This document shows positions 1-64,000 of a stretch of 64,000 nucleotides of DNA, one piece after another (the first letter of the stretch is position 1; each line of letters starts with the position of its first letter). Origin of the DNA: Chromatiaceae bacterium (GTDB lineage Bacteria > Pseudomonadota > Gammaproteobacteria > Chromatiales > Chromatiaceae); assembly GCA_027078745.1 (NCBI GenBank), contig JALWWO010000004.1, positions 1-64,000 of the forward strand. The letters are read 5' to 3'. A program made the translations under genes and the position numbers. The notes under the pieces were generated by a model, which searched no databases, had not been told where the DNA came from, and saw only the letters and a list, made by a program, of their open reading frames with translations.

Positions 1-1097
<1,097 letters not shown>

Positions 1098-1122
1098 GGA
1101 TTGTTAGATCGTTGGCGAGGAT

Positions 1123-1656
1123 TCACACTTTTTCCAATCTTCCATAGATCTTATCCGGTGTAGGGCGCGGCCGGCCCGGATCGTGTTCCAACCAGCGCCA
1201 GCCAATGCCGCCGGGATTGCCGCCGTACAGGGGATCCGCCAACAGGGCTTCCAAAGTGTAGTCCAGCAGCAGGGAAAGCCAGCGCTCCCCGGTGGGACTT
1301 CTGGCGATGTTGTGAAGCAGGGTTTCCCGGTCGGCTGGGACCATTTGATGGAAGGGCAATCCCGCCCGCTTCTGAGCGATATCTTCCAACCAAAGGATGC
1401 CTTGCAGCAGGAAGGTTCTGATGTCGGGATTAAAGCCAGGATCCGCCAAGGTCCGATCCAAATAGGCGGTGGCCCGGATGTCCAGGCTGCCCGGTGCATG
1501 GGGTTCGGAAGGCAACAGATGTTCTTGTACTGCTGCCAAGCAATTCCATTGCTGCGCATCCAAGCTGAGAGGACGAATCTGAGCAGCGAGGGTTCCGGAG
1601 AGGGAAATCAGGCCGATGGCCTTGGGAAAATGATGGAGAAAAGTTCTGCGTTTCAT
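1123..1656 (-). CDS. Gluconate 2-dehydrogenase subunit 3 family protein
   Basis: 177 residues. The N-terminus MKRRTFLHHFPKAIG has a twin-arginine followed by a short hydrophobic stretch, so Tat export is plausible. The body (LAAVQEHLLPSEPHAPGS... RTFLLQGILWLEDIAQKRAG) fits the gluconate_2-dh3 family, the small chaperone/escort-like subunit that normally partners a GMC-type flavoprotein dehydrogenase and often a cytochrome c. The ATG at 1656 was chosen over an upstream in-frame ATG because it begins the Tat-like signal. No GMC dehydrogenase gene is adjacent: hsdM is downstream and a divergent DUF3775 gene is upstream. Substrate unknown. Confidence 0.75.
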   Translation of the reverse strand: MKRRTFLHHFPKAIGLISLSGTLAAQIRPLSLDAQQWNCLAAVQEHLLPSEPHAPGSLDIRATAYLDRTLADPGFNPDIRTFLLQGILWLEDIAQKRAGLPFHQMVPADRETLLHNIARSPTGERWLSLLLDYTLEALLADPLYGGNPGGIGWRWLEHDPGRPRPTPDKIYGRLEKV

Positions 1657-1735
1657 GGGGATTGGCTCTGCCTGTGGCAGATGGGTTTTGGCGTATACTG
1701 GAAAATAGGATGTGGTATCTGGGAGGGACCGAACG

Positions 1736-2128
1736 ATGCTCCATATCGGACTCGATTTCATCTGCTTCCTCATGCTCAAAGCACGGGAATTTCAGGCGAA
1801 GGAACAGGTGGTCATTCCCGAAATGCCGAACAGCCCGAGTGATAATTGGGCATTGCAAACCTTAGCGGATCATGCAGATGATCTGAGCCTTCAGGAAGTC
1901 CAGTCATCTATTCTGGATCTCGACCCGGAACAGCAAGCGGAGCTCATCGCCCTCATGTGGTTGGGTCGGGGGGATTACAGCTTGGAGGAATGGGCGATCG
2001 CCTTGCAGGAAGCGAGGCGCTATTATGCGGAGCATAGGAACACGGCGCAATATCTCCTCGCCCATCCCTTTATCGCGGACTATTTAGAAGAAGGGTTGAT
2101 TGCCCACGGTTATTCCTGCGAAGAATAG
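1736..2128 (+). CDS. DUF3775 domain-containing protein
   Basis: 130 residues, acidic and soluble, with no signal peptide. The C-terminal half (LDPEQQAELIALMWLGRGDY, then EEWAIALQEAR and a closing AHPFIADYLEEGL) matches the DUF3775 family of unknown function. The ATG at 1736 follows a good ribosome-binding site (GGGAGGGA, 1721-1728). It diverges from the gluconate-dehydrogenase-subunit-like gene and converges with the HAMP protein, whose stop lies 2 nt away, so it is probably monocistronic. Nothing here shows a function. Confidence 0.8.
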   Translation: MLHIGLDFICFLMLKAREFQAKEQVVIPEMPNSPSDNWALQTLADHADDLSLQEVQSSILDLDPEQQAELIALMWLGRGDYSLEEWAIALQEARRYYAEHRNTAQYLLAHPFIADYLEEGLIAHGYSCEE

Positions 2129-2130
2129 CA

Positions 2131-3012
2131 TTATTCTTCTTCCAGCAGGATCTTTTCCTTAGTCTTTGCTGTGTTGGCAGACCGCAGGGAATCCGCAATC
2201 CTTGCCTTCCGGATTAATTCTAGGGAGCGGGCCAGGGCATTGAACTCGGGGATCGGTAGTCCGCCGACGGGTTCGCTGAGATGTCCCTTGCTGATCTGGT
2301 CTGCCTTTTGAACCAAGCGGTTCAAGCTTCGGTTGATCTCACCGGGGATTAGGATCACAATCAAGCTCACGATGGCTATTGCTATGCCCGTCAGGGAGAA
2401 GGAGATGATCTCGACTTCCTGAAACTGGTTCTCGATGGTCTGTACAATCGATCGGGATTCTTCTATCTTTTTTTCTCGCAAGGCAATCATGTCTTCCAAG
2501 ACTTTGGCGAGTCGATCCTTCCCGGCTTGGATCATTGTATTGGCTTGAATCGCAGCGCTTGCTCCGTTCTGCCCGTCTCGCAGGTTTCCGACCAAGAAGC
2601 TCTTTTTATACCGCTCTAGGATTTTTTCGAATTCTGCACCGTAAAATTGCAACGCATCCTGTAGATTAGTAAATCTCAGCTGATCATCTTCATCATAGAG
2701 TCCCGATTTATCCCGAACCATCCAGGCGAGCTTTTTCCGGATATCCACGAAGGTTTCCCGCCAACGCCTCGTGTACTTTTCTTTGTTGACAGGATCCGTG
2801 ATATAGATGAAATACTCCTTCTCATAGCGGCGTAATTTTTGTATATCGCTGATGAGGTTATTGATCCATGCAATGGCTTTGTAATTTTGATCGATCGCCA
2901 GATGCACGAGCGTCCGCAATTGTGCGTTATGATGCAGATTAGAGAGAGATTGCGCCATGATCAATATAGTCATGACAAGAAAGGCGACGATAATCTTGAA
3001 GCGGATCGACAT
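2131..3012 (-). CDS. HAMP-domain membrane protein without output domain
   Basis: 293 residues. One transmembrane helix near residues 7-22, a helical periplasmic sensor region to about residue 200, a second hydrophobic helix near 205-228 (SLTGIAIAIVSLIVILIPG), then a HAMP linker (RSLNRLVQKADQISKGHLSE) and a short charged tail ending LLEEE. This is the input half of a chemoreceptor or histidine kinase with no kinase, cyclase or methyl-accepting domain behind it. It lies 62 nt downstream of dsbC in the same direction, with a GC-rich hairpin between. It may act on a separate output protein or be a truncated sensor; the coding frame is clean to its stop. Confidence 0.75.
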   Translation of the reverse strand: MSIRFKIIVAFLVMTILIMAQSLSNLHHNAQLRTLVHLAIDQNYKAIAWINNLISDIQKLRRYEKEYFIYITDPVNKEKYTRRWRETFVDIRKKLAWMVRDKSGLYDEDDQLRFTNLQDALQFYGAEFEKILERYKKSFLVGNLRDGQNGASAAIQANTMIQAGKDRLAKVLEDMIALREKKIEESRSIVQTIENQFQEVEIISFSLTGIAIAIVSLIVILIPGEINRSLNRLVQKADQISKGHLSEPVGGLPIPEFNALARSLELIRKARIADSLRSANTAKTKEKILLEEE

Positions 3013-3043
3013 GGCATCTCCCTGAAACGAGTATGGATATTGG

Positions 3044-3062
3044 CCCGCCCCCTGGGGGCGGG
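3044..3062 (-). terminator. GC-rich hairpin downstream of dsbC (terminator-like, no T-run)
   Basis: A perfect 9-base inverted repeat, CCCGCCCCC / GGGGGCGGG, separated by one base, lies between the dsbC stop (3075) and the HAMP gene start (3012). It could end or attenuate dsbC transcription, but no run of T follows on either strand, so Rho-independent termination is not supported. Confidence 0.35.
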
Positions 3063-3074
3063 GTCAGACCTAGG

Positions 3075-3827
3075 TTACTTACTCTTCGATTCGAGCAACC
3101 TCGACAACCGTTTAGCAGGCATATAGCCGGGAACCAGGGTGCCATCTTCCAGGACAATAGTCGGCGTTCCCGAAACGCCGAACTCATGCCCCAAATTCAT
3201 GTGCGCTAACACCGGATTAGCGCATTTCCGTTTCTCAATGGTCTTGCCTGCCTTCGCATCGGTCATGGCCTGGTTGCGGTCATCCGCACACCAGACGGAC
3301 ACCGCCTTATCATAGGAAGGACTGCCCGCCCCTGCTCGTGGATAGAAGAGATAACGCACTCGGATGCCTTCATCCAAGTAGGACTGAATTTCTCGGTGCA
3401 GCTTTCGGCAATAGCCGCAATCGATGTCCGTGAACACGCTGATCGTGTGCTTAGGATGTTCTGGAGAAAAGATCACCATCGTATCTTCTCCCATCGCTTC
3501 CAAGGCGGCGACCCGCTCTCTTGCCTGACGCTTGCGGGCTTCCAGCAAGCGGGGGGAAGTTTCCGTGAGATCCTTCCGATCCTTGAGATCGATAAGGCGG
3601 CCTTGGAACATGTAGCGTCCATCGCCGCTGACATAGACGAGTTCCGAATCCAACAACACTTCGTAAACGCCAGGGACAGGCGTTTCGTGGATGCTGTTGA
3701 TCTCATAGTCGGGCAACACTCGGGTCAATCGATCTCGGATCGCTCGATCTGCATCGTTCGCCAAGATCTGCAGGGGCAGCAAGGAAAATGCTGTGGCTGC
3801 GGTAAATACTTGAATGTTTCTGTTCAT
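3075..3827 (-). CDS. dsbC: Thiol:disulfide interchange protein DsbC
   Basis: 250-residue periplasmic disulfide isomerase. A signal peptide (MNRNIQVFTAATAFSLLPLQILA) is followed by the N-terminal dimerisation domain and a thioredoxin-fold domain with the active-site motif CGYC at residues 137-140, inside FTDIDCGYCRKLH. The cis-Pro loop is seen as SGTPTIVLEDG near residue 220. Length and layout match E. coli DsbC. It is normally kept reduced by DsbD, which is not in this window. A periplasmic isomerase fits a cell that exports multihaem cytochromes, but the gene is not linked to them. Confidence 0.92.
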   Translation of the reverse strand: MNRNIQVFTAATAFSLLPLQILANDADRAIRDRLTRVLPDYEINSIHETPVPGVYEVLLDSELVYVSGDGRYMFQGRLIDLKDRKDLTETSPRLLEARKRQARERVAALEAMGEDTMVIFSPEHPKHTISVFTDIDCGYCRKLHREIQSYLDEGIRVRYLFYPRAGAGSPSYDKAVSVWCADDRNQAMTDAKAGKTIEKRKCANPVLAHMNLGHEFGVSGTPTIVLEDGTLVPGYMPAKRLSRLLESKSK

Positions 3828-3937
3828 AAAAACCTCTGATCAATAGATGATGGATGCCTGAGTTGCCTCAGTAATGGAATGAGAGGAACTCAGGAATTTT
3901 TTAGTTCCCCGATGGGAACAGTTTTTCAGGCGCAGCA

Positions 3938-5311
3938 TCAGGCGAGGGGTTTCAGGCGTTCGCTGATATCATTTCTCGCCTGCGCCAGGATGGAATCTCG
4001 GTCGATCCCTTCTAAAATTCCCCGAATCACCTGTTTCGGTCCCAGCTCTCCCCAGGATTTTCCCTGTGCCAAATAGGTTTCCGCCGCCTGACCCACTACT
4101 GCAGTAGCGTAGTAGGCCACGGCACCTTGTGCACTGGCGGTGAGCAGGGTGGACAAACCACCGGTGCCCAGCTTGAGCGCTGCGGACAACACATTGACCC
4201 CCCAGACTGTGCCGATGAACAGAAGCATCTGCTTGGCGATGGTCCTGAGCAGCGCACCCGCCTCCGCGTTGGAGATGGGCAGCCCATAGAGCTTGGAAAG
4301 ATGGACCACCAGGCTCACATCCGCTGTGGCGGCGGCGAGCAGATCCACAATGGGAATGGGATTCAGGGCCACAGCCACCCCTTTGCCGATGCAATAATTG
4401 CGGATGATCTGGGCCCCGAGCTGTCGGCGCACTTGCAGAATGCGCTGCCCCAGTCGATCGGTGAGATCACTGGCGAACAGGGAAGCGTTGAGGGCAGCCA
4501 GGGTCTTGCCCTCCGATTCCAGGACGGTCCAGAGCCGTTCCCGCAATTGGGCTAGATCGGGCGGCGGCTGGCGCAGGGTTTCAGTCTCATTGCCCTGCGC
4601 ATCCACCAAGATCACTAACTGTTCCGCCGGCATGGCGCTGATGCAGACGATGTTTTCTGGATCGATAAACCCCCGAGTATGCCGCTGTAGGGCAGCGAGC
4701 ACCTGGGCCCGTTCCTCTTGGGTATATCGGTCGATCTTGTTGAAGACCAGGATCACCGGTCGGCCCATGAGGGCCCGCAAAGCGCGGATCTCCGTTTCCG
4801 TGAGATCTCCGTCCACGATGAACAAGACCAGATCTGCTCGAGCAGCGACTTCTCGGGCCAGGCGTTCCCGCTCTTCTCCCGCCACTTCATTCAGCCCCGG
4901 GGTATCGATGAAGAACACACCGCCTTGTTCGTAGGCCTCCCAACGGCTCATCTGGGCGGTTTTGGTCTCCCCGTGCAAGGGGCTGGTGCTGAAGTGGGGC
5001 TTGCCCAACAGCGCGTTGAGGGTGGCGGATTTCCCCACGCTCACCCGACCGAACGCAGCGATGTGAATGTGGCCATGCTCCAATTTTTCCAGCATGGCTT
5101 CCACCTGCTGATAATCCTCAGAAAGGGCGGCCCGCACTTCCTGGGGAACGCGATCATCTTCTAATAAATTGCGCAGGCTTTCTTGGGCCAGGTGAAGATG
5201 ACCTGCACCATCAGCGGGCGGCGGTGTCGGTTTCTGGCCGCTCCCGATCCGCTCGATGGATTTCCAGGGCAAGTCGGGCAAAGCGTCTCGCACGCGCTTC
5301 GAGATCTTCAC
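3938..5311 (-). CDS. GTPase with C-terminal DUF697-like membrane region (second of a pair)
   Basis: 457 residues from the GTG at 5311. G-protein motifs: P-loop GRVSVGKS near residues 88-95, DTPGLNEV (G3) and NKIDRY (G4). The C-terminal half is hydrophobic (GKGVAVALNPIPIVDLLAAA and later glycine/alanine-rich helices), as in the DUF697/YcjF-type family. The GTG is preceded by GAGGAG at good spacing, while the in-frame ATG at 5404 lacks this and would extend the overlap with the upstream GTPase to 194 nt; the chosen start still overlaps it by 101 nt. Translational coupling with the upstream gene is likely. Role unknown; such GTPases are suspected to act in membrane remodelling or envelope stress. 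Confidence 0.8.
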   Translation of the reverse strand: MKISKRVRDALPDLPWKSIERIGSGQKPTPPPADGAGHLHLAQESLRNLLEDDRVPQEVRAALSEDYQQVEAMLEKLEHGHIHIAAFGRVSVGKSATLNALLGKPHFSTSPLHGETKTAQMSRWEAYEQGGVFFIDTPGLNEVAGEERERLAREVAARADLVLFIVDGDLTETEIRALRALMGRPVILVFNKIDRYTQEERAQVLAALQRHTRGFIDPENIVCISAMPAEQLVILVDAQGNETETLRQPPPDLAQLRERLWTVLESEGKTLAALNASLFASDLTDRLGQRILQVRRQLGAQIIRNYCIGKGVAVALNPIPIVDLLAAATADVSLVVHLSKLYGLPISNAEAGALLRTIAKQMLLFIGTVWGVNVLSAALKLGTGGLSTLLTASAQGAVAYYATAVVGQAAETYLAQGKSWGELGPKQVIRGILEGIDRDSILAQARNDISERLKPLA

Positions 5312-6731
5312 GTAAATTCTCCTCAAAGACCTGCGCCGCTTGGGCGGGTCGCAATGCACCCCGAGAGCTGAGAGACTGGGCCACTGCTTTGCCCAGAGCT
5401 TCAAAAATCATCCCGTAGGCCACCGCATGGGTCAATCCGCCGAGCAGGGTACCTACCCCGGGAAAAGCTTTGAGGGCATTGCCTGCCACGGCCAACATGA
5501 TGGTCGTGCTCTTTGCCACCCGCTTTTGCGCGAGCTGGAGCAGGAGATCCAAATCCAACTCCCGCACATGCACCCCGTGGAGGCGGGCCATCTCCTTGAC
5601 CATGCTGATGCTCAGATAGCCTTGAATCACCAGGTCGGATCCCGGCGCTACTGCTGCCAGCGCCCCCACCATGGCCTTTTTAGCATAGCTTTTCGTCAGG
5701 GTTTCCATCTGCTGGGCCCGATGGGCTTGTTCCGCTGCGTCCAGTTGCTGGGAAACTAGGACAAACACGCTGGTATCCCGCAGTTTTTCCAGAACCTCCC
5801 AGTCTTCATCTAATTGCTGTTGCAGGGCTTCCCGCAGCGCATCCACGCGGGGCGGCATGGTCCGCACCACGCGTTTTTCGCGGCCGTCTGGTCCGATCAC
5901 CAGGGCTTCCCGCTTGCCCCCCGCCTGCACGGGCACCACGCGCACCCGATCCCGCTGGCCGAGCCGCGCTTGTAAGCGCTGGATGATGAGGATCAATTCC
6001 TCCTGGCGGTAACGATCTATCTTGTTCAAAGCGATGATGGTGGGCTTGTTCAGGGCCAACAAGGCTTGCAATTCCTCATATTGGGAACGGCTTAGATCCC
6101 CATCGCACACATAGACCACCAGATGGGCCCGCAGGGCTTCCGAGCGCGCCATCTCATCGAGCGCACCGCCCACCTCGTTGGTGCCCGGCATGTCTAGGAG
6201 CACCAAGCTATCTCCACCGGGACTGCGCCACCGGTACGCAGTGATTTCTCGGGTAGTTCCCCCCAAGACATCGGTTTCCAGGGTTGCCTGGGGCAACAAG
6301 GCTTGGATGAGGGAAGATTTCCCGCTGCTGATCTCCCCAAAGAAGCCCACATAGATGGTCCCCGCCGCCTTGCGCTGTTGGAGCAAGGCCAATTCTTTGC
6401 GAACAGAGGCAAGATCCATGCCCTTCGCTTCCGCCTGTTCCAACCGCTTTTCAATGGTCCTGCGGTCGGGCGGTGAGTCCTTCCCCCGCGGCTTGCGCCG
6501 CCTCGGCCCCAGGAGCCGCCACAGGGCCCAGGCACCGGCGCCCAAGATACCCAGGAAAGCAGCTCCGTAGAGGTAGAAAAACCAATTGGGCAGGTTCACC
6601 AATTGTTCCCAGACCCCAAAAGCCGTGTCCGTGAGGGCCAGCAGCCCCCAGAGCACGAACAGCATGAGCAGGATCAGCCCCAGCGCAAGGGCTAGGCGAA
6701 TCAGTCGGGTAGGGCGGAAGCGTTGGTTCAA
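5211..6731 (-). CDS. Membrane-anchored dynamin/Era-like GTPase (first of a pair)
   Basis: 506 residues. Two N-terminal transmembrane helices (about 11-33 and 49-71), a basic coiled-coil linker, then a G domain: GEISSGKSS (132-140), DMPGTNEVGG (G3) and NKIDRY (G4). The C-terminal region (VGALAAVAPGSDLVIQGYLS, LKAFPGVGTLLGGLTHAVAY) resembles DUF697 membrane-associated helices. It is the promoter-proximal gene of a two-gene unit with the paralogous GTPase downstream, and both share the same motif set. It diverges from the 12-haem cytochrome gene; the 238-nt gap holds an FNR-type box that could serve either direction. Confidence 0.82.
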   Translation of the reverse strand: MNQRFRPTRLIRLALALGLILLMLFVLWGLLALTDTAFGVWEQLVNLPNWFFYLYGAAFLGILGAGAWALWRLLGPRRRKPRGKDSPPDRRTIEKRLEQAEAKGMDLASVRKELALLQQRKAAGTIYVGFFGEISSGKSSLIQALLPQATLETDVLGGTTREITAYRWRSPGGDSLVLLDMPGTNEVGGALDEMARSEALRAHLVVYVCDGDLSRSQYEELQALLALNKPTIIALNKIDRYRQEELILIIQRLQARLGQRDRVRVVPVQAGGKREALVIGPDGREKRVVRTMPPRVDALREALQQQLDEDWEVLEKLRDTSVFVLVSQQLDAAEQAHRAQQMETLTKSYAKKAMVGALAAVAPGSDLVIQGYLSISMVKEMARLHGVHVRELDLDLLLQLAQKRVAKSTTIMLAVAGNALKAFPGVGTLLGGLTHAVAYGMIFEALGKAVAQSLSSRGALRPAQAAQVFEENLREDLEARARRFARLALEIHRADRERPETDTAAR

Positions 6732-6806
6732 AACGGCGGATCAGGGTTGTTGAAGATGTAAAGCAGTATAGCGAAACCCTCCGGAAGAGGACCGAGCCAG
6801 TTTCTG

Positions 6807-6820
6807 TTGATGTGGATCAA
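6807..6820. promoter_or_regulatory. FNR/DNR-type binding site upstream of the 12-haem cytochrome gene
   Basis: A perfect palindrome TTGAT-N4-ATCAA, the consensus half-sites of the FNR/DNR/NNR branch of the CRP family, centred 156 nt upstream of the cytochrome start at 6970 and 82 nt upstream of the divergent GTPase start. The 10 conserved positions all match. By family knowledge it suggests induction by low oxygen or nitric oxide. No convincing -10 lies at the distance expected for a -41.5 activator site, so the exact promoter is not resolved. Confidence 0.7.
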
Positions 6821-6969
6821 TCAAGCGAAAAAAAGGTGGGTGCGTCTGCGGAACTTTTTTCAGGTCCTCCTAGATAATTGGGACTGCGCCACGAACAGGG
6901 GGTTCGCCTGTGTGTGGCCTCAGCACGATCCTGCCGGGATCTTCATTCCGATCAATCTAGGGGGAACGG

Positions 6970-9399
6970 ATGAAACGCTTGCGTTTGTCAATGCTATTCT
7001 CGGCCCTGTTATGGGGCGGGATGAGCCTCAGCCAAGGGGCGGTGCCTGACCGAGTGGCACCCGAAGTGGCTGCACAGAAAGGTTGTCTGAGCTGCCATGA
7101 GGGCATCGAGGACATTCGGGAAAAGACTAGCGGCATGATGGCCGCGATTTCTGCCTTGGGCAGAGCCCAGGGGGATCCAGCGGGCTGCACCGTCTGCCAC
7201 GGCGGAAACCCCCAGGCCCTGACTGCGGCGGAGGCTCATCGGGGAGTCGGTCCCAAAGCCTCTCCCACAGGTCCCAAGACTTTCTATCCGGATCCGGGCA
7301 GCATCTGGATCGCAGATCACAGCTGCGGGCAGGCCGGTTGCCATCAGGGCTATCCCTATCGCTTGGAACGAGCCCTGATGAACACAGAGGCGGGCAAAAT
7401 CCAAGGCAATCTGCACACCTGGGGCATTGCGGAAGTGCAAAATCACAAGGTGCCCTGGGGGGATTATGCAGTGGAAGATACAGATGGCCCCGTGCCCAGC
7501 ATCGGCACCGAAGCCTATAAAGCCTATATGGCCCAGCTCATGCGGGATTATCCCGATCAGCTCCCCAGCAAGCTCGAACAGATTCCTCAACCCTCTGTAG
7601 AAGAGATCGAATCGGATCCCAAGCTCGCGGGCTTCACCTATCAGCGCCAGCAGTGTCAGCGCTGCCATGTGGCGGTCAAGGGACGGGAAAAACGGGGCGA
7701 TTATCGGGGCATGGGTTGCTCCGCCTGCCATATTCCCTATGGAAATGAAGGCTACTATGAGGGCAATGATCCCACCATCGACAAGCAGGAAAAAGGACAT
7801 CTGCTGGTGCACCGGATTCAGGGCACCCGAGAAGCTAAGGTGCGGGTGCGGGCGGATATGGAATACTCCGGCATTCCGGTGGAAACCTGTAATTCCTGCC
7901 ACAACCGCGGCAAGCGCATCGGGGTGACCTATCAGGGGCTCATGGAATTCCCCTATGGTTCCCCCTACAACGAGCAGGGCAAGACCCAACCCAAGCTCCA
8001 CACCAAACGCTATCTCTTCATCTCGGACGACCTGCACCACCAGTACAACCAAAGCCGCCCCGAGAATCCTAAGGGCGGGATGCTTTGCCAGGACTGCCAC
8101 ACCACCATCGATATGCACGGCGATGGCAACATCTTCGGCACCACCCTGGCCCAGGTGGAAATCGAATGCCAGGACTGCCACGGCACGCCGGACCAGTTCC
8201 CCTGGGAACTGCCCTTGGGTTATTCGGAAGAATTCGGCAAGGCTCTGCCGGACGAACCCAGAGGCCTGAGCGATACCCTGCTGCCGGAAACCCAAGCTTT
8301 CGCCACCGCCTACCCGGCGAAAGATGGCTATCTTCTGTCCACCCGCGGCAATCCCTTGGGCAATGTGGTGAAGGATGGGGATAAGGTCATTTTGCATTCC
8401 GCCACGGGGTTGGATTTTCAAGTGCCTCTGCTGAAGCAGCTCGCTCAGGATAACGCCTGGAAAAGCCCCAATGCAGAAGTGGCCATGAGCAAGGTGGTCA
8501 AGCACAACCAGAGTTTGGAATGCTACGCCTGCCATGCCTCCTGGGTGCCCCAATGCTATGGCTGCCATGTGCAGGTCAACTACGGCAAGGGCAAGGACGG
8601 AAAACCCCTCATGGATACGGACTGGATCGCTGGCGGCAGCCTCAAGACCAAAGTGGATGGCATCCTCAACGGGCAGACGGCGGAATCGCCCCTGGGCACC
8701 CACGGCAAGAAGAGCCCGGGCAAGGTCTTCGAGAAGCGCTCCTATCTCCGTTGGGAAGAGCCCGTGCTCGGCATCAATGGCGAAGGTCGGGTAACCCCCC
8801 TCATGCCCGGCTGTCAGATCGTTTATACGGTCATCGACCGGCGGGGCAAGACCATCGCCTTGAACCGGCTCGGCAAGTCCTATGATGAACAGGCGGAACT
8901 GGGTCAAGAACGGGTCCCCGATGCCATCGACATGGCACCGGTGCAGCCCCATTCCGTGCAGCGCAAGGCCCGCACCTGCGAATCCTGCCACAACAATCCC
9001 AAGACCCTGGGCTATGGGATCGCGGGCGGTGTCTTCCAGACACGCTATCCCGAAGACATCGTGGAAGATCTCATCGATCAGAAGAACGGCCAAGTGATCC
9101 CCGGGCAATACCAGATTCAGATTCCCAAAATTGCGGATCTGGATTACGATTGGTCCACCCTCATCAAGGATGGGCAGCAGGTGCAGACCGTGGGCACCCA
9201 TTGGCCCCTGTCTCGGGCGCTCCCCGAGCAGATGCGGACCGGCATGGAGCGCACCGGCCTATGCATGGGCTGTCATCGGGAGATGAGCAATGCGGAACGC
9301 TGGGCGAAGGTGGCCACGCCGGGCCAACTCACCGATGCCCAGCACATCGAGCTCATGAATAAGATGATCAAACAGTACGCGGAACGGAACCAGAAGTAG
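6970..9399 (+). CDS. Exported dodecahaem c-type cytochrome
   Basis: 809 residues with a Sec signal peptide (to about residue 23, ...SLSQGA). Twelve haem c attachment sites are visible: eleven CXXCH (CLSCH 39, CTVCH 73, CQRCH 229, CSACH 250, then CNSCH, two CQDCH, CYACH, CYGCH, CESCH, CMGCH) and one expanded CX4CH (CGQAGCH, 119-125). Hydrophobic helices beyond the signal are absent, so the mature protein is probably periplasmic or surface-exposed. A good ribosome-binding site (GGGGGAA) precedes the ATG. The FNR-type box at 6807 and the strong terminator at 9412 suggest its own transcription unit. It is probably an anaerobic electron carrier or reductase, but it does not match NrfA, octahaem reductase or MtrC patterns that I can recognise; substrate unknown. 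Confidence 0.88.
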   Translation: MKRLRLSMLFSALLWGGMSLSQGAVPDRVAPEVAAQKGCLSCHEGIEDIREKTSGMMAAISALGRAQGDPAGCTVCHGGNPQALTAAEAHRGVGPKASPTGPKTFYPDPGSIWIADHSCGQAGCHQGYPYRLERALMNTEAGKIQGNLHTWGIAEVQNHKVPWGDYAVEDTDGPVPSIGTEAYKAYMAQLMRDYPDQLPSKLEQIPQPSVEEIESDPKLAGFTYQRQQCQRCHVAVKGREKRGDYRGMGCSACHIPYGNEGYYEGNDPTIDKQEKGHLLVHRIQGTREAKVRVRADMEYSGIPVETCNSCHNRGKRIGVTYQGLMEFPYGSPYNEQGKTQPKLHTKRYLFISDDLHHQYNQSRPENPKGGMLCQDCHTTIDMHGDGNIFGTTLAQVEIECQDCHGTPDQFPWELPLGYSEEFGKALPDEPRGLSDTLLPETQAFATAYPAKDGYLLSTRGNPLGNVVKDGDKVILHSATGLDFQVPLLKQLAQDNAWKSPNAEVAMSKVVKHNQSLECYACHASWVPQCYGCHVQVNYGKGKDGKPLMDTDWIAGGSLKTKVDGILNGQTAESPLGTHGKKSPGKVFEKRSYLRWEEPVLGINGEGRVTPLMPGCQIVYTVIDRRGKTIALNRLGKSYDEQAELGQERVPDAIDMAPVQPHSVQRKARTCESCHNNPKTLGYGIAGGVFQTRYPEDIVEDLIDQKNGQVIPGQYQIQIPKIADLDYDWSTLIKDGQQVQTVGTHWPLSRALPEQMRTGMERTGLCMGCHREMSNAERWAKVATPGQLTDAQHIELMNKMIKQYAERNQK

Positions 9400-9411
9400 C
9401 GGTTACTGTCT

Positions 9412-9444
9412 GCCGTCCGGTTTTCCAACCGGACGGCTTTTTTT
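9412..9444 (+). terminator. Rho-independent terminator after the 12-haem cytochrome gene
   Basis: Perfect 11-bp stem (GCCGTCCGGTT / AACCGGACGGC) with a TTCC loop, followed directly by seven T. It lies 12 nt after the cytochrome stop codon and 16 nt before the TPR gene start. Confidence 0.93.
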
Positions 9445-9460
9445 ATGGGTGGAAGTAAAG

Positions 9461-10237
9461 ATGAGATTAGGCACCTTCCTGCTCGCTGTCGCAGCGTTGA
9501 GCCTCGTGCAGGCCCAGGAAACTGCTGTGCCCCTGAAGCCGGGCAGCCCCCATGGGAGCACCTATCATCCCCATCAAGCTTTGGATCCGGAAACCCAGAT
9601 TCAAATCGCCCTGCAACACCAGGCTGCGGGCAGAGTCCAGGAAGCCCTGCATGCCCTCAGCCAGGCGGGGGATCTGTATCCCAACTACGGCCGCATTTTC
9701 GCCGTGCGGGGCAGCCTGCGCTTGGAACAGGGGCACATCGCCCAGGCGTTGGCGGATCTGGAACGCGCGCTCCAGCTCGATCCTGAGGATGTGGAAGCCC
9801 TCACCAATCGCGCCCAGGCCTACCGCCGGTTCGGGCGCACGGATCAAGCGTTGAAAGATCTGGATCGGGCCATCGCCCTGAATCCTGATCTCCTCGCCGC
9901 CCGCTTCAATCGGGGGGTACTGCGCTATGAAGCGCAAGATTATGCGGGCGCACTGGAAGAATTCGATGCTTGCATTGTCCTGGATCCCCATCTCCCCGCC
10001 CCCTATTTCAATCGGGCGGTGGTACAGGATGCCTTGGGCCATCGGGAAGCGGCGATTCAGGACCTGGAACGGTTCCTTCGGATTTCCAAGGAAAAAAACC
10101 TGGAATCAACAGGCGGGAGCCTTGTTAAAGGCTTGGAAAAATCCCGATGCAAAACCGGAACCCCTGCCCCCTTCTCCCCATTGAAGGTTCATCCATGTCT
10201 AGGATTTTGTGCCTCGTTCTTCTCCTGTTTTCCCTAA
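9461..10237 (+). CDS. Exported TPR protein, probably frameshifted near its C-terminus
   Basis: Signal peptide MRLGTFLLAVAALSLVQAQ, then four or five tetratricopeptide repeats (for example LRLEQGHIAQALADLERALQ, QAYRRFGRTDQALKDLDRAI, VLRYEAQDYAGALEEFDACI, VQDALGHREAAIQDLERFL). The ATG at 9461 follows GGAAG. After ...RISKEK the frame passes a run of seven A (10092-10098) and becomes unlike a TPR protein (Cys- and Pro-rich, running into the next gene). Moving to the +1 frame there gives TWNQQAGALLKAWKNPDAK and a stop at 10184, 10 nt before the next start. A homopolymer indel, real or from sequencing, is the simplest reading. It probably scaffolds a periplasmic complex; a link to the cytochrome is inference only. 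Confidence 0.8.
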   Translation: MRLGTFLLAVAALSLVQAQETAVPLKPGSPHGSTYHPHQALDPETQIQIALQHQAAGRVQEALHALSQAGDLYPNYGRIFAVRGSLRLEQGHIAQALADLERALQLDPEDVEALTNRAQAYRRFGRTDQALKDLDRAIALNPDLLAARFNRGVLRYEAQDYAGALEEFDACIVLDPHLPAPYFNRAVVQDALGHREAAIQDLERFLRISKEKNLESTGGSLVKGLEKSRCKTGTPAPFSPLKVHPCLGFCASFFSCFP

Positions 10238-10800
10238 CGGTCTTCAGTGCGGAACCCCCGCGTTTTGCAATCTTGTTGCAGGAAGCGGGTCTGGTGCTGC
10301 GACCGATCCCTGACGCAACGCCCGTTGCCGTGCGGGATAATCCCCTGTTTCCCTATGATTACGCGTTGGACTGCGGGGAAGAATTGGAGATCTTCTATAT
10401 GGTCCGTCCCTTGGCTCGGATGCGCATCGACTACGAAGACCCCCACAACGCAGCGCCCGATCCCAACCATCTTTTCCCCCTGCTCTTTCAATCTCTGGTT
10501 GGTTTGCTTTCCGGTGGGAACTATAGCCCGAGTCGGGAATATCCCCCGGCCCAGGCGCGGGAAAAATTCCGAGCGGATTGGGCCGCAGCAGCGGTGTTCG
10601 ACCTGGCACCGGACTTTCCCAGCGACCATTCTCAAGCGCTGCTCATCGCCCTGCACAAGAATCAGCGGGGGGACGCCTATATGCTCTTTCTCTTCGACGA
10701 CTATTCAGCAGTGAAGGCATGCATACAACAGGGGCTCAACAGCCTAGCCTTTCGCACTGAACCGAAGGCCCAGCAGGATCAGGAGACAGGCCAGCCCTAA
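10195..10800 (+). CDS. Hypothetical exported protein
   Basis: 201 residues. A Sec signal peptide (MSRILCLVLLLFSLTVFSAE) precedes a globular domain rich in aromatic and acidic residues, with no motif I recognise. The ATG at 10195 is preceded by GAAGG at 8-nt spacing; it was preferred over an in-frame ATG at 10147 because it begins the signal peptide. It follows the TPR gene directly and its last 57 nt overlap the convergent lnt gene. Probably co-transcribed with the TPR gene. Confidence 0.7.
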   Translation: MSRILCLVLLLFSLTVFSAEPPRFAILLQEAGLVLRPIPDATPVAVRDNPLFPYDYALDCGEELEIFYMVRPLARMRIDYEDPHNAAPDPNHLFPLLFQSLVGLLSGGNYSPSREYPPAQAREKFRADWAAAAVFDLAPDFPSDHSQALLIALHKNQRGDAYMLFLFDDYSAVKACIQQGLNSLAFRTEPKAQQDQETGQP

Positions 10801-12258
10801 GACCATCCCGTTGCCCCAGCGCACGAAGGGCGTGGCGCCCTTTCGGGGCTGGATCTCTCCCTGCAAACTGCCTCGGGTAAAACTGGGCAAGCGGGCGACT
10901 ATCTGGCCCCGATGGTTCAACAGGGCGGAAATGCCCGTGTTCGTCGCCCGCACCAGCCAGCGGCCGGTTTCCAAGGCCCGCATCCGGGCGATGGCCAGAT
11001 GCTGATGGGGGGCGAGGGAATCCCCGAACCAGGCATCATTGCTCACATTGATGAGATAGCGGGCTTCAGGCAGGGCGGGAAGCAGCTCGGCGGGAAACGC
11101 ATCCTCATAACAGATGGAAACGCCCACGCGCTGTGCGCCCACCCGCAGCAGGGGGCGTTCCGCCGCTCCCGGGCTGAAATCCGACATGGGCACGGAAAAG
11201 GCTTTTGCTAAGGGACCGAGCCAAGCCTTGAACGGGGTGAACTCCCCAAAGGGGACCAGATGCCGCTTGGCGTAGCGTTCCCAGGTGCGCAGGCTCAGCA
11301 ATCCATTGTAATAGCGCCCTTGTTCCTGATCCAAGAAGGGAATGCCGATGACCAGATCGGCCTTTTGGGCTAGAGCTTCCCGCCGCAGGGGTTCGAGGAA
11401 GGGCTCGCGCACGCGAGAGAGAAAGTCGGGAATGGCGGTTTCCGGCCAAACGATCACTTGACTGCCATAGCTCGCTCGGGTCAGTTCCACATAGGTGCGC
11501 AGGATGGAAGCCTTCGCTTCCGGTTTCCACTTGATGGCGGGCTGGCTGTTGCCTTGCAACAGCGCCACCCGCAGGGGCGGGCCCTCAGGCTGCGTCCAAT
11601 CCCATCGTGCTAAGAGCGGACCACCTAGCCAAAGGCTCCCCAGGACGAGCGCAACCAGAAAGCGCGGCTTGGGCTGCTGTACCTGAAAAAGGGTCCAGAG
11701 CAGACCGGCGGACAAGGCCAGAAGCAGGCTGAGGCCGTAGACCCCTAAGACCGGCGCGAAGCCGGCTAAAGGTCCGTCGATCTGCGTGTCGCCCCCGTTG
11801 AGCCAAGGAAAACCGGTGAACCACCAGCCCCGCACCCATTCCCAGAGCACCCAGAGCCCGGGGAAGAAGCAGAGCGCCCCGATTAGCGGGCGCTTGCTCG
11901 ACAACCAAGCGGTGGTCGCCCCCAATCCCCCGTAGTACAGGGCCATGGCCAGGAGAAAGAGGACCATCAGCCCGGAAGCTGCCCAAGGGGGCAGATTGCC
12001 GAATTCGTTGAGACTGATGCGGATCCAACTGACTCCGAAGCCCAACAGCCCCAGGCCAAAGGCCCAGCCCAGCAGAAAACCCTGACCCGGGGAACAGCCC
12101 TGTAATCGGTGGTAGAGCCAGACCAGGGAGAGGAGAAAAAAGGGCCAGTATCCGAAGGGGGCAAAAGCCAGAACCCCCAAGCCGCCGGCGAGAAAACCGC
12201 TGAGCCAATGAGCGGCAGGCCGAGAAAACAAGGTGCGCAGCGGTTCTAATCGATGCAT
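10744..12258 (-). CDS. lnt: Apolipoprotein N-acyltransferase
   Basis: 504-residue inner-membrane enzyme that adds the third acyl chain to lipoproteins from a phospholipid donor. An N-terminal set of six or seven transmembrane helices is followed by a nitrilase-fold domain. Catalytic Glu is E273 (VWPETAIPDF), the Lys lies in the YAKRHLVPFGEF segment, and the nucleophile is C383 (VSICYEDAF). A last hydrophobic helix (GNGMVLGLACLLILLGL) anchors the C-terminus. In many gammaproteobacteria lnt follows corC/ybeX; here it is alone and converges with the exported protein gene. Confidence 0.95.
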   Translation of the reverse strand: MHRLEPLRTLFSRPAAHWLSGFLAGGLGVLAFAPFGYWPFFLLSLVWLYHRLQGCSPGQGFLLGWAFGLGLLGFGVSWIRISLNEFGNLPPWAASGLMVLFLLAMALYYGGLGATTAWLSSKRPLIGALCFFPGLWVLWEWVRGWWFTGFPWLNGGDTQIDGPLAGFAPVLGVYGLSLLLALSAGLLWTLFQVQQPKPRFLVALVLGSLWLGGPLLARWDWTQPEGPPLRVALLQGNSQPAIKWKPEAKASILRTYVELTRASYGSQVIVWPETAIPDFLSRVREPFLEPLRREALAQKADLVIGIPFLDQEQGRYYNGLLSLRTWERYAKRHLVPFGEFTPFKAWLGPLAKAFSVPMSDFSPGAAERPLLRVGAQRVGVSICYEDAFPAELLPALPEARYLINVSNDAWFGDSLAPHQHLAIARMRALETGRWLVRATNTGISALLNHRGQIVARLPSFTRGSLQGEIQPRKGATPFVRWGNGMVLGLACLLILLGLRFSAKG

Positions 12259-12334
12259 AGCGGCTTGCCCTTATCCCAGGGCTGCACTATGTTTCTCGGT
12301 AATCATTTCGTAAGAAATCGGAAGGAAACACTCC

Positions 12335-12805
12335 GTGAAAGCGCATCCGATTCTAGCACCAGTGGATTTTTCCCCCCATTCAGAGAGGGCTTTGGAAACA
12401 GCTTTGCGCTTCGCCCGCTGTTTCCAACAACCCTTGCTGGTGCTCCATGTCATCCATGATCCCAACGAGATGCCCGGTTACTACAGCCGCGCCTTCAAGA
12501 AGAAACGACTGTTGCACATCGAAGACGCGGCGGCGGAGATGTTCGATGGGTTTCTGCAAACCTTTCAGCAGGACCGCAAAACCCATTTCCAAAAGCTGCG
12601 TTGGGAACGTTTGCTCGTGAAAGGATTGCCGGCCCAGCGCATTTTGGAAGTCGCGGATCGACATCGGGTTTCCATGATCGTCTTGGGTAGCCGAGGACTC
12701 ACCGGTTTGCCCCATCTCTTCCTCGGCTCGGTGGCGGAACGGGTGATGCAGAGTGCCCTGGTACCGGTCACCGTGGTGAAAGCCGCCCCTGCTAAGATCG
12801 ATTGA
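12335..12805 (+). CDS. Universal stress protein (UspA family)
   Basis: 156 residues, cytoplasmic, single Usp domain. It begins PILAPVDFSPHSERAL and ends with the ATP-binding pattern G-2X-G-9X-GS seen in GSRGLTGLPHLFLGSVAERV, so this is the ATP-binding type. The start is GTG at 12335, preceded by GGAAGG. The Na/Pi cotransporter start follows 14 nt after its stop, so the two are probably co-transcribed. Confidence 0.9.
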   Translation: MKAHPILAPVDFSPHSERALETALRFARCFQQPLLVLHVIHDPNEMPGYYSRAFKKKRLLHIEDAAAEMFDGFLQTFQQDRKTHFQKLRWERLLVKGLPAQRILEVADRHRVSMIVLGSRGLTGLPHLFLGSVAERVMQSALVPVTVVKAAPAKID

Positions 12806-12819
12806 TACAGAGGTTTGCC

Positions 12820-14607
12820 ATGCAGCCCAACCGCCGGTTCGCTTCTCTCCCCACCCTCTGGACTCTCTGCCTGGGCATCCTGCTGATGGGCGGCATGGAG
12901 TTCGCCCTCGCCACCTCAGACCCGCCGGAAACCGGCATCGCCTGGGGCAACATGACCATGGGCCTGCTCGGGGGGTTGGCTCTCTTCCTGTTCGGCATGG
13001 AACAGATGTCCGATGCCCTCAAGGCGGTGGCCGGGGAACGCATGAAGGACATTCTCGCCCGCCTCACCACCAATCGGTTCATGGGGGCGATCACCGGCGC
13101 CTTTGTGACCGCCGTCATTCAATCCTCTTCTGTGACCACTGTGTTGGTGGTGGGCTTCATCACTGCCGGCCTCCTATCTCTGGCTCAGTCCGTGGGGGTC
13201 ATCATGGGGGCCAACATCGGCACCACCATCACTGCGCAGATCGTGGCCTTCAAGGTAACCAAAGCAGCCTTGCTCATGATCGCCTTGGGCTTCGCCCTGC
13301 TCTTCATGGGAAAGAAGGAGCGCACGCGGCAGTATGGGGCCATGGTGATGGGGTTGGGCCTGGTCTTCTTCGGTATGAGCGTCATGAGCGATGCCATGAA
13401 GCCCTTGCGGAGCTATGAACCCTTTCTCGAACTCATGACCACCATGGAAAAACCCCTCGTGGGCATCCTGGTGGCCGCCGCCTTCACCGCCCTCGTTCAA
13501 TCTTCCTCCGCCACCACAGGCATTGTGATCGTCATGGCGAGCCAGGGTTTGATCTCCCTGCCGACGGGCATCGCCCTGATCTTCGGGGCCAACATCGGCA
13601 CCTGTGTCACCGCCCTGCTGGCGGCCATCGGCAAGCCGCGGGAAGCAGTGCGGGCCGCCTTGGTCCATGTGCTCTTCAATGTGGCGGGGGTGTTGCTCTG
13701 GGTGGGGTTCATCGATCAGCTAGCGGCTTTAGTGCAATGGCTCTCCCCCAAGCATCCGGAACTGACGGGCCAGGCGCGTCTGGCGGCGGAGGTACCCCGC
13801 CAGATCGCCAACGCCCACACTTTATTTAATGTCGCCAATACTTTGCTCTTCATCGGCTTCACCACCCAGCTCGCCCGACTGGTGGAATGGTTGGTACCGG
13901 ATCGTCCCCTGGAGGAAGAAGAAACCGCCATCCGGCCTAAGTACTTGGAAGAAGAATTGTTGGCAACCCCTTCCCTCGCCCTGGATCGGGTTCGGTTGGA
14001 AGTGCTGCACATGGGGGAGCACATCCAGCACATGCTCGCCCGCATCCTGCCCGCCATCCTCGCCAAGCGTCGGGAAGAATTGGATCAGATCGCGCGGATG
14101 GACGATACGGTAGATCGGCTCTACACTCAGATCATCCAGTATTTAGGCAAGCTCGGCAGGCTTCCTCTCACGGAAGCCCAGACCGAGGAAATGATCCGGC
14201 TCATGGAAGCGGTCAACAATCTGGAGAACATCGGGGACATTATCGAGACCAATTTAGTGGTCCTGGGGCATACTGGTATCGATCAGGGGATCGAACTGGA
14301 CGAACCCGCCCAAGCGATGCTCCGGGATTTCCACAAAGCGGTGGATCGGGCGGTGGGAGCCGCCATTCAAGCCGTATCCCAGAAGAACCGGCAGGCGGCT
14401 CAACTCGTGATCGACATGAAACAGGAGATTCAGGGAATTGCGGACTCTGCGGCCTTATCCCAGGCCCAACGGCTGGTGATGGAAAAGCCAGATGCGATCC
14501 GCGCCTACGCCGCCCAGGTGGACCTCTTGGAAAAGCTCAAGCGCATTTATTACTTCGCCAAACGCATGGCGAAATCTGTGCAAGGCACTGTGGAACCCTC
14601 CGCCTAA
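12820..14607 (+). CDS. Na/Pi cotransporter family protein with PhoU-like C-terminal domain
   Basis: 595 residues from the ATG at 12820. Signal-like first helix, then two inverted Na/Pi-cotransporter II repeats, each with the hallmark QSSS motif (IQSSSVTTVLVVGF and VQSSSATTGIVIVMA). From about residue 390 the protein is helical and soluble (LHMGEHIQHMLARI ... RLMEAVNNLENIGDIIETNL), as in PhoU. It probably imports phosphate with sodium, with the PhoU-like domain regulating flux. Its stop overlaps the convergent ABC transporter stop by 4 nt. Confidence 0.9.
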   Translation: MQPNRRFASLPTLWTLCLGILLMGGMEFALATSDPPETGIAWGNMTMGLLGGLALFLFGMEQMSDALKAVAGERMKDILARLTTNRFMGAITGAFVTAVIQSSSVTTVLVVGFITAGLLSLAQSVGVIMGANIGTTITAQIVAFKVTKAALLMIALGFALLFMGKKERTRQYGAMVMGLGLVFFGMSVMSDAMKPLRSYEPFLELMTTMEKPLVGILVAAAFTALVQSSSATTGIVIVMASQGLISLPTGIALIFGANIGTCVTALLAAIGKPREAVRAALVHVLFNVAGVLLWVGFIDQLAALVQWLSPKHPELTGQARLAAEVPRQIANAHTLFNVANTLLFIGFTTQLARLVEWLVPDRPLEEEETAIRPKYLEEELLATPSLALDRVRLEVLHMGEHIQHMLARILPAILAKRREELDQIARMDDTVDRLYTQIIQYLGKLGRLPLTEAQTEEMIRLMEAVNNLENIGDIIETNLVVLGHTGIDQGIELDEPAQAMLRDFHKAVDRAVGAAIQAVSQKNRQAAQLVIDMKQEIQGIADSAALSQAQRLVMEKPDAIRAYAAQVDLLEKLKRIYYFAKRMAKSVQGTVEPSA

Positions 14608-16415
14608 GTTCTGCTCTTCTGATGGGCATAGAGGCTGGCATAGAGCCCTCGTTGTGCCAAGAGGGTTTCATGATCGCCGGATTCCACGATGCGCCCATCT
14701 TCGAAGACCAACACCCGATCCGCCTGCCGCACAGCGCTCAGGCGGTGAGCGATGATGATGGTGGTCTTGCCCGCCAGGAATTGCTGCAAGGCCCGATGCA
14801 ATCGGGCTTCCGTCTCCGCATCCAGGGCTGAAGTGGCTTCATCCAGGATGATGACCTTGGGATCCGCCAGCACCAACCGCGCGATGGCCAGCCGTTGGCG
14901 CTGACCACCGGAGAGCCGGATGCCCGTGCGCCCGATCTGGGTGTCCAGCCCCTGGGGCAGGGCTTCGACCGTTTCCCGAAGCTGAGCGATCTCCAAGGCT
15001 TCCCAAAGGCGCGATTCCGGGAGATCCAGGCCCAAGCTGAGGTTCATGCGGATGGAATCATTGAACAGGGCGGGATGCTGCAACACCATGGCCACCTGAT
15101 CCCGCACCACCTCCAAGCCGATCTCCTCGATGGGCACCCCGTCGAAGCAGATCCGGCCGGAATCCGCGGGATAGAGTCCGATGAGCACCTGGGCTAAGGT
15201 GGTCTTTCCGCCCCCGCTGGCGCCCACGAACGCCACCTTTTCCCCCGCTGCGATCTGTAAGGAGATCCCGTTGAGAACCGGCCCCTCCCCATAGGAAAAG
15301 CACAGGTTTTCCAGCGCTATGGACACTGTGGGCTTCCCCTGGAAGGGATTCTTCCGATGGGGGTATTGGGGTTCCAAGCGCAGGGTTAGCAACTGATTGA
15401 TGCGCCCGAGGGCGGCGGTAGCGCTGTGGAAGGCATATTGCATGCCCAGGATTTCCTGCACAGGGCCCATCATGAACCAAAGATAGGCAAATACCGCGAG
15501 CATCTCCCCGATACTCAGATGGGAGAAGAGGACCATGAACATGCTCAGGGCCCGGAAGACATCGAAGCCTAGGATGAACACAGTGAAGGAAAGCCGCCCG
15601 CCGGCATCGCTTTTCCAAGCGTGGGTGCTGGACAAGACGCGGATCTCGTCCGCCTTGCGGATCAAGCGCCCCAGATAAAACCGATCCCGATTGCTGGCGC
15701 GGATCTGCTGGATCGCATTCAGGGTCTCGGCCAGCAGCTCTTGGAACCCCTCATAGGCTTGGTTCTCCCGTCGTTTCATCTCCTTGACCCGACGCCCCAA
15801 CCAGGTGGTCACATAGATCACCAGGGGATTGAGGAAGAGAATGAACAGGGCGAGCTGCCAATGCATCCAGAGCAGCACCAAGGCGGTGCCCAGGATCGAC
15901 AGGACGGACACCAAAAACTTGGCGGTGGCACTGCCCAAGAATTGGTCGATGGTGTCCAGATCCGTCACCAGATGGGAAGCCACCTTGCCGCTGCCGAGCG
16001 TTTCAAACTCCGCCATGGAAACCCGCTGCAACCGCTGCAAGAGATCCCGCCGGATGTGAAAGATCACATCCTTGGAAATCAGGGTGAACTGGCGCGTCTG
16101 CCAAACCCCTAGGGCCAGGCTGAGCAGGCGCAGGAATAGGGTGAGCAAGAGCATCGCGAGGATATAGAGCACAGGACCTTGCCAGCTTTCGGGAAAAAGC
16201 TGCTGCATAAGAGCGACGGCGGGGCCGGGCTGATTCAACAGCACCTCATCCACCAGGATGGGAATGAGCAGGGGCACGGGCACGCTGACCAGTGCCCCCA
16301 AGATCGCGATGAGATTGGCCAGCACCACCGCCCGTCGATGGTCGAGGACCCGGTGCATGAGTTCCGACCAGCGATAGGGCTGGCTGCGGAGTTCAAGGGC
16401 TTGTTTTTCCTGCAA
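14604..16415 (-). CDS. ABC transporter, fused permease and ATPase (MsbA/lipid-exporter type)
   Basis: 603 residues. Six-helix exporter transmembrane domain followed by a nucleotide-binding domain with Walker A GASGGGKTT, signature LSGGQRQRLAIARL and Walker B VIILDEATSALD. The start is taken as TTG at 16415, preceded by AAAAAGGAAA at about 8 nt; the upstream in-frame ATGs lie on the divergent tolC promoter and give a non-membrane basic tail. Together with the divergent tolC family gene it may form an export pair, but no membrane-fusion protein gene is present. Substrate unknown; a half-transporter that dimerises. Confidence 0.88.
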   Translation of the reverse strand: MQEKQALELRSQPYRWSELMHRVLDHRRAVVLANLIAILGALVSVPVPLLIPILVDEVLLNQPGPAVALMQQLFPESWQGPVLYILAMLLLTLFLRLLSLALGVWQTRQFTLISKDVIFHIRRDLLQRLQRVSMAEFETLGSGKVASHLVTDLDTIDQFLGSATAKFLVSVLSILGTALVLLWMHWQLALFILFLNPLVIYVTTWLGRRVKEMKRRENQAYEGFQELLAETLNAIQQIRASNRDRFYLGRLIRKADEIRVLSSTHAWKSDAGGRLSFTVFILGFDVFRALSMFMVLFSHLSIGEMLAVFAYLWFMMGPVQEILGMQYAFHSATAALGRINQLLTLRLEPQYPHRKNPFQGKPTVSIALENLCFSYGEGPVLNGISLQIAAGEKVAFVGASGGGKTTLAQVLIGLYPADSGRICFDGVPIEEIGLEVVRDQVAMVLQHPALFNDSIRMNLSLGLDLPESRLWEALEIAQLRETVEALPQGLDTQIGRTGIRLSGGQRQRLAIARLVLADPKVIILDEATSALDAETEARLHRALQQFLAGKTTIIIAHRLSAVRQADRVLVFEDGRIVESGDHETLLAQRGLYASLYAHQKSRT

Positions 16416-16447
16416 GGTCTGTTTCCTTTTTTTACAATTCGTTAGGT

Positions 16448-16477
16448 TTGCTTGTCTTCCCTTGGCCTGCCTATAAT
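16448..16477 (+). promoter_or_regulatory. Predicted sigma-70 promoter of the tolC family gene
   Basis: -35 TTGCTT (16448-16453) and a perfect -10 TATAAT (16472-16477), 18-nt spacing, 42 nt before the tolC-type start. It may also drive aroC and the MFS gene, which follow closely. Confidence 0.6.
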
Positions 16478-16518
16478 TCGCCCGAAGATTTCCTTCTGCT
16501 GCACTAGGAATCTGTGCC

Positions 16519-17868
16519 ATGAAAAAACTCGTCTGGTGTTTCGGATGCCTCGGACTTTTCTGCATCCAGCTGAGCTTTGCCGAGGATCTCCTCCAAGTCT
16601 ATGATTTAGCGGTGCAGAACGATCCCGAGCTCAAGGAAGCGGAACAAACGCTCTACGCAACGCGAGAAGCCAAGCCCCAAGCCCTGTCCCTCTTGCTGCC
16701 CAACCTATCCGTGCAAGGGGATCTGACCTACCAGAACAGCCGAGTCACTGAGAACGATTTACTGGGCGGCGGTGCTTTCCGCAGCAACGACAGCTACACC
16801 ACCAGGAGTTTGACCGCAAGCCTCTCTCAGCCCATCTACAACCGGAAGCGTTGGATCAGCTTTCAGCAGGCAGATCACACCATCGCCCAGGCGGAAGCTC
16901 AGTATCGGGACAGCGAGATCGAACTCATGGTGCGCACCACCAAGGCCTATTTCAATGTGCTGCGCCTGGCGGATGCGGTGCGGGTCCAAGAATCCCTGAA
17001 GCGCGCCAATGCCCGGCAGTTGGAACAGTCCAAGCAGCGCTTCGAAGTGGGGCTGGTGGCCATCACGGATGTGCACGAAAGCCAAGCCGCCTATGACCGT
17101 TCCCGCGCCAATCTCATCAGTGCCAAGAACGATCTTGACAACGCCTGGGAAGCCCTGCGCCGCATCATCGGCCCAATCTCCATTCCCCTCGCGCGCCTGG
17201 GGGACAAGCTTCCCCTCTCTCCACCGGAACCCAACGACATGGATCAATGGGTGAAGAGCGCCCTGAAGAACAACTATGCCATCCTCGCCGCCCAAGAAGC
17301 GGTGGCCTCCGCCAAGCAGCAGATCGAGATCGAGCGATCTGGCCATTATCCCACCCTGAACCTTTCAGCGGGTTACGATCTAGCCCGCAGCGATGGGGAA
17401 TTCGGCACGGATCGGGACACGGCCTTCGTGGGGCTTACCTTGAATCTACCGATCTATCAGGGAGGGGCGGTGACCTCCCGCACCCGTCAGGCAGGCTATA
17501 ACCTGAGCGCTGCCCAGCAGCGGCTGGATCAAGTGCGCCGTCAGGTGGTGGAGGGCGTGAAAAACGCCTTTCGGGGCATCTTGTCCAGCATCAGTGATGT
17601 GAAAGCCCGTCATGCAGCAGTCATCTCCGCCCGCAGCGCCCTGGATTCCACCCAGGCGGGCTTAGAGGTGGGCACCCGCACCCAAGTGGATGTGCTCAAC
17701 GCCCAACGCAATCTCTATCAAGCGGAGTTCGATTATCTCAGCGCCCGCTACGATTACATCATCAATGGGATTTTGCTCCATCAAGCTACCAGCACCCTGA
17801 CCCGAGAGATCCTCGCCAAGGGCAATGCCTGGCTGAATCCCAAGGATCTGGTGCCCCCGCCCCTGTAA
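16519..17868 (+). CDS. tolC: TolC family outer membrane efflux protein
   Basis: 449 residues with a signal peptide ([22 protein letters not shown]). The two-fold repeated helical-hairpin and beta-strand layout of TolC is visible: [20 protein letters not shown] at the start, [10 protein letters not shown]-like and [11 protein letters not shown] strands, and repeated [20 protein letters not shown]. It forms the trimeric outer-membrane channel of type I secretion and efflux pumps. aroC starts 2 nt after its stop, so translation may be coupled. Confidence 0.92.
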
Positions 17869-17870
17869 TT

Positions 17871-18959
17871 ATGTCCGGTAACAGTTTCGGCAAGCTCTTC
17901 GTGCTCACCACCTTCGGGGAAAGCCACGGGCCCGCTATCGGCGGCATCGTAGACGGCTGTCCGCCAGGCTTGGCGCTGGAAGCGGCGGATCTCCAGAAGG
18001 AGTTGAACCGGCGGCGGCCTGGACAGTCCAGACACACCACCCAACGCCGAGAGCCGGATTTGGTGCAGATCCTTTCCGGCGTGTTTGAGGGTAAGACCAC
18101 GGGCACGCCCATCGGTCTGCTCATCCAAAACCAAGATCAGCGCTCTAAAGATTATTCAGAGATTGCAGACCGCTTCCGACCGGGCCATGCGGATTACACC
18201 TATACCCAGAAATATGGCCGGCGGGATTATCGGGGCGGCGGTCGTTCTTCGGCGCGGGAAACCGCCGTGCGGGTGGCCGCCGGCGCCATCGCCAAGAAAT
18301 ACCTGCGGGAGCGGCTGGGCATCCAGATCCGCGGTTTTCTCGCCCAGCTCGGCCCCCTGAAATATCAGCAGTTTGACTGGGCGGAGGTGGAACGGAATCC
18401 CTTTTTCTGTCCCGACGCAAGCCTAGTGCCCCAGTTAGAAACCTATATGGATCGACTGCGCAAATCGGGGGATTCCATCGGGGCGGAAGTGCGGGTTGTG
18501 GCCCAGGGGGTGCCGCCGGGCTTGGGAGAACCGGTTTTCGACCGGCTGGACGCGGACATCGCCCAGGCCATGATGAGCATCAATGCGGTCAAAGGGGTGG
18601 CCATCGGCGCCGGTTTCGAGAGCGTTACCCAGCGGGGTAGCGAGCACCGAGACGAGATGACTCCGGAAGGGTTCCTGAGCAACCACGCGGGAGGCGTGCT
18701 GGGGGGCATCTCCAGCGGTCAGGATATTTTGGTGCGCATCGCCCTCAAACCCACTTCGAGCATTCGCCTGCCCGGCCGAACCATCGATCTACAGGGCCGC
18801 GCTGTGGAGATCGTCACCAAGGGGCGCCACGATCCCTGCGTGGGCATCCGCGCCACGCCCATCGCGGAAGCCATGCTGGCCCTGGTGCTCATGGATCACT
18901 GGCTGCGCCATCGAGGACAGAACGGAGAGGTCAGCCCGCCTGCGCCGGTCTTGAGCTGA
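17871..18959 (+). CDS. aroC: Chorismate synthase
   Basis: 362-residue FMN-dependent enzyme converting EPSP to chorismate, the last common step of aromatic amino acid synthesis. Family signatures are clear: [18 protein letters not shown] near residue 17, the [16 protein letters not shown] segment near 117-132, and [17 protein letters not shown] at the C-terminus. It sits between tolC and an MFS gene with spacings of 2 and 4 nt. aroA, the enzyme before it in the pathway, lies far away at 61.3 kb. Confidence 0.97.
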
Positions 18960-18963
18960 ATGC

Positions 18964-20109
18964 ATGCCCTACTGGCGGTTGTCCGGCTTCTATTTCGCCT
19001 ATTTCGCCGCTCTGGGCGCATTGCTGCCCTTCTGGGGGCTGTACCTCCAGGAGCTGGGCCTTTCCCCCCTAGCCATCGGCCAGCTGATGGGGGTGTTCAT
19101 GGCCACCAAGCTCTTGGCGCCGAATCTCTGGGGCTGGATAGCCGACCGCAGCGCAGCGCGGATGCCCTTCATTCGTTTGGCTGCCTTTCTCACCCTGCTC
19201 AGCTTCTTGCCTCTCTTCTTCTTGCGGGATTTCTGGGGCATCGCCTTGGCGACGGGGCTGTTTGGATTCTTCTGGAATGGGCTGCTGCCCCAGATGGAAG
19301 CGGTGACCCTGAATCATCTGGGCGCTCGGATTCACCGCTATGCCCGCATTCGTCTCTGGGGGTCCCTGGGCTTCATTCTCAGCGTGCTGAGCCTCGGGGG
19401 ATTAATTCCCGATTTCGGCATCGGGTTGGTGCCCTGGCTGGTGTGCCTCTGTTATCTGGGGCTTTGGTTGAGCACGCTTCACATTGAGGAATGCCCGCCG
19501 GCGACTGTGCCCGAAGGACACGGCAACCTATGGGAACGAATCAAACAGCCGGAGATCGCCGCCTTTCTGGCCAGCGCTTTTCTCATGCAGATGAGCCACG
19601 GGACCTATTACACTTTTTATTCCATCCACCTGTCTGAAACCGGTTATTCCAGCCTGGCAGTGGGTGCCCTCTGGGCAGGGGGCGTGGTGGCGGAAATCTT
19701 GATCTTCCTTCAGATGCCGCGACTGCTGGACCGCTTCGGTCCCCGTCCGATCCTCCTGACGAGCTTGGGACTGGCTGCCCTGCGCTGGTTGCTCATCGGC
19801 GCTTTCGCAGCCTATCCCTGGGTGCAGATCTTCGCCCAGAGCCTCCATGCGGCGAGCTTCGGTGCGTTTCACGCTGCCGCCATCTATCTGGTACATGGGT
19901 ATTTCACCGGAAGCCTGCAGGGGCAGGGACAAGCCTTGTACAACAGTCTGGGCTTTGGCGCGGGCACCGCCCTGGGGACCTTCCTGAGCGGCTTTTTCTG
20001 GGAACGATGGGGGGCGTTCGGCACCTTTTCCCTCTCGGCACTCTCCGCCGCCCTCGGGGGGCTCATCGCTTGGCGGTGGGTGCAAAGACAAGAGATCCGA
20101 AGCGGGTGA
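18964..20109 (+). CDS. MFS transporter (HcaT/LacY-like)
   Basis: 381 residues, 12 predicted transmembrane helices. The start MPYWRLSGFYFAYFAALGAL and the GWIADRSAARMPFIRL loop after helix 2 resemble the MFS_1-like/HcaT group of proton-coupled carriers. It starts 4 nt after the aroC stop, so it is co-transcribed with aroC. A link to aromatic substrates is suggested only by HcaT similarity and position; substrate not determined. Confidence 0.85.
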   Translation: MPYWRLSGFYFAYFAALGALLPFWGLYLQELGLSPLAIGQLMGVFMATKLLAPNLWGWIADRSAARMPFIRLAAFLTLLSFLPLFFLRDFWGIALATGLFGFFWNGLLPQMEAVTLNHLGARIHRYARIRLWGSLGFILSVLSLGGLIPDFGIGLVPWLVCLCYLGLWLSTLHIEECPPATVPEGHGNLWERIKQPEIAAFLASAFLMQMSHGTYYTFYSIHLSETGYSSLAVGALWAGGVVAEILIFLQMPRLLDRFGPRPILLTSLGLAALRWLLIGAFAAYPWVQIFAQSLHAASFGAFHAAAIYLVHGYFTGSLQGQGQALYNSLGFGAGTALGTFLSGFFWERWGAFGTFSLSALSAALGGLIAWRWVQRQEIRSG

Positions 20110-20236
20110 TCAGCATTGCTCCGGTCAGCGCCTCCCTACGGAAGAAAAACCCCAGTGCTCGGAAACCCGTTTCCAGGAGGCAGGGAATCCCGGACGCTAA
20201 TTCCTGTGCCACCGCTACCCACTCGCTCAGGGGCAT
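20063..20236 (-). CDS. Possible small protein (57 residues)
   Basis: An ATG at 20236 opens a 57-codon frame ending TGA at 20063, overlapping the 3' end of the MFS gene by 47 nt and filling most of the gap before nnrS. The product (MPLSEWVAVAQELASGIPCL..., then RALGFFFRREALTGAMLI) could form an amphipathic helix. There is no clear ribosome-binding site and no family I recognise. It may be chance. Confidence 0.2.
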   Translation of the reverse strand: MPLSEWVAVAQELASGIPCLLETGFRALGFFFRREALTGAMLITRFGSLVFAPTAKR

Positions 20237-20316
20237 GCCGAGCGAGGATCAATCCCCGCGTGAGCAGCCTAGACACTAGCTGCTAACTCCTCGCTTTGTG
20301 AACCCCTAGTCTCTAG

Positions 20317-20330
20317 TTGATTCGCATCAA
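20317..20330 (+). promoter_or_regulatory. FNR/DNR-type binding site of nnrS
   Basis: Perfect TTGAT-N4-ATCAA palindrome centred at 20323.5. A -10-like GAGAAT (20353-20358) lies at the distance expected for a class II activator site at -41.5, which would put the transcript start near 20365 and the ATG at 20392. NnrS genes are classic targets of NO-responsive CRP/FNR regulators, so site and gene support each other. Confidence 0.8.
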
Positions 20331-20391
20331 AGTACCTCAAGCCACCGATGGGGAGAATGCGCCGGTCGATTTTCTCAGGAAGAAGCCGACT

Positions 20392-21570
20392 ATGGCCGAA
20401 TCGCCCATTTCCCTCACCGCCAAGCATCCTCCCCTGCTCGCCCTAGGCTTCCGGCCTTTTTTCCTCATGGCGGGGGCGGGTGCCCTGCTGTCGATGCTGC
20501 TCTGGATTTTAGAGCTTCGCGGCATCGTTCCGAGCAGTGCCTATCTACCTGGGAGCCTCCGACATGCCCATGAAATGCTCTTCGGCTACGCGGGTGCGGT
20601 GATCGCGGGCTTTTTGCTCACGGCAGTGCGGAACTGGACGGGGATACAGACCCCAAACGGGTGGAAGCTCGGAGGCTTGGCATTGCTCTGGCTCGCCGCC
20701 CGCCTCGCCCTCTTCCTGCCGGTGCCCGGCGGGCTCATCGCCCTGTTGGATCTCGCCTTCTTTCCCGCTTTGGCGCTAGGTCTGTTCAAGCCCCTGTGGC
20801 AGGGGCAAAACCGTGTAAATCGGGTTTTCCTGCTCCTGCTGGCAGGCATGATGGGTGCCGGCTTCCTCGTGCATCTGCAGGGATTGGGCTTTGCTGGCCT
20901 GGCTTCCCAAGGGCTGCGCCTCATGCTGGATTTGGTGCTGCTCACCCTGCTCTTGATCTCAGGGCGGGTCATGCCCTTCTTCACCCGCAGCGCGCTGTCG
21001 GTGAGTCAGCCCGTGCGACGGCCTTGGGTGGAATGGATGACCTATGGGCTGGGACTGACGCTGTTGCCCGTGCATCTCTTCAGCCTCTGGAGTCCCTTCG
21101 GGGGCGTCCTGCTGCTCGCCCTCGCTTTGGTCCAAGGGGTGCGCTTTCAGGGTTGGCATCATCCTCAGGTGTGGCGCAATCCCATGCTAGCGGTGCTCTA
21201 CGCCGGTTATCTCTGGCTCATCCTGGGCCTGTTCTTAGATGGCTTGGCGAACTTCCAGCTATTGCCCCCCTATCCCGCCCTCCACGCCCTGACCTCGGGG
21301 GCCATCGGTGTGTTCACCCTGGGCATGATGGCCCGGGTTACTCTGGGTCATACAGGTCGGGAAATGCGCGCTTCCTCAGGAACTAGCCTGCTGTTCCTGC
21401 TCATCAATCTGGCTGCGCTCCTCCGCACCCTGCTGCCGCTCATCGATCCCTCCCGCTATGCGCTATGGCTCGATTTCTCCGCCGGCCTCTGGATGCTCGC
21501 CTTCGTTCTCTTTTTGGGAATCTATGGGCCCATGCTCGTCGCGCCTCGGGTGGACGGCAGACCGGGATAG
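20392..21570 (+). CDS. nnrS: NnrS family haem-copper membrane protein
   Basis: 392 residues, about 12 transmembrane helices. Family signs include LALGFRPFFLMAGAGALLS near the start, RHAHEMLFGYAGAVIAGFLLTAVRNWTG-type sequence with conserved His, and the C-terminal HALTSGAIGVFTLGMMARVTLGHTGR region. Known members relieve nitric-oxide stress. The ATG at 20392 follows AGGAAG; an upstream TTG in frame overlaps the FNR-type box and was rejected. It converges with ssb, leaving 7 nt between the stops. Confidence 0.93.
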   Translation: MAESPISLTAKHPPLLALGFRPFFLMAGAGALLSMLLWILELRGIVPSSAYLPGSLRHAHEMLFGYAGAVIAGFLLTAVRNWTGIQTPNGWKLGGLALLWLAARLALFLPVPGGLIALLDLAFFPALALGLFKPLWQGQNRVNRVFLLLLAGMMGAGFLVHLQGLGFAGLASQGLRLMLDLVLLTLLLISGRVMPFFTRSALSVSQPVRRPWVEWMTYGLGLTLLPVHLFSLWSPFGGVLLLALALVQGVRFQGWHHPQVWRNPMLAVLYAGYLWLILGLFLDGLANFQLLPPYPALHALTSGAIGVFTLGMMARVTLGHTGREMRASSGTSLLFLLINLAALLRTLLPLIDPSRYALWLDFSAGLWMLAFVLFLGIYGPMLVAPRVDGRPG

Positions 21571-21577
21571 GCCGGCG

Positions 21578-22054
21578 CTAAAAGGGAATATCGTCATCAG
21601 GTTCTGGGATCGGTGCGGATCCCTGGTGGGATTCACCGGACCGGTTTTGCAATGCCGTCGCCCTTGTGGAAGCAGCATCTGTCCTCAGAGGAGCCGTCGT
21701 TTCGCTGCGGCGATCTAACATCATCATTTCGCCCCGAAGATCTACCACCACTTCTGTGGTGTAGCGATCCTGACCTTCTGGATCCCGCCATTTTCGGGTC
21801 TGCAAACGCCCTTCCACATAGATCTTGGACCCCTTGTGGAGATACTGGCCGACGATCTCAGCGATCCGACCGAAAAAAACCACTCGGTGCCATTCCGTGC
21901 GCTCTTGCTGCTCGCCGGTCTCTCGATCCTTCCAAGTATCGCTGGTAGCGAGCGAGATCGCAGCCACCGCCCGGCCGTTGGGCGTATAGCGCACCTCAGG
22001 ATCGTCCCCCAAATTGCCGATGAGCATCACTTTGTTCAGGGTGCCTTTGGACAT
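21578..22054 (-). CDS. ssb: Single-stranded DNA-binding protein
   Basis: 158 residues. An OB-fold domain ([20 protein letters not shown] ... [20 protein letters not shown]) is followed by a flexible tail ending in the acidic tip DDDIPF, which recruits partner proteins. The ATG at 22054 follows AGAAGG. It lies 84 nt downstream of the YajR-like MFS gene, a common gammaproteobacterial arrangement. Confidence 0.97.
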
Positions 22055-22138
22055 CTTGCCTTCTCTAATCAATTTCGGGAGGAAATCGATTATACCCCCT
22101 TGCGGGGCGGGACCTGCTCCGAAAGCCGGGGACGGAGA

Positions 22139-23518
22139 TCAAGCGGTCAAGCGGCGTTCTAACTGTTCCCAGTCGATCCGCTGCTTGTCCAGTTTGAGAT
22201 AGGCGGTTTCTTCTTCCGGCACGACCAGGGCTTCTTCCACCCCAGGAATCTGCAGCAATGCCCTTTGCAGGGCTTGAGCATCCGCATCTGGTGAGACCGG
22301 CAGCAGGTGGCTGCTGAGCTTCGGGGGATTCGGTAACCCCAGGGCGATGAAGAGCCAAAGCAGGGCGACGGCAGCAGCGAACAAAAATACGCCGTTTTCC
22401 CCCCCATACTGATGGGCCCAGCCGCCAAACAGCCCGCCCAAGAAGGCGCCGGAGAATTGGGCGGTGGAAAAGATGCCCATAGCAGTGCCTTTCGCACCCA
22501 CGGGAGCGAGCTTGGAGAGCATGGAGGGCAAAGTCGCTTCCAACAGGTTGAAGGCAGTAAAGAATAAGAACAAGCAGCTGAAGATGGGCAACCAACCCTG
22601 TTGCCGCAGTCCGTAAAGTCCCAACAAGGCGATCAGCAAGGCAGCCACCGCGCCCACAAAGATTGCTTTCATGCGACCGCGCCCTTCCGCCTGAATGATG
22701 AAGGGAATCATGGCCCCCATGGAAAGCGCCAGCACCGGCAGGTAGATTTGCCAATGGTGGACGCTGGGCAAGCCTTGTTCCCGAAGGACAAGGGGCAGCA
22801 CTAGAAACAGGGCGGTCATGAGCATGTGGAGGAGCAGAACGCTCCCGTCCAGCCGCAACAAGCTGCTTTGCCGCAACAGGGTGCCGAGCTGACCCGCTAC
22901 GGGTTCCGCATCCCGATGGCGGTGGGAATGAGTGGGATCGGGCACCACCCAGGCCAAGATCCCCATGCCCAACACTGCCAGAATAGCAGTGAGCCAGAAG
23001 ATACCGCGCACCCCCCCCCAGTGGGCGAGCATGGGACCCGACACCAGGGCGAGCCCGAAGGCCCCGCCGATGCTCATACCAATGCCTGCCATGGCTCGGG
23101 TGCGCACTGCTTCTCGGGTGAGATCCGCGGTCAAGGCCATGATGGCGGCCGCGATGGCCCCGCTGCCCTGGATCACTCGGCCCAGGATCACGCCGGAAAT
23201 GCTCTCCGAGAAACCTGCGATCAGGCTGCCCAGCGCGAACAAGGCGAGGCCCGCAAAGATCACGGGCTTGCGCCCGATGCGGTCCGAAAGCATGCCCAAG
23301 GGGATCTGCAACAGGGCCTGGGTCAACCCATAGGCACCCATGGCCAACCCGATGAGCAGGGGCGTTGCCCCCGAAAATTCCTCCCCGGCTCGCAGGGCGA
23401 ATACAGGGAGAATGAGGAAGAGCCCCAGCATCCGCAAGGCGAAGATCGCTGCGAGACCCGCAGCAGCCCGACGTTCTTGGGGATTGAACGCAACGATAGG
23501 GAGAGAGGAAGATTGCAT
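22139..23518 (-). CDS. MFS transporter, YajR type with C-terminal YAM domain
   Basis: 459 residues: 12 transmembrane helices (motif A GMLSDRIGRKPVIFAGLAL after helix 2) and a soluble ferredoxin-fold-like C-terminal domain from about residue 395 (DADAQALQRALLQIPGVEEA ... WEQLERRLTA), matching the YAM domain of YajR. It is probably a proton-driven drug or metabolite exporter; the substrate is unknown. It is transcribed towards ssb and diverges from the cupin gene with 42 nt between. Confidence 0.9.
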   Translation of the reverse strand: MQSSSLPIVAFNPQERRAAAGLAAIFALRMLGLFLILPVFALRAGEEFSGATPLLIGLAMGAYGLTQALLQIPLGMLSDRIGRKPVIFAGLALFALGSLIAGFSESISGVILGRVIQGSGAIAAAIMALTADLTREAVRTRAMAGIGMSIGGAFGLALVSGPMLAHWGGVRGIFWLTAILAVLGMGILAWVVPDPTHSHRHRDAEPVAGQLGTLLRQSSLLRLDGSVLLLHMLMTALFLVLPLVLREQGLPSVHHWQIYLPVLALSMGAMIPFIIQAEGRGRMKAIFVGAVAALLIALLGLYGLRQQGWLPIFSCLFLFFTAFNLLEATLPSMLSKLAPVGAKGTAMGIFSTAQFSGAFLGGLFGGWAHQYGGENGVFLFAAAVALLWLFIALGLPNPPKLSSHLLPVSPDADAQALQRALLQIPGVEEALVVPEEETAYLKLDKQRIDWEQLERRLTA

Positions 23519-23560
23519 GGGTTAAGCTATGCACCAAGGACAAAATATCTAGGAGAAACC

Positions 23561-23845
23561 ATGGGAAACGATCTGGAGATCCTTTGCGAACACAAGCCTG
23601 CACCGGCAAAGCTCGAGGTTTTAGGCGTGGACCATTGGCCCCTGTGGAAAAAAGGGGTTTCCGAATTTTCCTGGCACTATGACCAACCGGAAACCTGTTA
23701 CATCTTGCGGGGGCGCTTTGTGGTTACCCCGGAAAACGGAGAGCCCTTGCAGTTCCAGCGGGGGGACCTCATCCGTTTCCCCGCTGGACTGTCCTGCACC
23801 TGGCAGATCTTGGAGCCAGTGGAAAAGCGCTATCGATTCGACTGA
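23561..23845 (+). CDS. Small cupin-domain protein
   Basis: 94 residues, single cupin fold of the cupin_3/DUF861 type: WHYDQPETCYILRGRFVVT, then FQRGDLIRFPAGLSCTWQI. A strong ribosome-binding site (AGGAG) precedes the ATG at 23561. The usual metal-binding His pattern is only partly present. Function unknown; it converges with larE. Confidence 0.85.
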   Translation: MGNDLEILCEHKPAPAKLEVLGVDHWPLWKKGVSEFSWHYDQPETCYILRGRFVVTPENGEPLQFQRGDLIRFPAGLSCTWQILEPVEKRYRFD

Positions 23846-23849
23846 TCGC

Positions 23850-24641
23850 CTAGCCGGGTATGGGATTCATGCTGCCCGTCTGATAGCCCCGCAGATCCAG
23901 GGTTACATAGCGAAAACCCAAGTCCTCCAGGGCTTGAATCACAGCGGGGGCCTCTTCTAACAACCGCCCTCGTTGGGCAGGGGCTACCTCAATGCGGGCG
24001 AGCCGACCGTGGAGCCGTACCCGCACTTGCGCATAGGCCTTCTCTCGAAGCAGGCATTCTGCTTCTTCGATGCGCTGTAAGTCCTCCATGGCAACCCGTT
24101 CTCCGATGGGCAAACGGGTCAGCAAGCAGGCGTGGGCCGGTTTCTCTGCCGTGGGCAGATTCCGTTCCCGAGAGAGCTGCCGAATCTGGGCCTTGGTGAA
24201 GCCCGTTTCGATGAAGGGGCTGAGGATCTTTCTTTCCCGCAGCGCTTGCAATCCCAGGGAATAACGCTCCACATCGTCCAGGTTACTGCCCTCCAGAACC
24301 TGAGGAAATCCAGCGGTCTTCGCCTGTTCTAGCAGTTTGCCGAAGAGATAGTGCTTGCACAGGTAGCAGCGATCTTCCGGATTGTTTCGGAGGATTTCCG
24401 GCATGTCCATCTCGATGAGCTGATGAGCTACCCCCAATTCTCTGGCCAAGGCGATCGCATCGGCAATTTCTTTCCGTTCCATGTAGGGCGTGACCACAGT
24501 GAACGCCATCACCCTTTCCCCGAGCACCTCTCGGGCGATGTCCAACAGCAGGGTGCTATCCACCCCACCGGAAAAAGCGATGGCCACCGGCTGCAATGCC
24601 TGCAATCGATCCACCAATCGAGCATAGGGTTCTTGGTCCAT
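23850..24641 (-). CDS. larE: LarE-type ATP-dependent sacrificial sulfur transferase
   Basis: 263 residues. PP-loop ATP pyrophosphatase motif SGGVDS at 24-29, the family sequence EGSNLDDVERYSLGLQAL near 117-134, and C172 in the KPAHACLLTR context, the position of the sacrificial cysteine in characterised LarE. LarE supplies sulfur to the nickel-pincer nucleotide cofactor made with LarB and LarC; neither is in this window. It lies 34 nt downstream of recD and may be in that operon. Some homologues act in other sulfur-transfer pathways, so the exact role is not certain. Confidence 0.85.
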   Translation of the reverse strand: MDQEPYARLVDRLQALQPVAIAFSGGVDSTLLLDIAREVLGERVMAFTVVTPYMERKEIADAIALARELGVAHQLIEMDMPEILRNNPEDRCYLCKHYLFGKLLEQAKTAGFPQVLEGSNLDDVERYSLGLQALRERKILSPFIETGFTKAQIRQLSRERNLPTAEKPAHACLLTRLPIGERVAMEDLQRIEEAECLLREKAYAQVRVRLHGRLARIEVAPAQRGRLLEEAPAVIQALEDLGFRYVTLDLRGYQTGSMNPIPG

Positions 24642-24675
24642 CTCGTGTTCTCCTTCCGCTGTGCAGGGAATGCGC

Positions 24676-26484
24676 CTACCAGCCTAGATGGGTTGCCAGG
24701 GCAGAAGTTCGATGCACTCGACGTTTCACCCCCTGAAGAAAACAGGCTATTCCTCCCTGGATGCGCACCTCTCTGCGAGCGCGGGTGATCGCTGTGTAGA
24801 GGAGTTCCCGAGTTACCAAAGCATTGGGTTCTCGGGGTAACACCAAGAGCACTGCTTCAAATTCTGAACCCTGACTCTTGTGCACCGTGAGGGCCAGGGC
24901 GGTTTCATAAGGGGGCAGCTGACGCAGGGAGAAGCTGCGCACCTGGCCCGACACATTCTGAAAATAGGCGCGCAGCTGCCCCTGCTCGTCCCGCCAGAAC
25001 AAGCCGATGTCCCCGTTGAACAGCCCGAGTTCATAATCGTTGACCAGGATCATGATGGGTTTTCCCGGGTATTCCTCTCCGGCTTCGATCCAACCCTCTG
25101 CCCGCAGCCGCGCTTCCAGCAACTGATTGATGGCTACTGCGCCCAGGGGTCCCTGACGCAGGGCTGTCAGTACCCGATAGCGGCCAAAGGCTTGCAGGGC
25201 ACTCACCGGGTCCGGTTGACGGAGATAATGGCGGTAGTGATCCAGTGCCCATCGGATACAGCTAACCTCCAAGCCCTCCGGCGGCGCAGATATCCAACCT
25301 AAGGATTCCGATTCGGATTGCAGCCGCGCCAGCGCTTCTTCTGCCTGTCCGCAGTTGATCTCAGCGGCCAAGGCACCGATGCCGCTGTCCGGCCGGAATC
25401 GGTAGCTGATGCGCAGCAGCGCCACCGCATCCGCACAGGGAGGGGCTTCCGGTTTCGCCTTCAGGGCATCTTTTGGCACTGCATTCAGGGCTTCCAAATG
25501 CTTGACCTGCGACGGGCTGTACGCGATGGGGGCCCCGTGTCCCGTGATATCTCCCAACACGTTGCCCGCCTCCACCGAGGCCAATTGTTCCCGATCCCCC
25601 AGCAGGATCAGGCGCGCTTCCAGGGGCAAGGCCTCCAACAGCTGCGCCATGAGGGGTAGATCGACCATGGAAGCCTCATCCACCACCAGGCAATCCAGGG
25701 GCAAGGGATTGTTCCGGTGATGTTCGTAATGAGGCCTGAAGCCCTTGCCCAACAGCCGGTGAAGGGTGCTCGCCTCCGTGGGCACGGCATCCCGCAGTGT
25801 CGGCGGCAGGGCGTCCCGACCCTGCTGGATGGACTCGGTGAGCCGCGCCGCCGCCTTGCCGGTGGGCGCGGCCAATGCGATGCGCAGGCTGGGATGCTGA
25901 TCCCGCAACAAGGCCAACACCTTCACCACCGTGGTGGTCTTGCCCGTGCCCGGCCCGCCGGAGAGCACGGAAAAACGGCGGCTCACCGCCAGGGCGGCGG
26001 CCACCCGTTGCCAATCAAGGGTGGGAGCCGAGGGGAAGAGTTGTTCGAGGCCCCGCCGCAGCTTGGCCGCATCGAAGGCGGCGAAGGGCGGGGCCAAACG
26101 GGCTAAGAGGGATTGAGCCACCTGTTGTTCGTAACGCCAATAGGCCCCGAGATAGAGCCTGCGCCCGTCCAGCACCAGCGGGGCCAGGTGCCCGGGCCTG
26201 CCCACCCAAGCGCATCGCTTCAGCTCCGCCAGCCAATCTTGCAGTTGGGGGCCTCGGGGAACCTCAGCGCTTTCTTCCTCGGAACCGAAGAGGGGGCGAT
26301 CGATGTAGCAGCTCAGATCCACGCACACATCCCCCCGCAGATTGCACTGACTCACGAGGGCTGCACTCCAACCCAACAGGGAATCCAGCGCTACGCCGCT
26401 GCCCTGGGTGACGAAACGGGCGAAGTGATAGCTGAGGGGGGAAAGTCTGCCTTCTGCAAGCAGGGCAGACAGGGCCTTGCTCAT
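24676..26484 (-). CDS. recD: Exodeoxyribonuclease V, alpha subunit (RecD)
   Basis: 602 residues. Superfamily 1B helicase with Walker A GGPGTGKTTT, DEAx-type motif II VVDEASMVDLPLMAQLLEAL, GDREQLASVEAGNVLGDI, and C-terminal motif LTVHKSQGSEFEAVLLVLP. It is the fast 5'-3' helicase of RecBCD in double-strand break repair and foreign DNA degradation. Its start overlaps the recB stop by 4 nt (ATGA), showing translational coupling. Confidence 0.96.
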   Translation of the reverse strand: MSKALSALLAEGRLSPLSYHFARFVTQGSGVALDSLLGWSAALVSQCNLRGDVCVDLSCYIDRPLFGSEEESAEVPRGPQLQDWLAELKRCAWVGRPGHLAPLVLDGRRLYLGAYWRYEQQVAQSLLARLAPPFAAFDAAKLRRGLEQLFPSAPTLDWQRVAAALAVSRRFSVLSGGPGTGKTTTVVKVLALLRDQHPSLRIALAAPTGKAAARLTESIQQGRDALPPTLRDAVPTEASTLHRLLGKGFRPHYEHHRNNPLPLDCLVVDEASMVDLPLMAQLLEALPLEARLILLGDREQLASVEAGNVLGDITGHGAPIAYSPSQVKHLEALNAVPKDALKAKPEAPPCADAVALLRISYRFRPDSGIGALAAEINCGQAEEALARLQSESESLGWISAPPEGLEVSCIRWALDHYRHYLRQPDPVSALQAFGRYRVLTALRQGPLGAVAINQLLEARLRAEGWIEAGEEYPGKPIMILVNDYELGLFNGDIGLFWRDEQGQLRAYFQNVSGQVRSFSLRQLPPYETALALTVHKSQGSEFEAVLLVLPREPNALVTRELLYTAITRARREVRIQGGIACFLQGVKRRVHRTSALATHLGW

Positions 26485-29400
26485 GAGGGTGGGAAAATTT
26501 GCTGATCCAAGGCTTGAATCCTGCTGAAGTCGGGGCGGTAAAAGTATACCCCGAAGCGGGGACCCGTTTCAGGGCGCATGGCCCGCAGGAACAAATAATA
26601 GATGCCGCCGAAGTGGCGTTCGTAGACATAGTCTTTCCAGCGCTGCCGAAGATAACGGTGCAGCGCCAGGCTGTAGAGCAGATATTGGAGATCGTAGCGC
26701 CGGATGAACACGGTTTCTTGCAGTTTCTCCGGCCCGTAATCCTCGAACCGGTCGCCCAGAAAGTTGCTCTTGTAGTCGGCGATATAGAAACGATCTTCCC
26801 AAGCGAAAACCAGATCGATGACGCCGTTGACCAAGCCCCGGAAGCTTTCCAAGGCGAGGGGGGGCAAAGAGCGTCCGGCCGCCGCCTGCAACAGATCGTT
26901 GAGCGCTTCGGGATGCAGGCGCTGGGTGGAAAAGTCGAACGCCAGTTCGCTCAGCCGGTGCTGTCCATCGATCCGGGCCAGGGAAAGCCCCGAATCATTC
27001 AGGGGGGTGGCGACGACCCGGGCCAACAGATCGGCGGCATCCTGTCCGTAACGCTCGTGATCCAGGCCGAACCTCAGGGCGATACGTTCGCTTTCCCGCA
27101 AGACCTGGGGCTCGATGGGCTGTTGAAAGTCCAGCCGCTCCAGCAGCAGATGCAGATAGGAACCCACCTGGGTGCCGGCGGGGAAGCGCAAGCCCACATC
27201 CGAGGGTTTTTCCTCCCTTCGGGGGGCGATAGGTCCCTGATGCACGTCCCGAGCCAGCGCGGAAAAACTGGAGACACGCCAATCCCGACCGATCTTTCTG
27301 TGGAAGGTTCGCACGCAGAGTTCGGCACGCTCAGAAGAAGCAGGAGAAAGCTGGACGGATGCGACCTTCGGCAAGGGAAGTACCTGAATCGTCCCTGCCG
27401 ATTTTTGCACGAGCCGGGCCAGATCGCCCCCCAGGTGTTCAGCGCCTCGGAAGGCATCCGGCCCTTCGGTCTTCAGAGATTCCCCGGACTGATGGGGGTG
27501 GAGGAGATAGGCCAGGGCGGATTTGGTCGCCTTGTGGATGTTCCCCCAGACGAGATAAAGGGCGGATTCCGCGCGGGTCAGGGCTACATAGAGCAAGCGC
27601 AGGTCTTCCGCCAGGCGTTCCCGCTCCGCAAGCCATCGATGTTGTTGGAAATCCGGCGAACCCGCATCCAGATAGGCTTGCTGATCTCGGTGGAAGCGGA
27701 GCAAGGTCTTGGTATTCGTTTCCTTGCAATCCCAGAGATCCGGCAGAAAGACCACCGGATATTCCAAGCCTTTGCTGCTGTGAATGGTGAAGATCTGGAC
27801 CAGATCTTCATCGCTCTCCAGGCGCAATTCCATCTCGTCCCGCCGCGCCGTGCCGCGCCGCGCCGCTTCTCGGCAGCGGTGGCGGTACCAGCTGAGCAGG
27901 GCATCCAACCCCCCCTGCTCCTTGGAAGCCTGGTGCAGCACTTCCCCCAGGTGGAGCAGATTGGTCAAGCGCCGTTCCGCGGCAGGTTCTCGGGCCAGGG
28001 CTTCCGCAATGCCCAGCACCCGAATCATGTGCTGGAACATGGGCATGAACCCCCGCTGCCGCCAGAGATCTTGCAAGTGCAGCAGATGATCCACCCAACG
28101 ATGCCAGGCGGTTTCCTCCTGGAGCAAGGATTCGATTTCGGCCAGGGTCTTCTGCAACAGGGGAGAGGCCAGCGCCAGGCGGGCGCTGTTGGGATCCTTG
28201 GGCGTTACCACCGCTTGCAGCAGGGCATCTAAGGCTTTGGCCTCTGAGGTACTGAAGATCTGGGCCGTGCTCCGGGAAACCGCTGTGATGCCGAGTTCCC
28301 CCAAACTTCGGCGCAGGTCATCCCCTTCCCGATGGGCGCGCACTAGCACAGCGATGTCCTTGGGTTGTAGGGGCCTGTCCCCGATGAACGCCTCTTTCCG
28401 CCGGCCTGCTTCGATGAGCTGGGCGATCTCCTGGGCGATTGCCGTGTGAATGCGCGGAACCGCTCGATTCTTCGGGCGGTTGCCTTCTTCCAACAGGCTC
28501 CAGAGGGTTAAGGCCGGTTGCGGTTTTCCCCTGCGAATCAGGGGGCGATGGCTTCGAACTGCGGGTTTCGCCGGCAGGAAGGGGATATCTTCCTGAAAGA
28601 CAAAGGGATCCGGCCGGTTCTGAAACAAGGTGTTGATGGCCTGAATGACTTCCGGTGTGGAGCGCCAATTAGTATCCAAGGTATACAGCCCCGCTGGACC
28701 CACATCCCGCTTGGCACTGATATAAGTGAAGATGTCCCCGCCGCGGAAGCTATAGATCGCCTGCTTGGGATCCCCGATCATGACGAGCTGGCAACCCGCC
28801 TGCCCCCGATAAAGCCGCCGGAAGATCTCGTATTGGATTGCATCCGTGTCCTGGAATTCATCGATCATGGCCACGGGGAATTGCTGTCGCACCCGATCCC
28901 CCAGCTGCTTGCCCTGGGCGCCCGCTAGCGCATCCCGCAGATTGCAGAGCAGATCGTTATAGGAAAGCCGCTGTTCCCGAACCTTGTGCTTTTTCATCTC
29001 CCCCTGCACGAAAGCCGCAGCGTCGCGCAGGGCGGCGACCTTGAGATCCCGTTGCAGGGTTTCCACATCCTGATAAAACTGCCCGCATTCTTGAAAAAAG
29101 GGATCGGCCAGCTTTGGATCCGGTTTCTTCTGCTGTTCTTCTAGCTTCTGAGCAGTCAGGCATTCAAATGCTTCGGGAAGAAGCAGCTCCGGTGCTTGGA
29201 ACCAATGGGACAGTTGATCCAGCGCCTTGCTCAGCCGACCCTTTTGATAAATCTTCTTCCGCCAAAGGCTCGGGGAAGTTTCCAGCAGGTCCTGAAGCCG
29301 ATCCCCTTCCCGCTGCCAATGATTCGCCAGTTGGTTCAGACGCTGCTGCAAGTGCGCATAGCGCTTCCACAGGGCATCCAGGGAATCCGAAACTTCGGGC

Positions 29401-30008
29401 AACAGTCGTTTGGGCTGAATGCCCCAGAGGTGGACGAGCAGGGATTGAAACTGGGGTAGGTCTCCCAGCGCTGTTTGAACAAAGCGCGCTTCCGACGGGG
29501 TGCGGGGGTAGATCTGCCGCCGCCACCAGTCCTGTAGAAATCGATGCCGGTATTCTTCATCTCGGTTTTCGATTTCCGTCTGAAAGGGCTGGGCGCTGTA
29601 AAAGGCCTGCTCGCTGAGGATGCGTTGGCAAAAGCCGTGGATGGTGAAGATCCTCGCCTCGTCCATGGCCCGCACGGCGAAGGCCAGGCGGTCGCGCGCT
29701 TCTTCCTGGGCCTGTTCGTCCTGGGGCAGCAGGGCGCGGAGGGAATCATCTGGTTCCCCCTCCCCTCGGAGCACGGATAGGGCTTGGGAAAGACGGCTCC
29801 GGATACGCCCCTGCAATTCATCGGTGGCCGCTTTGGTGAAGGTGACCACCAGGATTTCCCGCACCTGCCGACCGATGAGGATCTGGCGCAGATAAAGATT
29901 GGCGAGGGTGTAGGTCTTGCCCGTGCCCGCGCTGGATTCGATGAGCTGCAACCCCGCTTCGGGAAAACTGCTCAGGGCAGCCTGGTCGAGAATGCGGGGG
30001 TGGTTCAT
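26481..30008 (-). CDS. recB: Exodeoxyribonuclease V, beta subunit (RecB)
   Basis: 1175 residues. UvrD-like 3'-5' helicase (Walker A ESSAGTGKTYTLANLYLR at the N-terminus; motif II MIDEFQDTD; TIHSSKGLEYPVVFLPDL) plus C-terminal nuclease domain with GVIDLVFAWEDRFYIADYKS, which holds the Asp and Lys of the RecB nuclease active site. It needs RecC; recC is normally directly upstream but here the upstream neighbour is the NuoB-like gene, 37 nt away. recC must lie elsewhere in the genome. Confidence 0.96.
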   Translation of the reverse strand: MNHPRILDQAALSSFPEAGLQLIESSAGTGKTYTLANLYLRQILIGRQVREILVVTFTKAATDELQGRIRSRLSQALSVLRGEGEPDDSLRALLPQDEQAQEEARDRLAFAVRAMDEARIFTIHGFCQRILSEQAFYSAQPFQTEIENRDEEYRHRFLQDWWRRQIYPRTPSEARFVQTALGDLPQFQSLLVHLWGIQPKRLLPEVSDSLDALWKRYAHLQQRLNQLANHWQREGDRLQDLLETSPSLWRKKIYQKGRLSKALDQLSHWFQAPELLLPEAFECLTAQKLEEQQKKPDPKLADPFFQECGQFYQDVETLQRDLKVAALRDAAAFVQGEMKKHKVREQRLSYNDLLCNLRDALAGAQGKQLGDRVRQQFPVAMIDEFQDTDAIQYEIFRRLYRGQAGCQLVMIGDPKQAIYSFRGGDIFTYISAKRDVGPAGLYTLDTNWRSTPEVIQAINTLFQNRPDPFVFQEDIPFLPAKPAVRSHRPLIRRGKPQPALTLWSLLEEGNRPKNRAVPRIHTAIAQEIAQLIEAGRRKEAFIGDRPLQPKDIAVLVRAHREGDDLRRSLGELGITAVSRSTAQIFSTSEAKALDALLQAVVTPKDPNSARLALASPLLQKTLAEIESLLQEETAWHRWVDHLLHLQDLWRQRGFMPMFQHMIRVLGIAEALAREPAAERRLTNLLHLGEVLHQASKEQGGLDALLSWYRHRCREAARRGTARRDEMELRLESDEDLVQIFTIHSSKGLEYPVVFLPDLWDCKETNTKTLLRFHRDQQAYLDAGSPDFQQHRWLAERERLAEDLRLLYVALTRAESALYLVWGNIHKATKSALAYLLHPHQSGESLKTEGPDAFRGAEHLGGDLARLVQKSAGTIQVLPLPKVASVQLSPASSERAELCVRTFHRKIGRDWRVSSFSALARDVHQGPIAPRREEKPSDVGLRFPAGTQVGSYLHLLLERLDFQQPIEPQVLRESERIALRFGLDHERYGQDAADLLARVVATPLNDSGLSLARIDGQHRLSELAFDFSTQRLHPEALNDLLQAAAGRSLPPLALESFRGLVNGVIDLVFAWEDRFYIADYKSNFLGDRFEDYGPEKLQETVFIRRYDLQYLLYSLALHRYLRQRWKDYVYERHFGGIYYLFLRAMRPETGPRFGVYFYRPDFSRIQALDQQIFPPS

Positions 30009-30045
30009 GGGATCATTGGGGGAACCTTGAACGCATTCGGTTCGC

Positions 30046-30771
30046 TTATTTTAGCAGGGTGGGTTGCTCCCGAAGCTCCAGATTCAGGGTCAGGGCTTCC
30101 AAGGGCTTCTGATGCCGCGCCAATCGAGCGGTGTGTTCGCCTTGGGTCTCTTTCCCTAGAAGGTTGTAATGCTTGGCTTCCGCGATCACATCCACCGGCG
30201 TTTGCCAGGTCTCTCCGAACAGGCGCTGTTGATTGCCCAGATAATGATCGTAGCGGAGGAAATAATCCCGCCAGGCGTTGGCCGTTCCCCGCTCGATGTT
30301 CCGGCGGAGATCCCGCATCCCCGCGATGACCGCTTCCGGTCGAGGCATGCAGCCGGCGATGTACAGATCCACCGGCAGATAATCGTTGAGCTTCTTCGCC
30401 GTGGCGTAGCTCTGCCAGTACATGCCCCCGTTCACTGTGCAGGAACAGATGCCGATGACATATTTGGGAGCGGGCATCTGCTCGTAGGTAAGAATCACCC
30501 GCTTGAGGGTTTTGACGGACACATAGCCCGTGACCAGCAGAATATCCGCTTGGCGGGGGCTGACCATGGGCTGGATGCCCAGGCGCTCCATGTCGAAGCG
30601 GGAAGTCATGGCGGGGGGCAACTCGATGGCCCCGCAGCCCGTGCAATAGTGCAGTATGAACAGGGAACGGGATTGGCAGAAGCGCAGGAACTCATCGAAC
30701 ACCCGCCCCAAGGGATTGGTGGATTTGTGCGGACTTGGGGCTTGGCGAACAGGAATATCTCGAATGCCCAT
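30046..30771 (-). CDS. NuoB/MbhJ-like iron-sulfur subunit of an Mrp-linked complex
   Basis: 241 residues. All four cysteines expected for the N2-type [4Fe-4S] cluster are present: C43 and C46 in CTGC, C111 in CTVNGGMYW and C141 in AGCMPRPEAV. The CXXC spacing (rather than the CC of complex I NuoB) is like the small subunit of group 4 [NiFe] hydrogenases. A basic C-terminal extension follows residue 155. It is the last gene of a ten-gene operon, 18 nt after the NuoH-like gene. In known complexes this subunit sits against a NuoD/hydrogenase large subunit, which is not encoded here. Confidence 0.9.
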   Translation of the reverse strand: MGIRDIPVRQAPSPHKSTNPLGRVFDEFLRFCQSRSLFILHYCTGCGAIELPPAMTSRFDMERLGIQPMVSPRQADILLVTGYVSVKTLKRVILTYEQMPAPKYVIGICSCTVNGGMYWQSYATAKKLNDYLPVDLYIAGCMPRPEAVIAGMRDLRRNIERGTANAWRDYFLRYDHYLGNQQRLFGETWQTPVDVIAEAKHYNLLGKETQGEHTARLARHQKPLEALTLNLELREQPTLLK

Positions 30772-30789
30772 GGAGCGCCTCCGGTGGGA

Positions 30790-31689
30790 TCAGTGTAGGA
30801 CAAAGGCCAGACCCAAAAGAGCGAGGAACGTGGGCCATTTCCAGAAGAATCGCACCAAATCTTCGGTGCGGAAGCGGGGAAAGAGATAGGCGATGGCCAT
30901 GGGAATGGAGACCACCGCGAAAATCTTCACCAAAAAGGTGAGCCAGTTTTCCCCGCCCCCCAGGAACAGGCTGGTGTAGAGCACGCCGGCAGTGTAGAGC
31001 TGGAAGCACTGCATGATGAACAGGCCCCCCAGAAACTTCCCCCCCATCTCCACCATGGGGCCGGTGGCGATCTCCGCCGGCGCCACATAGATTTCAAAGG
31101 GCTGCTTGCCCAACATGCCCTGCAAAGCGAGGAGCCCCGCGAGGGCCAGCAGAGGGTTCTGCACGAGGCCCCAACTGGCGATGCCGTCCGATTGCTGGGC
31201 AGCGATGATCTCCACCAGATTGGTGGACTGGGCGGCATAGGCGGTGCCGAACACCACCAGGATAAAGGGCACATCATAGGCCAGCATGGCGGTGAGGGCC
31301 CGAGAGATCCCGATGGACCCGTTGGGATTGGCGCACTGACCCACCCCCAGGGCCAAGCCCAGGGAAGGAATCATAGTCATATAGGCCAGGGTGATGAGGC
31401 CCCCTTGCTGGGCGATGCCGTTCATGCCGGGCACGGGCAACAGGGTTTCCGCCGCCACATAGCCGCCGATGGCCATGACGATGCCGATTTCATGGATCAG
31501 CCCGTGGGAACTCTGGGTCTCCTTGGCATGGAGCTTCAGGATGTCATAGAGGGGTTGGAAGAACGGAGGCCCGATGCGCCGTTGCAGCTTTGCCCCGATC
31601 TTGCGCAGGGTCAACACCATGCCCATGCCGATGAAAAAGGCCATTAGGGGCATGAGAATCAATTCCAAGAGCAGATGCGTCCAGTGCAT
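30790..31689 (-). CDS. NuoH/MbhM-like membrane subunit
   Basis: 299 residues, about eight transmembrane helices. The loop RRIGPPFFQPLYDILKL (37-53) matches the conserved first cytoplasmic loop of NuoH-family proteins in its Mbh/hydrogenase-4-like form. Downstream regions (ALGVGQCANPNGSIGISRAL, PFEIYVAPAEIATGPMVEMG) also fit. It links the antiporter-like subunits to the NuoB-like protein and normally helps form the quinone or ion-coupling path. The ATG at 31689 was preferred to an upstream in-frame start that lies inside the preceding gene. Confidence 0.88.
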   Translation of the reverse strand: MHWTHLLLELILMPLMAFFIGMGMVLTLRKIGAKLQRRIGPPFFQPLYDILKLHAKETQSSHGLIHEIGIVMAIGGYVAAETLLPVPGMNGIAQQGGLITLAYMTMIPSLGLALGVGQCANPNGSIGISRALTAMLAYDVPFILVVFGTAYAAQSTNLVEIIAAQQSDGIASWGLVQNPLLALAGLLALQGMLGKQPFEIYVAPAEIATGPMVEMGGKFLGGLFIMQCFQLYTAGVLYTSLFLGGGENWLTFLVKIFAVVSIPMAIAYLFPRFRTEDLVRFFWKWPTFLALLGLAFVLH

Positions 31690-31699
31690 GGCATGCCTC

Positions 31700-33565
31700 C
31701 TAAAAGACCCAGACCGCAATGCCGAGCACAGCAGCCAACGACCACAGCAGGGGTTGCGCGATGCCGTAGAATCCATTGGTGAAATGGGCCAGGAAATCCA
31801 CGATAGAACCGAGCGCCCGTTCCAACCACTGGAAGGAACCCCGATACCAGGGGCCGATGAGATGCATCAGTCCCGCATAGAAATGATCTGAATACTGATA
31901 GCGGTTCTCCGCATAGAGGAAATGCCCGCCCGCATAATTATCCAGCTGATGGACGCGCTTGCTCGGGCCGCCGAGACCGAAGAACACCAGGGCACCGATG
32001 CCAAAGCCCGCGAGCAACACGCTGACAATCCAAATCATGTTGAAGCCCCCGTGGGCATCGTAGACGCCGCCCAGATGGTAGTTCACCACCGGCAGACCGA
32101 GTTGGGCTTGAACGGCGGCAACCCAGCTGAGCGTTGGGCCTGGGAAATAGCCGGCCAGAAAGATCAGCAGGGAAAGGCTCAGCATGGGAATCAACATGCT
32201 CAGGGGGGCTTCCTGCACGGATTCATGTTCCAAGCGAAGCTGCCCCAAAAAAATATTATGGATCAGCTTGTAGACGGACAGAATAGTGCCCAAGGTGCCG
32301 ATGATCGCACCCACGAACAGCAGGGGCATTCCCTCGAAGAGCAGGGCCCGATAGACCAGCAGCTTGGAGACAAAGCCGGCCATGGGGGGCAGACCGGCCA
32401 AGCTGATGATGCCGAAGAGCAGGGTGAGAAAGGTCAGGGGCATCCGGGCCACCAACCCCCCCAACCGGTTGAGATCCGTAGTGCCCGTGCGATAGAGGAC
32501 GGCGAAGACCGCCATGAGCAAGGCCACCTGGGTGATGGCATGGTTGAAGATGTGGAGCAATCCCCCAGCGCTCCCTTCAGCCGTGCCCACCAGAACGCCC
32601 AACACCATATAGCCCCCCTGCCCGATGCCGTGCCAAGCCAGCAGATAGCGAGCATCCTGCTGCTGCAAGGCTGTATAGGTGGGGAAAATGATGGTGAACA
32701 CCGCGATCCAAGCCAGCAGATCTCGGCCGTTCAAAAAGGTATAGGGAATCTCCATCTGCACCAGCCGCGCGAGACCCACCATGCCCACGAAGAATACGAG
32801 CATGGCATAGAGCCCCATGCGGGCGGAAACCGCGCTGAAGAAGGCGGAGCCGGGGCCCGGGGTTTCCGCATAAGCAGGGGCCTGCCAGAGGTGAAAGGGG
32901 AGCAGGCCCATCTTGATTCCGAAACCACTGCCCAGCAGGGCGAGGAGCACCCAGAGTTGCCCATCGCTCATCTGGGGCAAGCTTTCCCGGATGGGCTGGA
33001 ATTCCAGGGAACCCGCTTGGGCATAGAGCAGGGCCATGGCCCCGAGAATGGCCATGCCGCCGGTGAAAGCGTAGCCGAGATAGCGCAGGGCTGCCCGAGC
33101 GGCGATCCCGCCCCGCAGGGCCATGAGGAAAAAGGTCGCCCAATTCAGCAGCTCCCAGCCCAGAAACAGGCTGAGAAAATCTTCCGCACCCACCAGGAGC
33201 ACCATGCTGAACACATTGGCCGCCAGGGCCGTGTGCAACACGCCCGCGCTGTGCCCGGCTCGTTCATAGTCCCGCATCCAAACGCCGGAGCCATAGCCGG
33301 TGCTGAGAAAGCCCGCGCCGAGGGTGATCAGGGCGAAGAACCAAGATAGGGCATCGTAGCGCCAGTGCATGGGCTGATCCAGCACCACCAGGGACCAGCT
33401 GAGGGAAATGGGCTCGCCGAACAAGGCGTTCGTCTGGAGGAGGGCGACAAACTGCGCTGCGTAGCCCAGTAAGAGCAAGGGGGCTGCCCAGCGAGTGCGC
33501 CCGAAGAGCAGGGCGCACAATAGAGTTGCACCGGAGAGCAGAAAGAGCAGGTCCAAGGCATTCAT
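31700..33565 (-). CDS. NuoL-like proton-conducting antiporter subunit
   Basis: 621 residues, about 15-16 transmembrane helices. Key ion-path residues are present: E138 in LFLGWELLNW (TM5) and K218 in FGIKMGLLPFHLW (TM7), plus HGIGQGGYMVLG and LLHIFNHAITQVALLM. The last 150 residues extend beyond a plain MnhD with extra helices and a polar segment LDNYAGGHFLYAENRYQYS. It starts 4 nt inside the end of the MnhD-like gene. One of two antiporter-like subunits in the operon. Confidence 0.9.
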   Translation of the reverse strand: MNALDLLFLLSGATLLCALLFGRTRWAAPLLLLGYAAQFVALLQTNALFGEPISLSWSLVVLDQPMHWRYDALSWFFALITLGAGFLSTGYGSGVWMRDYERAGHSAGVLHTALAANVFSMVLLVGAEDFLSLFLGWELLNWATFFLMALRGGIAARAALRYLGYAFTGGMAILGAMALLYAQAGSLEFQPIRESLPQMSDGQLWVLLALLGSGFGIKMGLLPFHLWQAPAYAETPGPGSAFFSAVSARMGLYAMLVFFVGMVGLARLVQMEIPYTFLNGRDLLAWIAVFTIIFPTYTALQQQDARYLLAWHGIGQGGYMVLGVLVGTAEGSAGGLLHIFNHAITQVALLMAVFAVLYRTGTTDLNRLGGLVARMPLTFLTLLFGIISLAGLPPMAGFVSKLLVYRALLFEGMPLLFVGAIIGTLGTILSVYKLIHNIFLGQLRLEHESVQEAPLSMLIPMLSLSLLIFLAGYFPGPTLSWVAAVQAQLGLPVVNYHLGGVYDAHGGFNMIWIVSVLLAGFGIGALVFFGLGGPSKRVHQLDNYAGGHFLYAENRYQYSDHFYAGLMHLIGPWYRGSFQWLERALGSIVDFLAHFTNGFYGIAQPLLWSLAAVLGIAVWVF

Positions 33566-35031
33566 GGTTGATCCTTCCGATGGGCGGCCGCTTGGGGGAA
33601 AACCTGGGTGATGTAAAACGACCGATCCGCCGCCTGCTGGGTGATGGCCCGCAATCGATCCGCCACCGGATTGATCCGCAGGGTCACCGCCAGCAGCGCT
33701 GCCCCCAGCAACAGGGAGGGCAGGAATTCCCAGAAGGAGCGGAAACCGGCGGGCGCATTCTCCACCTTTTCATAGAGTTGAAGGGCGAACCGGAAGAGAT
33801 AATGGGCTTCCACCGCAGTGACCAAGAGAATGGCTCCCAGCCCCGTGAAGGCGAGGGCAGAACCCTCCTGAGCCAGGCCCGCGAGCACCAGAATCTTCGT
33901 CCAGAACCCCGGCAGGGGCGGCACCCCGATGAGAGAGAGTGCGAAGAGGACGAACAGGGCCGCTGCCAGCGGGGTGCGCTGAGCGCTGCCGGTCAAGGCT
34001 TGCAGGGAACCCGACCAGCGATGGGCCAGGCCGAAGAGGGCGGATTTCACCAACAGATGGTGCAGGGCGACGGCGATGCCCGCGAGCACGCCCCAGCTGC
34101 CGGAGAGGGAAAAGGCGATGAAGACCAGGCCCAATTGACCGATGGAGGAAAAGGCGATCATGCGGGGAAAATCCTGGGCGCGCCAGGCGGAGAACTCCCC
34201 GAAGAAGATGGTGAGGATGCCCAGGAACAACAGGATCTGGGGCGCAGCCGTGTCGCCATAGACCAGCACGAGCAAGCGCAGCAAGATCAGGACCGCCAAC
34301 TTGGAGATCAAGCCCGCCAGCAGGGCGGAGATGCGGGCCGGTGCGCTCGCGTAGACCTCCGGCACCCAATAGTTCAGGGGGAAGAGCTCTGCCTTGACCC
34401 CGAAGCCGATGACCATGAGCCCGAAGGCGAGCAAACCCGCCGGGCCTTGCAGCGGCTCGGGATCGATGCCCAGTTGTGCCAGGTTCAAGGTGCCGGTCTG
34501 TAAGTACAACAGCGCGATGCCCGCCAGGGCGAGGACCGAGCCGAAGGCGCTCACCAGCAGATAGCGCACTGTGGCAACGAGGGCTGGCCCGGTGCCCGAC
34601 AGGCTGACCAAACCGAAGGAAGCCACCGCCGCCAGCTCATAGAACACATAGAGATTGAACAGATCCCCCGACAGGGCCAAGCCCGTGGCCGAAGCGGCCA
34701 ACAACAGCATGAGGGCATCCTGACGGGCCTGTTGCGGATTCCCGCCCCGCCAGTCCCAGAACAACAGGAAGAAGAGGGCTACCGCATTGGCGAAGAGCAG
34801 GGCGAGGCGATCCCCGTAGAAGACGATGCCCAGGGGCGGCGCGAAATTTCCGATAGCCAGCACCAGGGGTTGCGCCGGCGGATCGAGGCAGCAGGGCAGC
34901 AACAAAACCAAACTGGTGGTGAGCACGATGGGCCCCAGGGCCCGCGCGATCAGGGCGGACATTCGGGCCAAGGGCATCACCAAGAAGGCGGCCAGCAGGG
35001 GCAGGACCACGGGGAGAATGAGGGGTAGCAT
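33562..35031 (-). CDS. MnhD/NuoN-like antiporter subunit
   Basis: 489 residues, about 14 transmembrane helices, with E132 (LFNLYVFYELAAVASFG) and K213 (IGFGVKAELFPLNYWVPEVY) at the conserved ion-path positions. This corresponds to MrpD/MnhD and to MbhH of membrane-bound hydrogenases. It starts exactly where the MnhC-like gene ends (no gap) and overlaps the next gene by 4 nt. Confidence 0.9.
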   Translation of the reverse strand: MLPLILPVVLPLLAAFLVMPLARMSALIARALGPIVLTTSLVLLLPCCLDPPAQPLVLAIGNFAPPLGIVFYGDRLALLFANAVALFFLLFWDWRGGNPQQARQDALMLLLAASATGLALSGDLFNLYVFYELAAVASFGLVSLSGTGPALVATVRYLLVSAFGSVLALAGIALLYLQTGTLNLAQLGIDPEPLQGPAGLLAFGLMVIGFGVKAELFPLNYWVPEVYASAPARISALLAGLISKLAVLILLRLLVLVYGDTAAPQILLFLGILTIFFGEFSAWRAQDFPRMIAFSSIGQLGLVFIAFSLSGSWGVLAGIAVALHHLLVKSALFGLAHRWSGSLQALTGSAQRTPLAAALFVLFALSLIGVPPLPGFWTKILVLAGLAQEGSALAFTGLGAILLVTAVEAHYLFRFALQLYEKVENAPAGFRSFWEFLPSLLLGAALLAVTLRINPVADRLRAITQQAADRSFYITQVFPQAAAHRKDQP

Positions 35032-35490
35032 TCAAGGTTCCTGGGGACGGGGCGGCACTGGCGAAAGGGGCCGTTCTCCAGCGGGTTTTTCCGCGCTTTT
35101 CGGCGGAGCAATGCCTTGCTTGCGGGCGAGATCCCCTTCCAGATGGGCTTTCAGGGCGACCAGATCCAAGGTGCCATAGCGGCGATAGATGCGCACGGCG
35201 GCGGCCACCGCCAGGGCTTGCACCCCTACCCCGATGACGATGGCCGTGAGCACCAGGGCTTGGGGGATTGGATCCACCATAGGCATATCTTGGGGACCGA
35301 AGCCCAGGATGGGCGGTTGTGCGCCCCCCCGATAACCGCTCAGGATCAACAGGAGATTGACCCCGGCTTCCGCTAAGGCCAGGGCTAAGATCAGGCGGAA
35401 CAGATGGGTAGTTGTAACCAACCCAAAGGTACCGAGGAGCAGCAAACCCAGGGCACCAATGTATAAAATGCTGACAAAATCCAACGCCAT
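35032..35490 (-). CDS. MnhC/NuoK-like subunit
   Basis: 152 residues, three transmembrane helices (about 5-27, 33-52 and 78-101). LALALAEAGVNLLLILSGY and DPIPQALVLTAIVIGVGVQAL are the standard MnhC/NuoK segments, including the membrane Glu in ALAEAGVNL. A polar, proline-rich tail of about 45 residues extends beyond the usual MnhC length. It overlaps the MbhE-MnhB stop by 1 nt. Confidence 0.9.
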   Translation of the reverse strand: MALDFVSILYIGALGLLLLGTFGLVTTTHLFRLILALALAEAGVNLLLILSGYRGGAQPPILGFGPQDMPMVDPIPQALVLTAIVIGVGVQALAVAAAVRIYRRYGTLDLVALKAHLEGDLARKQGIAPPKSAEKPAGERPLSPVPPRPQEP

Positions 35491-36176
35491 CAGGATTCCC
35501 GCCCCTCCGCTTCCATCAGACTGGTCATGAGCCCCGCCAGCTCCGCACCCACCTTCAACCCCACCGCCATGGAGAGCAGGGGCAGGGTACCGGCGGAGAA
35601 CAGATGACCCAGCACCCCCTTGCCCAGCAGGGGTTCCAAAAAGGCATCTCGGGCGAACAAAGCCCAGAGCCCAATGCCGATGAAGGCAGCCCCTGCCAAT
35701 CCTTCGACGAAGCTGAGCAAGCCGTGATCCAACCCTCGGCGGGGCCGCGCGAGCACCGGCACGAAAAAGGCAGCGGCCAGGATCACCCCCCCTTGAAAAC
35801 CGCCCCCGGGGGTCAGATGGCCATGCAGGATCACATAGAGCCCCACCACCAGCAGCAGGGGGAACAACAGATCCGAACCCGCCCGCAGGATGAAGCCCCC
35901 TTCGGGATCCGAGACCACCAGTTGACGGCGGCCCAGCACCAGGCCGACGGCGGTGGCGGCGGCGAACAAAATGGAAAGTTCGCCCAGGGTATCCATGCCC
36001 CGATAGGCGAGCAGCACCGCCGTTACCAGATTTGCGGCACCCACCGTTTCACCGCCCTCTTCTAAGATGGCTGCGCCCGCGACCAGGGGGGGTGCCCCCA
36101 GGGGCAGGCGGAAGAAGAGCACGAACAAGAAGAAGCCCAGCCCCCCGATGAAGAGCACAGCGGCGAGATTACGCAT
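35490..36176 (-). CDS. MbhE-MnhB type subunit (fused)
   Basis: 228 residues. The first half (LVTAVLLAYRGMDTLGELSI) matches MbhE/the end of MrpA; the second half (RAGSDLLFPLLLVVGLYVIL, then HGHLTPGGGFQGGVILAAAF) is a clear MnhB domain. In Mbh and many Mrp operons these are separate MbhE and MbhF genes or part of MrpA. The start at 36176 overlaps the MbhD-like stop by 8 nt; earlier in-frame starts would lie deep in that gene. Confidence 0.88.
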   Translation of the reverse strand: MRNLAAVLFIGGLGFFLFVLFFRLPLGAPPLVAGAAILEEGGETVGAANLVTAVLLAYRGMDTLGELSILFAAATAVGLVLGRRQLVVSDPEGGFILRAGSDLLFPLLLVVGLYVILHGHLTPGGGFQGGVILAAAFFVPVLARPRRGLDHGLLSFVEGLAGAAFIGIGLWALFARDAFLEPLLGKGVLGHLFSAGTLPLLSMAVGLKVGAELAGLMTSLMEAEGRES

Positions 36177-36474
36177 CTTCCCGCTCCCGTCGATCCGTGG
36201 GCACCAGGGCATGGGCTTCTCCCCGATCTCCTTCGATCCGCCAGAGGCCCAGCTTGCGCAAACCCAGGGCGAGAACAACCGTGGACAGACCCGCCCCCAC
36301 AGCGGCTTCCGTCAGAGCCACATCTGGCGCTCGCAACAGCACGAACAGGACAGAGACCCCCAGGGAGACCACGGAGGCGGCCACCACCGCTCCCATCAGG
36401 GATTGCAGACACAAGACCAGCACACCGGCGCTGAGCACCAGAATCACCAAGATCAGGGCGACGGTTTCAAGCAT
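36169..36474 (-). CDS. MbhD-like subunit (DUF4040)
   Basis: 101 residues, three transmembrane helices. The sequence LQSLMGAVVAASVVSLGVSV, followed by LRAPDVALTEAAVGAGL, is the DUF4040/MbhD signature, equivalent to part of the MrpA C-terminal region and NuoJ. Overlaps its neighbours by 8 nt on each side, as expected of a tightly coupled operon. Confidence 0.88.
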   Translation of the reverse strand: MLETVALILVILVLSAGVLVLCLQSLMGAVVAASVVSLGVSVLFVLLRAPDVALTEAAVGAGLSTVVLALGLRKLGLWRIEGDRGEAHALVPTDRREREDA

Positions 36475-36787
36475 GCTCTTTCTCCAAATCCATTTTCCGG
36501 TCTTCCACCTGCCAGGGTCGAACGCCGGCGAGATAGAGGGCGCGGGCGATGGTCGACGAGCCGATGGGATTGGTGAGCAGGATGAACCCTGCGATGCAGA
36601 GGAGCTTGGCCCACCAAGCTGGGTACAACAAGCCCACTCCTAGGAGAAAGCAGAAGGCTCCCAGGGTGACCGCCTTGGTGCCCGCCTGAATCCGGTTGTA
36701 CACATCGGGCATCCGCAGCAGTCCCAGCGCGCCCAAGAAGGAAAAGACAGCCCCCAGGAGCAAAAAGCCGTCTGCGATCCACCTCAT
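36467..36787 (-). CDS. MnhG-like subunit
   Basis: 106 residues, three transmembrane helices. FSFLGALGLLRMPDVYNRIQ, then AGTKAVTLGAFCFLLGVGL, and ILLTNPIGSSTIARALYLAG are the MnhG/MrpG/MbhC hallmarks. The ATG at 36787 overlaps the MnhF stop by 4 nt. Confidence 0.9.
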   Translation of the reverse strand: MRWIADGFLLLGAVFSFLGALGLLRMPDVYNRIQAGTKAVTLGAFCFLLGVGLLYPAWWAKLLCIAGFILLTNPIGSSTIARALYLAGVRPWQVEDRKMDLEKEHA

Positions 36788-37050
36788 GCCCGATACCCCT
36801 CGATGGTGCGAGCCAGGGCGATGACGGCCACGAAGGCGAGCACCCCATAGACCAGGGCCACATCCAGATACAGGGGGTTGGCGAACCAAGCGGCGAGCCC
36901 AGCGATGCCCGCAGTGGTGATGACGGACAGGGTATCCGAAGCCACGATGCGATCGGGGACCTGAGGTCCCAAGATCAGCCGAACGAGTCCCAGCAAGAGC
37001 GCCAGCCCCATCAGGAGAAAGGCGAGGAGTTCCAAGGGGTTCAAACTCAT
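36784..37050 (-). CDS. MnhF-like subunit
   Basis: 88 residues, three transmembrane helices. LGPQVPDRIVASDTLSVITT is the MnhF/MrpF/MbhB signature. The start at 37050 overlaps the MnhE stop by 4 nt (ATGA); the open frame extends further upstream but only over MnhE and shows no membrane or family character there. Confidence 0.9.
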   Translation of the reverse strand: MSLNPLELLAFLLMGLALLLGLVRLILGPQVPDRIVASDTLSVITTAGIAGLAAWFANPLYLDVALVYGVLAFVAVIALARTIEGYRA

Positions 37051-37571
37051 TTCAGGAATCCGAGCAAGGGTTCTTCCAGGGTGCGGACGATGGCTTGAGT
37101 GGCTGCGGCCAGATCCTTGCCCGGCGTGCAGTCCACCCAATGGATGAGGAAGCGATCTCCCTGCACATCCACCGTCAAAGTGCCCGGCGTCAGGGTGATG
37201 CTGTTGGCCAGGAGCAGGCGCCCCAGCGGGGATTGTAGCCGCGTTTGCACCGCTACCACCGCCGGATTCAGGGGCAGGGCGGGAGAGAGCACCCGCCGGG
37301 CCATGTCCAGATTGGCACGCACTAAGGCCAGGCCGAAGGCACCGAGGTAGCGCAGCAGGTGCAGGGGAGCGCTCGGGGAGAAGCGAATACCACCCAGAAT
37401 CCGGAGCTTCTGGCCGGATACGAGCACGACCAGTCCCCCAGCGATGCCGGCCGCCAGCCCTTCTTCCCAGTTCCAGCTGCCTGCTAAGAGCAACCACAGC
37501 AGGACGCTGAGGCCGAAGGCGAGCAGAGCTTGTCCCAGACGGGCCTTTCTTCCTATAGCGGGTTCTTCCAT
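37047..37571 (-). CDS. MnhE-like subunit
   Basis: 174 residues. Two N-terminal hydrophobic helices and a soluble C-terminal domain with LANSITLTPGTLTVDVQGD and FLIHWVDCTPG, the MnhE/MrpE/MbhA signatures. First gene of the operon. The ATG at 37571 is preferred to a GTG at 37604 because the predicted transcript begins near 37598. Confidence 0.88.
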   Translation of the reverse strand: MEEPAIGRKARLGQALLAFGLSVLLWLLLAGSWNWEEGLAAGIAGGLVVLVSGQKLRILGGIRFSPSAPLHLLRYLGAFGLALVRANLDMARRVLSPALPLNPAVVAVQTRLQSPLGRLLLANSITLTPGTLTVDVQGDRFLIHWVDCTPGKDLAAATQAIVRTLEEPLLGFLK

Positions 37572-37604
37572 CGGCGGGGTTCTGCGTAGTGAAATCGGAG
37601 GCAC

Positions 37605-37632
37605 ACTATATACGGAACCCTCCGGATGTCCA
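37605..37632 (-). promoter_or_regulatory. Predicted sigma-70 promoter of the Mrp/Mbh-like operon
   Basis: Reverse strand: -35 TGGACA (37632-37627) and -10 TATAGT (37610-37605), 16-nt spacing, each five of six to consensus. The start point would be near 37598, just upstream of mnhE. Confidence 0.55.
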
Positions 37633-37713
37633 TGACATTTTCATGACGCCAGCCCCCGAGCGGGACGAATGCGAAGAAACCCGATACCATGTTTTTTTTC
37701 AAAGGAGTATCGG

Positions 37714-38973
37714 ATGTTTGCAAAGCACTTATCGATCGCCGACTACGATCCCGCCCTGTGGGAGGCCATCCAAAACGAAGCGCGCCGCCAGGAAGCGCAT
37801 ATCGAGCTGATCGCCTCGGAGAATTACACCAGCCCCCGTGTGCTACAAGCGCAGGGTTCTGTGCTCACTAACAAATATGCGGAGGGCTATCCGGGCAAAC
37901 GCTATTACGGAGGGTGCGAGTATGTGGATGTCGCGGAACAGCTCGCCATCGACCGCGCGAAAGCCCTGTTCGGTGCGGACTATGCCAATGTGCAGCCTCA
38001 TTCCGGTTCCCAAGCCAATGCAGCCGTGTACATGGCGATCTGCGCGCCCGGGGACTGCGTGTTAGGCATGCGCTTGGCCCATGGGGGGCATCTGACCCAC
38101 GGCGCTAAGCCCAATTTCTCCGGCAAGCTCTATCGTTCGGTGCAGTACGGGCTGGATCCCAAGACCGGAGAAATCGATTATGAGGAGGTGGCGCGGCTCG
38201 CGCGGGAACATCGGCCCAAGCTGATCGTGGCGGGCTTCTCCGCCTATTCTCGGGTGGTGGACTGGGAACGATTCCGCACCATCGCCGACGAAGTGGGGGC
38301 CTTTCTGCTGGTAGATATGGCCCACGTGGCCGGCTTAGTGGCCGCTGGACTCTACCCCAGCCCCGTGCAGATCGCAGATGTGACCACCACCACGACCCAC
38401 AAGACCTTGCGGGGGCCGCGTGGGGGGCTGATCCTGGCCAAGTCTAACCCGGACCTGGAAAAGAAACTCAATTCCCTAGTATTCCCCGGCATTCAAGGCG
38501 GACCCCTCATGCATGTGATCGCCGCCAAGGCGGTAGCGCTGAAAGAGGCCATGGAACCAGCATTCCGAGATTATCAACGCCAGGTGCTGGAAAACGCCCG
38601 CGCCATGGCGGCGGTGTTTCTGGAACAGGGCTTCGAGGTAGTCTCCGGCGGCACAGATGACCATCTCTTCCTGGTGAGCTTCATCGACCAGGGATTGACG
38701 GGCAAGGAGGTAGATGCTTGGCTCGGGGCGGCGAACATCACGGTTAACAAAAATGCCGTGCCCAACGATCCCCAGTCGCCCTTTGTGACCAGCGGCATTC
38801 GGGTGGGCACGCCGGCCATCACCACCCGAGGCTTTGGCACCGAAGAGGCCCGCACCCTGGCCGGCTGGATGTGCGAAATCATTCAGCGCCGAGGCGATCC
38901 CGCTTGTATCGAACGGGTGCGCCAACAGGTGCTCGATCTGTGCGCCCGATTCCCCGTCTACGAACCACGATGA
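37714..38973 (+). CDS. glyA: Serine hydroxymethyltransferase
   Basis: 419-residue PLP enzyme interconverting serine and glycine with transfer of a one-carbon unit to tetrahydrofolate. The PLP-binding Lys lies in [30 protein letters not shown] and [15 protein letters not shown] are family signatures. AAAGGAG precedes the ATG at 37714. First gene of glyA-nrdR-ribD-hydrolase, all on the plus strand with small gaps or overlaps. Confidence 0.97.
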
Positions 38974-38988
38974 ATACAGGCCCATCTG

Positions 38989-39474
38989 ATGCGCTGTCCC
39001 TTTTGCAAGGCCCAAGACACTAAAGTAGTGGATTCCCGCCTGACCAGTGAGGGAGAACAGGTTCGCCGTCGGCGCAAGTGCCTGCACTGCGGCGGGCGGT
39101 TCACTACCTATGAAACTGTGGAATTGAACCTGCCCACCATCATCAAACGGGATGGCAGCCGGGTACCCTTCGATCTAGATAAGGTTCGCGGGAGTATGAT
39201 ATGGGCCCTGGAAAGGCGGCCTATCACCCGAGAACAGGTGGAAGCCGCCATCAATCGCATTGAAAAGTACCTGGTCGCTCGAGGAGAACAGGAGGTTTCC
39301 TCCCAGCAGATCGGCGAGCTCATCATGGAAGAGCTGCGCATCCTAGACAAGATCGCCTATGTGCGCTTCGCCTCGGTCTATCAAAGATTTGAAACCTTGC
39401 AGGACCTTCGGAAGGAAATCGATCGCTTGGAACAGGAATCTCTGGAAACCAAGCCGGATACGGAAGCCTCGTGA
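38989..39474 (+). CDS. nrdR: Transcriptional repressor NrdR
   Basis: 161 residues. Zinc ribbon with CPFC at residues 3-6 and CLHC near 31-34, then an ATP-cone domain (IIKRDGSRVPFDLDKVRGSM). It senses ATP/dATP and represses ribonucleotide reductase genes. The glyA-nrdR-ribD order is widespread in proteobacteria. Starts 15 nt after glyA. Confidence 0.97.
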   Translation: MRCPFCKAQDTKVVDSRLTSEGEQVRRRRKCLHCGGRFTTYETVELNLPTIIKRDGSRVPFDLDKVRGSMIWALERRPITREQVEAAINRIEKYLVARGEQEVSSQQIGELIMEELRILDKIAYVRFASVYQRFETLQDLRKEIDRLEQESLETKPDTEAS

Positions 39475-40598
39475 TGGAGGCAGAAGACCGGATCCACATG
39501 GCTCGGGCCCTTCGGCTCGCCGCCCGAGGACGGTTTACCAGCGCCCCTAATCCCCAGGTGGGCTGCGTGATCCTGCGGGCGGGTAAAATCGTAGGCGAAG
39601 GCTGGCACCGGCGGGCAGGAGAACCCCATGCAGAACGCTTGGCTTTGCAAGCCGCCGGCACACGGGCGGCGGGTGCCACTGCCTATGTGACCCTGGAACC
39701 CTGTTGCCATCAGGGGCGCACGCCTCCTTGCACAGAAGCTTTGCTCCGAGCGGGCATCGCGCGGGTGGTGGTGGCCATGGAAGATCCCAACCCGTTGGTC
39801 GCTGGCAAAGGGCTGGCTCAGCTTCGGGCAGCGGGGGTTCAGGTCCGGCAGGGGGTCTTAGAAGAGCAAGCCCGGGCGCTGAATCCGGGTTTCATCCAAC
39901 GCATGACCCGAGGATTGCCCCTTCTGCGCTGTAAGCTCGCCGCCAGTTTGGACGGTCGCACGGCCCTGGCCAGCGGGGAAAGCCAGTGGATTACAGGTCC
40001 CCCCGCTCGGCGGCAAGTACAGTTCCTGCGGGCCCGCAGCGGGGCGGTGCTCACGGGCATAGGCACCGTGCTGCAGGATGATCCCGCCCTCAACGTGCGC
40101 CTGGGTGCGGAAGAATTGCCTGGCTATGCAGCGGGGGAGACCGTGCGCCAGCCCCTGCGGGTGATCTTGGACAGCCACTTGCGCTGCCCGCCGGATGCCA
40201 AGCTGCTTAAGCTGCCCGGCCAAACGCTGATCGCCTGCTCGCGCCCCGATCCCGAACGGGAAGCCCGACTGATCACAGCCGGAGCCCAGATCTATCGTTG
40301 CCCGCGCGGGGGGGATCGGGTCCATCTGGAAACCCTGCTCCGCCATCTAGCCCAACGGGAGATCAACGAGGTATTGTTGGAATCCGGACCCACCTTGGCC
40401 GGAGCAGCCCTGCAAGCGGGTCTGGTGGACGAAATCCAGCTCTATCTGGCCCCCCATCTGCTCGGCGATGGGGCGCGAGGTCTGTTTCATCTCCCCGGCC
40501 TGGAACAGATGTCCCAGCGCCTGCCCCTGAGGATTCGGGAAGTTCGCTGGGTGGGCGCAGATCTTCATATCACCCTGATACCGGAGCGACCTTCATGA
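39474..40598 (+). CDS. ribD: Bifunctional riboflavin biosynthesis deaminase/reductase RibD
   Basis: 374 residues. N-terminal deaminase with zinc motifs HAERLAL and PCCHQGRTPPC; C-terminal NADPH reductase (CKLAASLDGRTALASGESQW, then LLESGPTLAGAAL). It catalyses the second and third steps of riboflavin synthesis. The ATG at 39474 shares its A with the nrdR TGA stop; a GTG one codon earlier is the alternative. No FMN riboswitch is seen. Confidence 0.96.
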   Translation: MEAEDRIHMARALRLAARGRFTSAPNPQVGCVILRAGKIVGEGWHRRAGEPHAERLALQAAGTRAAGATAYVTLEPCCHQGRTPPCTEALLRAGIARVVVAMEDPNPLVAGKGLAQLRAAGVQVRQGVLEEQARALNPGFIQRMTRGLPLLRCKLAASLDGRTALASGESQWITGPPARRQVQFLRARSGAVLTGIGTVLQDDPALNVRLGAEELPGYAAGETVRQPLRVILDSHLRCPPDAKLLKLPGQTLIACSRPDPEREARLITAGAQIYRCPRGGDRVHLETLLRHLAQREINEVLLESGPTLAGAALQAGLVDEIQLYLAPHLLGDGARGLFHLPGLEQMSQRLPLRIREVRWVGADLHITLIPERPS

Positions 40599-41374
40599 AG
40601 AGAACTCTCGCTTGTTTAGCTCTCTGCACCCTTAGTTCCCTCGCCTTCGGTGAAGTGCAGACCAAAGTCATCCACTATGAGCACGAGGGCACGCCCCTCA
40701 CCGGCTATCTGTATTGGGACGATGCCAGCACGGAAAAGCGCCCCGGCGTGCTCGTGATCCACGAGTGGTGGGGGTTGAACGACTATGCGAAATCCCGCGC
40801 CAAGAAGCTGGCGGAATTGGGCTATGTGAGTTTCGCGGCGGATCTCTACGGCGATGGACGAGTGACCGAGCGACCGGCCCAGGCTCAGGAATGGATGCTA
40901 GAGATCACTGCGGACGTGGAATTCTGGCGGGAGCGGGCTGCGTTGGGTTTAGCTCAGCTTCGAAAAAGCGAGCTCGTGGATGCGGACAAGTTGGCTGCGA
41001 TCGGCTATTGCTTCGGCGGGGGCAGTGTCTTGCAGATGGCCTATGGGGGTGCGCCGGTGCGGGGGGTGGTGAGCTTCCACGGTTCCTTGCCTGCGGCACC
41101 GGCGGAGCGCAAGGGGAAAATCACTAGCAAAATCTTGGTGCTACATGGCTATGCAGATCGCTTCCTCAGCCCGGAACTCGTGGCGGACTTCCAAGCGAAG
41201 CTAGAAGCGGCGGGCGCGGATTGGGAGATGGACAGCTACGGCGGGGTACGGCACAGTTTCACCAACCCCCAGGCTGGCAAATTCGGTATCGAAAACCTGC
41301 GCTATGATCCCCAAGCGGATGCTCGCTCTTGGCAGCGGATGCAGGCGTTCTTTCGGGAGATCTTCGGGGAATAG
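40595..41374 (+). CDS. Exported dienelactone hydrolase family protein
   Basis: 259 residues. Signal peptide MKRTLACLALCTLSSLAFGE, then an alpha/beta hydrolase fold with the dienelactone hydrolase triad: Cys in IGYCFGGG, Asp in HGYADRFL, His in GVRHSFT; HEWWGLN near residue 53 carries the conserved Glu. The ATG overlaps the ribD stop by 4 nt. It is periplasmic; the natural substrate is unknown. Confidence 0.9.
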   Translation: MKRTLACLALCTLSSLAFGEVQTKVIHYEHEGTPLTGYLYWDDASTEKRPGVLVIHEWWGLNDYAKSRAKKLAELGYVSFAADLYGDGRVTERPAQAQEWMLEITADVEFWRERAALGLAQLRKSELVDADKLAAIGYCFGGGSVLQMAYGGAPVRGVVSFHGSLPAAPAERKGKITSKILVLHGYADRFLSPELVADFQAKLEAAGADWEMDSYGGVRHSFTNPQAGKFGIENLRYDPQADARSWQRMQAFFREIFGE

Positions 41375-41379
41375 GGGAG

Positions 41380-41403
41380 GGGCGGTTGGGAACCCAACCG
41401 CCC
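41380..41403. terminator. Hairpin between convergent genes (possible bidirectional terminator)
   Basis: Perfect 11-base arms GGGCGGTTGGG / CCCAACCGCCC around two A, between the hydrolase stop (41374) and the fba stop (41411). No T-run on either side, so intrinsic termination is uncertain. Confidence 0.45.
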
Positions 41404-41410
41404 GACGGAT

Positions 41411-42484
41411 TTAGCCGACCTTGGGATCTAGCTCACCCTTTTCATAGCGCTTGCTCATAGCTTCAAGGGAAAGGATGCCCTCTGCCACGATCTTGCTCGC
41501 ATTGCCCGCCGTGCCGAAGGCTTCATAGCGCGCCTTGCAGATGTCGGACATGGCTTTGGTAGCTGCCGCCAGGTATTTGCGCGGGTCGAAGTTCGAGGGG
41601 TTCTCTTTGAGATGCTTGCGGATGGCGCCGGTGGAGGCCATGCGCAGATCCGTGTCGATGTTGACCTTGCGCACCCCGTGTTTGATGCCTTCGACGATCT
41701 CTTCCACGGGCACCCCATAGGTCTCACCCATGTCGCCGCCGTACTCGTTGATGATCTTCAACCATTCCTGGGGCACGGAGGAAGAACCGTGCATGACTAA
41801 ATGGGTGTTCGGAATGCGGGCGTGGATTTCTTTGATGCGGCTGATGGCGAGAATGTCACCGGTGGGGGGACGGGTGAATTTATAGGCGCCGTGGGAAGTG
41901 CCGATGGCGATGGCCAAGGCATCCACACCGGTTTTCTTCACGAAGTCCGCTGCTTCCTCCGGATCCGTGAGCAACTGGCTGTGATCTAACTTGCCCTCAG
42001 CACCGATGCCATCCTCTTCTCCAGCTGTGCCGGTTTCCAAGGACCCGAGACAGCCCAGTTCCCCTTCCACAGAAACCCCGCAGGCGTGGGCCATCTCCAC
42101 CACCTTGCTGGTGACCGCCACATTGTATTCATAGGTGGTGGGGGTCTTGCCGTCCTCCCCTAGGGAGCCGTCCATCATCACGGAGCTGAAGCCCAGCTGA
42201 ATGGAGCGCTGGCAGACCGCCGGGGAAGTACCGTGATCCTGGTGCATGCAGACGGGAATATGGGGGAATTCCTCGATGGCGGCCAGGATGAGATGGCGCA
42301 GGAAGGGCGCGCCCGCGTACTTGCGGGCACCGGCGGAGGCCTGCACGATGACGGGGGAGTCTGTGGCATCGGCGGCTTCCATGATGGCGCGCATCTGTTC
42401 TAGGTTGTTGACGTTGAAGGCAGGCACGCCATAGCCGTGTTCGGCAGCGTGGTCGAGCAGTTGGCGCAGTGAAATCAGGGCCAT
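41411..42484 (-). CDS. fba: Class II fructose-bisphosphate aldolase (Calvin cycle subtype)
   Basis: 357 residues, zinc-dependent. CMHQDHGTS carries zinc-binding His; [30 protein letters not shown] and [10 protein letters not shown] are family signatures. Condenses glyceraldehyde-3-phosphate with DHAP (and, in the Calvin cycle type, erythrose-4-phosphate with DHAP). Last gene of tktA-gap-pgk-fba; AGAGG precedes the ATG. Confidence 0.96.
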
Positions 42485-42524
42485 AATGGGGTTCCTCTGA
42501 ATGCAGTTGGTTCTATCGGTTGGA

Positions 42525-43706
42525 TTAGGCTTTAGCCCGTTCCTCTAGCATGGCGACAGCGGGCAGGGTCTTGCCTTCCAAATATTCGAGGAAGGCACCG
42601 CCGGCAGTGGAAATATAGGAAACCTGATCGTAGATCCCGTATTTCTGAATGGCGGCGATGGTATCGCCCCCGCCCGCCAGGCTGAAGCAGTCGGATTCCG
42701 CGATCGCCAGGGCAATGGTCTTCGTGCCCTCCCCGAACTGATCGAATTCAAAGACGCCCACTGGGCCGTTCCAAACCACGGTACCGGCCTTTTTGATGAT
42801 GTCGGCTAGCTCCTTGGCGGACTCAGGCCCGATGTCGAAGATCATGTCGTCGTCTTCCACTTCGTCCACCTTCTTCAAGGTCGCCTCGGCGGTCTCGCTG
42901 AATTCCTTGCCCACCACCACATCCACCGCGATGGGAATGTTCGCGCCCCGCGCCTTCATCTTTTCCACCAGGGCCTTGGCCGTGTCTACTAAATCTTCTT
43001 CACACAGAGATTTGCCCACGTTGTAACCCATGGCCTTGATGAAGGTGTTAGCGATGCCGCCGCCCACGACCAGTTGATCCACCTTTTCCGAAAGGGCTTC
43101 CAGCACCGTAAGCTTGGTGGAAACCTTGGAACCCCCCACGATGGCCACCATGGGACGGGCTGGATTGGCCAGGGCCTTGGCCAGATTGTCTAATTCATCC
43201 GCCAGCAGCAGGCCGGCGCAGGCCACGGGGGCGAACTTGCCCACCCCGTGGGTGGACGCCTGAGCCCGGTGGGCGGTGCCGAAGGCATCCATGACGAAGA
43301 CATCGCAGAGGGCCGCATAGCGCTTTGCCAGGGCTTCATCATCCTTTTTTTCGCCTACATTGAAGCGCACATTCTCAAAGAGCACCACTTCCCCTTCGGC
43401 AACTTCCGGCGTCTTTTCCAGATAGTCCTTGATCAGGCGCACGGGCTTGCCCAGCTTGGCGGAGAGATCTTCCGCGATGGGTTGCATGGAATTCTCTTCA
43501 TCCACCTGGCCTTCCTTCGGCCGCCCGCGATGGGACATGACTTGCACCCGAGCACCCGCCTTTCTGCAGTGCTCGATGGTGGGCAGAGAAGCCCGAATGC
43601 GGGCGTCACTGGTCACCTTGCCATCCTTGACGGGTACATTGAGATCAGCGCGGATGAGCACGCGCTTGCCGGCGAGATCGAGATCCGTGAGTTTGATGAA
43701 TGACAT
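42525..43706 (-). CDS. pgk: Phosphoglycerate kinase
   Basis: 393 residues. [20 protein letters not shown] is the N-terminal signature; [10 protein letters not shown] and the C-terminal [14 protein letters not shown] nucleotide-binding segment are present. Interconverts 1,3-bisphosphoglycerate and 3-phosphoglycerate. The ATG at 43706 follows AGGGAA; an in-frame upstream ATG at 43751 is rejected as it has no family sequence. Confidence 0.97.
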
Positions 43707-43775
43707 GAGTAGTTCCCTGGGTCTTCTGGACAAAGCGATCGGGCAAAGCAAACCCTTGCCAGATCACTCTGGATG

Positions 43776-43802
43776 CTGGGGACAGGGAACACCCTGTCCC
43801 AG
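43776..43802 (-). other. Hairpin in the gap-pgk intergenic region
   Basis: Arms CTGGGGACAGGG and CCCTGTCCCAG around AACA, with one bulged G. Lies just after the gap stop (43815). It has no T-run; it may stabilise or process the operon mRNA so that gap and pgk levels differ. Confidence 0.4.
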
Positions 43803-43814
43803 CGCGTGGAGGAA

Positions 43815-44831
<1,017 letters not shown>

Positions 44832-44889
44832 TCAGGGAGAAGAAATGCAGGATCTGAGCGGGAAGCCCCTCGACGTCCCGCCCGTGGGA

Positions 44890-46896
44890 TCAGAGAATAC
44901 GGTTGATCGTATCCACTAAATTTTCCACCGTGAAGCCGAAGGCCTTGAAGAGTTCCGCAGCGGGTGCGGATTCCCCGAAACGGTTGATGCCCAGCACAGC
45001 GCCCTCGCTGCCCACATATTTCCACCAGCCGTCCGGGGTGGCGGCTTCCACGGCAACCCGCTTGGTGACCGCTTTGGGCAACACGGATTCCCGATAGTCC
45101 CCGTCCTGAGCATCGAAGACATCGGTGGAGGGCATGGAGACCACTCGCACCTTGCGATCCTTCAGGGACTCCGCCGCTTGCACGGCGAGGCTCACTTCCG
45201 AACCCGTAGCGATGAGGATCACTTCCGGTGTACCCTCACAGTCCCGCAGCACATAGCCGCCCCGTTGAATGTCGCGAATCTGTTCGGGGGTGCGGTCCAT
45301 ATGGGGCAACCCCTGGCGAGAGAAGATCAGGCTGGTGGGGCCCTCTCGGCGCTCGATGGCGTACTTCCAAGCTACGGCGGATTCCACCGCATCGCAGGGT
45401 CGCCAGACGCTCATGTTGGGAATCATGCGCAGGGTCGGAATCTGCTCGATGGGCTGGTGGGTAGGTCCGTCTTCTCCCAGTCCGATGGAGTCATGGGTGT
45501 AGACGAAGATGGAAGGCACCTTCATGAGGGCTGCCATGCGCAGGGCGTTGCGGGCGTACTCCGAGAACATGAGGAAGGTGGCGCCGTAGGGCAGGAAACC
45601 GCCGTGTAGGGCGATGCCATTCATGATGGCGGACATGCCGAATTCTCGCACCCCGTAGTAGATATAGTTTCCGGAAGCATCCCGCTTGGTGATGCCCTTG
45701 CAGCCCTTCCAGATCGTAAGGTTGGAGCCGGCGAGGTCCGCGGAACCGCCGAGAAATTCCGGTAGCAGGGGGCCGAAGCCGTTGAGGGCATTCTGAGAAG
45801 CCTTGCGGGAAGCGATGGACTCCCCCTTTTCCGCCACGGAGGCGATAAAAGCTTCCGCCTGTTCTGCCCAGTTCTCGGGCAGATCGCCCACCATGCGCCG
45901 CTTGAACTCCGCCGCTTCCCTCGGGAAGGCCTCCGCGTAGGCGGCGAAGCGGCTTTCCCATTCGGATTCCGCGCGGGCACCGGCTTCCCGCGCATCCCAG
46001 CCTCGGTAGATTTCTTCGGGAATCTCAAAGGGCCCGTATGGCCAGCCCAGGGCTTCTCGGGTCAGGGCGACTTCCTCTTCCCCCAGAGGGGCGCCGTGGC
46101 ATTCTTCCTTCCCCTGTTTGTTGGGCGAGCCGTAGCCGATGATGGTCTGACAGCAGATCAGGGAGGGTTTATCGGTGACGGAACGGGCTTCTTCGATGGC
46201 TGCTTTAATGGCCTCGGGATCGTGGCCATCCACCTTGGGAATGACGTGCCAGCCATAGGCCTCGAAGCGCTTGGGCGTGTCATCCGTGAACCAGGCCGGG
46301 CCGTCCCCTTCCCCGCGCACCTCCCCATCGATGGAGATGTTGTTATCGTCGTAGAAGGCGATGAGTTTGCCTAAACCCAGCGTACCCGCTAGGGAACAGG
46401 CCTCGTGGGAGATGCCCTCCATGAGACAGCCATCTCCCAGAAACACATAGGTGTAATGGTCGACGATCTCATGACCGGGTTTGTTGAACTGGGCAGCCAA
46501 CACCTTTTCCGCAATCGCCATGCCCACCCCGTTGGTGATCCCCTGACCCAGAGGACCCGTGGTGGTCTCGACCCCCGGCGCATAGCCGTATTCCGGATGG
46601 CCGGGGGTCTTAGAATGCAGTTGGCGGAAGTTTTTCAGATCGTCGATGCTCAGATCATAGCCGGTGAGATGCAGCAGGGAATAGAGCAGCATGGACCCGT
46701 GCCCGTTGGACAGCACGAAGCGATCCCGATCCGGCCACTTGGGATTGGCGGGATTGTGCTTCATGAAGTCGTTCCAGAGCACCTCGGCGATATCCGCCAT
46801 CCCCATGGGGGCGCCGGGATGGCCGGACTTGGCTTTCTGGACTGCATCCATGCTCAGGGCACGGATGGCGTTGGCGAGTTCTTTGCGCGAGGACAT
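44890..46896 (-). CDS. tktA: Transketolase
   Basis: 668 residues. Thiamine-diphosphate binding is shown by [18 protein letters not shown] with the downstream [22 protein letters not shown] and [19 protein letters not shown] are transketolase signatures. First gene of the carbon-metabolism operon. The ATG at 46896 follows GAGGAGGGG; in-frame sequence upstream is not conserved in character. Confidence 0.97.
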
Positions 46897-47086
46897 AAAG
46901 CCCCTCCTCAATTTCGTTCGAAAGATCAAAGCATTACCGCACGCCCCTGAGCGACTCCGCTGCAGGGCGGATCTGCAAAGATGGTGCATTCTCACTCAGA
47001 GAACGGGGATGCTTCAACGTAAGCTCGCTTATGGCAGCAAAAAATGTTTTATTAGTTGCTGATATTCCAATTTGCTGAGCTGCTGA

Positions 47087-47644
47087 TCAACCTGCTCGCC
47101 ACTTGATGGAACAGCCCATGCTCGGGATCTGATCCCGAGGCCCTCGGCCAGTCTCCGCCACCTGTTTCATGGCTTCAAACAGATCTCGCCGCACCCCTTC
47201 CGGCGCAGTTTCCTTGCGGCTTTCATCCAGCCGTCCCCGATATTGCAAACCCAGCTGGGCGTTGTACCCGAAGAAGTCCGGCGTGCAGACCGCGCCATAG
47301 GCTTTGGCCACTTCTTGGGTTTCGTCCAGTAGATAGGGGAAGGGGAAATGCAGTTCTTTTGCGATGCGCTGCATGTTCTCAAAGGAATCCTCTGGATAGT
47401 CCGTGGGATCGTTCGACATGATCGCCACGCTGCCGATACCGTAGTCCGCCAACTCCTTGGTGTCCCGAATGATGCGATGGATAACTGCCTTCACATAGGG
47501 GCAATGGTTGCAGATAAACATGACCAACAGGCCCTTTTCTCCCTTGCACTCATCTCGGGTCCAAATCTTGCCATCCACGCCGAGAAGGGAAAAATCTGGT
47601 GCAGGTCGATCGAATTCACAAACAGGCGTCTGTAGAGAAACCAT
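47087..47644 (-). CDS. Thioredoxin-fold peroxidase-like protein (AhpC/TSA family)
   Basis: 185 residues, no signal peptide. Redoxin domain with the motif FICNHCPYVKAV near residue 43, a CXXC that replaces the usual peroxiredoxin peroxidatic Cys context; AYGAVCTPDFFGY holds the cis-Pro loop. Probably a cytoplasmic thiol oxidoreductase. The 190 nt after it, before tktA, hold no clear feature. Divergent from metK. Confidence 0.88.
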   Translation of the reverse strand: MVSLQTPVCEFDRPAPDFSLLGVDGKIWTRDECKGEKGLLVMFICNHCPYVKAVIHRIIRDTKELADYGIGSVAIMSNDPTDYPEDSFENMQRIAKELHFPFPYLLDETQEVAKAYGAVCTPDFFGYNAQLGLQYRGRLDESRKETAPEGVRRDLFEAMKQVAETGRGPRDQIPSMGCSIKWRAG

Positions 47645-47666
47645 TTTTTCTGCCTCTGGATTATTT

Positions 47667-47696
47667 TTGCCAAACTTTGCTAGTTTAACCTATATC
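47667..47696 (+). promoter_or_regulatory. Predicted sigma-70 promoter of metK
   Basis: -35 TTGCCA (47667-47672) and -10 TATATC (47691-47696), 18-nt spacing, about 68 nt before the metK start. No SAM riboswitch is visible in the leader. Confidence 0.45.
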
Positions 47697-47763
47697 ATGG
47701 AAAATCCAACCAAAAAGCGCAGCCGTGTGCTGGCTTCCTTTTCACCTTTCTCACTGAGAGCCT

Positions 47764-48939
47764 ATGTCCAACGCATTCCTCTTTACCTCTGAATCTGTTT
47801 CCGAGGGCCATCCCGATAAGGTTGCTGATCAGATCTCTGATGCTCTGCTCGATGCTATCCTGGCGGAAGATTCCCATCCCGAGCGGGCGCGGGTGGCCTG
47901 TGAAACTATGGTGAAAACTGGTGCTGTCATCGTAGGCGGCGAGGTCACCACCGATGCTTGGATCGATTTGGACGAGCTGGTTCGCGGGGTAGTGCGGGAC
48001 ATCGGCTATACGAGTTCCGATGTGGGCTTCGACGGTTCCACCTGTGCGGTCATGTCTCTCATCGGCAAGCAGTCCGAAGACATCGCCCAAGGGGTGGATC
48101 GCAATGCGCCGGAAGATCAGGGAGCGGGAGATCAGGGTTTGATGTTCGGTTATGCCACTCGAGAAACCGAAGTGCTCATGCCCGCTCCCATCACCTATGC
48201 CCATCGCTTGGTCCTGCGACAAGCGGAAGTGCGCAAATCCGGTAAATTGCCCTGGCTCCGGCCGGATGCCAAGAGTCAGGTGAGCTTGCGTTATGAAGAG
48301 GGAAAGGTGGTGGCTGCTGATGCCCTGGTGCTCTCTACCCAGCACGATCCGGAGATCAGCTATGCCGATCTGCGGGAAGCGGTGATGGAAGAGATCATCT
48401 TGCCCGTGTTGCCCAAAGCCTGGATTCACAAGGATACCAAGTTTCATATCAATCCCACCGGCAGCTTCGTCATCGGCGGGCCCGTGGGGGATTGCGGCCT
48501 GACCGGTCGCAAGATCATCGTGGACACCTATGGCGGCGCTGCCCGTCACGGTGGCGGTGCGTTCTCGGGCAAGGATCCCTCCAAGGTGGATCGCTCCGCC
48601 GCCTATGCCGGTCGCTATGTGGCGAAGAACATCGTAGCGGCGGGGTTAGCCGATCGCTGCGAGATTCAGATCTCCTATGCGATCGGCGTCGCAGAACCCA
48701 CTTCCATTCACATCGAAACTTTCGGCACCGGCAAAATCCCTGAGGAACGCATGACGGAGCTAGTGCGAGCCCATTTCGATCTCCGCCCCTATGGGCTGAT
48801 TCAGATGTTGGACTTGATCCGGCCTATCTACCGAAAGACCGCTGCCTATGGGCATTTCGGCCGGGAGGAACCGGAGTTCACCTGGGAACGCACGGATCGG
48901 GCAGAAGCCCTGCGGGAGGCGGCCGGTCTCAAGGCTTGA
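47764..48939 (+). CDS. metK: S-adenosylmethionine synthetase
   Basis: 391 residues. [20 protein letters not shown] at the N-terminus, and [19 protein letters not shown] as the second signature with [12 protein letters not shown] near residue 120. It makes SAM from methionine and ATP. It begins the methyl-cycle group metK-ahcY-metF, with an SAH riboswitch before ahcY. Confidence 0.98.
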
Positions 48940-48951
48940 ACTGGTTCCCAG

Positions 48952-49025
48952 CCCGCCGAGGAGCGCTGCAACCCGAAATCGGGCCAGGCTCGGGGGTTGG
49001 GAGATTCTCCACAACGGCGCTCGCT
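48952..49025 (+). promoter_or_regulatory. SAH riboswitch upstream of ahcY
   Basis: The conserved core CCGAGGAGCGCTGC (48956-48969) and the later CAGGCTCGG and ACGGCGCTC blocks match the S-adenosylhomocysteine riboswitch. Pairings seen: CCGAG (48956-48960) with CTCGG (48989-48993); a small hairpin CCCG/CGGG at 48972-48983; and a pseudoknot GAGCGC (48961-48966) with GCGCTC (49017-49022). It lies 30 nt before ahcY and by family knowledge turns the gene on when SAH builds up. Confidence 0.93.
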
Positions 49026-49054
49026 CAAATCCTCAACAACAGGCACTGACGATC

Positions 49055-50485
49055 ATGAGTGAGCAGACAGATAAGATCGCTAACATCACCCCGGACTACA
49101 AGATCGCTGATATCAACCTCGCCGACTGGGGACGCAAGGAAATCGCCATCGCCGAGACCGAAATGCCCGGTCTCATGGCCTTGCGGGAAAAATATGCAGC
49201 AGAACAGCCCCTGCGAGGGGCCCGCATCACCGGCAGCCTGCACATGACCATTCAAACGGCGGTGTTGATCGAAACCTTGGTGGCCTTGGGGGCTCAGGTG
49301 CGCTGGGCTTCCTGCAACATCTTCTCTACCCAGGATCACGCAGCGGCTGCCATCGCCGCGGCGGGCATTCCCGTCTACGCCTGGAAGGGGGAGACCCTGG
49401 AAGAATACTGGTGGTGCACGGAACAGGCCCTGCGCTGGCCGGATGGCGCGGGGCCAAACATGATCTTGGACGATGGAGGGGATGCAACCCTCCTCATCCA
49501 CAAGGGGGTGGAATACGAACGGGCCGGCGCTGTGCCGGCGCCCGGTCCCCAGGACAATGAGGAATGGCGGGCGGTGCTCGGGGTGCTCGCCCGCAACTTC
49601 CAGCGGGATCCCCAGTACTGGCAGCGCATGGCAGCGAACATTCGGGGCGTGACCGAGGAAACCACTACGGGTGTGCACCGCCTCTATGAGATGGCGAATG
49701 CAGGCACCCTGCTGTTCCCAGGCATGAATGTCAACGACTCGGTCACCAAGTCCAAGTTCGATAATCTCTACGGTTGTCGGGAATCCCTGGTGGATGGCAT
49801 CAAGCGGGCCACCGATGTGATGATTGCCGGCAAGATCGCCATGGTCTGCGGCTACGGCGATGTAGGCAAGGGTTGCGCCCAATCCCTGCGGGGGCTGGGG
49901 GCCACGGTCTGGGTCTCCGAGATCGATCCCATCTGCGCCCTGCAAGCAGCCATGGAGGGCTATCGGGTGGTAACCATGGAGGAAGCTGCGCCGGTGGCGG
50001 ACATCTTTGTCACGGCCACGGGAAATCGGGATGTGATCCGACACGAGCACTTGATCGCCATGAAGGATCAAGCCATCGTGTGCAACATCGGCCATTTCGA
50101 CAACGAAATCGATGTGGCCTCTCTGGAACAATACGAATGGGAGGAGATCAAGCCCCAGGTAGATCACGTGATCTTCCCCGACGGACGGCGCATCATTCTG
50201 CTCGCCAAGGGTCGTCTGGTAAATCTGGGCTGCGCCACCGGTCATCCCAGCTTCGTCATGTCCAACAGCTTCACCAATCAGGTGCTGGCCCAGATGGAAA
50301 TCTTCCGCAATCCGGATCAATATCCGGTGGGGGTCTATGTGCTGCCCAAGAAGCTGGATGAAGAAGTGGCTCGGCTCCACCTGGGGAAAATCGGTGCGCG
50401 GCTGACCCGGCTCACCGAAGAACAGGCGAACTATATCGGCGTGCCGGTGGAAGGTCCTTATAAACCCGATCACTATCGGTACTGA
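49055..50485 (+). CDS. ahcY: Adenosylhomocysteinase
   Basis: 476 residues, NAD-dependent. Splits SAH to adenosine and homocysteine. [16 protein letters not shown] and the NAD-binding [18 protein letters not shown] with [11 protein letters not shown] are family signatures; it ends in the conserved KPDHYRY. Start ATG at 49055 was chosen over upstream in-frame sequence that would run through the riboswitch. Confidence 0.98.
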
Positions 50486-50551
50486 TCGGACTTGGTCGCT
50501 TCCCGGGCCTGCTTCCAGCAAGTCCGGCCTTGCTCTTTAGGAACACAGGCG

Positions 50552-51391
50552 ATGGACAACGCGCCGATCTTCAGCTTCGAACTCTTCCCCCCCAAAACGG
50601 CTGAGGGCATGAAAAAGCTTGGGGAAACTGTGGATGCCCTCAACGCCCTGCGCCCCGCCTATTTCTCCGTTACCTACGGCGCAGGGGGTTCCACGAGAGC
50701 ACGCACCTTTGCCACTGTGGATCTGCTGTGCGAGAAGGGCATCGCGGTAGCACCCCATCTCGCTTGCATCGGTTCTTCTTCGGAAGAGATCCGTCAGATC
50801 CTCACTCATTACCGCGCCCAGGGCGTTCGACGCATCGTGGCCCTGCGGGGCGATCTGCCCTCCGGCATGGGGCTCGGCGATCCGGGCGAACTGCATCACG
50901 CGGATGCGCTGGTTTCCTTCATCCGGCGGGAAACCGGCGATCATTTCCATATCGAGGTGGCCGCTTATCCGGAAGTGCATCCCCAAGCGGCGGGGGCGGA
51001 ACGGGATTTAGACTATTTTCAAGGCAAGGTGGCGGCAGGTGCCAACGGGGCCATCACCCAATACTTTTACAATGCGGACGCCTATTTCGATTTTCTCGAA
51101 CGCTGCACCCGCCGAGGCATTGAGGTTCCCATTGTGCCGGGCATCATGCCCATCACCAATTTCACCCAACTCGCCCGATTTTCCGATGCTTGCGGGGCGG
51201 AGATTCCCCGCTGGCTCCGCAAGCGCTTGGAAGATTTCGGGGACGATCTGGAGGCCCTCCGGCAGTTTGGACAAGAAGTGGTGTTTCGTCTGTGCGAGCG
51301 CTTGTTGCAGGGCGGTGCGCCGGGGCTGCACTTCTACACCATGAACCGCGTGCAGCCCAGCAAGGCCATCTGGCAGGCCTTGGGCATTTAG
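50552..51391 (+). CDS. metF: Methylenetetrahydrofolate reductase
   Basis: 279 residues, FAD-containing TIM barrel. FSFELFPPKTAEGMKKL at the N-terminus carries the catalytic Glu; VTYGAGGSTRARTFATVD, HLACIGSS and RGDLPSGMG follow. Supplies methyl-THF for methionine regeneration, completing the methyl cycle with metK and ahcY. Starts 66 nt after ahcY; its stop overlaps the convergent NACHT gene stop by 4 nt. Confidence 0.96.
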   Translation: MDNAPIFSFELFPPKTAEGMKKLGETVDALNALRPAYFSVTYGAGGSTRARTFATVDLLCEKGIAVAPHLACIGSSSEEIRQILTHYRAQGVRRIVALRGDLPSGMGLGDPGELHHADALVSFIRRETGDHFHIEVAAYPEVHPQAAGAERDLDYFQGKVAAGANGAITQYFYNADAYFDFLERCTRRGIEVPIVPGIMPITNFTQLARFSDACGAEIPRWLRKRLEDFGDDLEALRQFGQEVVFRLCERLLQGGAPGLHFYTMNRVQPSKAIWQALGI

Positions 51392-54198
51392 AGAATATCC
51401 ATGGCTTTCGACAGCACCAGCCGGAAGCCGATGTCGGGGGCAGACAGTTCGGGATCGCACTTCAAGCGAAAGGCAGCGCGGGAGCAAGAAGAATCCCGCA
51501 GCCAGGACCCCCCCCGCGCTACACGGGGTCCGGTGGGCTCCCAGTCATTGCGCCCGTCCCCCGGATCATAGGGATAGGCTTGGAAGCGACTCTGACACCA
51601 TTCAAACACATTTCCCGCCATGTCCATCACCGCCTTCGGGGTGGCCCCGCCGGGGAAGATGCCCACCGCCGTGGGATGACCGATCTTCTCCTGCGCATTG
51701 GCATATTCATCGTTCCAACGTTCGCCCCAGGGATAGCGGCGGCTTCCATCTCCCCGCGCTGCCCGCTCCCATTCCGCCTCTGTGGGCAGCCGGATCGCAT
51801 AGTTCGGCGGCACCTGGCCAGACTTCCGGCGGAGGTAGGCATCGAGCCAATTGGCATAAGCGACAGCCTCGTACCAGCTCACGCCCACCACGGGTCGGTT
51901 GCAGAATACGAGCTGTTCCTCCCAATCCTCCGGTTCTGTGCGACCTGTACCCTTGCGCCAGTCCCAACCGGAACCGCTCCACCATTCTCGAGTTCGGTAA
52001 CCTTCTTCTTCGACAAACCGTTGGTATTGGGAGACCGTCACCGGATAGCGGAAGATCCAGAATTTGTAGTTGATGATGATCGGCTTGGTATTACCTTTCT
52101 CTGCCTCCTCCGCTTCTACATCCGTGGGGGAACTGCCCATGTTGAGGGAACCCGGGTTGATGCTCACCAGGCCCAGGGCCTTTTCATGCTCACCCCCAAA
52201 GTACAGAGGGAGCCGAGCATGCCCTGTTTCAAACCGGGGATCGCCCAACACCCCTAGAATGTCCCCTACCTCTGCCCGCTCCTGAGCTGTGATGGCACCG
52301 CATTCCACCAATACGGCGAGCCATTTCCTGATCCGTTCCAATAGGGCAGGGCCTGTGTCCAGGGTGTGCAGGCGTCTGAGCCCGATTTCTTTCAACACTT
52401 CCCCGGAAAGCGCCACCCGCCGCCAGTCGAGCTCACTTTCTGGAATTTGATCCGAAAGCAAGCGTTCCGCAAGCTGGAGGGGGCGCTCGATCTCCCGTTG
52501 GGCATGGATGAGGAAGCGTACGCTATGAAGAAGGATAGATTGCCAGGTGCCGCACGCATCGATGATCTGAAGCGCCTTGTCGGGATAATCCAAGCGATGG
52601 GCGAGATGAACACCGGCTAGATATTCCGCAAAACAACGATGAGGCAGCACATAGCGTTTGGTGGGAGACCGAAGGAACAGTGCACTTTTCTGAGAAAGGG
52701 TCTCCATTACCTGGTGAACCCATTCCGGCTGGTGCTTGGGATGGCTCTTCGAGAGACTCTTCCGGAGGCTTTTTTCCCGGATCATGCCGCAATGACCGGT
52801 CCCCTTGCCGTCCTGCCCTCTGGCGCAGATGCGAAAGAACAATCGCTCCAACAACCGGATCAGGTCGTTCCGGTCCCAACCGATCTGCCGGAACAGATTC
52901 GTCAGGGTGGTTTCGGAAGCACCCTCCTTCCATTCCCAGTGCCACAGAAACAAGGCGAGGGTTTGTTCAATCAGTTGCGCTTGTCCGTTGGGCAATTCCC
53001 CGTATTGGGTGTAGACCAGAGCCATGAGCGTGAGCAACAGGGGGTTCCGAGCGGATTCAACCCATTCCGGCTGTCGCAACAGGCGGGTAAACTGCCGGAT
53101 GCGTTCTTCCCCAGCCACAGTGTCCGCCACGCTTTCCCCGAAGAATTCTCGGTACCAGCGATCGGCGAACCGATGGATCTGACGGGAGGAAAAGGGCGCT
53201 AATCGAGTGATAGGCCAGGTATCTCGGGAAAAGGGATAGGGGCACTGCTGATAAAATTTTTTGCGGCAGGTGACGAGAAATCGCCCTTTGGGATACTGGG
53301 TTGCGCAATCTTCAATGCTGTCGCGCACGATTTCCAAGCGATCCTCTGGCACCTCGTCCAGACCGTCGATCAAAAATAGAAAATTGCCTTTCTCCAAGTG
53401 ATCGAGGAGAATCCGGTCCATGAAACCCAGATTTCTTTCCTGCAGATCCCGCAGGATATAGGCCCAGATCAGGCTGATGCCCGGTTTATGGGTTTCCTTC
53501 TCTTCCTCCCACCAGACGGCAAAGTCCCTCAGGGATAACAGGATAGGCAGATGCTCCCGCATGGCAGCAGGCCAATAGGTAAGGTGTTGTGCATCTCGGC
53601 GCGCTAGGGCGTTGGCGATGAAGTGCACAAAGGTGGTCTTTCCAGATCCTGGGTCTCCCACAAGGATTTGCCTGCGCCGCAGCACCACCATTTCCGCCGC
53701 TTGGATCTGACGAACCCTCAGGTTGGTCTGTTCTTCCGTGGTAGCAGGTTCTTTCCAAGAAGTTACGTCCGGCGGCTGAAAAATACTCTCTTCTCCTTCA
53801 TGAAGGATGAGGCGCAGACACCGACCGATCACAGCTTCTGGCGCGTGTACATCGGTGTTCAAGTTCACGTACAGGCGCATCGGATCCAACTGTTCTGCAC
53901 CGGTCAGCGCTCCGAAGAGGTCCGGCATCACATTGCGCAGGACAAACTGACCTGTGGACCGGCTGAGCACTTGCCGATAGATTTCTATACATTCTTCCCT
54001 TGAAGAAGGCCGCTCCCCCAGATAGACCCCGTCGATGATACGTCGCCGAGAACGGCCCTGCTCGTCGGGCGGTCCTTCTTCCAAGGAGCGGGCTTCCACG
54101 AGTTCTCCTAAACGATGTTCGAGCAGAAGGCGTTGGCGCTCCAGTTCTTCCAGGCGAACTTGAATCGACCGGATACCCGTTTCTATTGCATTGCTCAT
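51388..54198 (-). CDS. NACHT NTPase fused to an FGE-sulfatase/C-type-lectin-like domain
   Basis: 936 residues. N-terminal coiled coil (10-40) and a region to about 165 that resembles an effector-associated domain; NACHT ATPase with Walker A GDPGSGKTT (181-189) and Walker B FLFLIDGLDEVPED near 273-285; a helical middle; and from about residue 690 an FGE-sulfatase fold (SINPGSLNMGSSPTD, RLPTEAEWERAARG, MDMAGNVFEWCQSRF, GPRVARGGSW, DIGFRLVL). The first of the two FGE active-site cysteines is replaced by Arg in the GGSWLRDSSC segment, so it is probably not an active formylglycine enzyme but a binding domain. Related STAND proteins act in defence or signalling; function here is inference. It lies 25 nt after the malic enzyme gene. 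Confidence 0.88.
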   Translation of the reverse strand: MSNAIETGIRSIQVRLEELERQRLLLEHRLGELVEARSLEEGPPDEQGRSRRRIIDGVYLGERPSSREECIEIYRQVLSRSTGQFVLRNVMPDLFGALTGAEQLDPMRLYVNLNTDVHAPEAVIGRCLRLILHEGEESIFQPPDVTSWKEPATTEEQTNLRVRQIQAAEMVVLRRRQILVGDPGSGKTTFVHFIANALARRDAQHLTYWPAAMREHLPILLSLRDFAVWWEEEKETHKPGISLIWAYILRDLQERNLGFMDRILLDHLEKGNFLFLIDGLDEVPEDRLEIVRDSIEDCATQYPKGRFLVTCRKKFYQQCPYPFSRDTWPITRLAPFSSRQIHRFADRWYREFFGESVADTVAGEERIRQFTRLLRQPEWVESARNPLLLTLMALVYTQYGELPNGQAQLIEQTLALFLWHWEWKEGASETTLTNLFRQIGWDRNDLIRLLERLFFRICARGQDGKGTGHCGMIREKSLRKSLSKSHPKHQPEWVHQVMETLSQKSALFLRSPTKRYVLPHRCFAEYLAGVHLAHRLDYPDKALQIIDACGTWQSILLHSVRFLIHAQREIERPLQLAERLLSDQIPESELDWRRVALSGEVLKEIGLRRLHTLDTGPALLERIRKWLAVLVECGAITAQERAEVGDILGVLGDPRFETGHARLPLYFGGEHEKALGLVSINPGSLNMGSSPTDVEAEEAEKGNTKPIIINYKFWIFRYPVTVSQYQRFVEEEGYRTREWWSGSGWDWRKGTGRTEPEDWEEQLVFCNRPVVGVSWYEAVAYANWLDAYLRRKSGQVPPNYAIRLPTEAEWERAARGDGSRRYPWGERWNDEYANAQEKIGHPTAVGIFPGGATPKAVMDMAGNVFEWCQSRFQAYPYDPGDGRNDWEPTGPRVARGGSWLRDSSCSRAAFRLKCDPELSAPDIGFRLVLSKAMDIL

Positions 54199-54223
54199 GA
54201 AAGTTCTGTCCCTTACCTGAGTG

Positions 54224-55909
54224 CTATGCCGCTTCGTAGGGAAGATAGCGAGGGTAGTACTGATGCCTTTTAATCTGTCCCAGGAGATCTGCGGGTGGCT
54301 CTATTTGTGCGACACCTTCTTCTGCAGCCACCTGCCAGACCGCAGCAGCGATCTGCGCGGAAATCTCTCGGATCAGTCCCAGATCTGGATAGAGACTGCC
54401 CATTGCCAGGCTGTCTTCACTCACTTGATCCGCGAGGGTGCGGGCAGCGGCATAGAACATGCGATCCGTAATCCTTTTGGCACGGCAGAGCACGGCACCC
54501 AATCCCACCCCGGGGAAGATGTAGAGATTATTGCCCTGGCCGGGCACAAAGCGCTTTCCCCGATAATCCACCGGTGGAAAGGGGCTGCCACTCGCGAACA
54601 GCGCCTTGCCCTCTGACCATCGATAGGCCTGTTCCGCCGTGCATTCTGCCTTGGAAGTGGGGTTCGAGAGGGGCAGTAAGATGGGTCGTTCCACCTGCTG
54701 GCACAGCGTTCGCACCACGGATTCCGAGAAGGCCCCAGGCTGGCCGCTGACCCCGATGAGTATCGTAGGCCGCACCCAGCGAACGATCTCCTCCAATCGC
54801 TTCAACGGGGGACCCGGATGAGCGAAGTCCCGCTTGTGCTCCGCCAAGCTCTTCAGACGATCCCGAATGACCAATCCCTGAGAATCCACCATCCAGACGC
54901 GGCTTCTTGCAGCTTCTAAGCTCAACCCTGCGTCTCGCATCCCCGCGACGATCTGATCTGCAATACCCCGAGCGGCGGAACCCGCCCCTTGGAAGAGAAC
55001 CCGTTGCTGATCGAGGGAAGTGCCGGTAATCCGCAGGGCGCTCAGGATGCCCGCCAAGGTGACCGCACCGGTGCCCTGAATATCGTCGTTAAAGCAAAGC
55101 ATCTGATCGCGGTAGCGGGCCAGAAGTTGGAAAGCGTGACGGTTGGAAAAGTCCTCGAACTGGATCAGAACATGGGGCCAGCGCTCCCGCACTGCTCGGA
55201 TAAAGGCATCTACTACCGGATAGAACTGTTTATCCGGCAGGCGCGGCCGCCGATCTCCCAGATACAGGGGATCTTCCCGCAGGGCCGCGTTGTCCGTGCC
55301 CATGTCCAGCATGACCGGTAGGGTCTTCTCGGGATAGATACCGGCGCCCACCACATAGAGGGAAAGTTTCCCGATGGGGATGCCCATGCCGTTGGTGCCC
55401 AGATCACCCAAGCCTAAGATGCGGCTACCGTCGGTCACCACGATCACATCTACATCATCCTCAGGCCAGTTGTACACCATTTCTCGAAAATACGCCGAGG
55501 CCCGCGCGCAAAAATACATTCCCCGGGCTCGTCGATAGATATGGCCGAATGCCTGGCAAGCCTGGCCTACGACGGGTGTATAGATGATGGGCGTGAGTTC
55601 CCGCAGGTGTTCCAGGAGTACTCGAAAATAAAGGGTTTCGTTCCGGTCGTGGAGGGCCTCCAGATGGATATAGCGCTCCAGATCCTGATCCTTGCGGCGG
55701 TAGTTTTCCATGACCCGCCGCACTTGGTCATCGATGCTCACTACCTGTGGGGGGACCAACCCCCGAAGACCCAAAGCATCCCGCTCACTGTCGGGAAATC
55801 CGGTACCCTTATTCAAAGCAGGGTCGTAGAGCAGATCACGCCCCCGCTTGTGCACGGGCAGCACAGGATTGTCTAGGAGGTCGATTTGGTGGCGTTTAGG
55901 AAGGCGCAT
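54224..55909 (-). CDS. maeA: NAD-dependent malic enzyme (oxaloacetate-decarboxylating type)
   Basis: 561 residues. Full-length bacterial large malic enzyme: TPIIYTPVVGQACQAFGHIY, TDGSRILGLGDLGTNGMGIP, metal-binding FEDFSNRHAF and FNDDIQGTGAVTLAGILSAL, then GAGSAARGIADQIV for NAD(P) binding. Converts malate to pyruvate and CO2. The cofactor cannot be read with certainty; similarity to SfcA/MaeA favours NAD. May be co-transcribed with the NACHT gene. Confidence 0.92.
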   Translation of the reverse strand: MRLPKRHQIDLLDNPVLPVHKRGRDLLYDPALNKGTGFPDSERDALGLRGLVPPQVVSIDDQVRRVMENYRRKDQDLERYIHLEALHDRNETLYFRVLLEHLRELTPIIYTPVVGQACQAFGHIYRRARGMYFCARASAYFREMVYNWPEDDVDVIVVTDGSRILGLGDLGTNGMGIPIGKLSLYVVGAGIYPEKTLPVMLDMGTDNAALREDPLYLGDRRPRLPDKQFYPVVDAFIRAVRERWPHVLIQFEDFSNRHAFQLLARYRDQMLCFNDDIQGTGAVTLAGILSALRITGTSLDQQRVLFQGAGSAARGIADQIVAGMRDAGLSLEAARSRVWMVDSQGLVIRDRLKSLAEHKRDFAHPGPPLKRLEEIVRWVRPTILIGVSGQPGAFSESVVRTLCQQVERPILLPLSNPTSKAECTAEQAYRWSEGKALFASGSPFPPVDYRGKRFVPGQGNNLYIFPGVGLGAVLCRAKRITDRMFYAAARTLADQVSEDSLAMGSLYPDLGLIREISAQIAAAVWQVAAEEGVAQIEPPADLLGQIKRHQYYPRYLPYEAA

Positions 55910-55995
55910 GGAGATCCTTTGTGCAGGATTTTTTCTCGATTTTAATACGAGTCTTCACAGCACAGCAAAACCACAAGCCATAGGAAGCGGGCTCG

Positions 55996-56886
55996 ATGGC
56001 CGAAACCAAACACCTAGGAATCAAAAGCATGACCGCTTTTGCGCGGGAAACCCATCTGGATGAGGCGGGTGAATTGACTTGGGAATTGCGGTCCATCAAC
56101 CATCGGTATTTGGAGCTATTCATCCGACTGCCGGAGGAGTTCCGGCATCTAGAACCCCAGCTGCGCCAGCGGCTGCAACGACATCTGCGTCGGGGGAAGT
56201 TGGATTGCACCCTGCGTTATATGCCAGTGCCTGGACAGGTCGCCCAACTGCAGATCAACCGCGCCTACCTGCACCAACTGGCCGCAGCGGGAACAGAGAT
56301 CGCCGCGTTGCTAGGTCAGGCCGCACCCAAGCCAAATCCCTTTGCGCTCCTTCAGTGGCCTGGCGTGTTACAGGAACGAAAGATCGACACCGCCCCCTTG
56401 GAAAAACGGGCGCTGGCAACCTTTGACCGCGCTTTGCAGCGTCTCATAGAAAACCGTGCCCGAGAAGGACAGCAACTGCGAGCGGGTTTGCTCGAACGCT
56501 GCGAGAAGCTAGAAACCTGTGTTACAGCGGTGCGGCGCCGGATGCCTCAAGTATTGCGAGAGATCCGGCAGCGGTTGCTGAACCGCCTGGCAGAGTTGCG
56601 AGCGGAGCTGGATGCCCAGCGTTTGGAACAGGAATTAGTCCTCTTAGCGCAGCGCTTGGATATAGATGAAGAGATGGACCGGTTGCATGCCCATCTTCAG
56701 GAGGTGCGCAAAGTGCTCTCCAGTGTCAAGCCGGTGGGCAGACGATTGGATTTCTTCCTGCAAGAGCTAAACCGAGAGGCCAATACCCTAGGTTCCAAGT
56801 CTGCCGATGTGGAGATCACGCGCATGGCCGTAGAAATGAAAGTATTGATCGAGCAGATGCGGGAACAGGTGCAAAATCTGGAATGA
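55996..56886 (+). CDS. yicC: YicC family endoribonuclease
   Basis: 296 residues. The N-terminal KSMTAFARE, SINHRYLELFIRLPEEFR and the C-terminal block FFLQELNREANTLGSKSADV, then EMKVLIEQMREQVQNLE, define YicC. Known members are RNases that act on small RNAs. In many genomes it lies near gmk-rpoZ; here its neighbour downstream is a convergent thioredoxin gene. Confidence 0.95.
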   Translation: MAETKHLGIKSMTAFARETHLDEAGELTWELRSINHRYLELFIRLPEEFRHLEPQLRQRLQRHLRRGKLDCTLRYMPVPGQVAQLQINRAYLHQLAAAGTEIAALLGQAAPKPNPFALLQWPGVLQERKIDTAPLEKRALATFDRALQRLIENRAREGQQLRAGLLERCEKLETCVTAVRRRMPQVLREIRQRLLNRLAELRAELDAQRLEQELVLLAQRLDIDEEMDRLHAHLQEVRKVLSSVKPVGRRLDFFLQELNREANTLGSKSADVEITRMAVEMKVLIEQMREQVQNLE

Positions 56887-56888
56887 GG

Positions 56889-57248
56889 TTAGCTGAGATG
56901 GGCCCGCAGCCAGTCCCGAATCTGATGCGTGGAACGGGAACCGCTAAAACGCCCCCGTTCTTTCCCACCTCGAAAGAGCAGCACCGTAGGGAAGCCTCGC
57001 AAGCGATAGTGCCCAGCGAGCTTCATATTTTCTCCCGCATCCACCTCTACCTTTGCGAGTAAAATGCGCCCCTCATATTCCTTCACTACCTGTTCCAGAT
57101 GGGGAGCGAGGGCATGGCAGGGCGCGCACCAATCCGCCCAAAAATCCACCAGAACGGGCTGTTTCTCCGAGGCTTCGATGACCTGCGCTTGGAATTGGTC
57201 CTGATGAATGCTGTAGATAGGAAGATCGGAAGGAAGATTCTGTAACAT
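56889..57248 (-). CDS. Thioredoxin
   Basis: 119 residues, single thioredoxin domain with active site WCAPC (VDFWADWCAPCHALAPHL) and cis-Pro in RGFPTVLLFRGG. No signal peptide, so cytoplasmic. The ATG at 57248 is taken rather than a TTG two codons earlier. A short palindrome CTGACT/AGTCAG lies just upstream near 57259. Confidence 0.92.
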   Translation of the reverse strand: MLQNLPSDLPIYSIHQDQFQAQVIEASEKQPVLVDFWADWCAPCHALAPHLEQVVKEYEGRILLAKVEVDAGENMKLAGHYRLRGFPTVLLFRGGKERGRFSGSRSTHQIRDWLRAHLS

Positions 57249-57375
57249 CGTCAACGCTGACTGAAGTCAGGGGCTTCTACACTGCGATTCTTGTAGATTT
57301 TAGCAAGGACTGCGGGTGGAAGGGCATGCGTGCCGAGTAGAGCTGCAATGGCTCCGTCGTGCGACAGCTTCCGCC

Positions 57376-57404
57376 ATGACAGAGAAATTCAGCCTGATTA
57401 TACT
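57376..57404 (+). promoter_or_regulatory. Predicted sigma-70 promoter of sspB
   Basis: -35 ATGACA (57376-57381) and -10 TATACT (57399-57404), 17-nt spacing, five of six matches in each box. It lies about 58 nt before the sspB start, in the divergent region with thioredoxin. Confidence 0.6.
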
Positions 57405-57461
57405 ATAGCAATTTGTATTGCTCTGCGGGTCCCTGTGCACCTGCGTTTTCCAGAAGAAGCG

Positions 57462-57872
57462 ATGAAACTCAAACGCCCTTATCTGCTCCGCGCCCTCTAC
57501 GAATGGATCTTGGATAACCGGTGCACCCCCCATCTGCTCGTGGATGCGGATTATCCGGGTACCCTGGTGCCTCGGCAGTTCGTCAAAGAAGGGAAGATCG
57601 TGCTCAACATCAGCCCCACCGCAGTGCGGGATCTACTCATGGACGATGCAGCCGTCAGCTTCAACGCCCGCTTTAGCGGAGTACCCATGAAAGTCAGATT
57701 ACCCATCCTATCGGTGTTAGGTATCTATGCACGGGAAAACGGGGAGGGCATGCTCTTTCCTGTAGAACAGGATTCTCCTGATCCCGAACCCCAAAAGAAG
57801 AAAACACCCTCGGGACAGAAGCAGGCCGATCTTTCTAAAAAATCTCGCCCTGCTCTCAAGGTGATCAAGTAG
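57462..57872 (+). CDS. sspB: Stringent starvation protein B (ClpXP adaptor)
   Basis: 136 residues. RPYLLRALYEWILDNRCTPH, the PGTLVPRQFVKEGKIVLNIS strand region and FNARFSGVPMKVRLPILSVL are SspB core sequences; the Lys-rich tail ends SRPALKVIK, the ClpX-docking type tip. Delivers ssrA-tagged proteins to ClpXP. sspA, usually upstream, is not here. The ATG at 57462 is chosen at the start of the conserved domain, behind AGAAG. Confidence 0.93.
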   Translation: MKLKRPYLLRALYEWILDNRCTPHLLVDADYPGTLVPRQFVKEGKIVLNISPTAVRDLLMDDAAVSFNARFSGVPMKVRLPILSVLGIYARENGEGMLFPVEQDSPDPEPQKKKTPSGQKQADLSKKSRPALKVIK

Positions 57873-57873
57873 A

Positions 57874-58191
57874 TCACGCATCCTTGGGATGCTGCGGTAG
57901 ACCGAAGCTGATTTCTTCTAACCCTGTGCCCAGCAGGATCAGATAGCCATTCCTTCGCACCCTGCCTTCTTCGCTGAACTCAAAACAGTAGACCCGCCGC
58001 AGCCGCAGACCTTTGAAGGTAGGGCGAAGGCTCAGGTGGCGCAAGGCTACGGTCTGATCCAGGAGTTGGAGACCTGCCCGTTGACAAGCAGCCTCGCAAA
58101 GTGCTGTGGCGAGTTCCTTAGCACGCAGGCTATCGATCCAAAACCACCCGATGCCAGCCAGCACCAGAAGAAGGAAAATCGAATCCTTCAC
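57874..58191 (-). CDS. DUF3301 family membrane-anchored protein
   Basis: 105 residues. One N-terminal transmembrane helix (IFLLLVLAGIGWFWIDSLRA) followed by the DUF3301 sequence ACQRAGLQLLDQTVALRHLS and RRVYCFEFSEEG. Function unknown. Downstream of ihfB on the same strand (35 nt gap), convergent with sspB. Confidence 0.85.
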   Translation of the reverse strand: MKDSIFLLLVLAGIGWFWIDSLRAKELATALCEAACQRAGLQLLDQTVALRHLSLRPTFKGLRLRRVYCFEFSEEGRVRRNGYLILLGTGLEEISFGLPQHPKDA

Positions 58192-58226
58192 AAGGAATGG
58201 GGCGAGCGCCGCTTAAAAGAAAAGAC

Positions 58227-58565
58227 TTAGCCTACCGCACCTCGGATCCGCTTCGTTCGCAAGGCTACCATCCGTTCTGCTAAATAGGCGTTGTTCACCC
58301 GATCTCGCAGTTCTTTGCCTGGTTTGAAATGGGGCACATATTTGCCTGCCAAGGCCACAGAGGCCCCGGTCTTGGGATTGCGACCGGTGCGGGGCGCGCG
58401 GTAGTGAAGAGAAAAGCTCCCGAATCCCCGGATTTCAATGCGGTTCCCAGATGCCAGGGAATCGCTCATCTGTTCCAGCATGTAGCGGATCGCTAGTTCC
58501 ACATCTTTATAGGTAAGCTGGCGCTGTTTGGCAGCGAGATTCTCGATCAATTCCGATTTGGTCAT
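58227..58565 (-). CDS. ihfB: Integration host factor, beta subunit
   Basis: 112 residues. [34 protein letters not shown] (the DNA-minor-groove arm with its Pro) and [12 protein letters not shown] are HU/IHF hallmarks; position after rpsA supports IHF beta. The C-terminal tail is slightly longer than usual. The 258 nt between it and rpsA hold no gene I can support. Confidence 0.95.
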
Positions 58566-58823
58566 TGCAAGGCTCTCTAGCGTTTTGCATCGCCTTCCTT
58601 GGCAGCCCGTCTTTGGGTGGCGCGCAAAACTCCCTGGGCGGGAGGCCCGGTTCGGGTGCTAGACGGAACAACGATTGGGACGTACGGGCAAATCGCCAGA
58701 AATTCCGCCAGCGCACATCGAAACTTGGGGAGTTTCGGGGCGGATTTCCGCAGTATCCTACAGGGGTTTTACAGCAAGAACCTCCGGAGCATTGGCGCCC
58801 TCGCTTCACCCGAAGAGCAGAAG

Positions 58824-60503
58824 TTAACTGTCCTTCTTGGCTTCCATCTGCTGTTTCAGGAGATCGCCGATGGTCGTAGTGCTTGCCTGAGCTTCCTTCG
58901 TGTAGCCGCGGATTGCCTCGGACTCTTCATCGATGTCTTTAGCCTTGATGGAAAGGGAAAGGGTGCGATTCTTGCGATCGACCCCCAGGAATTTGGCTTC
59001 CACCTCATCCCCTACTTTGAGCACGGATCGTGCGTCTTCCACCCGGTCCCGAGAGATTTCCGAAGCACGGATGTAACCTTCCACCCCCTCGGCAAGTGCC
59101 ACCGTGGCCCCCTTCGCATCCACCTCCGTGATCGTGCCCTTGAGCACGCTGCCCTTTTCATGAGCGGCCACGAAGGAGGAGAAGGGATCCTTATCCAACT
59201 GCTTGATGCCCAGGGAAATCCGCTCCCGTTCTGGATCTACAGAGAGCACAACGGTTTCCAGCTCTTCGCCTTTCTGATAGCGGCGCAGGGCTTGTTCTCC
59301 GGGTTCGTCCCAGGAAATGTCTGAAAGATGCACTAAGCCGTCGATACCCCCTTCTAGACCGATGAAGATGCCAAAATCCGTGATGGATTTGATCTTGCCT
59401 TTGACATGATCCCCCTTCTTGTACTTCTGAGCGAATTCATCCCAGGGGTTGATCTGGCACTGCTTGATCCCCAGGGAGATCCGGCGGCGTTCCTCATCGA
59501 TGTCGAGCACCATGACTTCCACTTCATCCCCCAGGGTGACGACTTTGCTGGGATGGATGTTCTTGTTCGTCCAATCCATTTCGGACACATGGACCAGACC
59601 TTCCACCCCTTCTTCGATTTCCACAAAGCAGCCGTAGTCCTCGATATTGGTCACCTTGCCGAAGACCCGAGAGCCCTCGGGGTAGCGGCGGGAGATGTGG
59701 ATCCAAGGATCTTCTCCCATCTGCTTGAGTCCCAGGGAAACCCGCTGCCGCTCTCGGTCGAACTTGAGCACCCGCACAGTGATTTCATCCCCGATCTCCA
59801 CCACTTCCGAGGGGTGTTTGACTCGCCGCCAAGCCATGTCAGTGATGTGGAGCAATCCATCGATGCCTCCCAGATCGATGAACGCCCCGTAATCGGTTAG
59901 ATTCTTGACGACGCCCCGGATCTCCATGCCCTCTTCCAAGCTTTCCAGGAGCTTTTCTCGCTCTTCCTTATGGGCCTCTTCCACCACAGCTCGGCGGGAA
60001 ACCACCACGTTGTTGCGCTTGCGGTCCAGTTTGATGACTTTGAATTCCAGTTCCTTGCCTTCCAAATAGGAGGGATCCCGCACGGGGCGCATGTCCACCA
60101 GGGAGCCCGGGAGAAAGGCGCGCACATTGCCCAAATCGACGGTGAAGCCGCCCTTCACTTTGCCGTTGATGACGCCCTTGACGATTTCGCCCTGCTCGAA
60201 AGCCTTTTCCAGGTATTCCCAGGCGGCATGACGCTTTGCCTTTTCTCGGGAGAGGCGGGTTGCGCCGTAGCCATCCTCCACCGCCTCCAAAGCCACTTGG
60301 ACTTGATCGCCGACGGCAACTTCCAAATTGCCCTCCGCATCGATAAATTGACTCTTTGGGATGATGCCTTCTGACTTTAGGCCAGCATCTACCACCACCA
60401 CTTCCGGTGTGATCTTTACTACCTCTCCAGTGAGGATAGCCCCAGGTTTCCACTGGGTTTGGGAAGAACTCTGTTCTAGCAGTTCGGCAAAGCTCTCGCT
60501 CAT
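58824..60503 (-). CDS. rpsA: 30S ribosomal protein S1
   Basis: 559 residues, six S1 RNA-binding repeats (for example [80 protein letters not shown]). It recruits mRNA to the ribosome. The ATG at 60503 starts the conserved [11 protein letters not shown]; upstream in-frame sequence is not S1-like. Order aroA-cmk-rpsA-ihfB is typical of gammaproteobacteria. Confidence 0.97.
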
Positions 60504-60582
60504 GAGTAAAAAAATTCCTGACACAAGGCCATTTTGGCTCGAACCTTGAGGGTTCGAGGCGGTTAAGGTGAAAAAGAGACCC

Positions 60583-61260
60583 CTAAGGTCTACGGTGGAT
60601 CTTCTCTGAGAGCCGTTGCACCGCGGCTTCGTACACCTGAAGGAACACCTCATCGACATCCAGATGGGTGGTGTCGATCACCAGGGCATCAGTCGCCGGT
60701 CGCAGCGGGGCGATGAGGCGGCTTTGGTCCTGAAGGTCGCGCGCACCGATCTCTTGGAGAATTCCCGCAAGGCTATCATCGAAACCCTTCTCCTTCAACT
60801 GTTTAAGCCGTCTCTTCGCCCGTTCTTCCAGACTGGCAGTGAGGAAGATTTTGAGCAGGGCATGGGGGAAGACCAAGGTGCCCATGTCCCGACCGTCGGC
60901 CACCAAGCCCGGGGGTTGCGCCGCTTGCCGCTGCCAATCCAGTAAGGCTTGGCGTACTTCGGGCAGCGCAGCAATCTGGGAAGCGGCAGTTCCGATGGCT
61001 TCCTGCCGGATCTCCTGAGAAACATCTTCCCCATCCAGCCAGACTTGATCCCCTTTCAGGGGGAAGGGAAGTGCGCGCAGGCGTTCGACCAGGGCTTCTG
61101 CCGCATCCAAGGGAATCCGCTGCCGCAGGGCGGCCAGCGCCGCCACCCGATACAGGGCCCCGCTGTCAAGCAGGGACCAACGAAGCTTTTGGGCCAGCCT
61201 TTTGGCGATGGTGCCCTTGCCGGTACCTGAGGGCCCATCGATGGTGATGATGGGAATCAT
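60583..61260 (-). CDS. cmk: Cytidylate kinase
   Basis: 225 residues. P-loop [17 protein letters not shown] at the N-terminus, [15 protein letters not shown] and [20 protein letters not shown] follow. Phosphorylates CMP and dCMP. Its start overlaps the aroA stop by 4 nt. Confidence 0.96.
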
Positions 61261-62573
61261 GGGATCTGCTGAATCGCCAGCCCGGTCTTGCTCGCCAGGG
61301 CGGCGAAGTCAGGGAAAGAGGTGTTTACGTTGGCGCAGTCTCGGATCCTGATAGGGGCCTGGGCTCGCAAGGCTGCCATGGCAAAGGCCATGGCGATCCG
61401 GTGATCTCCATGGCTATCCACCACGCCCCCGCCTAGCTCGCCCCCCTGAATGCGGATGCCATCCGCATAAAGCTGGTTTGCAATGCCCAGCTCGGAAAGT
61501 CCTTCTGCCATGACCTGAAGGCGATCGCTTTCCTTCACCCGCAGTTCCTCTGCCCCTCGGAGGATCGTTTCCCCTTCCGCGCAGGCTGCCGCGATGAAGA
61601 TCGCTGGGAACTCATCGATGGCCAGGGGCACCAGCGCAGGGGGGATCTCGATGCCGTGCAGGGGCGCGGATCGAACCCGCAAATCTGCGATGGGCTCTCC
61701 GCCGGATTCCCGTTCCCGCTCGATCCGAATGTCCGCGCCCATCTGCCGCAAGATATGGAGAATGCCGGTGCGGGTGGGATTCATGCCCACCCCCTCCAAG
61801 CGCAGATCGGACCCGGGCGCAATGCTCGCCCCCACCAAAAAGAATGCTGCGGAAGAAATATCCGCGGGCACAGCTAAGGAACAGCCCCGGAGTTGGCCCC
61901 CTCCTCGAATGCAGACCCGATTCCCCTCAGCGCGCACCGGATAGCCGAAGGCTTCCAACATGCGTTCCGTATGATCTCGGGCCGGTCCGGGCTCCGTGAT
62001 GCAGGTTTCCCCCTCCGCATAGAGTCCGGCGAGGAGCAGAGCGGATTTCACCTGGGCACTAGTGACCGGCATGGCATAGTGCAGGGCTTTGAGCTTGGAG
62101 CTGGGATAGATATGCAAAGGGGCCGTGCCTGCCGCCGAGGTCTGAATTCGCGCCCCCATGGCAACCAGCGGATCGGTCACCCGACGCATGGGACGGCGGC
62201 TGAGGGAAGCATCTCCCACCAGCACCGCTTCCCATCCCTGCCCCGCAAGCAACCCGCACAGCAGGCGCATGGCCGTGCCTGAATTGCCCAGATCCAAGGG
62301 CGCTTGAGGCGGACGCAACCCCCGCATCCCCACGCCCTGAATGCGCAGTTTGCCCTTTTCTGGCCCCCAGATGGGCACCCCCATTTGCTGAAAGGCGTTG
62401 CGGGTGGCCAGGGTGTCTGCACCGGCTAAAAACCCGCGAATCTCTGTGATACCCTCGGCGAGGCTTCCCAAAATCACTGCCCGATGGGAAATCGATTTAT
62501 CCCCAGGCACGCGGATGCATCCGGTCAGACGACCCCCGGGCCTTAGATGAAACTGTACCTGTGCGCCCTGCAC
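61257..62573 (-). CDS. aroA: 3-phosphoshikimate 1-carboxyvinyltransferase (EPSP synthase)
   Basis: 438 residues. GDKSISHRAVILGSLAEG, LDLGNSGTAMRLLCGLLAG and the C-terminal ELRVKESDRLQVMAEGL, DSHGDHRIAMAFAMAAL are signatures of the enzyme. Makes EPSP, the substrate of the aroC product. It starts with GTG at 62573; the ribosome-binding site is weak, so the true start could be slightly downstream. First of aroA-cmk-rpsA. Confidence 0.95.
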   Translation of the reverse strand: MQGAQVQFHLRPGGRLTGCIRVPGDKSISHRAVILGSLAEGITEIRGFLAGADTLATRNAFQQMGVPIWGPEKGKLRIQGVGMRGLRPPQAPLDLGNSGTAMRLLCGLLAGQGWEAVLVGDASLSRRPMRRVTDPLVAMGARIQTSAAGTAPLHIYPSSKLKALHYAMPVTSAQVKSALLLAGLYAEGETCITEPGPARDHTERMLEAFGYPVRAEGNRVCIRGGGQLRGCSLAVPADISSAAFFLVGASIAPGSDLRLEGVGMNPTRTGILHILRQMGADIRIERERESGGEPIADLRVRSAPLHGIEIPPALVPLAIDEFPAIFIAAACAEGETILRGAEELRVKESDRLQVMAEGLSELGIANQLYADGIRIQGGELGGGVVDSHGDHRIAMAFAMAALRAQAPIRIRDCANVNTSFPDFAALASKTGLAIQQIP

Positions 62574-62699
62574 GATCTGTTCTCATATTCCGATCATTCG
62601 GGGAGGGCAAAATAGCAGACAATCGCAACGGGCGCTATTCGCATCGGGGAAATTGCCCCTATCTTAAGACGGTTCCTTGAACAGAAATTGGGAAACAGT

Positions 62700-64000
62700 A
62701 TGGCGGAAGAAAAGACAGTCGATGTGGCGATCCTCGGTTCGGGCACCGCCGGTTTAAACGCTCTGGCCCAGGTGCGCCGCGCGGGAAAATCCTTCGTGCT
62801 CATCAATGGGGGGGAACCGGGCACCACCTGCGCGCGGGTGGGTTGCATGCCCTCCAAGGCCCTGATTCAGATTGCAGAGGATTATCACCGCCGCACCCAT
62901 CTGGGGAAATATGGCATCGACGGCCATCAAGAGATGCGGTTAGATCTTCAGGAAGCCCTGGAGCATGTGCAGGATCTGCGGGATACCTTCGTGGATCGGG
63001 TGCTCTCCAACAGCACGGACGAGCTCCCCCCGGAACAGTTCATCCAGGACTACGGGCGCTTGCTGGAACCCAATCTGATCGAAGTAGGCGACCGGCGAAT
63101 TCGAGCGAAGGCGGTGGTCATCGCCACTGGTTCCAAGCCAATAGTGCCCACGGCCTGGCAAGTGTTTGGAGATCGGCTTCTCACCACAGACGATCTCTTC
63201 GATCAGGAAACCTTACCGGATTCCATCGCCGTGATCGGCCTGGGCACCATCGGCTTAGAGCTGGGCCAGAGCTTGCACCGCCTGGGGATCTCAGTGACGG
63301 GCTTCGATCAGCGGGAAACTGTGGGCGGGGTCACAGATCCCGAAGTGGCCCGATGTGCCATCGAGCTGTTCCGAAAGGAATTTCCCCTGCATCTGGGCCA
63401 TCCGGTGCAGCTTCAGGAAGCAGCGGGGGGGAAGATCCGGGTCATTGCAGGGCCGCAAAGCGTGGTGGTGGACAAAGTCCTGTGCAGCATCGGCCGCAAG
63501 CCCAATGTGGAGGGCTTAGGGCTGGAAGTGCTCGGGGTCGAGCGGAATGCCCAAGGCGTGCCCGTGTTCAATCCCAACACTATGCAAGTAGGAGATCTGC
63601 CGGTCTATCTCGCCGGGGATGTAACCGGCGATCGGCCCGTCCTGCACGAGGCGGGCGATGAGGGGAAGATCGCGGGTTACAATGCGGCGCGGGGCAGTGC
63701 CCGAGCATTCCGCCGCAAGACGCCCCTGTACATCAATTTCTGCGATCCCAACCTTTGCACCCTGGGCACGCGCTTTCAGGAATTAGACCCAGAGGCCACA
63801 GCCATCGGTCAGATCAATTTCGCGCCCGTGGGCCGCGCCCTCATCATGGGCAAAAATCGGGGGGTGCTGCGGGTCTATGGCGATCGGGCGAGCGGTCGCA
63901 TCCTGGGGGCGGAGATGATCGGCCCGCGGGGGGAAAATCTGGCCCATCTGCTCTGCTGGTGCATCGAACAGGGATTGACCTTGAGGGAACTCCTGCGGAT
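62700..64000 (+). CDS. Dihydrolipoamide dehydrogenase-like flavoprotein (partial, 3' end beyond right edge)
   Basis: At least 433 residues read without a stop to the edge. FAD-binding ILGSGTAGLNALAQVRRAG at the N-terminus, redox-active CARVGCMPSKALI (CX4C), NAD-binding IGLGTIGLELGQSLHRLG and second FAD motif VYLAGDVTGDRPVLHEAGDEG. This layout is the lipoamide dehydrogenase/mercuric reductase branch; closest in character to Lpd-like proteins not linked to a 2-oxoacid dehydrogenase. No E1 or E2 gene is visible nearby. The C-terminal His-Glu active-site pair is outside the window, so its specificity cannot be set. Confidence 0.88.
   Translation, partial: MAEEKTVDVAILGSGTAGLNALAQVRRAGKSFVLINGGEPGTTCARVGCMPSKALIQIAEDYHRRTHLGKYGIDGHQEMRLDLQEALEHVQDLRDTFVDRVLSNSTDELPPEQFIQDYGRLLEPNLIEVGDRRIRAKAVVIATGSKPIVPTAWQVFGDRLLTTDDLFDQETLPDSIAVIGLGTIGLELGQSLHRLGISVTGFDQRETVGGVTDPEVARCAIELFRKEFPLHLGHPVQLQEAAGGKIRVIAGPQSVVVDKVLCSIGRKPNVEGLGLEVLGVERNAQGVPVFNPNTMQVGDLPVYLAGDVTGDRPVLHEAGDEGKIAGYNAARGSARAFRRKTPLYINFCDPNLCTLGTRFQELDPEATAIGQINFAPVGRALIMGKNRGVLRVYGDRASGRILGAEMIGPRGENLAHLLCWCIEQGLTLRELLR

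Follow-up and report, generated by a model that had tools for sequence, protein, structure and literature searches.

Genes of a bacterial MBS/MBX complex with a probable NAD(H) module lie at two separate loci in a Chromatiaceae genome

Can a set of genes for the membrane arm of a complex I-like enzyme, with NuoB and NuoH and no catalytic subunit, function by itself, or is the other half of the enzyme encoded elsewhere? This question is raised by an operon in the 64,000-nucleotide stretch of Chromatiaceae DNA that was analysed here as a whole and is called the window (contig C4 of the genome G000). The ORF reading places ten packed genes on one strand, overlapping or only a few bases apart, which encode MnhE, F, G, MbhD, MbhE-MnhB, MnhC, MnhD and NuoL-, NuoH- and NuoB-like products (Table 1). 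All ten products pass the Pfam cut-off, with the exception of the short MbhE part of the MbhE-MnhB fusion. The original prediction, which described such a one-strand membrane arm with NuoB and NuoH, flanked by recB and glyA, agrees with these readings, and no NuoC, NuoD or NuoI homologue is found in the operon or between the operon and its flanks. The genes of NuoH, MbhE-MnhB, MnhG and MnhF probably use internal start codons downstream of the longest-ORF starts. The Glu and Lys residues of the ion path were also said to be kept in both antiporter subunits; this holds for MnhD and fails for the NuoL-like subunit, which keeps E138, K218 and K401 and carries Gln (Q346) at the HAxxK lysine, as do about half of 69 relatives.

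Table 1. Features of the window (contig C4) and of the associated loci on contigs C17 and C9; L004 and L005 are locus coordinates.
Feature	Position	Strand	Details
recB, flank	26481-30008		
Breakpoint side	30009..30045		NuoB then recB (relatives: NuoB then NuoC)
Whole operon, ten genes	30046-37604	(-)	
NuoB/MbsJ-like, predicted proximal [4Fe-4S] cluster	30046..30771	(-)	PF01058; motif CTGCGAIE, CSC, GCMPRPE
NuoH/MbsM-like membrane anchor	30790..31776	(-)	PF00146; likely start near 31689
NuoL-like second antiporter subunit (MbsH'-like), C-terminal extension	31700..33565	(-)	PF00361
MnhD/MbsH-like antiporter subunit	33562..35031	(-)	PF00361
MnhC/NuoK-like subunit	35032..35490	(-)	PF00420
MbhE-MnhB-like fusion	35490..36278	(-)	PF04039 above cut-off, PF20501 weak; likely start near 36176
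MbhD-like subunit (DUF4040)	36169..36474	(-)	PF13244
MnhG-like subunit	36467..36889	(-)	PF03334; likely start near 36790
MnhF-like subunit	36784..37059	(-)	PF04066; within longer ORF 36784-37497
MnhE-like subunit, first gene of the operon	37047..37604	(-)	PF01899
glyA, flank	37669-38973		
Multihaem c-type cytochrome and multihaem/cytochrome b membrane protein (C17)	L004:2006-5490		upstream of the relocated NuoC
NuoC-, NuoD- and NuoI-type genes	C17:38574-42139 (L004:5575-9140)		NuoC-like 194 aa; NuoD-like 380 aa; NuoI::GltD/NfnL-like flavoprotein fusion 611 aa
Rubrerythrin-like gene (C17)	L004:9130-9642		
Operon continuation NuoC-NuoD-NuoI::GltD-Rbr	C17:38574-42641 (L004:5575-9642)		
ParA/MinD-like ATPase gene (C9)	L005:4513-5460		AAA_31; between NuoF and NuoG

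The genome is a 24-contig draft of 2.18 Mb that is 97% complete, and statements about the whole of it come from family or protein searches. A family search returns two NuoD genes, one on contig C9 and one on contig C17, the latter unlinked to the window; there are likewise two genes each for NuoB and for NuoH, one on C9 and one in the window. On C17, the genes follow one another as multihaem cytochrome, multihaem and cytochrome b protein, NuoC-like, NuoD-like, NuoI::GltD and rubrerythrin-like. Judged by sequence, the NuoC-, NuoD- and NuoI-type genes provide exactly the K, L and N homologues missing from the window. The expectation of a separately encoded electron-accepting module is thereby borne out, and the unlinked NuoD homologue for which a genome search had been proposed exists; the claim of "no catalytic subunit" stands for the window and falls for the genome. 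Loss of the catalytic module in this lineage is ruled out, since C17 has the remaining subunits.

Complex I has an operon of its own on contig C9, which encodes NuoA, B, C, D, E, F, G and H and includes an I-like gene. As the NuoB and NuoH of the window are both homologous to complex I subunits, they might be read as spare or alternative parts of ordinary complex I, and the original prediction had named such membership as a finding that would count against it. The C9 operon, however, has its own NuoB, NuoD and NuoH, and the window copies are only 34% (NuoB) and 29% (NuoH) identical to those on C9 and are closest to MBS, so that this reading is barely credible.

Relatives show how the two loci belong together. 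The NuoI::GltD gene occurs in 13 other genomes among 274 of the class, in 12 as a full-length copy, and every one of these 12 also has a close NuoB orthologue (44-76% identity) on the same contig. The 12 loci share the order MnhE-F-G-MbhD-MbhE/MnhB-MnhC-MnhD-NuoL-NuoH-NuoB-NuoC-NuoD-NuoI::GltD, usually with a rubrerythrin-like gene next; the exceptions are L065, in which MnhG and MbhD are swapped, and L064, whose contig begins within MnhB. The 13 subunit genes form a single block in relatives from many bacterial phyla, and the same order is seen in Sedimenticola, Candidatus Thiodiazotropha, Halochromatium and Tropicimonas (Alphaproteobacteria being among the taxa covered), as well as in Spirochaetes, Halanaerobium, Bacteroidetes, Cloacimonadota, Thermotogae and others. 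Among the longer loci of the family, 16 of 17 agree in order as far as their contigs extend. The operon is contiguous in the relatives except one (G326), and in G000 it is divided between C4 and C17 exactly at the NuoB | NuoC junction.

Two concatenated trees, one of NuoB, NuoH, NuoL and MnhD and the other of NuoC, NuoD and NuoI::GltD, both group G000 with L165 and L122 (support 1.0 and 0.93). As G000 takes the same position in the trees of both halves, the two most likely descended together from a single cluster. The original prediction had named beforehand, as a finding that would refute it, a NuoC/NuoD/NuoI set next to the operon in close relatives, which was taken to mean recent loss; the set is adjacent there, although in G000 the catalytic module was moved, not lost. 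The other proposal, a minimal or new redox-linked pump, found no support once the C17 module was known. In favour of a minimal ion pump or antiporter of the Mrp-NuoH-NuoB type, working without NuoC, NuoD and NuoI, it can be said that the window contains no further subunit and that the operon is bounded by recB and glyA; yet intact orthologues of NuoC, NuoD and NuoI::GltD are present in G000 at the same tree position, and the membrane half occurs alone in no relative that was read. We therefore regard such a pump as very improbable.

The split itself could be an assembly error, with the operon contiguous in the real genome, given that G000 is a draft and that G326 is the only other relative read in which the operon is divided. 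Against this, both breakpoints lie well inside contigs (at least 64 kb for that of the window, 114 kb for C17) and adjoin unrelated genes, namely recB on one side and the multihaem cytochrome and cytochrome b genes on the other, and the assembly would have to contain two separate misjoins, both falling exactly on the NuoB/NuoC boundary. An artefact is accordingly improbable. In G326, which belongs to the same family, C61 (L166) carries NuoB-NuoC-NuoD-NuoI::GltD-Rbr, preceded by a DAHP synthase gene, and C74 (L205) carries the genes from MnhE to NuoH, so that the junction is NuoH | NuoB, unlike that of G000; L055, and not G000, is the closest neighbour of G326 in the trees. Given the different junction and the separate tree position, the two splits, read from the assemblies of two draft genomes, look independent. 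G326 also has the multihaem cytochrome and cytochrome b genes (88% and 86% identity), with no NuoC adjoining. An empty site for the C17 half was sought in G326 and no clean one was found, the downstream C17 genes being without a match there. Around the intact clusters, no conserved functional neighbour was seen beyond the rubrerythrin-like gene, and the flanking genes tested vary by genome. The split locus is the unusual feature; the complex itself belongs to a known kind, MBS/MBX.

The assignment to this kind is firm. In a sequence search, the membrane-bound sulfane reductase MBS of the archaeon Pyrococcus furiosus (6u8y) is the best PDB match for all six subunits compared. NuoD scores 396 bits against MBS, 280 against complex I and 135 against MBH. 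NuoB matches MbsJ (6u8y_J) with 213 bits and E 3e-62, the next E being 2.5e-33 and the runners-up a photosynthetic (NDH-1 type) complex I with 118 bits and MBH with 104, and NuoH matches MbsM (6u8y_M) with 178 bits and E 3e-51, the next E being 1e-13 and the scores of MBH and NDH-1 54 and 52 bits. The NuoL-like subunit aligns with 6u8y_X over 581 residues (173 bits, E 1e-49) and MnhD with 6u8y_H (195 bits, E 2.5e-56), while MbsN is the best PDB match of the NuoI part outside the flavin domain. With NuoB, NuoD, NuoH and both antiporter subunits all matching MBS better, these scores place the complex with MBS/MBX rather than MBH, and of the Mbh/Mbs-type arm that had been predicted only the MBS side stands. 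The Mrp-type membrane arm typical of MBS/MBX is present, with two antiporter subunits, MbhD, MbhE/MnhB, MnhC and MnhE-G, and so are all the J, K, L, M and N homologues, NuoB and NuoH in the window and NuoC, NuoD and the fused NuoI on C17.

The residues point the same way. Four features were given with the MBS structure, namely the absence of H38 and Y87, one Cys left of each [NiFe] pair, a short MbsJ CxxC and a three-Cys proximal cluster (PMC7684303), and all four are matched in the G000 sequences. In NuoD, RICVPDP and LDACPPEVDR align with MbsL RICVPEP and LDNCPPDIDR, which leaves one Cys per [NiFe] CxxC pair, HPGIEG replaces HPSTHG, and the Nqo4 quinone residues His38 and Tyr87 are absent at the aligned sites. 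The NuoB CTGC motif aligns with MbsJ without a gap; C46, C111 and C141 are invariant in 71 relatives, and C43, which corresponds to MbsJ C25, is Gly in 27 of the 71. A proximal cluster held by three cysteines would fit this pattern and agrees with the active MbsJ C25A mutant (PMC7684303). It counts against the MBS reading that the MbsL-type cysteines are not universal in relatives (C77 in 67 of 78, C374 in 60 of 78); these cysteines are dispensable in MBS (PMC7684303). Three other identities were rejected. A [NiFe] hydrogenase needs four large-subunit Cys ligands, and one per pair is left; complex I (NuoA-N) is excluded by the absence of NuoE, F and G from both loci and of the quinone-site His/Tyr; and a stand-alone Mrp antiporter is ruled out by the NuoB, NuoH and NuoD homologues.

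One part of the archaeal layout is not found. MBS, the characterised complex of this type, reduces sulfur with ferredoxin as donor, which counts against the NAD(H) reading given below, and its MbsN has no flavin domain. The G000 NuoI, in contrast, continues into an NfnL/GltD-like FAD domain, which matches NfnL-type flavoprotein chains at E 1e-70 to 1e-82. In the second nucleotide-binding fold of NfnL-type proteins, an Arg of the motif YRR contacts the NADPH phosphate. The corresponding stretch of the fusion is TALE, with E458 at the second Arg site, and among 80 relatives residue 458 of the GltD domain is Glu in 66 and Arg in 14. Since Glu stands in place of the NADPH-type Arg, we infer that the fusion of the window's type uses NADH and that Arg-type relatives use NADPH, which suggests NADH- and NADPH-type branches of bacterial MBX. 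Our literature search found no description of the NuoI::GltD fusion.

We put at roughly three in four the reading that the window and C17 genes encode one NAD(H)-linked MBS/MBX complex, its operon split, which links the movement of Na+/H+ to the passage of electrons between pyridine nucleotide and sulfane sulfur. Its subunit set, gene order, common descent of halves and MBS-type residues can be read from the sequences themselves. Both halves would assemble into one complex, although gene proximity, the usual argument for this, is lost in G000 and is counted against it. In such a complex, the FAD domain would exchange hydride with NAD(H), and electrons would pass along the Fe-S clusters of the fusion protein to NuoB, whose proximal [4Fe-4S] cluster would face NuoD. 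This cluster, with only three conserved cysteines, would trade electrons with sulfane sulfur in the form of polysulfide or persulfide. Through NuoH, conformational coupling would drive, or be driven by, H+/Na+ movement, for which MnhD, the NuoL-like subunit and MnhE-G/MbhD-E/MnhC would supply the path modules.

The substrate (sulfane sulfur), the ion and the direction of the complex are the parts that we infer. Substrate is not legible from sequence, and some MBX/Hyf-like clusters without [NiFe] ligands, in bacteria of non-sulfidic habitats, have been argued not to be sulfur reductases (PMC4053972), so that an NADH dehydrogenase with quinone or another acceptor, or a ferredoxin-linked enzyme, comes into consideration. 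The missing quinone-binding residues and the retained MBS-type motifs speak against it, several relatives are sulfur-oxidising lineages, and G000 has dsrA and soxB; we consider such an enzyme a minority option, though a real one. The DsrA (655 bits, cut-off 393) and SoxB (860 bits, cut-off 550) products make the host probably a sulfur oxidiser. The potentials of NADH and of polysulfide/sulfide are only some tens of millivolts apart, and with so small a gap the direction of the sulfane-sulfur enzyme may depend on conditions, reverse operation with NAD+ reduction driven by Na+/H+ influx included. Specifically, and more tentatively, the complex might run as the reverse of archaeal MBS: electrons from sulfide, thiol or persulfide would enter at the three-Cys cluster, and the fused flavin domain would reduce NAD+ at the expense of Na+/H+ influx via the Mrp arm. 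If true, this would be a quinone-free uphill electron transfer that yields NADH for CO2 fixation.

The closest known systems each share part of this design. P. furiosus MBS (6u8y, PMC7684303) is alike in its type of membrane arm, the loss of quinone and [NiFe] ligand residues and the CTGC motif, and differs in receiving ferredoxin electrons via MbsN (208 aa), where the G000 NuoI is fused to the GltD/NfnL-like FAD/pyridine-nucleotide domain; the G000 genes, moreover, lie at two loci in a host with sulfur-oxidation genes. Thermotoga maritima MBX, which has 13 subunits and is sulfur-induced (PMC9431562), is a bacterial MBS homologue with 13 genes as well, and two Thermotogae MAGs (L127, L130) share gene order and the NuoI::GltD fusion. 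In contrast to G000, the T. maritima operon is contiguous and its host a fermentative thermophile, and position 458 in L127 and L130 is Arg (NADPH-like) instead of Glu. The Riftia symbiont Endoriftia has a putative Mrp-Mbx complex co-expressed with the rTCA cycle, its function and direction being listed as unknown (PMC11636981). Endoriftia is a sulfur-oxidising member of the Gammaproteobacteria, and its complex, known from rTCA co-expression only, is of the same kind; in a Lamellibrachia endosymbiont of the window's own family the cluster is intact. Neither the Endoriftia co-expression nor the T. maritima sulfur induction settles the direction in G000.

An NAD(P)H dehydrogenase link was proposed earlier for the SudA/GltD-linked MBX operons of Desulfurococcaceae (PMC3035292), in which MBX-type genes likewise adjoin a gene for a GltD-like NADPH dehydrogenase subunit; these are archaeal, the gene is separate and not fused, and some lack antiporter genes. 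The complex I of C9 has homologous NuoB, C, D, H and I and antiporter-like subunits, and is set apart by NuoA, E, F and G, the tandem-Cys NuoB motif and the quinone His/Tyr in NuoD. MBH, a group 4 [NiFe] hydrogenase (6cfw), shares the Mrp-type membrane arm, but its [NiFe] site has four large-subunit Cys, where the G000 NuoD has one of each pair. Despite the spread over many phyla, our literature search found no biochemical study of a bacterial MBX with a built-in NAD(H) module. A supposed pump without a catalytic site thus gains a clear identity as a bacterial MBS/MBX complex with such a module, and since it occurs in sulfur oxidisers, tubeworm symbionts included, the direction in which the family works can be put to the test. 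That the membrane arm and the peripheral arm have come apart in two genomes of one family, each time at a different junction, also advises caution in inferring absence from operon context.

Some minor observations concern the neighbouring genes. In proteobacterial relatives the cluster usually ends with the rubrerythrin-like gene, which is mostly undetected in more distant phyla; its product possibly protects the complex from oxygen or peroxide. Upstream of the relocated NuoC on C17, the multihaem c-type cytochrome resembles the hydrazine-dehydrogenase/Multi-haem_cyto type, far under the NCBIfam cut-off, and is followed by the multihaem/cytochrome b membrane protein. Finally, the complex I operon on C9 includes, between NuoF and NuoG, the gene of a ParA/MinD-like ATPase.
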